A DNA stretch of 42,492 bases from contig JANYJD010000329.1 of assembly GCA_025358555.1 (NCBI GenBank), positions 1 to 42,492 on the forward strand, read 5' to 3'. This stretch comes from Rhodoferax sp. GTDB lineage: Bacteria; Pseudomonadota; Gammaproteobacteria; Burkholderiales; Burkholderiaceae_C. Below the pieces are notes generated by a model. It saw only the letters and a program-made list of their open reading frames with translations, searched no databases and had not been told where the DNA came from. How positions within the stretch are numbered: the stretch's first letter is position 1; each line of letters opens with the position of its first letter. Position numbers and translations under genes: made by a program. Shown here one piece after another: positions 1 through 42,492 of the stretch.

Positions 1-1
1 A

Positions 2-244
2 GCTGCTCCTGCTGCGAAAGAGCCAGTCGCGGCTGCCAAAGAAGAAAAGAAAGATCCAAAAGCTGAAGCAAAAGCCAAGAAAGAAGCTGACAAAAAGGCC
101 AAAGCTGATGAAAAGCAGGCAAAAGCTGACGCTGCCAAGGCAAAAAAAGAAACCACCAAAGATGGCAAGCCCATGGCCAAAGACGAGAAAAAAGAAGCTA
201 CCGCTGATGCTGCCAAACCAGCGGCCAGCGCCGCCAAGAAGTAA
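2..244 (+). CDS. C-terminal part of a Lys/Ala-rich low-complexity protein, truncated by the window start
   Basis: Open frame from base 2 to TAA at 242-244: AAPAAKEPVAAAKEEKKDPKAEAKAKKEADKKAKADEKQ...SAAKK*; followed by a strong hairpin/T-tract terminator. The listed 108..365 ORF is a different frame. Confidence 0.7.
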   Translation, partial: AAPAAKEPVAAAKEEKKDPKAEAKAKKEADKKAKADEKQAKADAAKAKKETTKDGKPMAKDEKKEATADAAKPAASAAKK

Positions 245-290
245 TTCAAAACCCCATGAAGCAACCTTGCACTTGAATGGGGTGCCCACA

Positions 291-320
291 AAAAAACCCG
301 CCTCGGCGGGTTTTTTTTTG
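291..320 (+). terminator. Rho-independent terminator
   Basis: aaaaaaacccgcctcggcgggttttttttt: GC hairpin flanked by A and T runs, 50 nt after the stop of the Lys/Ala-rich CDS. Confidence 0.85.
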
Positions 321-331
321 TGGGCGGCAAC

Positions 332-610
332 TTATTGCAGGCCAGCGGCAGAAACGACGGGCTGACTTTCACTGGCCACACATGGGTGGCTGGTGACGAA
401 AGGCTTGGGTGCCATGTTCAGAGGCCTGACATGTTCGTCATCACCCGCAAGATCAGCAGAACCGGCCACGTTGTTGGGCGACGCCGAGGCTGCCAGGGCC
501 AATGTGATGATGATGGCTATGACGATGACGCAGGTGGTGAAGATGAGCATGAAGTCTTCCTGAAGGTGAGCGTCCAGTCTATAAAGACTGGCGCACAAAC
601 GCATCAGCAA
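332..610 (-). CDS. Small hypothetical protein with one hydrophobic segment (start uncertain)
   Basis: MLIFTTCVIVIAIIITLALAASASPNN... resembles a signal/TM segment; no other support. Confidence 0.35.
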   Translation of the reverse strand: MLMRLCASLYRLDAHLQEDFMLIFTTCVIVIAIIITLALAASASPNNVAGSADLAGDDEHVRPLNMAPKPFVTSHPCVASESQPVVSAAGLQ

Positions 611-634
611 AAAGTCACACTTTTTGGTATTTTG

Positions 635-3600
635 TTACATCGGCTGATTGCCAAGTCGGCCAAAGCCGCCCCCACCCGGCGTATGAATCTCAAAAATATC
701 ACCGGGTTGCATCTCGGCCTGGCCTATGTGGCCCAACGCTTCTACGCTGCCATCGACACGCACCACCTGGTTGAGCCCCACCTGCCCTGGCTGCCCACCG
801 GCCATGCCAAACGCGCCAAACTTGCGGCCATTGGACAAAATGCTTGCCGTCATCGGCTCCAGAAATCGCACCCGCCGCACGCCACCATTGCCGCCCATCC
901 ATTGCCCTGCGCCGCCTGAACCCGCGCGAATCTCATAACTCTCCAGGCGAACGGGAAAGCGAAATTCCAGCACCTCCGGGTCCGTCAGGCGCGAATTGGT
1001 CATGTGGGCTTGGACGACCGACGTGCCGTTAAAGCCCGACACCAGCATGCCCGTCGCGTCCATCACCCCCCCGGCACCCGAGCCGCCCGAGATGGTCTCG
1101 TAATACTGGTGGCGCGCATTGCCAAAGGTGAAGTTGTTCATGGTGCATTGGCCCGCCGCCATCACGCCTAAAGCGCCGAACAGCGCATTGGTGATGCAGG
1201 TGGACGTCTCCACGTTGCCCGCCACCACCGACGCTGGCGGGCTCGGGTTGAGCATCGAGCCCGCCGGAATGATGACCTTGAGTGGCTTGAGGCAACCCGC
1301 ATTCAGCGGAATGTCGTCATCCACCAGCGTGCGAAAGACATACAGCACAGCCGCCATGCACACCGCCGTCGGCGCGTTGAAGTTGTTGGTTTGCTGCGGC
1401 GATGTGCCGGTGAAATCGATCTCGGCGCTGCGCGTGGCGGTATCCACACGGATCGCCACCTTGATCTGCGCGCCATTGTCCAGCGGCAGCGTGAAAGAAT
1501 TAATTGGGGTCAGATCCCCATTATTTTGCGATGTCATCGCTGCCCGGCGTTCCGCCTCAAATAATTGGGATCTGACCCCAATTAATTGGATCACCCGGCG
1601 CACCGATTCTTCGGCGTTGTTCTGCACATGCGCCATGTAGGCCTGCACCACGTCCAGGCCGTACTGGTCCACCATTTTGCGCAGCTCCTGCACGCCTTTT
1701 TCGTTGGCGGCAATCTGCGCCTTCAAATCGGCCATGTTCTGCTGCGGATTTCTGGAAGGGTATTCACCACTTTCAAGCAGCGCCAACGTCTGGGCCTCCT
1801 GCAACACGCCCTCGGCCACCAGCTTGACGTTATTGATTTGCACGCCCTCTTCTTCTATGCGCGTGGAGAACGGCGGCATCGAGCCCGGCGTAGTGCCGCC
1901 AATGTCGGCATGGTGACCCCGCGAGCCCACGTAAAAAGTCGGTTCAGCTGACGAGCCGCCAGGCGTACCGAGGTACACCGGCGTGATCACGGTAATGTCA
2001 GGCAAATGCGTGCCCCCGTGGTACGGATCGTTCAACACAAAAACATCGCCGGGCAGCATCCTGGCAGCGTTCTCCCGTATCACTGTCTTGATGCTCTCGC
2101 CCATGGAGCCCAGGTGCACTGGCATGTGCGGCGCATTGGCAATCAGGTTGCCCTTTGCGTCGAACAGCGCGCAGCTAAAGTCAAGGCGTTCCTTGATGTT
2201 GACTGAGTAGGCGGTGTTCTGCAACTGCAGGCCCATCTGCTCGGCAATGTTCATGAAGAGGTTGTTGAAGACCTCGAGCAAGACCGGGTCAGCGGTGGTT
2301 CCAGCTGCATATTTTATAGCGCGTTGTGCATGTCGGACGAGGGCCAGGTGGTCAAATGCTGTCAATTCAGCGGTCCAGCCAGGCTCGATGACCGTGGTGG
2401 CATTTTTCTCGGCAATGATGGCCGGGCCGGTGATGAGGTCACCCGGCTGCAGGTCTTCGCGCACCACCAGCGCAGCATCGTGCCACTGCCCGCCTGAGTA
2501 CATGCGCACGGTCTCGCGCACCACACCACAGGCCACAAGGTCGCGCGGCGCGTGCAAGGCGTGGCGCGGCTCGGCTGGCGCATCGCCCGCAATGATCGCC
2601 TCCACCGACACGGCTTCCACGATCAGCCCCTTGCCCTGCATCAAAAAGGCGAAGCGCTGGCGGTAGGCAGCCTCGAACCCGGCCTCAATTTGCGCCAGGC
2701 TACCAAAGGCGATCACCAGTGCAGCGTCGCTCCCCTCATAGCGCACGTGCACGCGGCGGTGCGTGGTGATGCCACCGCCACTGGCTTGCTGGCGTTGCAA
2801 CTCGCCCTCAGCGCCAGCTGCCAGAGCATCAAGCGCGTCTGCAATGGCGGGCATGGCGGACTGCGCCAATTTCATTTCAATCGCCTGTTCACGGATTACA
2901 TTCTGGTCGGCCAGGCCCATGCCGTAGGCGCTGAGCACGCCCGCCAGCGGATGCACAAACACCTGCGTCATGCCCAGCGCGTCGGCCACCAGGCAGGCGT
3001 GCTGGCCGCCCGCGCCACCAAAACATTGCAAGGTGTAGCGGGTGACGTCATAGCCGCGCGCGACCGAGATTTTCTTGATTGCGTTGGCCATCTGCTGCAC
3101 TGCGATGTTGATGAAGCCTTCCGCGCATGCCTCTGGGGTCAGGTGGGTCTGCGCTGCCAGCGCGGCAAACTTCCCGCGCACCACATCGCCATCCAGAGCC
3201 TCATCACCCCTGGGCCCAAACAGCTTCGGGAAGTAACGCGGCTGCACCTTGCCCACCATCACGTTGGCATCGGTCACCGCCAGCGGGCCACCGCGGCGGT
3301 AACTGGCCGGGCCAGGGTTGGCCCCGGCGCTTTGCGGCCCCACGCGAAAGCGTTCGCCGTCGAATTTAAGGATTGAGCCACCGCCCGCCGCCACGGTGTG
3401 AATGCTCATCATCGGTGCCCGCATGCGCACGCCCGCCACCTGGGTTTCAAACTCGCGCTCGAATTCGCCTGCGTAGTGCGACACATCGGTAGAGGTGCCA
3501 CCCATGTCAAAGCCAATGACTTTGACGCCCTGGCGCAGCCCGTTCCCCCCGCCCTCCCCCTCACCCTCTGCCCTCAGGGGCGAGGGAGCCGATCCTGATG

Positions 3601-4492
3601 CAGCCGGGCCATGCCGATGGGCAAGCTCTGCCGTGCGGGCCATGCCCACAATGCCCCCCGCCGGGCCGCTCAAAATCGCATCCTTGCCCTGGAACGCATG
3701 CGCATCGGTCAAGCCGCCGGACGACTGCATGAAGAACAGCTTGACGCCCGGCATCTCGGCGGCCACTTGCTGCACATACCGGCGCAGGATGGGCGACAGG
3801 TACGCATCGACCACGGTTGTGTCGCCCCGGCTCACAAACTTCATCATCGGACTGGTTTCATGCGACGTGCTGATCTGCGTAAAGCCAATGTCCTCGGCAA
3901 TGCGCTTGGCCGTTTTTTCATGCGACGTATGGCGGTAACCATGCATAAAAACGATTGAAACACTGTGTAGCCCTCGTCCATATTGCATAGTTAGCTCTTC
4001 TTTTAATAGTAATTCATCCAGCGGAAGAATCACCTCGCCCTGCGCACCCACACGCTCTTGCGCCTCCACCACGGCGCTGTAAAGAAGCTCGGGCAGCACG
4101 ATGCGGCGGTCAAACAGGCGTGGCCGGTTCTGGTAGGCGATGCGCAGCGCATCGCGAAAGCCGCGTGTGGTCACCAGCAGCGTGGGCTCGCCCTTGCGCT
4201 CCAGCAGCGCATTGGTCGCCACCGTGGTGCCCATCTTCACGCACTCCACCAGCTCGGGCGTGACCGGCTCGCCCGCTTTCAATCCAAGAAGATGCCGGAT
4301 GCCGGCCACCGCAGCATCGCGGTATTGCTCGGGGTTCTCGGACAGCAGCTTGTGCGTGACGAGCGAGAACGTGCCGTCGGCGCTGGGCCGCTTTGCAACG
4401 ATATCGGTAAAAGTGCCGCCGCGGTCAATCCAGAATTGCCAGCGTTTGGGAGGGGGGGGTCCGCTTGAAGTAAGGGGGTTAGTCTGGATCAT
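635..4492 (-). CDS. Hydantoinase/5-oxoprolinase (HyuA+HyuB fused) family protein
   Basis: [112 protein letters not shown]. Confidence 0.95.
1498..1587. repeat. 90-bp inverted-repeat element inside the hydantoinase ORF
   Basis: aattaattggggtcagatccccattattt (left) versus aaataattgggatctgaccccaattaatt (right), one internal mismatch; length is a multiple of 3. Confidence 0.85.
2306..2350 (+). repeat. Dispersed repeat copy G, antisense inside the hydantoinase ORF
   Basis: tattttatagcgcgttgtgcatgtcggacgagggcc, compare copy B tatttatagctgtttatgcacgttagacgagggc. Confidence 0.55.
3538..3605. repeat. G/C-rich imperfect palindrome inside the hydantoinase ORF
   Basis: gccctccccctcaccctctgccctcaggggcgagggagcc; encodes [16 protein letters not shown]; resembles the CTCCCTCNCCCC-type intergenic palindromes recalled from proteobacterial genomes. 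Confidence 0.55.
3955..4020 (-). repeat. Dispersed repeat copy F, sense orientation inside the hydantoinase ORF
   Basis: Minus: actattaaaagaagagctaactatgcaatatggacgagggctacacag. Confidence 0.65.
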
Positions 4493-4577
4493 TTTCTATG
4501 CTGCACTTTTCAAATCGGGTCATGCACACAACATGCAGGATGGCACGGAAGGCAAGTCTACGCGCAGTAAAACGCCT

Positions 4578-5444
4578 CTACAAAATGCAGGTGCGTCGGG
4601 CCTGCGCAGCAGGTGTAGAAGACGAAAACGGCGCAAAGAGTTCACTGCAATCAAGCAATGAAAGCGGCTTGAGCCCGGTGGCCGCCGCAATGGCATGGGC
4701 GTAGGGCGGCATGTTGGTGCATTCCAGCACCACAGAGCGCAGCGCGGGTGCGCGCCGCTTCAACGCCTGCGCAGCCGCCACCACGTCGGCCTGGGCCAGG
4801 GGCACATCCAGCGTGGTCTGGTTGCCCAGAATGGTGCGGGCAAAGGAGCCGTGCGGGTCCACCCCCTGCACCAGCACATCGGCCAAGCGCGCAGATGGCA
4901 CGCCTGCCCCGCGCAAATGGGCACGCCCCAGGCGCGCTGCGCTGATGGTCAACACGCCTACTTGCGGCTCGCGCGCCAGCAGGCGCGGCAGCAGCAACAG
5001 GCTGGAAGTCACCACAGGCACTGCCACAGCGGCCTGCAGCTCGCGTTGCAGTAGCACCAAAAAGCCGCAACTCGTGGTGATGGCGCGCGCACCATCGGCT
5101 TCAAGCTGGCACACCGCTTGGGTGAAAGGCAGGAGCAAACCCCCCGCCCGCAGTCCGGCAGCGCTCTGCACCACTTTGGCGGGAAAGGCTCCTTGCACCA
5201 CAGCGCGCCGCGTGGGCACCGGGTAGGACTCGGGATTGCCAAGGTCTCCCGGCGGTCGGGGAAAGTGGGTGTCCAGCATCACCAGGCCCAGAAAGCCGTG
5301 GCGGTGAACGCTCGGGTGCTGAAGGCTATGGTTCTGCGGGCCGCTCGCAACTCCATTTTGAACCCCCAAGGGAAACACCGGAGCAGGTGGCGCGGGAATT
5401 GCACTTATGCTGGAAGCCTTTGTCATCCAACCATTGTCATCCAC
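4578..5444 (-). CDS. Aspartate/glutamate/hydantoin racemase-like protein (start uncertain)
   Basis: GLVMLDTHFPRPPGDLGNPESY; Cys motifs ITTSCGFL and LECTNMPPYA. Confidence 0.7.
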   Translation of the reverse strand: MDDNGWMTKASSISAIPAPPAPVFPLGVQNGVASGPQNHSLQHPSVHRHGFLGLVMLDTHFPRPPGDLGNPESYPVPTRRAVVQGAFPAKVVQSAAGLRAGGLLLPFTQAVCQLEADGARAITTSCGFLVLLQRELQAAVAVPVVTSSLLLLPRLLAREPQVGVLTISAARLGRAHLRGAGVPSARLADVLVQGVDPHGSFARTILGNQTTLDVPLAQADVVAAAQALKRRAPALRSVVLECTNMPPYAHAIAAATGLKPLSLLDCSELFAPFSSSTPAAQARRTCIL

Positions 5445-5464
5445 CCCTTGTCCCCGGAGAGTCC

Positions 5465-6433
5465 ATGAAATTCAAGACCGCAATCATTGCCGCTGCGCTG
5501 GCAACCGCTGGCACCAGCTTTGCCCAAACCAAGTGGGATTTGCCCGCTGCCTACGCAGCCACCAATTTCCATTCCGAGAACCTGACCCAGTTTGCGCAGG
5601 ATGTGGACAAAGCCACCAGCGGCAAGCTGAAAATCACCGTGCACGCCAATGCATCGCTGTTCAAGGCCAACGAGATCAAGCGTGCCGTGCAAAGCGGCCA
5701 GGCCCAAGCGGGAGAAGTACTGCTGGCCAACTTCGAGAACGAAAACCCGCTCTACGCAGCCGATGGCATTCCGTTCCTGGCCTCCAGCTATGCCGAGTCC
5801 AGAAAACTCGCCACCGTGCAAAAGCCTTACCTTGAAAAACTGCTGGGCGCGCAGGGCATGAAGCTGCTGTACACCGTGCCGTGGCCTCCACAGGGCATTT
5901 ATGTCAACAAGGAGATCGCCTCGGTCGCCGAAATGCGCGGGCTCAAATGGCGCGCCTACAGCCCGGCTACCGCCAAAATTGCGGAGCTGATTGGCGCGCA
6001 GCCGGTCACCATCCAGGCGGCCGAGCTGTCACAGGCCCTGGCCACTGGCGTAGTCAACAGCTATATGAGCTCGGGCTCCACCGGTTACGACACCAAAACC
6101 TATGAAAGCATCAAGTACTGGTATGACACCCAGGCCTGGCTGCCCAAAAACGCCGTGATGGTCAACCAGAAAGCCTTTGACGCGCTGGACAAACCCACGC
6201 AGGAAGCCCTGCTCAAAGCCGCCGCCGACGCCGAAACCCGCGGCTGGAAAATCAGCCAGGAGAAAAACGAGTGGTACACCAAGGCGCTGGCCGAAAAAGG
6301 CATGAAGATCATGAAGCCGTCGCCCAAGTTGGTGGCCGACCTCAAGCAGGTGGGCACCATCATGCTGGCCGACTGGGAAAAGAAAGCTGGTGCCGATGGC
6401 GCTGCGCTGGTTGCCGCTTTCAACAAAAAATAA
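5465..6433 (+). CDS. dctP: TRAP transporter substrate-binding protein (DctP family)
   Basis: Signal peptide MKFKTAIIAAALATAGTSFAQ; RAVQSGQAQAGEVLLANFENENPLYAADGIPFLA; followed by DctQ and DctM. Confidence 0.9.
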   Translation: MKFKTAIIAAALATAGTSFAQTKWDLPAAYAATNFHSENLTQFAQDVDKATSGKLKITVHANASLFKANEIKRAVQSGQAQAGEVLLANFENENPLYAADGIPFLASSYAESRKLATVQKPYLEKLLGAQGMKLLYTVPWPPQGIYVNKEIASVAEMRGLKWRAYSPATAKIAELIGAQPVTIQAAELSQALATGVVNSYMSSGSTGYDTKTYESIKYWYDTQAWLPKNAVMVNQKAFDALDKPTQEALLKAAADAETRGWKISQEKNEWYTKALAEKGMKIMKPSPKLVADLKQVGTIMLADWEKKAGADGAALVAAFNKK

Positions 6434-6449
6434 GGCGAGGCACTGACCT

Positions 6450-6983
6450 ATGCGCCGCTTTCTGGACAGGCTCTACATCGTCTCCGGCGGCATAGGCGCT
6501 TTCTTTGTGGCGCTGCTGGCCGCGCTGATGGTGGCGCAAAGCATATTGCGTGAATTTGGCGTGCGCACCGGCGCAGTGAACGACGTGGTGGCCTGGTGCT
6601 GTGCCGCTGCGTCATTCTTTGCCATGGCGCATGCCTTCAAGCACGGCGACTTTGTGCGCGTGACCTTGCTGCTGGAAAAGCTGCCCGCAGCCAAGCGGCG
6701 TGTCGCCGAGGTCATGTGCCTTGGCATTGCAACAGTCGCGGTAGGCTATCTGGCTTTCTGGGCGAACAAGTTCACCTACGACAGCTTCATGTTTGATGAA
6801 AAAGCGCAGGGCCTGCTGGCGATTCCCATCTGGATTCCCCAGGCCAGTTTTGCAATTGGCTCATTGTTGCTGCTGGTTGCCGTGGTCGATGAGCTGGTGA
6901 TTGTGCTGCAGGGCGGCAAGCCCAGCTACGTGGCCGCAGTGGAAGAGCGTCACGCCAAAGGCGATTTTTCCTCAGACGTTTGA
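6450..6983 (+). CDS. dctQ: TRAP transporter small permease (DctQ family)
   Basis: Four hydrophobic segments, position between DctP and DctM genes. Confidence 0.85.
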   Translation: MRRFLDRLYIVSGGIGAFFVALLAALMVAQSILREFGVRTGAVNDVVAWCCAAASFFAMAHAFKHGDFVRVTLLLEKLPAAKRRVAEVMCLGIATVAVGYLAFWANKFTYDSFMFDEKAQGLLAIPIWIPQASFAIGSLLLLVAVVDELVIVLQGGKPSYVAAVEERHAKGDFSSDV

Positions 6984-7026
6984 GTCGACCCGCCGGGCTT
7001 GCGCCCGGCCTCCAAAGAGACAACAC

Positions 7027-8337
7027 ATGGACATACTTCTTGTCGGCGGCCTGCTGCTGACCATCATGATGGTGCTGCTTTCGGGCGGCGTGTGGATTGC
7101 CATGACTTTGGCCATCTGCGGCTGGGTCGGGCAGGCGTTTTTTACCAATTCCTCGCCCGGCAACAACCTGTTTTCGTCCTTCTGGGAAAGCAACGCTAGC
7201 TGGGAGCTGGCCGCACTGCCGCTGTTCATCTGGATGGGCGAGATACTCTTTCGCTCAAAACTCAGCGAAGAAATGTTCGAAGGCTTGCGCCCCTGGCTTA
7301 ACCGCATCCCCGGCCGGCTGATGCACACCACCATTCTGGGCTGTGGCATTTTTGGCTCGGTGTCAGGCTCGTCGGCGGCCACCTGCGCCACCATCAGCAA
7401 GGTGGCATTGCCCGAGCTTCTGAAGCGCGGCTACAGCGAGAAAATCGCGCTGGGTTCGCTGGCCACGGCGGGCACGCTGGGCATTTTGATCCCCCCCTCC
7501 ATCACCATGGTGGTGTACGCCGTGGCCGCTGATGCGTCGATCATCCGCATCTTCCTGGCGGGGTTCCTGCCAGGCTTTTTGCTCATGGGCCTGTTTTCTG
7601 GCTACATCATCTGGTGGAGCCTGCGCAACCCCACGCTGGTGCCGGCAGCAGACCCGCCAACAACCTTCATGGAAAAAATCCGCCTGTCGGGCAACCTGAT
7701 TCCCTGCGCGGTGCTCATCATCTTCATCGTGTGGGTGCTGATTGCGGGCTACGCAACCGCCACCGAATGCGCAGCCTACGGCGTGGTGGGCTCGCTGGCG
7801 CTGGCATGGAAGAGCAAGTCGCTGACGTGGCAAACCTTCTGTGACGGGCTGATGGGCACCACGCGCACCAGTTGCATGATCATGTTCATTCTGGCGGGCG
7901 CTGCGTTTTTGACCAAGACCATGGCGTTTACCGGCATCCCGCGCGAACTGGCCGAATGGGTCAACGCCATGCACCTGTCGCCCTACGCGCTGATTGCCGT
8001 GCTGACCGTGGTGTACCTGATTTTGGGCACCGCGCTGGACGGCATCAGCATGATCGTGCTCACCAGCGCGGTGGTGCTGCCGATGATCCAGAAAGCCGGG
8101 TTCGACTTGATCTGGTTCGGCATTTTCATCGTGCTGCTGGTGGAGATTGCCGAGGTGACACCGCCGGTCGGCTTCAATTTGTTTGTGCTGCAAAACATGA
8201 CCGGCAAGGACAGCAACACCATTGCCCGCGCCGCCATCCCGTTCTTCTTCTGCCTGGTGGTGTGCATCGTGCTCATTACCATTTTTCCGCAGATCGTGAC
8301 CATCCTGCCGGACATGGTGATGGGCCGCGAAAAATAG
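7027..8337 (+). CDS. dctM: TRAP transporter large permease (DctM family)
   Basis: CGIFGSVSGSSAATCATISKVALPELLKRGYSEKIALGSLATAGTLGILIPPSI; EVTPPVGFNLFVLQ. Confidence 0.95.
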   Translation: MDILLVGGLLLTIMMVLLSGGVWIAMTLAICGWVGQAFFTNSSPGNNLFSSFWESNASWELAALPLFIWMGEILFRSKLSEEMFEGLRPWLNRIPGRLMHTTILGCGIFGSVSGSSAATCATISKVALPELLKRGYSEKIALGSLATAGTLGILIPPSITMVVYAVAADASIIRIFLAGFLPGFLLMGLFSGYIIWWSLRNPTLVPAADPPTTFMEKIRLSGNLIPCAVLIIFIVWVLIAGYATATECAAYGVVGSLALAWKSKSLTWQTFCDGLMGTTRTSCMIMFILAGAAFLTKTMAFTGIPRELAEWVNAMHLSPYALIAVLTVVYLILGTALDGISMIVLTSAVVLPMIQKAGFDLIWFGIFIVLLVEIAEVTPPVGFNLFVLQNMTGKDSNTIARAAIPFFFCLVVCIVLITIFPQIVTILPDMVMGREK

Positions 8338-8346
8338 GCCCGCGCG

Positions 8347-8757
8347 GTGATGTCCGTCATCGCCATCTGCATCGGCGCCAGCCTGGGTGCTCTCGCACGC
8401 TGGGGCCTGGGGTTGTGGCTCAGCCCCGGCGCGGGCATCGCCACTGTTATGCCCGCAGTGGTCCCTCTGGGAACCCTGGCCGCCAACCTGATCGGCGGCT
8501 ATCTGGTCGGCATTTGCGTGGCCGTGTTCCAGGCCATGCCGCAGCTCGACCCGGTGTGGCGGCTGGCGCTGGTGACCGGCTTTCTGGGCGCACTCACCAC
8601 TTTTTCCAGCTTCTCGGCCGAAGTGGTGGGCATGCTGCAGCAGCAGCGTTACGCCCTGGCGATCGGCACGGCAGCGTTGCACCTGTTTGGATCCCTGATG
8701 CTCACCGTGGCCGGCATTAAGACTGCTTCTTTATTTATAGCTGTTTATGCACGTTAG
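8347..8757 (+). CDS. crcB: Fluoride channel CrcB/FluC family
   Basis: GASLGALARWGLGLWL, GTLAANLIGGYLVG, GFLGALTTFSSFSAE. Confidence 0.9.
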   Translation: MMSVIAICIGASLGALARWGLGLWLSPGAGIATVMPAVVPLGTLAANLIGGYLVGICVAVFQAMPQLDPVWRLALVTGFLGALTTFSSFSAEVVGMLQQQRYALAIGTAALHLFGSLMLTVAGIKTASLFIAVYAR

Positions 8758-8780
8758 ACGAGGGCTTCAGGCATTTTTTA
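8721..8780 (+). repeat. Dispersed repeat copy B; overlaps the crcB 3' end and supplies its stop codon
   Basis: tatttatagctgtttatgcacgttagacgagggcttcaggc, matches consensus TAGCTnnTnATGCAnTnnACnnGGGCTACAGgcc. Confidence 0.7.
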
Positions 8781-8889
8781 CTGTCAAAAATGGTCATTTT
8801 TCGCCCTCCCCAGCCAGCGTGGCGTAGGGGCAAGTGGCGCAGGCTATCATCCCGGCAACTTAAAAAACCATCCGACTGAGGAACACCCC

Positions 8890-9639
8890 ATGCTAGAGCT
8901 GATTTCTAACCCGCAAACCTGGATCGCGTTTGGAATGCTGACCGCGCTGGAGCTGGTGCTGGGCATCGACAACATAATTTTCATATCGATTTTGGTGGAC
9001 AAGCTGCCCAAAGAGCGGCGCGAATTTGCTCGTCGCGTCGGCCTGTTCATGGCCATGTTTATGCGCATTGGGCTGCTCTTGGTGTTGGCGTGGATTGTGG
9101 GCCTGGTAGAGCCGCTTTTCACCATCATGAACAAAAGCATTTCGGGGCGCGACTTGATTTTGATCTTGGGCGGCCTGTTTCTGATCTGGAAAAGCACCAG
9201 TGAAATTCACCAGTCGATGGAAGGCGAGGAAGACCACGCAAGCAGCGCGGTCAAGGCCACTTTCGCATCCGTCATCCTGCAAATCATGGTCATTGACTTG
9301 GTGTTTTCGCTGGACTCCATCATCACCGCCGTCGGCATGGTGGACGACGTGCGCATCATGATTGCCGCCGTCATCGCCTCAGTCGGGTTGATGATGGTGT
9401 TTGCGGGGCCGATTGGCCGGTTTGTGTCAGACCACCCCACCATCAAAATGCTGGCGCTGGCGTTTCTGGTGGTGGTCGGTGTGGTGCTGGTGGCTGAAGG
9501 TTTTGGCCAGCACGTGCCCAAAGGCTATGTGTACTTCGGCATGGCGTTTTCGCTGGGCGTGGAAATGCTCAACATCCGCATGCGCAAATCATCAAAAAAG
9601 CCGGTGAAACTGCACGCGCCGCATATTCCCGGGGACTGA
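8890..9639 (+). CDS. TerC family integral membrane protein
   Basis: LTALELVLGIDNIIFISILVDKLP; VIDLVFSLDSIITAVGM. Confidence 0.92.
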   Translation: MLELISNPQTWIAFGMLTALELVLGIDNIIFISILVDKLPKERREFARRVGLFMAMFMRIGLLLVLAWIVGLVEPLFTIMNKSISGRDLILILGGLFLIWKSTSEIHQSMEGEEDHASSAVKATFASVILQIMVIDLVFSLDSIITAVGMVDDVRIMIAAVIASVGLMMVFAGPIGRFVSDHPTIKMLALAFLVVVGVVLVAEGFGQHVPKGYVYFGMAFSLGVEMLNIRMRKSSKKPVKLHAPHIPGD

Positions 9640-9684
9640 CCGGGACGGGCCAAGTGACGAATCATCCAGTTTTTCCGTAGTTTC

Positions 9685-9717
9685 AGTGCGCACTAGACTT
9701 GGGTTTAGTGTACACTA
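9685..9717. promoter_or_regulatory. Candidate paired operator upstream of the VapBC-like module
   Basis: Perfect palindromes agtgcgcact (9685-9694) and tagtgtacacta (9706-9717), centres 22 bp apart, just upstream of the antitoxin ATG at 9726. Confidence 0.5.
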
Positions 9718-9725
9718 CTATCATC

Positions 9726-9953
9726 ATGCTGCGCAATGTCACGCTTTCTGCCGAAGACCTGTTGATCGCCCGCGCCCGTGAGAAAGCGGGCGCCGCACAA
9801 ACCACGCTCAACGTCGAATTTCGCAAATGGCTGGCAGAGTACGTCGGCGCGCAAGACAGCGCGGCTGTAGGCCGGTTTCGCGACGTGATGCAGCAATTTG
9901 GCGCAGTGGACGCCGGGCGCAGCTTCACACGAGACGAAATGAATGAGCGCTGA
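9726..9953 (+). CDS. VapB-like antitoxin
   Basis: Small protein MLRNVTLSAEDLLIARAREKAGAAQTTLNVEFRKWLAEYVG... located before a PIN-domain toxin; ATG at 9726 preferred over 9699 because the palindromic operator region overlaps 9699. Confidence 0.7.
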   Translation: MLRNVTLSAEDLLIARAREKAGAAQTTLNVEFRKWLAEYVGAQDSAAVGRFRDVMQQFGAVDAGRSFTRDEMNER

Positions 9954-10077
9954 AAACGTAAGCGCTATTACGGGAGCGATCACAGCGTGACCGCAGAAAC
10001 CATCCGCTCATAACGCGTCTGCTCACAAAATGTGATCGCCAAAAAAACGCCGGCACACAAAACGCGAGCAAAAAGCC

Positions 10078-10533
10078 ATGAGCACAGAAAGCGGCGCCCT
10101 CTTTTTTCTTGACACCAACATTTTCGTCTACGCCCTGCTGGCCAGCGAGCCGCCGAAAAAGCAGCGCGCCTTGCAATTGGTAGAGCAAGCCCTGGCCAGC
10201 CACCGGGGTTGCGTCAGTTACCAGGTGATTCAGGAATTTGCCAACGTGGCTACGCGCAAATTCGCACAGCGCTTCACCACCGACCAATGCAAGCAGTTCA
10301 TCGATGCTGCCATGCAGCCGTTGAACCGGGTGGCCTCCAGCCCGCAGCTGCTAAACGCCGCGCTTGATCTGCAGGCCGAGACCCGCTACAGCTTCTACGA
10401 CAGCCTGGTCATCGCCGCCGCCCTGCAAGCGCAGGCCGATGTGCTGTACACCGAAGACCTGCAACACCACCAACTCATCGCAGGCACCCTGCGCATCGTG
10501 AATCCGTTTTTGACGGTGGCCAATGAAGTTTGA
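10078..10533 (+). CDS. PIN-domain ribonuclease toxin (VapC-like)
   Basis: ALFFLDTNIFVYALL N-terminal PIN motif; YSFYDSLVIAAALQAQADVLYTEDLQH C-terminal PIN acidic residues. Confidence 0.9.
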   Translation: MSTESGALFFLDTNIFVYALLASEPPKKQRALQLVEQALASHRGCVSYQVIQEFANVATRKFAQRFTTDQCKQFIDAAMQPLNRVASSPQLLNAALDLQAETRYSFYDSLVIAAALQAQADVLYTEDLQHHQLIAGTLRIVNPFLTVANEV

Positions 10534-10550
10534 TCGGCCACCGCGATACT

Positions 10551-10610
10551 ACGATTTAAATAGCTTCTCATGCACTGTAGACGGGGGCTACAGCCCGGTC
10601 TAACCCCCAA
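10551..10610 (+). repeat. Dispersed repeat copy A
   Basis: atttaaatagcttctcatgcactgtagacgggggctacagcccggtctaaccccc. Confidence 0.75.
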
Positions 10611-10640
10611 AAAAAACGAAAGCCGCATATAGCGGCTTTC
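10609..10640 (-). terminator. Rho-independent terminator of the tracrRNA
   Basis: gaaagccgc-tatat-gcggctttc followed by cg/T8 on the minus strand. Confidence 0.85.
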
Positions 10641-10702
10641 CATTTGGTGCATCTTTCAGCTTGTTAGCGTTCAGAGCTCATATCCCAATCGATAAGTCCT
10701 TG
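10609..10702 (-). ncRNA. Predicted tracrRNA for the type II-C Cas9
   Basis: Minus strand: (tgctaatat extended -10) ...cttatcgattgggatatgagctctgaacgctaacaagctgaaagatgcaccaaatggaaagccgctatatgcggctttcgtttttttt. Contains an anti-repeat (22-nt perfect complement of the repeat-like unit after cas2), a CTGAAAGATGCACC segment resembling the N. meningitidis tracrRNA CTGAAAAGATGTGCC segment as recalled, and a 9-bp-stem terminator with 8 T. Confidence 0.85.
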
Positions 10703-10754
10703 AATATTAGCATGTAACAAGGTACAACCGAGCCATATTTAAAAGGACATGTCA

Positions 10755-13700
10755 ATGTCAGCAATGCGGTACGGGCTCGCGCTTGATTTAGGTTCAACAT
10801 CACTCGGCTGGGCCATGATTCGGCTGAATTCCGACAATCCGCCTGCGCCTGTCGCGGTCATCAAAGCGGGTGTGCGAATTTTCTCGGACGGCCGCAACCC
10901 CAAAGACGGCTCTTCTTTGGCGGTGACGCGCCGCGATGCGCGGGCCATGCGGCGGCGCCGTGACCGTCTTCTGAAGCGCAAAGCGCGAATGACACGATCA
11001 CTGATCGAGCACGGCTTTTTTCCGGCGGACGAGGCGCAACGCAAAAATCTGGTCACGTTGAATCCCTACTCACTCCGTGCAAAAGGGCTCGACGTTGCTC
11101 TCACGCCCGCAGAGTTTGGACGCGCCCTCTTCCACATCAACCAGCGCCGTGGCTTCAAAAGCAACCGCAAGACTGACAAAAAAGACAACGACAGCGGCGC
11201 CTTGAAAACCGCCATCAACACGTTGCGCGAGGCCATGAAGCAGGAGAACTACCGCTCGGTGGGCGAGTGGCTACACAAGAGGGATTCGGTGGGCGCTACT
11301 GTTCGCGCCCGTTTTCGACAGGAAAAAGTCACCAAAGACGACGGCAAAACCAAAATCAACAAGAGCTATGACCTGTACATCGACCGGGCGATGATCTCGG
11401 ACGAGTTCGACGCGCTTTGGCACAAGCAAGCCGAGCTCAATCCTGCACTTTTCACAGAGGCAGCGCGGGCAGACCTGAAAGACGTGCTGTTGCACCAGCG
11501 CCCGCTCAAACCCGTCAAACCGGGCCGCTGCACCCTAATGCCCGACGAGGAGCGGGCGCCGCTGGCCTTGCCCAGCACGCAGCGATTTCGCATGTACCAA
11601 GAGGTCAACAACCTGCGGATTCTGCGGGACGGCCTCAAAGAAGAAGCGCTTACCGTGCAGCAACGCAACGACCTCATCGAGGCGCTGGAGCAGCACAGCA
11701 AACGCAGCTTCACGCAAATCAAGAAGCTGCTGGGCACGGGCGGTGGCGTGCAGTTCAACTTTGAAGACCCGAAGCGCCAGGAGCTCAAAGGCAATGTGAC
11801 CAGCGCAATTTTGAGTGACGCAGATTATTTTGGCAAAGCCTGGTTTGGGTTTGCTGAAGCAAAACAGGACGCCATCGTGGTGCAACTCGTCACAGAAGAG
11901 AACGAAGCCAAACTGGTGCGCTGGCTGCAAGAAGAAACCGGTATCGACGAGCCCCGCGCGGAGGCCATCGCCAATGCGGGCCTGCCCGACGGCTATGGCA
12001 GTCTGTGCGCTAAAGCCTTGGCGCGCATCCTGCCAGAGCTTCGCAACAGCGTCATCACTTACGACAAGGCCGTGCTGGCCGCGGGGTTTGAGCACCACAG
12101 CAATATCAGCCCGGCTGCCACCGGAGAAATCTTGCCCGAGCTGCCTTACTACGGCATTCCCCTCCGGCGCCACGTGGGTTTTGGCACCGGCGTGCCGGAA
12201 GACCGCGAAGAAAAACGCTACGGCAAAATCGCCAACCCCACGGTTCACATCGGGTTGAATCAAGTCCGACTGGTGGTCAACGCGCTGATTAAGCGCTACG
12301 GCCACCCCAGTGAGGTGATTGTGGAGCTGGCGCGGGATCTAAAGCAAAGCAAGGAGCAGCGCGACGAAGACAGCAAACGCCAGGCAGACAACCAGCGCCG
12401 AAATGCCCGCATGCGTGCGGATATCGCCACGACACTGGACACCAGCCCGGAGCGAGTCAGGATGGCCGACATCCAGAAGATGATCTTGTGGGAGGAGTTG
12501 AGTTTTGACCCGGCCGACCGGCGCTGCCCGTATTCAGGCGTGCAAATCAGCGTTGGCATGCTGCTAAGCGAGCGGGTTGAGATTGAGCATATCCTGCCGT
12601 TTTCCGACACGCTGGACGACAGCCTGAACAACAAAACCGTGGCTCTGCGGCAGGCGAACCGGGTCAAAGGCAACCGTACTCCGTGGCAGGCTAAAAACGA
12701 TTTTGCGGCGCAAGGCTGGGCCTATGAAGGCATTTTGAACCGCGCAGAGCTGATGCCCAAATTCAAACGCTATCGCTTTGCGGAAGATGGCTACCAACGC
12801 TGGCTGAAAGAAGACGCTGGGTTTTTGGCGCGCGCCCTGAATGACACGCGCCACTTGAGCAAAGTAGCCAAGGAATACTTGAGCCTGATCTGCCCGCAAA
12901 ACACCCGCGCCATTCCCGGCCGGATGACGGCGATGCTGCGGGCCAAGTTTGGGCTGAACGATGTGCTGGGCGTTGATGGCATCAAAAACCGCAATGACCA
13001 CCGGCACCACGCGGTGGATGCCTGCGTGATTGGGGTCACCGATCAGGGTCTGCTACAGCGTTTTGCCAAAGCCAGCGCGAGCACCCGTGAGCAGCAACTT
13101 AATCGTTTGGTTGAAAACATGCCGCCCCCATGGGGCAAGACGATGGACAGTTACCGAGAACACGTGAAACGTGCGATTGACAACATCTGGGTGAGCCACA
13201 AGCCGGATCATGGGCATGAGGGTGCCATGCACAACGACACGGCTTATGGCTTATTGGGCAACGGCCGGGTCAGCGTGCACAAAATGGTTGACGGCAAACG
13301 GGAGCGGATTGAAGACAACTTGAAGGTGATTGAGTTCACATCTGCAAAATCTGTTGCGCGCCATGGTTTGTTGCCCAATGGCGAGCACCGACCGTACAAG
13401 GGCTACAAGGGTGATAGCAACTACTGCATTGAGATTGTTCGCAATGACAAGGGCAAATGGGAAGGGGAGGTGATTTCGACTTTTGAGGCGTACCAACTGG
13501 TGCGGGCGCATGGGGTGGCGCGGTTGCGGCATCCGACGTTAAGCCTGAGTGGAAAGGCGCTGGTCATTCGGTTAATTGTCGACGACGTGATCACTCTTGT
13601 TCACGATGATCAACATAGGGTCCTGCGTCTAGCTTATGCCGCTGCCGCAGGTACGCTCGCATTTGCCGACATTCAAGAAGCAAATGTGGATAAGCGGACG

Positions 13701-13817
13701 CGATCCAAAGAATTGTCGTACGTGTTTAAAACCGCTGGGTCACTCCAAAAATCCAAAGCCCGCCGCGTCACCATTTCCCCCATCGGTGAACTCCGCGATC
13801 CGGGTTTCACAGCATGA
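10755..13817 (+). CDS. cas9: CRISPR-associated endonuclease Cas9, type II-C size class (about 1020 aa); ATG at 10755 or 10749
   Basis: RuvC-I YGLALDLGSTSLGWAMI; Arg-rich bridge RRDARAMRRRRDRLLKRK; RuvC-II EVIVELARDLKQSKEQR; HNH VEIEHILPFSDTLDDSLNNKTVALRQANRVKGNRTPW; RuvC-III NRNDHRHHAVDACVIG; followed by cas1/cas2 with no csn2/cas4. Confidence 0.98.
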   Translation: MSAMRYGLALDLGSTSLGWAMIRLNSDNPPAPVAVIKAGVRIFSDGRNPKDGSSLAVTRRDARAMRRRRDRLLKRKARMTRSLIEHGFFPADEAQRKNLVTLNPYSLRAKGLDVALTPAEFGRALFHINQRRGFKSNRKTDKKDNDSGALKTAINTLREAMKQENYRSVGEWLHKRDSVGATVRARFRQEKVTKDDGKTKINKSYDLYIDRAMISDEFDALWHKQAELNPALFTEAARADLKDVLLHQRPLKPVKPGRCTLMPDEERAPLALPSTQRFRMYQEVNNLRILRDGLKEEALTVQQRNDLIEALEQHSKRSFTQIKKLLGTGGGVQFNFEDPKRQELKGNVTSAILSDADYFGKAWFGFAEAKQDAIVVQLVTEENEAKLVRWLQEETGIDEPRAEAIANAGLPDGYGSLCAKALARILPELRNSVITYDKAVLAAGFEHHSNISPAATGEILPELPYYGIPLRRHVGFGTGVPEDREEKRYGKIANPTVHIGLNQVRLVVNALIKRYGHPSEVIVELARDLKQSKEQRDEDSKRQADNQRRNARMRADIATTLDTSPERVRMADIQKMILWEELSFDPADRRCPYSGVQISVGMLLSERVEIEHILPFSDTLDDSLNNKTVALRQANRVKGNRTPWQAKNDFAAQGWAYEGILNRAELMPKFKRYRFAEDGYQRWLKEDAGFLARALNDTRHLSKVAKEYLSLICPQNTRAIPGRMTAMLRAKFGLNDVLGVDGIKNRNDHRHHAVDACVIGVTDQGLLQRFAKASASTREQQLNRLVENMPPPWGKTMDSYREHVKRAIDNIWVSHKPDHGHEGAMHNDTAYGLLGNGRVSVHKMVDGKRERIEDNLKVIEFTSAKSVARHGLLPNGEHRPYKGYKGDSNYCIEIVRNDKGKWEGEVISTFEAYQLVRAHGVARLRHPTLSLSGKALVIRLIVDDVITLVHDDQHRVLRLAYAAAAGTLAFADIQEANVDKRTRSKELSYVFKTAGSLQKSKARRVTISPIGELRDPGFTA

Positions 13818-14092
13818 ACATGGCATTCGAATGGGATCCTGCCAAGGCAGCAACCAACGTGGCCAAACACGGCGTGGCCTTTGATGAAGCGGCTTCGGCA
13901 TTTTTGGACCCCATGGCCTTGAGCGGTCCCGATCCGGACCATTCGCCAACCGAATCCCGCTATGTCACGTTTGCCTATTCACGCCTCGGTAAACTTCTGG
14001 CAATATCGCACATGTATCGGCCTGGCGGCATCCGTTTGATCAGCGCCCGTCGCGTGACGCGCTCAGAGAGGAAACTGTATGAAGAAAACTGA
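13814..14092 (+). CDS. brnT: BrnT-like (DUF497) ribonuclease toxin
   Basis: FEWDPAKAATNVAKHGVAFDEAASAFLDP...HSPTESRYVTFAYSRLGKLLAISHMYRPGGIRLISARRVTRSERKLYEEN; ATGA overlap with the cas9 stop. Confidence 0.92.
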   Translation: MNMAFEWDPAKAATNVAKHGVAFDEAASAFLDPMALSGPDPDHSPTESRYVTFAYSRLGKLLAISHMYRPGGIRLISARRVTRSERKLYEEN

Positions 14093-14336
14093 AACCGACA
14101 TGCGCACCGAATACAAACGGGCGGATTTTGCAAAGCTGGAGCGCGGCAAATTTTTTGCCGAAGTAGCCAAAGGGTCGACGGTCGCGATCCTGAATCCGAC
14201 CATTGCAAAAGCCTTTCCCTCATCGGAAGCTGTCAACGCGGCGTTGCAAGGGCTATTGACATTGACGGAACAAACAGCGCGGTTGACAGCCCGCCCCAAA
14301 CGGTCACCCCAAAAGACCGCGCGACTAAGCGCCTGA
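14079..14336 (+). CDS. Antitoxin partner of the BrnT-like toxin
   Basis: MKKTETDMRTEYKRADFAKLERGKFFAEVAKGSTVAILNPTIAKAFPSSEAVNAALQGLL; overlaps the brnT 3' end by 14 nt; matches the recalled small partner of DUF497 toxins. Confidence 0.8.
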   Translation: MKKTETDMRTEYKRADFAKLERGKFFAEVAKGSTVAILNPTIAKAFPSSEAVNAALQGLLTLTEQTARLTARPKRSPQKTARLSA

Positions 14337-14342
14337 CCCAGC

Positions 14343-15272
14343 ATGATCGGTCGCATCGTAGAGGTGGCCGATGACAACCGCCACCTGCGCATGCACCGCG
14401 GTTTCATGGTGGTGCAAGACACGGCGGGCGAGCGCAAAGAGCTGGGCCAAGTTCTGCTGGACGATATTGCCGCCGTGATTGCCAATGCGCACGGCCTCTC
14501 GTACACCAACAATTTACTGGTTGCGCTAGCTGAACGAGGCGCGCCGTTTGTGCTGTGCAGCGCGAACCATAACGCAGTTGGTATGCTGATTCCCATCGAG
14601 GGCAATTTTGAGCAAGCCAAGCGCATTGAGGCGCAAATTGCCGCGTCACAACCTACCCACAAGCGCCTGTGGGCCGCCGTGGTGCGCTCCAAGCTGGAGC
14701 AGCAGGCGGCGGCACTGGAGGCCACCGGCGCACCCACCGCGCCACTGACGGCGCTGGCCGCAAGGGTCAAAAGCGGTGACCCGGAAAATCTGGAGGCCCA
14801 GGGCGCGCGGCGCTATTGGGGCTTGCTGTTTGGCGACACATTTCGGCGCGACCAGGATGGCGGCGGACTCAACGCCATGCTGAACTACGGCTACACCGTG
14901 CTGCGCGCCACTGCGGCGCGTTCGGTCATTGCGGCTGGTCTGCACACCAGCATTGGCCTGCACCACAGCAACGACACCAATGCGATGCGTCTAGTAGACG
15001 ATTTGATGGAGCCGTTTCGCCCGATGATAGACCTCAAGGTCTGGCATTTGCACCGCAATGGCGAGGGCGAGATCACGCCCGACACCAAGCGCGCCTTGGT
15101 GCGCACGCTGTATGACGATATGCAGACCGACGTGGGTGCCACGCCTGTGATGGTGTGCATCCAAAAGCTGGCCACGTCACTGGCACAGGTGTACCTGGGT
15201 GAGCGCGATAAGCTGGACTTGCCGTTGCCCGGCCTCCCGCTTTCTCTGGCATCGTCGCTTCAAGATGAATAG
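14343..15272 (+). CDS. cas1: CRISPR-associated endonuclease Cas1 (type II)
   Basis: NLEAQGARRYWGLLFG, AGLHTSIGLHHSNDTNAMRLVDDLMEPFRPMID (E/H/D metal ligands). Confidence 0.97.
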   Translation: MIGRIVEVADDNRHLRMHRGFMVVQDTAGERKELGQVLLDDIAAVIANAHGLSYTNNLLVALAERGAPFVLCSANHNAVGMLIPIEGNFEQAKRIEAQIAASQPTHKRLWAAVVRSKLEQQAAALEATGAPTAPLTALAARVKSGDPENLEAQGARRYWGLLFGDTFRRDQDGGGLNAMLNYGYTVLRATAARSVIAAGLHTSIGLHHSNDTNAMRLVDDLMEPFRPMIDLKVWHLHRNGEGEITPDTKRALVRTLYDDMQTDVGATPVMVCIQKLATSLAQVYLGERDKLDLPLPGLPLSLASSLQDE

Positions 15273-15284
15273 CAGAATACAAAC

Positions 15285-15611
15285 ATGCTGTCGGGCTACA
15301 GACTGATGTGGGTTGTGGTGATGTTTGACCTGCCCGTGGTGGAACGCGCCGAGCGCAAAGCCGCCACGGAGTTTCGCAACGCCTTGTTGGACATGGGCTT
15401 TGCCATGAGCCAGTTCAGCATCTACATGCGTTTTTGCACCAGCCAGGCCCAGGTAGACACCTACAACAAACGGGTTGAAAATGCGCTGCCCGAGGGTGGC
15501 AAAGTCAACGTGCTGCAGTTCACCGACAAACAGTACGAGCGCATCATCAGTTTCCACGGAAAAGCCAAACAACCGGCCAATAAATCGCCCGATCAATTCG
15601 ATCTCTTCTAA
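15285..15611 (+). CDS. cas2: CRISPR-associated endoribonuclease Cas2 (type II)
   Basis: MLSGYRLMWVVVMFDLPVVERAERKAATEFRNALLDMGFAMSQFSIYMRFC; 12 nt after cas1. Confidence 0.96.
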   Translation: MLSGYRLMWVVVMFDLPVVERAERKAATEFRNALLDMGFAMSQFSIYMRFCTSQAQVDTYNKRVENALPEGGKVNVLQFTDKQYERIISFHGKAKQPANKSPDQFDLF

Positions 15612-15629
15612 AAATGTGCGTAGTTTTTG

Positions 15630-15670
15630 AAACCCAAAAAACGAAAAACCCCTTGACGAATCAAGGGGTT
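15630..15670 (-). terminator. Rho-independent terminator reading on the minus strand toward cas2
   Basis: Perfect 10-bp stem aaccccttga-cgaa-tcaaggggtt (15647-15670); minus strand continues tttttcgtttttt; no T-tract in the plus direction. Confidence 0.8.
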
Positions 15671-15676
15671 ATCGCT

Positions 15677-15712
15677 GAGCTAGTCTAGTCGATTGGGATA
15701 TGAGCTCTGACC
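15677..15712 (-). CRISPR. Solitary CRISPR repeat-like unit (no array visible)
   Basis: Minus strand ggtcagagctcatatcccaatcgactagactagctc; 22 bp (15689-15710) perfect inverted match to the tracr anti-repeat at 10671-10692; GAGCT...AGCTC ends; no second copy seen in the window. The 36-nt boundaries are an estimate. Confidence 0.6.
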
Positions 15713-15715
15713 GGA

Positions 15716-15787
15716 ACCCATTTGCAAAGTGGCCCGCTGTCATGGTGGCTGATGCCACCCTGCCATCAAGCCACTCTGCAAATGGGT
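15716..15787. repeat. Inverted repeat/hairpin abutting the solitary CRISPR repeat
   Basis: acccatttgcaaagtggc (15716-15733) and gccactctgcaaatgggt (15770-15787), 17/18 paired; nested ggtggc-tgat-gccacc hairpin. Confidence 0.8.
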
Positions 15788-15830
15788 CGCGCCAAGGCGC
15801 GATGGTTGTTCAGGATGAAGGACAAACGAA

Positions 15831-15882
15831 AAACTATAATTTCAGTAGCTACTTGTGCATACTGGACAAGGGCTACAGGCCG
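15831..15882 (+). repeat. Dispersed repeat copy D
   Basis: ctataatttcagtagctacttgtgcatactggacaagggctacaggcc. Confidence 0.75.
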
Positions 15883-15948
15883 AATTGACACTAATTTATT
15901 GCCTTTTTTTCACGCCGCGCAAGCTATTTCAGCCCGCTGCCCCAAACC

Positions 15949-17259
15949 TCACACCGAATAAACCGGCTTCCCCGCCACGTGCTCAATTTTCTCTTTGCCC
16001 CACGTCTTGGGGTCTTGCGCGGTGGGCAGCAGCACACCGGCGGCGCGCACTTGCTGGGTGGTGGCGTCCAGCGCGGGCGGCTCGATGCCATTTTCCAAGC
16101 CCAAGGCGGCTTCTTCCAGCATGCGGCGCGCCATGACGATGCCTTTGTCGGTGGGCAACAGCAGCTCCCGCGTGCGGTCCTGAATGGGACCCATGCTTTC
16201 CTGCAATGAGGCGTCTTGTTCCGAGATGCCGTGCACGCCGCTGTAGGCGCGTTTCTGCTTTTGGGCGGTGCGGTCAATGAGGTAGTCGTTGTCTTTGTTG
16301 GCGCGGGGGCGCCATGAGATGGGGTGCACACCGGGCACATCGCGGTTTTCATACAGCACGTGGATGCCGTAGCCCGCGTCCATGTCGGCGCGCTCTTGGT
16401 GAGACAACGGCTGGTCGGGGCGGTAGTTGATGCTCCAGGCCCAGCAGTTTTCATCGTCGATGGGCACCCAGACATGGCCGCCCAGCGAGTGGTCGCCAAA
16501 CGGTGGAATCAGCGTGAACCAGGGAAACACATACTGCGTGATGCGCCAGTAGTAGCTGCTGATTTCGCCATTTTCCCGGTCGCCATTGCGTCGGCCGTAC
16601 AGGGTGAGGCCAAAGGGGTTTTTCTCGATGTCAAAAATCACGTTGCCGTCGGCCTTGATGTAGTCCACGGCTTTGGCGCCCTTGTGCATCGGGTCGCTGT
16701 CCACCGAGAATTTGTGCACGTAAGACACATGGGCGGTGTCGATGCCGCCTTCAATGGCCTGCAGGTAGTTGCTTTGCTGCAGCCTCTTGGACACGTACAC
16801 ATGGCTCAGCGGCAGCGTGCACCACTCCAGCGCTGGCGGCGCGGGTTGCTTGTCTGGCGGGCCCATGTAGGCCCACACCAGGCCGCCGCGCTCAATGCAC
16901 GGGTAGGCCTTGATGCGCATGCGCTCGGCCACCTGGGGGGCCGAGGGAACGTCCACACAGGCTCCGGTGCGGTCGTACTTCAGACCATGGTACGCACAGC
17001 GGATGCCGCACTCTTCATTGCGGCCAAAAAACAGCGACACGCCCCGGTGGGCACAGAACTCGTCGATCAATCCCACCTGGCCTTCGGTATCGCGAAACGC
17101 CAGCAGCTTCTCGCCCAGAATCTGCACGCGCACCTGCGGGCCGTCGGGATCGGCAATTTCATTGGACGACAGTATCGGCACCCAGTAGCGGCGCATGAGG
17201 TTGCCCATCGCCGTGCCGGGGCCGGTGCGGGTGAGGAGGTCGGAAGTGGTTTGGTCCAT
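15949..17259 (-). CDS. Rieske [2Fe-2S] aromatic ring-hydroxylating oxygenase, phthalate-dioxygenase-like alpha subunit
   Basis: Rieske motif CAHRGVSLFFGRNEECGIRCAYHGLKYDRTGACVDVPS; catalytic domain EGGIDTAHVSYVHKF. Confidence 0.9.
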   Translation of the reverse strand: MDQTTSDLLTRTGPGTAMGNLMRRYWVPILSSNEIADPDGPQVRVQILGEKLLAFRDTEGQVGLIDEFCAHRGVSLFFGRNEECGIRCAYHGLKYDRTGACVDVPSAPQVAERMRIKAYPCIERGGLVWAYMGPPDKQPAPPALEWCTLPLSHVYVSKRLQQSNYLQAIEGGIDTAHVSYVHKFSVDSDPMHKGAKAVDYIKADGNVIFDIEKNPFGLTLYGRRNGDRENGEISSYYWRITQYVFPWFTLIPPFGDHSLGGHVWVPIDDENCWAWSINYRPDQPLSHQERADMDAGYGIHVLYENRDVPGVHPISWRPRANKDNDYLIDRTAQKQKRAYSGVHGISEQDASLQESMGPIQDRTRELLLPTDKGIVMARRMLEEAALGLENGIEPPALDATTQQVRAAGVLLPTAQDPKTWGKEKIEHVAGKPVYSV

Positions 17260-17304
17260 GGCTTGACGTTGATGGCTTGGCGTAAATGGCTCGACGATGA
17301 TGGC

Positions 17305-18807
17305 TTAAAGTTGAAAAGCCACCCATCGTACGATACCTTCCACCAGCTCGCGCGCCAGCCCCGCTGGCCGTGGCACATACGCCACCGCGCCGCGCTGGTG
17401 GCTCTCAATCCAGAGGGCAAAACGCTCAACCACCGGTGGATCGTAAAACGCGACCATCAGCTCGTAGTTGAGAAACAGGCTTCTTTCGTCCAGGTTGGCC
17501 GAGCCCACCAGGGCCAGGCCCTCATCAATCAGCACCGCCTTGGCATGCATCATGCCCGGTGCCAGCCAGATTTTGGCACCTGCGGCAGCCAGCTCGCGCA
17601 GCGCCGGCGCGCGCGCAATATCGGCCAGATGGTGATTTGATTTGAGCGGCAGCAAAAGGTCAACTGCCACGCCGCGCCGCGCGGCAAGCGTCAGCGCCAG
17701 CAGCAAGGTCTGGTCGGGCACAAAGTACGGCGTGACGGCCAGGATGCGTCTGTGCGCCGTGAAGCAGCCCGAGACCAGCAGGGTGTAGATGGTGTCCTCG
17801 GCCTGGTCTGGGCCGCTGGGAACCAGGCGTGCATGCAGGGCGGCATCGGGGCGCAGTGCAATGGGGTGAGGCGGTTCGGGCGCAGCGCTGGCTGGCGATG
17901 CCGGCGCATCGGTCAAAGGCGACTCAGGCACGGCGCAGACTGGCTGCAAAATCGCAGCCGGTTTGCCCAGGGCGAACTGCCAGTCCAGCTCAAACCGCTG
18001 CTTCGCCTGTTGGGCCAGGTCGCCGCAGAGGTCAAAGCTCAGGTCAATCCACGTGGCCTTGTTTATGAGCGCTGCCGGGTCGCCTTCAAAGTATTCGGCC
18101 GCCAGGTTGCGCCCACCGCACCACAGGCGCTGGCCATCACTAATCACCATCTTGCGGTGGTTTCGCAAGTTGGTGCGGCCCCGCAAGCCAGAGGTCAGGG
18201 GCGACACAAACATCACCACTTGCACGCCTGCCACTTTGAGCCTTTTCAGGCTGGGGCGGCCCCCTACATAAAAACCGATGCCGTCAATCAGCAGGCGCAC
18301 GCGCACACCGTCGCGCGCGCGCCTTGCCAGGCTGGCCGCAATTTCATCGCCCAGCACGTCACGGCCCAGAAGGAAGCTGCACACATCCAGTGTCTGCGTG
18401 GCGCTGTCGATGATGGATCGAAGCGCTTGCAGGGCCTGCCCGCCATCCTGGTGAACGTCAAGCCCGTTGAAACAGGCGGCCTCAGCCAGGCCAATGGCTG
18501 TGGCCAGCCTGCCCGACTGGGGAGAAAATTGGGCCGGCGGCTGGCCGATGCGAGCGGGTGCCTGCTGTGCCACCAGCGCACCCGGCGCCCGCCGGGACGT
18601 CACTAGCTTGCGCCGGCCAAACATCAAATACAGCGGCAGCGCGATGTACGGAATCAGCACCAGCGTGACGACCCACGCAATGGCGGCAGACGGATGGCGG
18701 CGCTGCCTGAGGGTGTGCGAGGCAGTGGCATAAATCGCCAGCCCCAGCGTCACCACCAGGCCATGCAAGCCTATCCATCGCTGCTGGAAAAAAAGATCAT
18801 GCAGCAA
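17305..18807 (-). CDS. Cardiolipin synthase / phospholipase D family protein
   Basis: Two HKD-type motifs: NHRKMVISDGQRLWCGGRN and HAKAVLIDEGLALVGSANLDERS; N-terminal TM segments. Confidence 0.9.
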   Translation of the reverse strand: MLHDLFFQQRWIGLHGLVVTLGLAIYATASHTLRQRRHPSAAIAWVVTLVLIPYIALPLYLMFGRRKLVTSRRAPGALVAQQAPARIGQPPAQFSPQSGRLATAIGLAEAACFNGLDVHQDGGQALQALRSIIDSATQTLDVCSFLLGRDVLGDEIAASLARRARDGVRVRLLIDGIGFYVGGRPSLKRLKVAGVQVVMFVSPLTSGLRGRTNLRNHRKMVISDGQRLWCGGRNLAAEYFEGDPAALINKATWIDLSFDLCGDLAQQAKQRFELDWQFALGKPAAILQPVCAVPESPLTDAPASPASAAPEPPHPIALRPDAALHARLVPSGPDQAEDTIYTLLVSGCFTAHRRILAVTPYFVPDQTLLLALTLAARRGVAVDLLLPLKSNHHLADIARAPALRELAAAGAKIWLAPGMMHAKAVLIDEGLALVGSANLDERSLFLNYELMVAFYDPPVVERFALWIESHQRGAVAYVPRPAGLARELVEGIVRWVAFQL

Positions 18808-19483
18808 GACGTGCGTTCTGCGGGAACATGGCCTTGCGGGCGTCGTCGTCCATCTCGGTTTTGAAGGTGTAACGCGCCTTCAGCGCTTCCGCACGCTGTG
18901 CTGCAGGCCGGGCGTTAACTTCATCCAACAGGCGCTTGACGTTGGGCAATTTTGCCCAGGCCTCCGGCCCCAGCACGAAGGGAATGGCGCGCGCCCAGCC
19001 CCACACAGCCATGTCTACCAGCGTGTAGGTGTTGCCCAGCATGTAGGGGTGCTTGGCGAGTTGCGCGTCAATGATGTGCCAGTGGCGCCAGGCTTCAAAA
19101 TCGTAGCGGTTCACCGCATAGGTTTTGGGCTCGGGCGCGAAATGCTTGAAGTGCACCGCCTGGCCAGAGTACGGCCCAATGCCGGTGGCCACAAACATCA
19201 GCCATGAATGCATCTGCGCGCGCGCAGCCGGTGTGTTGGCGGGCAGAAACTTGCCGCATTTTTCAGCCAGATATAAAAGGATGGCATTGCTGTCAAACAC
19301 CACCGCGTCGCCATCCACCAGCGCGGGTGTTTTTGCGTTGGGGTTGATGGCGGTAAAGGCTGGTGCGTGCTGCTCGCCCTTGCGCGTGTCCACCGGCACC
19401 ACCTCGTAGGGCAAGCCGCTCTCTTCCAGATACAGGGCCACCTTGGCGGGGTTGGGAGAGGGATGGTAATAAAACTTGAGCAT
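18797..19483 (-). CDS. Glutathione S-transferase family protein
   Basis: MLKFYYHPSPNPAKVALYLEESGLPYEVVPVD...NPNAKTPALVDGDAVVFDSNAILLYLAEK. Confidence 0.92.
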   Translation of the reverse strand: MLKFYYHPSPNPAKVALYLEESGLPYEVVPVDTRKGEQHAPAFTAINPNAKTPALVDGDAVVFDSNAILLYLAEKCGKFLPANTPAARAQMHSWLMFVATGIGPYSGQAVHFKHFAPEPKTYAVNRYDFEAWRHWHIIDAQLAKHPYMLGNTYTLVDMAVWGWARAIPFVLGPEAWAKLPNVKRLLDEVNARPAAQRAEALKARYTFKTEMDDDARKAMFPQNARLAA

Positions 19484-19690
19484 TTGTGTCTTCTAGAAGT
19501 TGCGGAGATCTCAATTATGCAGTGGCACCGTGTGCGCAGCGCGGTTGCGGTAGCGCAGTGGTGATCAGCGCGATAGCTGTGCCAAAGCTGTGCCAAAGCC
19601 CGGCGCGCGGGCATTTTCCGGGCCGTACGGCTGCGGCGCGAAGCATGGTAGCCTTCCGGCTGGCACAACATTCAACATCAGGAAACCACC

Positions 19691-20368
19691 ATGGCCGACA
19701 CGTCAAGATTCGAGCTTTATTCATTTTGGCGCACGTCCGCCACCTACCGCGTTCGGGTGGCATGCAACCTCAAAGGCATCAGCCCGACGGAGCGCAACGT
19801 CAATCTGGATGCTGGCGAGCAACGGGGCGAAGCGTTCCTCAAAATCAACCCGATGGGGGCGATTCCGGCATTGATCGACACACAGGCCGACATGCCGCAC
19901 ACGCCCATCACGCAGTCGCTGGCAATCCTGGAGTTTCTGGACGAGGTTTATCCAACCCCTGCGCTGTTGCCGGCTGACCCGCATGGACGGGCCCGGGTCC
20001 GCTCGCTGGCAGCCATGCTGGCGGCAGACACGCATCCGCTCATTACACCGCGCGTCAAAAAATACCTGGTGGCCGAAGCCAAGTTTGACGATGCTGCCTG
20101 GCGCGCCTGGCAAATCCAATGGTTCACCACAGGCCTGCAGGCAGTCGAGCAGCGCCTAGCCAACGAACCTGGCACCGGCAGCTTTTGCCATGGCGAGTCA
20201 GTCACTACCGCCGACATCTGCCTGGCCAGCATTTTGGTGGTGATGCGCGTCTTCAAAATTGAGGTGCCGAACATCCCCACCATCCAACGCATCATGGCGC
20301 ACTGCGAGAAGCAAGAAGCGTTTGCCAAGGCAGCGCCCGCATTGCAGGCGGGTGCGCCGCAGGCTTGA
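19691..20368 (+). CDS. maiA: Maleylacetoacetate isomerase-like (zeta-class GST)
   Basis: FELYSFWRTSATYRVRVACNLKGISPTERNVNL; INPMGAIPALID; ITQSLAILEFLDEVYP. Confidence 0.85.
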   Translation: MADTSRFELYSFWRTSATYRVRVACNLKGISPTERNVNLDAGEQRGEAFLKINPMGAIPALIDTQADMPHTPITQSLAILEFLDEVYPTPALLPADPHGRARVRSLAAMLAADTHPLITPRVKKYLVAEAKFDDAAWRAWQIQWFTTGLQAVEQRLANEPGTGSFCHGESVTTADICLASILVVMRVFKIEVPNIPTIQRIMAHCEKQEAFAKAAPALQAGAPQA

Positions 20369-20372
20369 CGGC

Positions 20373-21131
20373 TCAGTGGTTTCGCCCGCCACCGTGGCCC
20401 TGCGCCTCGCCGGGGCGTTGGCCTTCACTGCGGCGCATGCCTTGGTGCGAGCGCGGTGCCACGGGCTGGCTTTGAATCGCCGGAGTTTGAATCGGTCCCT
20501 GAATCGGACGCACGCCAGGCGGCGGACGCTGGTCAAAACCAGGTCTTGGGCCTTGCGGGAGGCGCGGGGCAGGCACTACAGCCTGCGGTGGCGGGTGGGG
20601 GCCGCCGTACGGGCCTCCATAAGGTCGGTCGTGGGGCCGGTCATGGGGCCTGAACCCCGGATTGCCACCTGGCGGATGCTGAAAACCCGGCCTGAACACA
20701 GGATAAGGCACGGGCTGGGGCCGGTCAATCCAGCGCTGGCGCTGCGGGTACCACGGGCGATACCGATAGTAATCGTCCCAATAGCTGCCCACGCTGAAGG
20801 CGATGACGCCAATGCCGATGGCGGAGCCATACGTCAACAGCGGAACGTTCGCGCCCTGGTACGGATAAACAATGTTGCCAGCATAAAGCCAGCCGCGATT
20901 GGAGCCGACCAACACATCGCACCAGCGGTAGTCGCTCATGCAGCCTACAACGGTGATATTGACCCCCGCGCCAAGAGTTGCAACCACCGGATAATCGGCG
21001 GATGGCCCGGCCCGCAAATTGACTTCCTTGGACACGTAGGCCAACTGCTGGGCGTGTACAGCCGCTGGCACAGCGCACATGGTCGCGAGCATGGCCAGCG
21101 CCAGCGCGGCGAAGGTTTTGGCATGTTTCAT
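20373..21131 (-). CDS. Exported SH3-domain protein with Pro/His/Arg-rich tail
   Basis: Signal peptide MKHAKTFAALALAMLATMCAVPAAVHAQ; SKEVNLRAGPSADYPVVATLGAGVNITVVGCMSDYRWCDV. Confidence 0.8.
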   Translation of the reverse strand: MKHAKTFAALALAMLATMCAVPAAVHAQQLAYVSKEVNLRAGPSADYPVVATLGAGVNITVVGCMSDYRWCDVLVGSNRGWLYAGNIVYPYQGANVPLLTYGSAIGIGVIAFSVGSYWDDYYRYRPWYPQRQRWIDRPQPVPYPVFRPGFQHPPGGNPGFRPHDRPHDRPYGGPYGGPHPPPQAVVPAPRLPQGPRPGFDQRPPPGVRPIQGPIQTPAIQSQPVAPRSHQGMRRSEGQRPGEAQGHGGGRNH

Positions 21132-21185
21132 GGGGCACCTCCAATGCTGTATAACGCCTCTCATTGGCTTTAAGGGGACAAGACC

Positions 21186-22481
21186 ATGTCAGTTCAGCAG
21201 TCGTATTTGCAAAAACGTGTATCAGCCGCAGATGCAGTGCGCCAGGTTCGCAATGGCGATTTCATCATTGTCCCCACGGGAGTGGGCGAGCCCCCAACGC
21301 TGCTGGGCGCGCTGTCTGACGCCCGGCGCGATTTTCATGACGTGAAAGTGGCGCAAATTTTGGCGGTGCGCAAATACGACTACCTCGACTCCGAAACAGT
21401 GGCCAACGTGCGCCACGTGGCCTTCTTTTACGGCGGCGCCACCCGGGCGGGCGGCCAGGCAGGGTGGATTGATTTTCTGCCGGGTTATTTTTCGGAGATT
21501 CCCGCCCAGATCGAACGCGGCTTAATCCCCGCTGACGTGGTGTTTTCCATGGCCTCGCCGATGGACGCGCACGGTTACTTCTCGCTCAGCCTGGGGGCCG
21601 ACTACACCATGGCGGCCGTCGCCCGGGCCCGCGCCGTCGTGCTGGAGGTCAACCCCAACGTACCGTTCGCTTTTGGCAATTGCCATGTGCACATCTCGCA
21701 GGTGGCCGCGCTGGTGGAAAGCACCGAGCCGGTGTTTGAGGTGGGCCTGCCCACGATTGGCCCTGTGCAGGAGGCCATTGGCCGGTATGTGGCCGACATG
21801 ATTGACGACGGCTCCACCCTGCAAATCGGCTACGGCGGCATTCCTGACGCGGTGGTGATGCAGCTCACTCACAAGCATGACTTGGGCATCCACACCGAGA
21901 TGATTGGCGACGGCATCATGACGCTGGTGGAAAGCGGTGCCGTCACCAATGCACGCAAAAATTATTTGCCGGGGAAGATGGTGGCCACCTTCGCGCTGGG
22001 TTCGAAAAAGCTGTACCAGTTTCTAGACCGCAACCCGGCCATGGAGATCCACCCGGTGGACTACACCAACAGCCCCGAGCTTGCCGGACGCAACGACAAC
22101 CTGATCGCCATCAACGCCACCCTGCAGATTGACTTGCTGGGGCAGTGCGGCTCCGAGAGCCTGGGCCATGCGCCGTATTCCGGCACGGGCGGCCAATCGG
22201 ACTTTGTGCGCGCGGCCAACCGCTCGCGCGGCGGCAAGGCGTTTATCGTGGTGCCGTCAACGGCCAAGAACGACAGCATTTCACGCATCGTTCCCTCCTT
22301 GAGTCCCGGCACCCATGTGAGCACCAGCAAGAACGACATCAACTACGTTGTCACTGAGTTTGGCGTGGCACAGCTGCGCGGCAAATCTGCCAAACAGCGC
22401 GCGCAGGAGATGATCGCCATCGCCCACCCCAATTTCCGCGCGGAGCTGACGGAGCAGGCGAAGCGGGTGAATTTGGTCTGA
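21186..22481 (+). CDS. Acetyl-CoA hydrolase/CoA-transferase family protein
   Basis: GDFIIVPTGVGEPPTLL; LQIGYGGIPDAVVMQL; DLGIHTEMIGDGIM; GRNDNLIAINATLQIDLLGQ. Confidence 0.9.
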   Translation: MSVQQSYLQKRVSAADAVRQVRNGDFIIVPTGVGEPPTLLGALSDARRDFHDVKVAQILAVRKYDYLDSETVANVRHVAFFYGGATRAGGQAGWIDFLPGYFSEIPAQIERGLIPADVVFSMASPMDAHGYFSLSLGADYTMAAVARARAVVLEVNPNVPFAFGNCHVHISQVAALVESTEPVFEVGLPTIGPVQEAIGRYVADMIDDGSTLQIGYGGIPDAVVMQLTHKHDLGIHTEMIGDGIMTLVESGAVTNARKNYLPGKMVATFALGSKKLYQFLDRNPAMEIHPVDYTNSPELAGRNDNLIAINATLQIDLLGQCGSESLGHAPYSGTGGQSDFVRAANRSRGGKAFIVVPSTAKNDSISRIVPSLSPGTHVSTSKNDINYVVTEFGVAQLRGKSAKQRAQEMIAIAHPNFRAELTEQAKRVNLV

Positions 22482-22504
22482 CGCACTGACCCTGACCGCT
22501 GCGT

Positions 22505-23608
22505 TCAGCCCACCCGGCGCGGCACGCTGCACACCAGGTCACCGGGGTCATTGGCCGAAATGGCGCGGTCATTTTTGGCATGGGCCACATCCATGTCCCG
22601 CGGCAATGCCACGCCGTTTTTGACAGCCAGAATTTCGGCCATCACGCTCACGGCAATCTCGGGTGGCGTCTTGCTGCCGATGTAGATGCCGATGGGGCCA
22701 CGCAGCGGGGCCAGTGACGCCGCAGTCTGGTCGAAATGCTCAATCATGCGCTCCTTGCGGGCTTCGTTGTTGCGGCGCGACCCAATGGCGCCGACGTAAA
22801 ACGCCTCAGTCTTGAGGGCTTCCAGCAAGGCCAGATCGTCCAGCTTGGGGTCGTGCGTGAGGGCAACGACGCAGCTTCGCCGGTCGGGCTTGAAGGCCGT
22901 CACCACGTCATCCGGCATGTCGCTCACTACCGTCGCGTTGGGCACCGACCACGCTCCCCGGTATTCCTCACGCGGGTCGCACACCGTGACTGCAAAGCCG
23001 CTGAACAGCGCCATGGTGGCCAGGTATTCAGTGAGCTGGCCCGCGCCAATCAGCAACATGCGGTACTCGGGGCCAAAGGTGTTGACGAGCTCGGTGCTGG
23101 AAACACTTAAATCCTCCGGCCGCGCGCTGGGCTGCAAGCTGACCGCGCCATCCGCCAGCCGCACGGTGCGTTGCACGAGTTGACCGCCTTCGAGGTTTGT
23201 CACTAGTTGCACCAAGCTCGCCGCGTCGGGGTCAAACTCCAGCAGCAGCTCCAGCGTGCCCCCGCAGGGCAGGCCAAACTGGTGCGCCTCGTCGGCGGTG
23301 ATGCCGTATTTGATGAAGCTTGGCCGGCCAGCGGGGATGTGATGGTCACCCGCCGTGGCGTCAATGTTTGCGTCGGACTTTGCATCGGCCTGACGATACG
23401 CCTGCGTGTGCTTGTAGATCAAGTCGTCTTCAATGCAGCCGCCCGAAACCGATCCGACCACCGAGCCGTCTTCACACAACGCCATGATCGAGCCCACGGG
23501 GCGCGGTGACGAGCCCCAGGTGCGCACCACGGTGGCCAGCAGCGCACGCTTGCCCGCTTGGCGCCAATTGCGTAGCGTGCGCAAAACCATCACATCAAGG
23601 TTTTCCAT
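22505..23608 (-). CDS. XdhC/CoxI family molybdoenzyme maturation protein
   Basis: RALLATVVRTWGSSPRPVGSIMALCEDGSVVGSVSGGCIE; Rossmann-like ALTHDPKLDDLALLEAL; YVGAIGSRRNNEARKERM. Confidence 0.9.
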   Translation of the reverse strand: MENLDVMVLRTLRNWRQAGKRALLATVVRTWGSSPRPVGSIMALCEDGSVVGSVSGGCIEDDLIYKHTQAYRQADAKSDANIDATAGDHHIPAGRPSFIKYGITADEAHQFGLPCGGTLELLLEFDPDAASLVQLVTNLEGGQLVQRTVRLADGAVSLQPSARPEDLSVSSTELVNTFGPEYRMLLIGAGQLTEYLATMALFSGFAVTVCDPREEYRGAWSVPNATVVSDMPDDVVTAFKPDRRSCVVALTHDPKLDDLALLEALKTEAFYVGAIGSRRNNEARKERMIEHFDQTAASLAPLRGPIGIYIGSKTPPEIAVSVMAEILAVKNGVALPRDMDVAHAKNDRAISANDPGDLVCSVPRRVG

Positions 23609-23657
23609 AACCGTTCCTTATTGCGTATCGCCTACTGTGTCTATCGCGCCATTGCAA

Positions 23658-24266
23658 TCATGAAAATGCCTTGATGAGCCACACGAACCCAATCACGGCC
23701 ACAGCGCCTGCTATCCACAGCCAAAGTGGTATTCCAGAGCTATTTTTGGATGTAGCCCCCGCTGATACTGCATTATCAGCTACTACTTTAGTAGCATCTT
23801 CCTTGACGGCATAGGCTGCAGGGTGCGCCGTGCGCATGGTGTCGTCAAAGCGTTTAAAAAAGTCTTCAGCCATTGACTTGGCAGCGCCATCCACCAGGCG
23901 CTGGCCCAGCTGCGCGACCTTGCCGCCAACCGACGCATGCACCGTGTAGGTCAGCTCACAGCCCGCGTCATTAGGCTTGAGCAGCACGGCAGAATTGCCC
24001 TTGCCAAAACCGGCTGCACCGCCCTGCCCTTCAAAATTGATGGTGTAGGACGTAGGCGGCACGATCTCGCTCAAGACAATCTTGCCGGCAAACTTGGCCG
24101 ACACCGGGCCGATTTTGAGCGCCATGCCAATGGCGTATTGGTTCTCGCCGGTGGGCTCGACCTTGTCGCAGCCGGGAATGCAGGCCTTGAGCACGGCGGG
24201 ATCGTTCAGCGCGTCCCAGGCTTGCTGTTGGGTGATTGCCAATTGGCGGCTGCCTTGCATGTCCAT
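23658..24266 (-). CDS. coxG: CoxG family (SRPBCC) carbon monoxide dehydrogenase-associated protein with C-terminal TM
   Basis: MDMQGSRQLAITQQQAWDALNDPAVLKACIPGCDKVEPTGENQY; C-terminal TM IPLWLWIAGAVAVIGFVW. Confidence 0.9.
   Translation of the reverse strand: MDMQGSRQLAITQQQAWDALNDPAVLKACIPGCDKVEPTGENQYAIGMALKIGPVSAKFAGKIVLSEIVPPTSYTINFEGQGGAAGFGKGNSAVLLKPNDAGCELTYTVHASVGGKVAQLGQRLVDGAAKSMAEDFFKRFDDTMRTAHPAAYAVKEDATKVVADNAVSAGATSKNSSGIPLWLWIAGAVAVIGFVWLIKAFS
23741..23800 (-). repeat. Dispersed repeat copy E, inside the coxG coding sequence
   Basis: Minus: actaaagtagtagctgataatgcagtatcagcgggggctacatcc. Confidence 0.65.
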
Positions 24267-24310
24267 TTTTTTGATCCTTGACGTTTCAATAGCGTTTCTT
24301 CAGCGTTTCA

Positions 24311-25495
24311 CTAACGCTTCATAAGGGCGGCCAAACTCGCCGCCAAATCTTCCAGCTTGCTCACATTGTGAACCGCCAACATGCCGTGGGCCTGACTGTG
24401 CAGCGCAGCGGCACCGCGCGCCAGAGGGGCATAGCCTTCAAAGCGCAGCAGCGGGTTGAGCCACAGCAGGCGGCGGGATCGTAGGCGCAGCCAGGCGAGT
24501 TCTTTCACCAGCGCGCCGGGCTCGCCGGTGTCCAGCCCGTCGGTGATGATGAGCACCAGCGTGCGCCGCCCCACCAGCCGGCGCGAGTGCAGGCGGCGCA
24601 AGGTGGCCAGCGAATCGCCCAGTTGCGTGCCGCCAGCAAAGTCATCAATCGCGGCGCTGGCGTGGGCCAGCATGTCGTCGGTGTCGGCTACTTTGAAGGC
24701 CGGTGTCAGGTCCGTCAAGTGCGTGCCGAAGGCAAACACGTCACGCCGGGGGTGTCTGCGCGTGGCGGCATGCAAAAAAGCCAGCAGCAGGCGGGCATAG
24801 CGCTCCATCGAGCCCGACACGTCCACCAGCACCAAGAGCGGCAAGGCTTGCTGGCGCCGGGCCAGCCGGGGCAGCCGCACCAGCTCGCCGCCAGTTTGCG
24901 ACGCCTGGTGCATCACGCCTGGCCAGTGGATGCGCGCGCCCGAAGTGGCCGGGCGCGTGCGGCGCGACGCAAAATGCGGCAGCGGCAGGCGCACATCGCG
25001 TGCCAGGCGCTCCACCAGGCGGTACTCGCTGCCCGACAGCGAGTTGAAATCTGCGTGCTTGAGGCGGTCCAGGCTGCTTGCCGTCATGGCCGCGTCAAAC
25101 TCGACTTCTTTGTCGGACGGCTTCGGTTTGGCCTGCTGGCCATAAGCGTTTTGCGGCGCCAACGCCTCACGCACGCGCGGGCGGCGCTTGCTGGGCTCGG
25201 CCTTGCCTTCGGCGCTGGGCAGCAGTTGCGCCAGCAGTTTTGCTGCAACATCCGGGTTGCGGAAATAAGCGTCAAACAGCTCGCGGAAAACCATGCGGTC
25301 CTGCTCGCGGCTGACCATCACGGCTTCCATTGCAGCGCTGATGTCCTGCTTTTGCCCCAAGCCCACGGCGATTGCTGCATGCGTGGCCAGCGCGATGCGC
25401 GAGCTGTCAACCCGCACGCCGGCGCGGCGCAGCGTGCGGCCAAACCCGGCGATGTTGGCGGCGAGTTTGCCGGTTCTGGAATCGCCTAACTGCAT
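24311..25495 (-). CDS. coxE: VWA-domain CoxE-like protein
   Basis: LPLLVLVDVSGSMERYARLLLAFLHA (MIDAS); FAFGTHLTDLTPAF; position next to MoxR ATPase. Confidence 0.9.
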   Translation of the reverse strand: MQLGDSRTGKLAANIAGFGRTLRRAGVRVDSSRIALATHAAIAVGLGQKQDISAAMEAVMVSREQDRMVFRELFDAYFRNPDVAAKLLAQLLPSAEGKAEPSKRRPRVREALAPQNAYGQQAKPKPSDKEVEFDAAMTASSLDRLKHADFNSLSGSEYRLVERLARDVRLPLPHFASRRTRPATSGARIHWPGVMHQASQTGGELVRLPRLARRQQALPLLVLVDVSGSMERYARLLLAFLHAATRRHPRRDVFAFGTHLTDLTPAFKVADTDDMLAHASAAIDDFAGGTQLGDSLATLRRLHSRRLVGRRTLVLIITDGLDTGEPGALVKELAWLRLRSRRLLWLNPLLRFEGYAPLARGAAALHSQAHGMLAVHNVSKLEDLAASLAALMKR

Positions 25496-25513
25496 TTCAA
25501 GCCCGGATCGTCA

Positions 25514-26446
25514 TCAGGCATCCGCCTCGGCGGGCTTGAGCAGCGCCGTTGCCATGTCCGCCGTGAGCGCGGCTACGTCTTCGCGCTGCTTGAACAAAAT
25601 GCCTGCCGTGTCGGACACCACCTCGGGGTCTACGGCCAGCGTGTCCAGCGCCACTAGCGCCTTGGCCCATTCCACGCATTCGGCAATGCCGGGCGCGCGC
25701 TGGAAGGCGTTGGAAAACGGCGCTGACCGCAGCCGCCCGACGAACTCGGCCACCTGGGCTGACAGCGCCTCAGACGCGCCCGGCACCTGGGCGCGGATGA
25801 TGGTCAACTCACGCTCGCGGTCGGGGTAATCCAGCCAGTGGTAAAGGCAGCGGCGCTTAACCGCGTCATTGAGCTCGCGGGTGCGGTTGCTGGTCAAAAT
25901 CGTCACCGGCGTGACGAGCGCACGCACCGTACCAATCTCGGGGATGCTGACCTGGTACTCGCCCAGGTACTCCAGCAAAAACGCCTCAAAAGGCTCGTCG
26001 GCGCGGTCTACTTCGTCGATCAAAAGCACCGCACCAGGGGCTGGCGCCTGCAAGGCTTGCAGCAGCGGGCGGCGGATGAGGTAGCGGTCCTGGTAGACCT
26101 CGCGCTCCACGTCACGCGTGGCTTCATGCGGGGTGTTGGCGATGTTGCCCTGGCCGTGGTCTTTCAATTCAGCCGCACGCATGTGCAATAGCTGGGCAGC
26201 GTAATTCCACTCGTACAGGGCTTCGCGCTGCTCCAGGCCGTCGTAGCATTGCAGGCGCAGCATCTGGCGCTGCAACGCGGTGCTCAAGGCTTTGGCCAGC
26301 TCGGTTTTGCCCACGCCAGGCTCGCCTTCCAGCAACAGGGGGCGCTGGAGTTTGAGCGCCAGAAACACGGCGGTGGCCAGCCTGCGGTCGGCAAAGTAAC
26401 CTGCCGCTTCAAGGGCTTTGATAAGCGAATCAATAGTGGGGAACAT
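25514..26446 (-). CDS. coxD: MoxR-type AAA+ ATPase (CoxD-like)
   Basis: Walker A LLLEGEPGVGKTELAKAL; Walker B AVLLIDEVDRADEPFEAFLLE; TSNRTRELNDAVKRRCLYHWLDYP. Confidence 0.93.
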   Translation of the reverse strand: MFPTIDSLIKALEAAGYFADRRLATAVFLALKLQRPLLLEGEPGVGKTELAKALSTALQRQMLRLQCYDGLEQREALYEWNYAAQLLHMRAAELKDHGQGNIANTPHEATRDVEREVYQDRYLIRRPLLQALQAPAPGAVLLIDEVDRADEPFEAFLLEYLGEYQVSIPEIGTVRALVTPVTILTSNRTRELNDAVKRRCLYHWLDYPDRERELTIIRAQVPGASEALSAQVAEFVGRLRSAPFSNAFQRAPGIAECVEWAKALVALDTLAVDPEVVSDTAGILFKQREDVAALTADMATALLKPAEADA

Positions 26447-26590
26447 GGGCAAAGTGCTTCGGAATGGCGGTTGGGGATTTTGGGGTTGAAGGAACAGCGC
26501 GGCAATTGTCGTTACCAATGTTTTGGTCGGCATGGCGAAATGCCCGCCATTCGCTGCAACGAAACCAACCATTCGCCGAGAAGCGGTATA

Positions 26591-26652
26591 CTATAAATTA
26601 AATAGCTAATAATGCACTGTACACAAGGGCTACAGGCCATTTTAACCCCCAA
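26591..26652 (+). repeat. Dispersed repeat copy C
   Basis: ctataaattaaatagctaataatgcactgtacacaagggctacaggccattttaaccccc. Confidence 0.75.
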
Positions 26653-26757
26653 TATACACAAAAAAACCCCGCATCGGGTGACACGGGGCTTGCAGGGCCA
26701 AAACAAGGCGGAGCGAACCTGAAACCTGCACCAGCGATCGCCCCAGACCCGTATTTT

Positions 26758-27561
26758 CTAACCCAACATCTTCGTCACCGCCCGCTGCGTCTGCACGCTG
26801 ATCAAGTTGGCGCGGTAAAGGGCAGAGGCGTGAATGTCGGCGTTCAAGTCGGTCGGATCAATTTTCACACCGGCGGCTGATGCGGCGGTGAAGCTGCTGG
26901 TCAAAGCCGCTTCCAGCCCTTTGTGGCGGAACACGCCATTGGCCGCGCCCGTGACGGCCACGCGCACGCCCGAGTCGGTTTGCGCCACAAACACGCCCAC
27001 CAAAGCAAAGCGCGATGCGGGTTGCACAAACTTCATGTACGCAGCTTTTTTGGGGATGGGAAAACTGATCGCGGTGATGAGCTCGCCATCTTTCAAGGCT
27101 GTGGCGAACATGCCTTGGAAGAAGTCGTCCGCCGCGATTTTGCGTTGCGTGGTGCCGTGTGTCGTGTGAATCGTGGCACCCAGCGCAAGTACCGCACTGG
27201 GGTAGCAGGCAGCGGGGTCGTTGTTGGCGACCGAGCCGCCCAGTGTGCCCATGGCGCGCACTTGCTTGTCGCCAATGTGTGCCGCCAGGTTGGCCAGCGC
27301 GGGGATGGCGGCCTTGATGTCAGCGTTGTTGGCCACGTCCAGGTGGCGCGTCATGGCGCCAATCACAAAGGCATTGCCCTCGCGTTTGATGCCAGACAGC
27401 TCCTTGATGCCGCCCAGGTCGGCCAACTGGCCAGGGTCGGCCAGGCGCTGCTTCATCGAAGCCAGCAGGGTTTGACCACCGGCCAGCACTTTGACACCGG
27501 CGGCAGCCAGCTTGGTGGCGTCTGCGAGGGTGGTGGGTCGTTCTAGAGTGAATGCGTACAT
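26758..27561 (-). CDS. coxM: FAD-binding medium subunit, CoxM-like
   Basis: MYAFTLERPTTLADATKLAAAGVKVLAGGQTLLASMKQRLADPGQLADLGG; AMGTLGGSVANNDPAACYP. Confidence 0.93.
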   Translation of the reverse strand: MYAFTLERPTTLADATKLAAAGVKVLAGGQTLLASMKQRLADPGQLADLGGIKELSGIKREGNAFVIGAMTRHLDVANNADIKAAIPALANLAAHIGDKQVRAMGTLGGSVANNDPAACYPSAVLALGATIHTTHGTTQRKIAADDFFQGMFATALKDGELITAISFPIPKKAAYMKFVQPASRFALVGVFVAQTDSGVRVAVTGAANGVFRHKGLEAALTSSFTAASAAGVKIDPTDLNADIHASALYRANLISVQTQRAVTKMLG

Positions 27562-27580
27562 GTTTGAACTCCTTGTCAGG

Positions 27581-29953
27581 TCAGGCTTTTGCGTTTTGAA
27601 TGGCTTCCCAGACGCGGCTGGGCGATGCAGGCATGTCAAAGTCTTTGACGCCGACGCCCTTGAGCGCGTCCAGCACGGCGTTGATGACAGCTGGCGGCGA
27701 ACCAATCGCACCGGCCTCGCCGCAGCCCTTGGTGCCCAGCGGGTTGTGGCTGCATGGCGTGCAGATGGTGCCGATCACAAACTGCGGGAAGTCATCAGCG
27801 CGCGGCATCGCGTAGTCCATGAAACTGCCGGTGAGCAACTGGCCACTTTCGCGCTCGTACACACAGTTTTCCATCAGTGCCTGGCCAATGCCCTGCACCA
27901 GCCCGCCATGCACCTGGCCTTCGACAATCATCGGGTTGATGATGGTGCCGAAGTCGTCCACTGCGGTGAATTTGTCAACGCGGGTAACGCCCGTGGCCGG
28001 GTCAATTTCGACCTCGCAGATGTAGGTGCCTGCGGGGAAGGTGAAATTGGTCGGGTCGTAAAACGCTGTCTCGTTCAGGCCCGGCTCCAGCTTGTCCAGC
28101 GGGTAATTGTGCGGCACATAAGCGGTGAGCGCTACCTGGCCGAAGGTCACTTTTTTATCAGTGCCCTTGACGGTGAATTCGCCGTTGGCAAACTCGACGT
28201 CGGCGTCGCTCGCCTCCATCAAATGCGCAGCGATCTTCTTGGCCTTGGTTTCGATCTTGTCCAGCGCCTTCATGATGGCTGCACCGCCCACGCTGATGGA
28301 GCGCGAGCCATAGGTGCCCATGCCAAACGGCACGCGGCCGGTGTCGCCGTGCACCACATCCACCGCTTCCACCGCAATGCCCAGGCGCGCTGCCACCACT
28401 TGCGCAAACGTGGTCTCATGTCCCTGGCCGTGGCTGTGCGAGCCGGTGAACACCGTCACGCTGCCGGTGGGGTGCACGCGCACTTCGCCGCATTCAAACA
28501 GGCCAGCCCTTGCACCCAAGGCACCCGCGATGTTGCTGGGCGCAATGCCACAGGCTTCGATGTAGCTGCTGTAACCCATGCCGCGCAGCAAGCCTTTGGC
28601 GGCGCTGGCGGTTTTGCGCATTTCAAACCCGGCCACGTCGCCCAGGCTTTGCGCCTTGGTCATGCAGCCGTGGTAATCGCCCACGTCATATTGCAAGGCC
28701 ACCGGGGTCTGGTACGGCCAGCTGGTGATGAAGTTGCGTTTGCGGATTTCGTCCTGCGCCAGCCCCAAGTCCCAGCCGCAGCGGCTGACCAGGCGCTCCA
28801 GCAAATACGTGGCTTCCGGACGACCCGCGCCACGGTAGGCATCCACCGGCGCGGTGTTGGTGAACCAGGCGTCTACTTCCACATAGATTTGCGGGCAGGT
28901 GTATTGGCCAGCCAGCAAGGTAGCGTAAAGAATTGTCGGAACGGCGGGCGCAAAGGTGGACAGATATGCACCCATGTTCGCATCGGTGTGGACCCGCATG
29001 GCCAGGAACTTGCCGTCTTTGTCCATCGCCATTTCGGCGTGGCTCACGTGATCGCGGCCATGGGCGTCGGTAAGGAAGGACTCAGTGCGCTCGCAGGTCC
29101 ATTTAATGCTGCGGTTGACCTGCTTGGCGGCCCAGGTCAGGGCCACGTCCTCGGCGTACAAAAAGATTTTGGAGCCAAAGCCGCCGCCCACGTCAGGCGC
29201 AATCACGCGCACCTTGTGTTCGGGCAAGCCCAGCACAAAGGCCGTCATCAGCAGGCGCTCCACGTGCGGGTTCTGGTTGGCCACGTACAGCGTGTATTCC
29301 TCGGTGGCGCGGCTGTACATGCCGATGGCCGCGCGCGGCTCCATGGCGTTGGGCACCAGGCGGTTGTTGACCAGGTCGAGCTTGGTGATGTGCGCAGCTT
29401 TGGCGAACGCGGCGTCCACATTGCCTTTGTCGCCAATGGCCCATTTGTAGCAATGGTTGTCGGGCGCTGCCTCGTGCAGGGCCGCGCCTTTGGGGGCGTC
29501 GCGCACGTCCACCATCGCCGTCAGCACGTCGTAGTCCACTTCAACCGCTTCGGCAGCATTCTTGGCCTGCTCCAGCGTATCGGCAATCACCATCGCCACC
29601 TGGTCGCCCACGTAGCGGACTTTGCCGATGGCGAGAATGGGGTGCGGCGGCTCTTTCATGGGCGAGCCGTCGGTGCTGGTGATGAGCCAGCCACAGGGCA
29701 AGCCGCCCATTTTTCCGTCGATGTCCTTGCCGGTGAAGATTTCCACCACGCCCGGCATGGCTTTGGCTTTTGTCACATCAATGGCTTTGACGTTGGCATG
29801 CGCATGCGGGCTGCGCACGAATACGGCAAACGCCTGGTTGGCCTGGACGATGTCGTCGGTGTAGTTGCCTGCGCCGGTGAGGAAGCGGTAGTCTTCCTTG
29901 CGGCGGATGGCCGCGCCAATGTGTGGCAGGTTGGCAAAATCGGGTGCGCCCAT
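27581..29953 (-). CDS. coxL: Molybdopterin large subunit, form II CoxL-like (xanthine dehydrogenase family)
   Basis: [24 protein letters not shown] (AYRGAGR form II motif); [40 protein letters not shown]. Confidence 0.95.
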
Positions 29954-29977
29954 GGGTGTGCTCCAGTAAGTGGGTGT

Positions 29978-30448
29978 TCAGGCTGAGGCCATGCCGACAG
30001 CACCGAGCTGCACGGCCTTGACGATGTTCTGGTAACCGGTGCAGCGGCACAGGTTTCCCTCCAGCAACTCGCGGATTTCGCCTTCGGTCGCTTTGGGGTG
30101 GTGTGTGCACAGGTCAACCGAGCTCATTACCATACCGGTGGTGCAAAAGCCGCATTGCAGGCCGTGGCATTCCTTGAAAGCGGCCTGCATCGGATGCATG
30201 GTGCCATCTGCCGCAGCCAGGCCTTCAATCGTGGTGATCTCCGCGCCAATGGCTTGCGCCGCCAGGATGTTGCAAGACTTCACGGCGCGCCCATTCATGA
30301 TGACGGTGCAGGCCCCGCATTGGGCCGTGTCGCAGCCCACATGGGTGCCGGTAAGGTGGAGGTTTTCGCGCAGGGCTTGCACCAGCAGCGTGTTGGGGGC
30401 GAGGTCAAGGCTGCTGGATTTGCCGTTGACTTTGAACTGGACCTGCAT
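29978..30448 (-). CDS. coxS: [2Fe-2S] small subunit, CoxS-like
   Basis: [55 protein letters not shown]. Confidence 0.95.
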
Positions 30449-30515
30449 AGAAGTTTTCTCCATCGGTGTATCGGTGATCGGGCGTACAAATTATTGGAGT
30501 GTTGCCCAGGCAAAG

Positions 30516-30535
30516 CCCTAGGCTAAACCCTAGGG
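30516..30535. promoter_or_regulatory. Candidate operator between coxS and the divergent regulator
   Basis: ccctaggctaaaccctaggg: duplicated CCCTAGG palindrome, 12-bp period, in the 117-bp divergent intergenic region. Confidence 0.4.
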
Positions 30536-30565
30536 AAGCGACCAGCGCCCAGTGAAATTCTCAAA

Positions 30566-31795
30566 ATGTCACATTCTGTGCGCCGAGCTTCCATCCATGC
30601 ACCAAAACCGGTAAAGTGCGCCATGCTCCAAACTCTGGCACGCTCTTCCGAACAACGCATGCGCCAGATCGCCATGGCACGGCAGGCCGTGCTGCAGGAG
30701 GGCCAGCCCGTTCTGGGGGGATTGACCGAGACGTGGATCACACGCTCCTGGCTGCGCTGCCTTGCCGACGGCCAGCGCCCCGACAAATCGGTGACCTTCG
30801 ACGTGATACCGGCCCAGGCGCCGAACCGCATTGAGGAAGCCAACCACACACTGCTGACTGCGGCGCGCCCGGCACTGAAAAAACTGGGTCATGCCATTGC
30901 CAACACGCGCTACTTCGCCATTTTGACCAACTCGCAGGGCGTGGTGGTGGATGTGGACGGCCCGGTGGACCGCAGCGATCCACGCGCCAACACGATTGCG
31001 CGCGTGGGGGTTGATCTGTCTGAACGCGCCATCGGCACATCGGCCATTGGTGCTGCGCTGAACGAGTTGCGGCCTGTGTGGCTGCACCGTGGCGAGCATT
31101 TCTACACTGGCAACGCGGCCTACAGTTGCGCCGGTGCGCCGCTGTTCGGGCCGGATGGCCAGTGCGTGGGCATGCTCGATCTGACCGGCGTGGAGGCCGA
31201 CGAGCGGCCAGAACTCAAATACTTGGTGGCGCAGTCGGCCCGCAGCATCGAAAACGCGCTGACGCTGGAGCGCCCGCACAGCCTTCTGGTGCGCCTGAAC
31301 TGGCCTGGCCGCACGCTGGGCGATGAAACGGACGGACTGGTGTGCCTGGACGCCGATGGCTGGGTGATGGGCGCCAACCAGGTTGCACGCGCCCTGATCG
31401 CCCAACTTAGCCCGGTCAACCCGGCCGGCCAAGTCGGCAAGGCTGGGCAGGCGGCGCACTCCACGCATTGCAGCGAACTGTTTGCCATGCCCTACGAGAT
31501 GCTGTTTGAAGCGGCCGGGCGCGATGCCTACGGCCAGCCGGCCCCGATCGATGTGCCCTTGTGGTCGGGCCTGCGCCTGCACGCCATTTCCATCAACCGG
31601 GCCCATGCCAATGCCGGTGCATCTTTGCAGCGCGGCATTCCGGGCAGCGACCACCGGTCGCTGCGCGATGTCGAGAGCGCGTTGATCCGCAAAGCCGTGA
31701 TGCAGGCCCGAGGCAACGTGATGCAGGCCGCGCGCGAACTGGGCATCAGCCGTGCCACTGTGTACCGCAAGCTGGGTAACAAAAGCAAGCTGTAG
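30566..31795 (+). CDS. AcoR-like GAF + Fis-HTH transcriptional regulator without a sigma-54 AAA+ domain
   Basis: GAF region RVGVDLSERAIGTSAIGAALNELRPVWLHRGEHFYTGNAAYSCAGAPLFGPDGQCVGMLDLTG; C-terminal VMQAARELGISRATVYRKL; no GAFTGA/Walker motifs. Confidence 0.85.
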   Translation: MSHSVRRASIHAPKPVKCAMLQTLARSSEQRMRQIAMARQAVLQEGQPVLGGLTETWITRSWLRCLADGQRPDKSVTFDVIPAQAPNRIEEANHTLLTAARPALKKLGHAIANTRYFAILTNSQGVVVDVDGPVDRSDPRANTIARVGVDLSERAIGTSAIGAALNELRPVWLHRGEHFYTGNAAYSCAGAPLFGPDGQCVGMLDLTGVEADERPELKYLVAQSARSIENALTLERPHSLLVRLNWPGRTLGDETDGLVCLDADGWVMGANQVARALIAQLSPVNPAGQVGKAGQAAHSTHCSELFAMPYEMLFEAAGRDAYGQPAPIDVPLWSGLRLHAISINRAHANAGASLQRGIPGSDHRSLRDVESALIRKAVMQARGNVMQAARELGISRATVYRKLGNKSKL

Positions 31796-32157
31796 GTTTG
31801 CGGTTAGGGGAATGGCGGCAGCCCGCATTGGCCGGTGTGACGACTCCTCCCGCTGGCTTGGGGCCAGCTTGCCTCGGCCTTACTTCGGCCTGACGCCCGC
31901 CTTACCAAATTCTGCGACGCTGGCAAAAAAGATAGCTGCTTAGCCCGCTATTACAAGGTCTAAGCGTGAATTAATTCACTTTCGCGCAACACTATTCGCG
32001 TGCAATGCTCGATTTACAGTTGATCCGTCAACTTTTTTACACACCCAGCCCGAAGCCACTTGTATAGTTATGAGCGATAACAAGATAGCTGCAGCCCTGC
32101 GGTTCCAAATCTCTGGAAAAGCACGGTCGCCCTCACAACCCATACAAGACAAAACCA

Positions 32158-32523
32158 ATGGCCATACGATCAATTTTGTGCGTCGACGACTCCGCCCCTG
32201 ACCTTAAACTGCTGGCGGGCACACTAACCTCGGCCGGCTACCTGGTCGCCACCGCGCAAAACGGCAAACAGGCCATTGAGGCTGCCGCACTCAACAAGCC
32301 AGACCTCATTTTCATGGACGTGAACATGCCTGAGATGGATGGCTTCCAGGCAACACGCTCGCTGGCAGGCAAGTCTGAGACCAAGATGATTCCGGTCGTG
32401 CTGGTCACATCCAAAGACCAAAAAGCCGACCGGGTTTGGGCGCAAATGCTCGGCGTCAAGGGCTACATCACCAAGCCCTACCCGCCCCAGGCCCTGCTGG
32501 ACATGGTCAAAGCCATCGGCTGA
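32158..32523 (+). CDS. CheY-like response regulator (PilH/PilG type)
   Basis: ILCVDDSAPDLKLLAGTL; DLIFMDVNMPEMDGFQATR; VVLVTSKDQKADRVWAQMLGVKGYITKPYP. Confidence 0.92.
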   Translation: MAIRSILCVDDSAPDLKLLAGTLTSAGYLVATAQNGKQAIEAAALNKPDLIFMDVNMPEMDGFQATRSLAGKSETKMIPVVLVTSKDQKADRVWAQMLGVKGYITKPYPPQALLDMVKAIG

Positions 32524-33206
32524 TGGATCGGCTGGCCCATCGACCCATTGACCCCGATATCCCGGCCTTGGACCCTGCACCAACACTGTCTGCGGCTGCT
32601 GCCACCGCCCCGCCTTTGGTTTTGTCCGAGGCGAAAGCTCCGGGCGACTTACGCCAGCTGGTGGCGGCGGGCTCCATGCGTTTCATCATTGGCTTTGACG
32701 AATCCCGCGAGTACGTAGACGCCGTCGCCTCGTTGACGCGCATTCCCCGCTCGCCGGGCTGGTTGCTGGGCGCGTTCAGCGCCGACGGCAACGCTGTGCC
32801 GCTGGTGGACATTTATGCCTGGGCGCATCAGCAAGAGCCCACTCGCTGGAGGCCGCCCGGCCACTTGGCAGGCAGCCGGTTTGAAGCGCGTGAAGGCCAC
32901 CATCCAGGATCGCCCTCGGCCGGAACGCTGCGTGCCCTGCGCATGGGCGATGGTGCCAGCGCCTGGGCCATACGCGTCACCGAGGCACCGGCTGTCATCT
33001 CTTTGGCGCATAACCAGTCGCGCGCCATTTCGTCAAAGTTGCCGCTGGCTGTCTCGTCCGTCAATGGGCATTTGATGCCCCATGCAATGGCGGCATGGTT
33101 CCTTGCCGGTGACGTTGTTGCCCTGCAAATCCGCTGGGCGGCCCTGGCAGATGTGTTGAGGCAGGAATTGGCCGGGATTTCAACCGCTGAAAGAAGAAAA
33201 GAATGA
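32523..33206 (+). CDS. CheW-like (PilI-like) protein; start at 32523 overlaps the preceding stop
   Basis: Position between CheY-like and MCP genes; [36 protein letters not shown] resembles a CheW core. Confidence 0.65.
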
Positions 33207-35701
33207 AACTGTCTACAAAAATGCTGTTGGGTACTGCCGCGCTGGCCGTGATTCCGATCTTGATCACCTCGTTCCTCGTCGGCGGCGGCGCGGTGCAACT
33301 GTCGCGGGCCAGTTTGACAAAGGCCACAGAAGGCCAGCTTGTGTCTCTGCGCGAGGTGCGCAAGCAGCAGGTCAGCGACTATGTGAACGGCCTTGTTTTG
33401 TCCATCCAGGCATTCTCGGCCAGCACTACGGTGCAGGATGCCTACAAGGGTTTCCGCCAAGGGTACGCCAATACCGGCGAGCTGCCAAAACCCGAGGTGC
33501 TTGCCGGCTACCGCAACGACCTCAAAACCTACTACACCAAAGACTTTGCAGCAGAGTTCATCAAACGCAACCCCACGCCTGCCAGCGGCATGGACGCCTG
33601 GGCCGCCAAGCTTGATGACACCCAGGTGGCATTGCAGCACGCCTACATCATCGCCAACCCGAATCCGCTGGGTGACAAGGACAAGATGGTGGACGCCACC
33701 GAGCGTTCCAGCTTTACGGCGGTGCATTCCAGATACCACCCGTCGATGAACGCATTTCGCGAGCGGCTCGGTTTATATGACGTGTTTTTGATTGACCCCA
33801 AGACCGACCGCGTGATCTACACCGTCTTCAAGGAACTTGATTTCACCTCCAGCCTGGCAGACGGTGCATCCGCCAAATCAGGCCTGGGCGATGTCTACCG
33901 CAAGGTCAAGGCCGTCGCCAAGGCCGGGACCGTGGCGCTTTCGGACTACGCCCCGTACTACCTTTCGTACGACGACGAGGCTTCTTTTGTGGCCGTGCCC
34001 ATCATGGAAGGCGACCAGATGACGGGCGTGCTGGCGGTGCAGTTGCCGCTGGACAAAATATCCAACGTCATGACGGCCGGGCGCAAATGGAAAGACCAGG
34101 GCCTGGGCGCCACGGGCGAAACCTATCTGGTCGGCTCTGACCTGCTGATGCGCACTGACAGCCGCTTTTTGCTGGAAGACAAGGCCGGTTTCCTCAAGGA
34201 AAGCGCCACGAAAATCACGCCCGCGCTGCTGGCTGCGGCGGACAAAAAGAACACGTCCATCGGCGTGGTGAAGGTTGACACCGAAGCGGGCCGTAGCGCC
34301 GTGGCTGGCAAGGATGGCTTTGGCCTCATCACCGATTACCGTGGCACGCCCGTGTTTTCGGCCTATGGACCGTTGAATCTTTATGGCGTGCGTTTTGCAG
34401 TATTGGCAGAGATTGACGAGGCCGAGGCACTGTCCAGCGCTGACGACTTGCAGCGGCAAACCATTCTGCGCACCTTCCTGGTGTCGCTGGGCGTGCTGGC
34501 GCTGGCAGGTCTGGCAGGTTTCTTTTTCGTGCGCACCATCACCAGGCCGGTCAATGACCTGTCCGTTCTGGTGCAAAAGGTGGCGGCTGGCGATGACGAG
34601 GTGCGCTCAACGGTCAAGTCTGGCGACGAGCTCCAGGACCTTGGCGACACATTCAACAAGCTGCTGGACGACCGCATTGGCACGCTGCGCAAGGCCGAAA
34701 AGGAAAACGAGCAGCTCAATGATTCAGTGGTGGGCCTGCTGCGCACCATGTTCGAGCTGTCCAACCGCAATTTGACAGTTCGTGCCGAAGTCACGTCTGA
34801 CGTGGTGGGCACGGTGGCCGACTCGGTGAACATGCTGGCCGACGCGACCAACACCGCGCTGTCCGACGTCAATGCGGTGGCGAAACAGGTGGCGGATTCA
34901 ACCACCCGCGTGAGCAGTAATTCACGAGCCCTGTCAGACCAGACGCTGCTGGACAAGCGAGCCGTGCTTGAGATGACCGACGACATTGCCCAGACATCGA
35001 AACTGATGCAGCAGGTGGCGGGCCTTGCTGAACAATCACGCCTGGCTGCCGCCCAGGCCACCTCCACCACGTTGGCCGCGCTGAAGTCTGTGACCACCAC
35101 GGTGGGCGAAATGGGCGGTATCCGCGAGTCCATCAGCGAGATGGAAAAACGCGTGAAACGCTTGGGCGAGCGTTCCCAGGAGATCTCGCAAATTGTGACG
35201 GTCATCAACTCGATTTCGGAGCGCACCCACGTGCTGGCGTTGAATGCATCGATGCAGGCGGCCATGGCCGGGGAAGCGGGGCGGGGATTTGCCGTGGTGA
35301 CGGAAGAGGTGCAGCGCCTCGCGGACGCATCGCGCAATGCCACCATGCAAATCGCCCAACTCTCGCAAAACATCCAGCTGGAAACATCCGAGACGGTGGC
35401 CGCTTTGAACCGCACTGTGACCGACGTGGTGCGCGGTTCGCAAGTGGCACAGGCGTCTGGCGTTCAAATGAGGGAAACAGAGGTCGCAAACGCGCGGCTG
35501 GCAGAGGCCGTGCAGAAGATTGCGGATGAATCAAGCCGGCAGCTTGAGCTCGCCAGTCGCCTGGCCGCCGGCGCCGAAAATTTGACGCGGTCCACCGTCC
35601 AGACGGAGCGGGTTGCCACCAACACCGCAGAGGACGCAGCGTCCCTGGTGCAGTCATCCAACCGGCTGGTGCAGGTCGTTTCTGAATTCAAGCTGGCCTG
35701 A
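33203..35701 (+). CDS. Methyl-accepting chemotaxis protein (PilJ-like, Cache + HAMP)
   Basis: N-terminal [30 protein letters not shown]; signalling tip [40 protein letters not shown]. Confidence 0.92.
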
Positions 35702-35734
35702 TACACAGCCACCGCCACAATTGCCCGCCGCCCC

Positions 35735-38700
35735 ATGCAGCTAGATGAACTCATCGACGTTTTGCTCAGTGAGGCAGAGGCCAGCCGCGACGACCTGGCC
35801 GTCAATGCGGCCTGCCTGACCACGCTGGAGTTTGACGACGTCAACCAGGGCTTGCTGGAAGAAGCAGCGGCCAGTTACGCCGACTTCTGCGGGCGCGTGT
35901 CATCTGCCACGGAGTCCCTGGGATTGATGGGCATTGCCAGCGCCGCGTCGGCCATTGCAGAGGGCCTGGGCATGGCCTGCGGCTTGCCGCTTGAAATGCG
36001 CGCGCCTGCGGCCCCCCTGCTGGACGGCTGGCCCGATTTCTTCACCGGCTATCTGGATGGCTGGCGCTCAGGCAGCACCGACGAAGCCCAAGTCATGGGC
36101 CTGTTGGCCAATATGGCGGCGGCAGAATTTGTAACACCACTTGATGAGACCCAGTTAGCCGAGCTGGGCGCGCTGCTGATGGCGCCGCCCCGCGTCGCCG
36201 ACCAGCAGGCAGCGCTGTTGCCCGGCTTTGAGCTGCCCACCCTGGAGACCATGTCGCTCGACATCCCGGCCGATGCCGAGATGGAAGTGCTGGACGGCTT
36301 CCTGGCGGAAGGCCCGGCCCAGGTTGAACAGCTTGCCAGCATCGTGGCGGGCCTGAAAGGCGGCAAGACGTCGGCTGCCCAGCTTGAGCTTGCCCACCGC
36401 AGCGCCCACACCCTCAAAGGCACAGCGGCCATCGCCGGGGTGCGCGGCATTGCAACACTGGCGCACGCGCTGGAAGACGTGATGGAGGCCTTCCGCCGGG
36501 AAGACTTCCAGCCGCCAGAGGGGCTGCACCAGGTGATGACCTCGGCCTGCGACCAGCTGGAGCTGGCGCTGGACCACTTGACCCACACGTCAGGCGTGCC
36601 CGAAGAGTTTGAACAGGTCACCTGCCTGCTGCACGCCTGGGCCTGCCACTTGCAGGGCATCGATGTGCCGCACGAGGCGCTGTACGGAGAACTTGTGTCC
36701 CGGCTGGACGAGGACGACGATTCCGCCATACCCCAAAATGACGGCCCGCATGGCACCCTGCAAGACGGCCAGGCAGGGCAACCCGTTGCTTTGCCCGTCC
36801 TGCCACAGCGCCGCCAGACTGATCTGGTCGCAGGAGAGCTGGCGAAAGACCACAACGCGCCTGCCCAGCCGCAAGCAACGGCAATCGAAGCGTCGGCGGA
36901 TGACGACCTCCAGGTGCGCATTTCGGCCAAGGCGCTCGACAAAATCTTCCGCGCGGTCAACGAAATGGCGATTGGCCTGCTGCGCCTGCGCACCCAGAGC
37001 GATGACGTGCTGGCGCGCGCCAGCGCGCTGGCGGTGCTTGACCAGGTTGCCACGCAGCGCCTGGCCGAGATTGAGCGCCGCGTCACGCTGGAGGGCCTGG
37101 GCCGCGCGGCGGGCTCTGGCGGGGCGGGTGGTGCGGCTGGTGCGGCTGGTGCGGCTGGTGCCACCGTGGGCAGCACAGCTGCCGCAGGCCCGGCGTCGGC
37201 ATCGGCCGGGTTCGACGTGATCGAGATGGACCGCTACAACGAGTTGACCGGCGCCACCCAGGCGCTGCACGAGGCCATTGCCGACTTGCGCGGCGCGCGC
37301 GAGGGCCTGATGCCCGCCATGCGGGACGTCAACACCCTGACGCAACGCCAGCTTGACATTGCCCGCGAGTCCCAGTACCAGATCGCCCAGGCACGTTTGC
37401 GCCCGCTCTCTGGCCTGCGCTCGCGCATGCGCCGGACCGTGCGCCAGACTTGCGCCGCCGTTGGCAGGGACGCCATGCTGGACATCACGGGGGACGAGCT
37501 GCGCGTGGACGCCGCCGTGCTGGGGCCGCTGTCTGAGGCCTTGCTGCACCTGCTGCGCAACAGCGTAGACCACGGCATCGAGCCGCCACAGGACCGCGTT
37601 GCCGCCGGCAAACCCGCGCAGGGGTTGATCCGGGTTGCATTCACCAGCCTGGGCGGCGGTGTGGTCATCAAGATCACCGACGATGGCAAGGGCCTGGACT
37701 ATGAAGCGATTTTAGACAAAGCCATCTGGAGCGGCCTGGTGTCGCCGGACGCAAAACTGAGCCCGGAAGAAGTGGGCCGCCTGATTTTCCTGCCCGGCTT
37801 TTCGGTGCGCAACACGGTCACGGAAACCTCCGGGCGGGGCGTTGGCCTGGATGCCGTGGCGCAGGCCCTGTCGTCACTGCAAGGCCATGTCAGCGTCTCA
37901 TCCCAAGCCGGCCGAGGCACCGAGTTTCGCCTGTATGCGTTGTCATCCATCGGCACGGTGCATGCGCTGCACCTGCAAGTTGAGGGCGAGCACTTTCTGG
38001 TGCCCAGCATCCAGCTGGAGCGGGTGGACGCGGCACCGCTGGCGCACGGACTGCCTGCGGCTGATACCAGCGCGACCGACATTCCCACCGTCTGGCTGCC
38101 CCACCTGCTGCACGGTTCACGCCGCCTTGCAGACCGGGCAGGCGCCAATGCAGATGCGGCCCGCCCGGCGCTGGTGGTCAACATCGACGGCAAGCTGCGC
38201 CGCATCACCGTGGACCACATCATCGAGGCGCGCGAGTTCCTGATTTCGCCCGTGCCCACGCTGATTGACCGCATGCCCGGCATTACCGGCGTGGCGACGC
38301 TAGCCGATGGCACACTGGGCATGGTCCTCGATTTGATTGACCTGTCACGCAAGCCACTGCCGGTGCAGGCCCAGGGATTGCGCCAGATGCAGGCGTCGGT
38401 CCAGGAGCAGGCCCATATTCTGGTCACCGACGACTCAGCTTCGGTGCGCAACACCATCAGCGCTTTGTTGCGCGACGAGAACTACCGGGTCACCACCGCA
38501 CGCGACGGCCTGGAAGCCATGCGCGCGATGATCGACAACCGGTTCTCCCTGGTGCTGACCGATCTTGAAATGCCCCAGCTCAATGGCTTTGAGTTGACCG
38601 AGTTCATCCGCCAGCGCTCAGACCAGCCTCTGGTGCCGGTGGTGATGCTGACCTCACGCGGGCAGGACAAGCACCGTGCCCGGGCCACCGATTTGGGTGT

Positions 38701-38857
38701 GGACGCATTTCTGGTCAAACCCTACTCGGACCAGCATCTGCTGGACACGGTGCGATCGGCCATCACCGCCGCGCAGGCCAAATTTGGGCTGGGTCGTCCC
38801 GCACAGCGCAATGCACCGCCGAATCAAACAACAAACGCCGCAAAGGAAATTTCATGA
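35735..38857 (+). CDS. Hybrid CheA-type histidine kinase/response regulator (ChpA/PilL-like)
   Basis: Hpt RSAHTLKGTAAIAG; LLHLLRNSVDHGIEPP; GRGVGLDAVAQALSSLQGHVSVSS; C-terminal receiver ILVTDDSASVRNTISALL...LVLTDLEMPQLNGFEL. Confidence 0.93.
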   Translation: MQLDELIDVLLSEAEASRDDLAVNAACLTTLEFDDVNQGLLEEAAASYADFCGRVSSATESLGLMGIASAASAIAEGLGMACGLPLEMRAPAAPLLDGWPDFFTGYLDGWRSGSTDEAQVMGLLANMAAAEFVTPLDETQLAELGALLMAPPRVADQQAALLPGFELPTLETMSLDIPADAEMEVLDGFLAEGPAQVEQLASIVAGLKGGKTSAAQLELAHRSAHTLKGTAAIAGVRGIATLAHALEDVMEAFRREDFQPPEGLHQVMTSACDQLELALDHLTHTSGVPEEFEQVTCLLHAWACHLQGIDVPHEALYGELVSRLDEDDDSAIPQNDGPHGTLQDGQAGQPVALPVLPQRRQTDLVAGELAKDHNAPAQPQATAIEASADDDLQVRISAKALDKIFRAVNEMAIGLLRLRTQSDDVLARASALAVLDQVATQRLAEIERRVTLEGLGRAAGSGGAGGAAGAAGAAGATVGSTAAAGPASASAGFDVIEMDRYNELTGATQALHEAIADLRGAREGLMPAMRDVNTLTQRQLDIARESQYQIAQARLRPLSGLRSRMRRTVRQTCAAVGRDAMLDITGDELRVDAAVLGPLSEALLHLLRNSVDHGIEPPQDRVAAGKPAQGLIRVAFTSLGGGVVIKITDDGKGLDYEAILDKAIWSGLVSPDAKLSPEEVGRLIFLPGFSVRNTVTETSGRGVGLDAVAQALSSLQGHVSVSSQAGRGTEFRLYALSSIGTVHALHLQVEGEHFLVPSIQLERVDAAPLAHGLPAADTSATDIPTVWLPHLLHGSRRLADRAGANADAARPALVVNIDGKLRRITVDHIIEAREFLISPVPTLIDRMPGITGVATLADGTLGMVLDLIDLSRKPLPVQAQGLRQMQASVQEQAHILVTDDSASVRNTISALLRDENYRVTTARDGLEAMRAMIDNRFSLVLTDLEMPQLNGFELTEFIRQRSDQPLVPVVMLTSRGQDKHRARATDLGVDAFLVKPYSDQHLLDTVRSAITAAQAKFGLGRPAQRNAPPNQTTNAAKEIS
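37127..37162 (+). repeat. 9-bp tandem repeat encoding Gly-Ala-Ala units
   Basis: Tandem (ggtgcggct) units in ...ggtggtgcggctggtgcggctggtgcggctggtgccacc; protein GGAGGAAGAAGAAGATVG. Confidence 0.75.
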
Positions 38858-39942
38858 AAAAAGTGCTGTTCATCGGATTCACACCCGTCCAGATTGCCAT
38901 GGCGCGGAAGTTTTTGGTCTTTCGCAATCTGGCAACCGAGATTGAAATTTTGGCGGAGCAGCAGTCATCCGTGGGTGTTACTGCCTACGTAGTCAATGGC
39001 GATGATCCTTCAAGCCCGAGCCGGCTTGCGCTGCACCTGCGCCTGAGCCCCGGCCCGGCGCTGGGGGTTGGCGCGTGGGCCGTGCCGGGCACAACCGCCT
39101 ACGTGCCGGGCCCATTCAAACCCGCGACCGCAGACCGCCTGGGCGAGATGGTGCGCAGCAACGAAGCGGCTGCGCCATCCGCCATTTCCAGCGCCACTGC
39201 GCCGCGCTCCACCGCTGCCACAGCTGGCGCTGACGCTCCCGCAGGCAATGTCCTTGCCTTTCCAGGCGCCGCAGCAGGGCAGGATGCCGACGTGCTGGTG
39301 ATTGACGACAGCGACATCGTGCAGCGCACGATGGTTCGCAAGATCACGGAATACGGGCAACGGGTTGATGTGGCCTCCAACGGCCCGGACGCCCTGGCCA
39401 TGTTGCAGGGCCACCGGTACAAACTGGTTTTCCTGGATGTCCTGATGCCCGGCATGGACGGTTTTGAGGTCTGCAAGCGAATCAAGAAGTCGGCCGAATA
39501 CAAGTCAACTGCCGTTTACATGCTGTCGTCAAAAGACGGCATGTTTGACAAGGTCCGCGGCACCCTGGCAGGCTGCAATGGCTACCTGGTCAAACCGCTG
39601 GAGGCCCGCAAACTCCGGGAAGTGCTGGACAAGCATTTTGAACGGCCCAGCCGGTTTCGCGACAGCGAGTTTGTGGATAGCCGGACATTTGCAGACAGTA
39701 GCCAGCGAGACTCCCAGTTTCAACCGAGCAGGCCCCCCGTCGCCAGGCCGCCGACCCTGCGCACCCCCACCGGGACTACCGCCGCAGCGCTGCCGGCACG
39801 CCCGGCGCGCAGCCCAATCGACAACGAAAGACTGCTGGAGCCCTACCTCGCCGACACGTCCAACGCCTTTGCGGCAACCGAGCCCGCCCGACTGGAAGAC
39901 ATGCCGGGCCACAGGCCCCCCAGCAGTGGCCGCAGCGGCTGA
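38854..39942 (+). CDS. Response regulator with about 135-aa N-terminal extension and Pro-rich tail
   Basis: Receiver DVLVIDDSDIVQRTMVRKI...YKLVFLDVLMPGMDGFEVCKRIKK...YMLSSKDGMFDKVRGTLAGCNGYLVKP; N-terminal MKKVLFIGFTPVQIAMARKFLVFRNLATEIEILAEQQ unassigned. Confidence 0.85.
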   Translation: MKKVLFIGFTPVQIAMARKFLVFRNLATEIEILAEQQSSVGVTAYVVNGDDPSSPSRLALHLRLSPGPALGVGAWAVPGTTAYVPGPFKPATADRLGEMVRSNEAAAPSAISSATAPRSTAATAGADAPAGNVLAFPGAAAGQDADVLVIDDSDIVQRTMVRKITEYGQRVDVASNGPDALAMLQGHRYKLVFLDVLMPGMDGFEVCKRIKKSAEYKSTAVYMLSSKDGMFDKVRGTLAGCNGYLVKPLEARKLREVLDKHFERPSRFRDSEFVDSRTFADSSQRDSQFQPSRPPVARPPTLRTPTGTTAAALPARPARSPIDNERLLEPYLADTSNAFAATEPARLEDMPGHRPPSSGRSG

Positions 39943-39956
39943 AACGCCGCAATTTT

Positions 39957-40787
39957 CTAAGCTGGCAGGGCGACCACCACAGCAGCTTCGTCAATCTGCG
40001 CCGTGACCTTTGCGCCCACACGGATGCCGCTGGCCGGCGGCGCAAAACCCACCAGTTGCAGGCCGGCCTCAAGCCGCAAAGACACCTCATCACCAGTCTG
40101 GCCTTTTGACACCCGAACAGCACGGCCTGACAACACGTTGCCTGCTGCACCGGGGGCATCTGGGGCACCAGCCGCCGCGGCCAAAGCCGTGCCCAACAGA
40201 CATCGCTGAACTGTCACCGCAGTCGCCTTGAACAAGGCCAGCACGGGCAGCCCGGGCTGCAGCGCCAGCAGTTCCGCGCTTTCACGCGTGATGCGCGAAA
40301 CCAGCCGCGCACCCGTCGCCGCATCACACCGTGCACCCATGAAGAGCGCCAGCGTCACCCGCACGATGTGCCCCGCCGCAGCCAACGCGATCACCTGGCC
40401 CGGCAACTGGTTGCGCATGCTGGTGCGCACTGAAAGCTGGCTGAAAGAAGCCATGCCGCGCCCGTCGGGCTGCAGCCGGGCGAGCACCTGGCTGCGCGCC
40501 TGCGCCAATGCGTCGGCAGCGGCCAGCAATTGCAGCCCGGCCTCGCTCAAACTCGCGCCACCACCACCCGCTCCGCCCACTGAACGATTAACCAAAACCA
40601 CGCCGGCCAAGTTGGTCAGCGTGTCCACCGCCTGCCACGCTGCCTTGTAGCTGACCCCGGCCTCACGCGCCGCCTGGGAGATCGATCCGCTTTGCCCGAT
40701 GAGCCGCAAAATCTCGATGCGCTTGTCACCAGAGGCATGGCCCAGCACCTTGGAATAGGAAACCTCTGATGACACCTTTTTTTTCAT
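39957..40787 (-). CDS. modE: ModE-like molybdate-responsive regulator (HTH + two TOBE-like domains)
   Basis: RIEILRLIGQSGSISQAAREAGVSYKAAWQAVDTLTNLAGVVLVNRSVGGAGGGGASLSEAG; TOBE-like SARNQLPGQVIAL-type segments near SVRTSMRNQLPGQVIALAAAGHIVRVTLAL. Confidence 0.88.
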   Translation of the reverse strand: MKKKVSSEVSYSKVLGHASGDKRIEILRLIGQSGSISQAAREAGVSYKAAWQAVDTLTNLAGVVLVNRSVGGAGGGGASLSEAGLQLLAAADALAQARSQVLARLQPDGRGMASFSQLSVRTSMRNQLPGQVIALAAAGHIVRVTLALFMGARCDAATGARLVSRITRESAELLALQPGLPVLALFKATAVTVQRCLLGTALAAAAGAPDAPGAAGNVLSGRAVRVSKGQTGDEVSLRLEAGLQLVGFAPPASGIRVGAKVTAQIDEAAVVVALPA

Positions 40788-40830
40788 GGGTATCATTTTG
40801 CGCTGAAGCAACAACACGGATTGACAGCAA

Positions 40831-41988
40831 ATGAAACTCAACCCTGAACACCTCAAGCCCGAGAGCATCGCCGCCCAAGCCCTCGGCTGGATTGACGACG
40901 CCACACGCGCCATCACCCCGCCCATCCACGTCTCCAGCACCTACCTGCGCGATGACGACAACCAGTACCGCTCTGGCCGGGTCTACGCACGTGCCGACAA
41001 CCCGGCGTTTGACCAGGCCGAGGCAGTACTGGCAAAGTTGGAGAACGGCGCGCAGGCGGCCCTGTTTGCCTCGGGCATGGCCGCTGCCACGGCGGTGTTC
41101 CAGGCCTTGGCACCGGGCGACCATGTGCTGGCACCCAAGGTGATGTACTGGTCGCTGCGCAACTGGCTGATGGGCTTTGCCTCGCATTGGGGCCTGAAAG
41201 TTGAACTGGTGGACATGACCGATGTGGCTGCCGTACAGGCCGCCATCCGCCCTGGCAAAACCAAACTGGTGTGGGTTGAGACGCCCGCCAACCCGATGTG
41301 GACCATCACCGACATTGCCGCCACCGCTGCTCTGTCGCACGCGGCTGGCGCGCTGCTGGCAGTGGACTCCACCGTGGCGTCCCCCGTCATCACGCGCCCA
41401 CTGGATCTGGGTGCCGACATCGTCATGCACGCGGCCACCAAATACCTCAACGGCCATTCAGACCTGATCGCCGGGGCGCTGGTGGCGCGCGAGAACAACG
41501 ACTTCTGGCAGCGCGTCAAAAAAATCCGCGCGCAGAACGGCGCAACCCTGGGCTCGTTTGAAGCCTGGCTGCTGCTGCGCGGCATGCGCACGCTTTACTT
41601 GCGGGTGCGCGCGGCATCGCAATCGGCCCAGCTAGTTGCCGATTATTTCAATGGGCATAGCTTGGTGCGCGAGGTGCTGTACCCCGGCTTGCCTGGCGCG
41701 CAGGGCCACGCGATTGCGCTCAAACAGATGCCTGGCGGCTTTGGCGGAATGCTGTCCATCCGCGCTGCAGGCGGCGAGGCGGCTGCCATCGCCACAGCCG
41801 CAAAAGTGGCGCTGTGGAAGCGCGCCACATCGCTGGGCGGCACCGAGAGCCTGATCGAGCACCGCGCCAGCGTGGAAGGCGCAGACTCACCCGTGCCCAC
41901 CGATTTGCTGCGCCTGTCGGTCGGCATTGAAGATGCGGACGACTTGATTGCGGACCTGGAGCAGGCGTTGCAGTTGGCGCACCAGTAA
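40831..41988 (+). CDS. Cys/Met metabolism PLP-dependent enzyme (cystathionine lyase/synthase family)
   Basis: ALGWIDDATRAITPPIHVSSTYLRDDDNQYRSGRVYARADNPAFDQAEAVLAKLE; AVDSTVASPVITRPLDLGADIVMHAATKYLNGHSDLIAGALV. Confidence 0.92.
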   Translation: MKLNPEHLKPESIAAQALGWIDDATRAITPPIHVSSTYLRDDDNQYRSGRVYARADNPAFDQAEAVLAKLENGAQAALFASGMAAATAVFQALAPGDHVLAPKVMYWSLRNWLMGFASHWGLKVELVDMTDVAAVQAAIRPGKTKLVWVETPANPMWTITDIAATAALSHAAGALLAVDSTVASPVITRPLDLGADIVMHAATKYLNGHSDLIAGALVARENNDFWQRVKKIRAQNGATLGSFEAWLLLRGMRTLYLRVRAASQSAQLVADYFNGHSLVREVLYPGLPGAQGHAIALKQMPGGFGGMLSIRAAGGEAAAIATAAKVALWKRATSLGGTESLIEHRASVEGADSPVPTDLLRLSVGIEDADDLIADLEQALQLAHQ

Positions 41989-42100
41989 TCCGGTCACCAC
42001 AAGTGCAGTATTGAGAGATACATCGGATTGCTCTAATTTTAGTAGCGTTTTATCCATATTCCATTGGGATCTGAGGCCCTATTTATCCGCTCGTAACACG

Positions 42101-42492
42101 TCAAAAAGCACCCAGCTCCCGCAAGTACGGTAACGCCAGCACCGGCGAAATCGCCTGCATGAACTGCACATCGCTTTCGCTGTAGTGGCCCGCCACGTCC
42201 AGCGCGTTGAGCGTGCCCAACACGCGGCCCATGGCCACGATGGGGATATTGATGGCGCTGGCCAGGCCCAGGCTGGCGATCAGTGCATGGTCGGGGAAAG
42301 CCCAGCGGATGTCATCGGCGTTGCAGCCCAGAAAGGTCTGGCGGCGCGTCAGCACCAGGTCGCCCCAGGGCGTGGGCCCCATCCGCTTCTGGCCCGCCAG
42401 CGGATAGGCCTGCTCGTTACTGGAATACACGCGCTGCACGGCCTGCCCATTCTGGGTCAACACCAGCAGCGTAAACAGCTTGGCACCTGGGC
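42101..42492 (-). CDS. GAF-domain protein, truncated by the window end
   Basis: TFLGCNADDIRWAFPDHALIASLGLASAINIPIVAMGRVLGTLNALDVAGHYSESDVQFMQAI; frame stays open to the right edge. Confidence 0.75.
   Translation of the reverse strand, partial: PGAKLFTLLVLTQNGQAVQRVYSSNEQAYPLAGQKRMGPTPWGDLVLTRRQTFLGCNADDIRWAFPDHALIASLGLASAINIPIVAMGRVLGTLNALDVAGHYSESDVQFMQAISPVLALPYLRELGAF

Follow-up and report, generated by a model that had tools for sequence, protein, structure and literature searches.

Between cas9 and cas1, the type II-C cas operon of a Rhodoferax sp. carries an insert of two genes, brnT and a partner gene, which encode a BrnT-family toxin and an apparent antitoxin. We analyzed this locus within a stretch of 42,492 nucleotides, hereafter the window, together with related loci from other genomes. 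Our preferred reading, in which we place moderate confidence, is that the pair is a type II toxin-antitoxin (TA) cassette that was inserted into the operon and would act as an addiction module stabilizing the locus. The repeated entry of unrelated TA pairs into this one slot suggests that such pairs help to prevent loss of the immune locus.

A reduced type II-C locus with a two-gene insert

In the window, cas9, brnT, the antitoxin gene, cas1, and cas2 form a single co-directional, closely spaced run (Table 1). The end of cas9 and the start of brnT share an ATGA (13814-13817), brnT overlaps the antitoxin gene by 14 nt, the antitoxin stop is separated by 6 nt from the cas1 ATG, and 12 nt lie between cas1 and cas2. 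A previous sequence-only reading of this DNA had given the same coordinates and junctions, which are correct to the base, and its description of a type II-C cas operon enclosing a BrnT-type pair, which is intact, is upheld by the Pfam and NCBIfam matches. The gene content is that of a II-C system, with a Cas9 in which the HNH (IEH) and RuvC (HHAVDAC) motifs are both intact, a type II Cas1, a Cas2, and neither Csn2 nor Cas4. When the two possible starts of cas9 were compared, the one at 10755 had the better ribosome site. The only non-cas genes among the cas genes of the window are brnT and its partner.

Table 1. Features of the cas locus and its surroundings in the window
Feature	Position	Strand	Basis or remark
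VapB-like small protein gene (presumed family), neighbor outside the operon	9699..9953	+	No Pfam/NCBIfam match
PIN-domain (VapC-like) gene, neighbor upstream of cas9	10078..10533	+	PF01850, 4e-12
Candidate tracrRNA with anti-repeat and terminator	10608..10695	-	Sequence and predicted structure only
cas9 (II-C)	10755..13817	+	TIGR01865, 2e-184; alternative start 10749
8-bp direct repeat CAGCATGA, left copy beside the insert	13810..13817	+	
brnT toxin gene	13814..14092	+	PF04365, 1.2e-23; alternative start 13820
Putative non-BrnA antitoxin gene, brnT partner	14079..14336	+	No Pfam match; homologues directly 3' of brnT in most free-standing loci
Right copy of the 8-bp direct repeat CAGCATGA	14339..14346	+	
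cas1 (type II)	14343..15272	+	TIGR03639, 5.5e-70; without its own Shine-Dalgarno site
cas2	15285..15611	+	TIGR01573, 2.8e-17
Terminator hairpin between cas2 and repeat	15647..15670	-	Same sequence in L004, L010, L013, and L107
Lone 36-nt CRISPR repeat, no spacers	15682..15717	-	Same sequence as the repeats in the L010 and L032 arrays

In common with other type II-C CRISPR-Cas loci, the window has, besides Cas9, Cas1, and Cas2, a candidate tracrRNA upstream of cas9. This candidate has 19 nt in exact common with the CRISPR repeat, contains a hairpin plus a T run, scores a z of -2.6, and is kept upstream of cas9 in two related loci (L004 and L010); an Rfam search returned no match. The window differs from other II-C loci in its two-gene insert and in having a lone repeat, located 72 nt after cas2, in place of a repeat-spacer array. 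No second copy of the repeat, the anti-repeat aside, was found in the window or in the genome assembly, which is fragmented into 384 contigs. Relatives carry arrays at the same position, and the distance between cas2 and the array is 68-77 nt in almost all close loci. Because all of its genes are orthologous to those of array-bearing loci, we read the window as a reduced II-C locus. The sequence-only reading had not mentioned the lone repeat.

BrnT and a partner outside the BrnA family

The toxin scores 83.7 bits against PF04365 (curated cut-off 34.5) over the entire profile (1-77 of 77), and it matches the solved PDB relatives 7vd7 (8e-11) and 3u97 (9e-3). BrnT proteins are a family of RNase toxins (PMC10714953). 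In the BrnT-like RNase Aave_1720 from Acidovorax, Lys17, His18, Phe29, and Glu86 were tested and found to matter for activity (PMC10714953), and in our own reading of the alignments they pair with K18, H19, F30, and E85 of the window protein. The toxin family, the toxin-antitoxin gene order, and the RNase residues are thus common to the window pair and the BrnT/BrnA system (PF04365; Brucella abortus, PDB 3u97). In contrast to that system, the window antitoxin has no Pfam match to BrnA, and, in contrast to free-standing BrnT/BrnA modules, the window pair is embedded in a cas operon with no promoter of its own recognized.

In fact, searches of the antitoxin against Pfam, up to an E value of 5, and against NCBIfam gave no match of any kind, relaxed limits included. 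Its family was found in 16 of the 301 genomes covered from the bacterial family. At most of 22 other loci, brnT lies directly upstream of the partner homologue, frequently with the same short overlap as in the window. Given that the partner is linked to brnT in most of its free-standing places, the window pair is, judging from these gene neighborhoods, a BrnT with a genuine partner that is not BrnA. The nearest free-standing copy of the partner family is 64% identical and stands beside a seemingly broken brnT (L110). A search of plasmids for the antitoxin gave nothing at an E value of 1e-5, and none was found in the viral contigs searched. Single-sequence structure predictions were poor (pLDDT of 66 for the antitoxin and 54 for BrnT), and the dN/dS of the window pair was not computable, as synonymous sites were saturated.

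Arrival of the insert and its consequences for cas1

In the nearest relatives without the pair, the end of cas9 reads ...AAGGAGTAA(ACAGC)ATG-cas1, and the cas1 ribosome site is within the end of cas9. The octamer CAGCATGA found on both sides of the window insert fits either an insertion through microhomology or a target duplication, in which the last cas9 codons would have been lost. Owing to the insertion, the brnT start is now at the former position of the cas1 start. The ATGA overlap is partly a by-product of this event, and brnT may start at 13820 instead. The tight overlaps had previously been taken as an argument against a recent insertion, but the overlap fits an insertion flanked by 8-bp repeats, and, as a consequence of it, says nothing of its age. 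The closest Cas1 relatives (L107, L013, and L006) lack brnT, so that the simplest reading places the arrival of the pair after the window and its sister of the same genus had separated.

The insertion also altered the surroundings of cas1. The anti-Shine-Dalgarno energy for this gene is -0.5 kcal/mol in the window, versus -8.0 kcal/mol in the nearest loci with an empty slot (L013, L006, and L004). The cas1 Shine-Dalgarno site has been lost in occupied loci (rank test p 3e-5, with loci that are not independent), and weak cas1 ribosome sites are also present in some empty loci (L010, L024, and L051). Since the insertion removed this site from the window, the translation of cas1 probably depends on the antitoxin gene. 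The window copy of brnT, for its part, probably relies on the cas9 promoter for its transcription and on coupling for its translation.

Toxin-antitoxin pairs in the slots of related loci

Our survey and Cas1 tree comprised 78 distinct Cas1 proteins, among which the window alone has brnT in the cas9-cas1 slot. No other case appeared among 59 genome loci and samples totaling nearly 2,000 genome look-ups, some of which were made for other queries. The slot is filled in eight other loci, in each case by a RelE-type toxin (TIGR02683) and its antidote (TIGR02684), of the HI1419/HI1420 type, while the other 67 close loci have a cas9-cas1 gap of 14 nt or less. The slot is likewise empty in around 40 distant loci sampled class- and phylum-wide, and among the loci surveyed it held no insert other than a TA pair. 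The sequence-only reading had set occurrence in this genome alone against its own proposal; for BrnT, this is indeed what our sample contains, but unrelated TA pairs fill the slot in other lineages. These HI1419/HI1420-type pairs sit in the same place as the window pair, although their antitoxin is unrelated, their toxin belongs to a different family, and they have their own operator/promoter.

One of the eight loci, L107, comes from the only other genome of the same genus in our sample (G111), and its RelE-type pair is unrelated to the BrnT pair. In the Cas1 tree, the window and L107 are sisters (100/92) with 93% identical Cas1 proteins, and the next relatives outside, L013 and L006, have an empty slot. 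The Cas9 proteins of the two sisters share 82-92% identity across the first 800 residues and 35-55% across most of the last 200. As the Cas9 ends have diverged to this extent while Cas1 has not, the DNA adjoining the slot has undergone exchange. The divergent stretch covers the C-terminal, PAM-interacting end of Cas9.

The remaining seven RelE-type slot copies belong to a Limnohabitans-like clade that includes Limnohabitans planktonicus II-D5 (L025), as well as three loci without a complete pair: L034, where the toxin is lost, the antidote is truncated, and 22 repeats are kept; L039, with a cas9-cas1 gap of 49 nt; and L051, with an empty slot. The pair has thus been lost in two or three array-bearing loci of this clade, which makes it dispensable for CRISPR. 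In the TA tree, the seven copies form a single clade (100/98) with a main split that matches the one in the Cas1 tree, while the L107 pair groups among free-standing modules (100/99). A single origin for all RelE-type slot pairs is therefore rejected in the case of L107 and upheld for the Limnohabitans-like clade, and the two trees together imply at least three independent TA acquisitions in the slot. Within the clade, dN/dS ranges from 0.06 to 0.25 for the toxin and from 0.02 to 0.19 for the antidote; judging from the trees and these rates, the pair is vertically inherited, and purifying selection has long maintained it.

Extra genes are found at other positions in and around these operons too. 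In L032 and L038, a DhiTA-like pair (DUF4160/DUF2442) lies between cas2 and the array, and in L044 an insert that we judge from its open frames to be an IS-like transposase lies between cas1 and cas2. Thus, four of the five insertion events inferred for the operon brought TA pairs (three between cas9 and cas1, one between cas2 and the array) and one brought an IS. By a rough estimate, the probability of four TA pairs in five random events is around 3e-5 if TA pairs make up 5% of insertions and 0.007 if they make up 20%. Outside the operon, L024 has a RelE-type pair upstream of cas9, and a related II-C locus on a Limnohabitans plasmid has a PemK/MazF pair around 2 kb downstream. RelE-type matches are present in 87 of 201 genomes of the family.

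The window itself has a second pair just upstream of cas9, made up of a PIN-domain gene and a small gene that we take to belong to a VapB-like family. In L029, a 73% identical copy of the small protein accompanies a PIN gene close to the II-C locus, and the PIN gene itself recurs near II-C loci as an 81% identical copy in L029 and as a fragment in L008. PcrIIC1, a PIN-domain accessory gene of some II-C loci, might also be the identity of the PIN gene upstream of cas9, but the window gene is accompanied by its small partner, and a VapBC pair is the more likely identity.

Possible roles of the window pair

If the pair works as an addiction module, the BrnT RNase would be restrained by a labile antitoxin, and losing the cas9-cas1 region, whether by deletion or by recombination, would also remove the source of that antitoxin. 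The longer-lived toxin would then halt growth, so that cells retaining the locus would prevail. In addition, ribosomes would re-initiate at cas1 after the antitoxin gene, tying the output of cas1-cas2 to ongoing antitoxin synthesis. We count in favor of this role the three independent TA acquisitions in one slot of an otherwise rigid operon, the conserved toxin residues, the low dN/dS in the slot clade, the share of TA pairs among the inferred insertion events, the loss of the cas1 Shine-Dalgarno site, and the plasmid-borne II-C relative with another TA pair nearby. Against it, BrnT has been seen in the slot only once, and clade members that keep CRISPR have lost their pair. Moreover, TA modules are so common in the family that a permissive insertion site could suffice, and the window array, now down to one repeat, has not been kept functional by addiction. 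An addiction role had already been proposed for this pair; with unrelated pairs sharing the slot and long retention in one lineage, it is the best-supported reading, albeit one whose truth is finely balanced.

The strongest rival is neutral or selfish hitchhiking, which we consider a real possibility while leaning against it. The cas9-cas1 joint would be a recombination boundary at which cas9 ends are swapped, and the TA pairs would be passengers of no service to the cas locus; in a variant of this idea, a short co-directional gene pair lands there since the operon stays unbroken. The Cas9 divergence between the window and L107 matches the in situ shuffling of cas9 described in II-C loci (PMC12669027), and both the abundance of TA modules in the family and the loss of the pair with the array kept, in L034 and probably in L039, point the same way. 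However, every filled slot contains a TA pair and no other type of gene, and the share of TA pairs among the five insertion events would be unlikely, on our rough figures, if they were random. Long vertical retention with low dN/dS also speaks against mere passengers, although a selfish TA would show the same, and the loss of pairs in array-bearing clade members fits addiction and hitchhiking alike.

It is unlikely, in our judgment, that the main role is regulatory, with an autoregulated TA promoter and antitoxin translation controlling cas1-cas2, so that stress or infection would raise their expression separately from that of cas9. Where cas9 meets relE, an operator/promoter palindrome, GTATC...GATACAAT, is retained in each of the eight RelE-type slot copies, which places cas1-cas2 behind a TA promoter in these loci; the palindrome also occurs in several free-standing RelE-type copies. 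The absence of a cas1 Shine-Dalgarno site where the slot is filled agrees with such coupling, but the weak sites of some empty loci do not. In the window, no promoter-like site was found at either the cas9-brnT or the antitoxin-cas1 junction, and free-standing brnT genes have no common upstream operator that we could find. The earlier suggestion that the operon is coupled to antitoxin autoregulation thus finds support in the RelE-type copies and none in the BrnT copy. An abortive-infection backup, in which interference by a phage or anti-CRISPR with the expression of Cas9 releases the toxin to arrest the infected cell, seems quite improbable. BrnT does belong to an RNase toxin family (PMC10714953), and CRISPR-guarding TA systems exist elsewhere, but we found no sensor or Cas9-dependent repression element, PADLOC gave no match for brnT or the antitoxin, the window array is nearly absent, and array-bearing relatives have lost their pairs. 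Least probable is a chimeric contig that fuses a free-standing brnT module to the cas operon. The assembly is fragmented and the genome has other BrnT modules; nevertheless, the antitoxins of these modules share about 30-43% identity with that of the window pair, both junctions agree with the reading frames and sit over 10 kb within a single contig, and pairs occupy the same slot in independent assemblies, including the L107 contig and Limnohabitans planktonicus II-D5.

Relation to known systems and significance

Addiction of a CRISPR-Cas locus has a precedent in CreTA, an RNA-based module that guards type I CRISPR-Cas loci and thus resembles what we propose for the window pair. In CreTA, an RNA toxin is repressed by Cascade with the crRNA-like CreA, whereas both parts of the window pair are proteins and nothing at this pair indicates Cas-dependent repression. 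No CreA-like degenerate repeat was found near brnT when up to three mismatches to the 19-nt core were allowed, a limit that more degenerate copies would escape. We found no description of TA genes between cas9 and cas1 in the open-access literature that we searched, of which coverage was partial; this agrees with the sequence-only reading, which knew of no such description. With CreTA known, the novelty is that of a variant in protein TA form.

More broadly, interchangeable protein TA cassettes might recur in this II-C lineage as a functional module at the cas9-cas1 joint, guarding the linkage between effector and adaptation genes against in situ exchange or loss of cas9 and putting cas1-cas2 expression under the antitoxin. 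We advance this wider reading only tentatively and think it rather doubtful; if true, it would make these cassettes a protein-based, type II counterpart of CreTA. Even if the pairs are only hitchhiking, the cas9-cas1 joint is still marked as a hotspot of insertion and shuffling. If the pattern holds, it would allow a direct test of whether CRISPR-Cas9 loci are safeguarded against loss by protein TA pairs; the answer known so far, CreTA, relates to RNA modules of type I systems. A single clade of Burkholderiales would provide the natural replicates for such a test, with BrnT, RelE-type, and emptied slots, in sequenced strains such as Limnohabitans planktonicus II-D5.

Gene pairs in and near II-C loci

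The joint between cas9 and cas1, which holds brnT and its antitoxin in the window, is filled by a RelE-type pair in the same-genus sister locus L107 and in loci of a Limnohabitans-like clade, and a conserved palindrome, predicted to be an operator/promoter, lies at the cas9 stop of these RelE-type loci. The VapBC-like pair found near II-C loci differs in its position relative to the locus among the window, L029, and L008. Plasmid pTEGF4 (149 kb, Limnohabitans sp. TEGF004; L214) carries a related II-C locus whose array region is followed downstream by a PemK/MazF-type pair.

Features in the window and in loci from other genomes
Feature	Coordinates	Location
RelE-type toxin (TIGR02683) and antidote (TIGR02684)	L107:4135-4748	cas9-cas1 slot
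Same	L021, L022, L025, L028, L033, L050, L060	cas9-cas1 joint
DUF4160/DUF2442 (DhiTA-like) pair	L032:12395-12917; L038:9922-10444	inserted between cas2 and CRISPR array
VapBC-like PIN pair	window 9699-10533; L029:8010-8690; L008:7027-7245 (fragment)	near II-C loci
cas9 3′ end	window 13200-13800	
Single CRISPR repeat	window 15682-15717	
Same	L013	downstream of cas2
Hairpin-forming inverted repeat	window 15716-15787; L013	directly after single repeat
Interspersed repeat	window 15830-15890	

Divergence among close relatives

The C-terminal end of Cas9 (the PAM-interacting region) is swapped between the window and L107, whose Cas1 proteins are 93% identical. In the window and its close relative L013, the CRISPR array is reduced to a single repeat. 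The interspersed repeat (~55 bp) has ~40 copies genome-wide.

The closest relative of the window antitoxin, in L110 (G102:C2), is intact and adjoins an apparently degraded brnT; it is possibly an orphan antitoxin.
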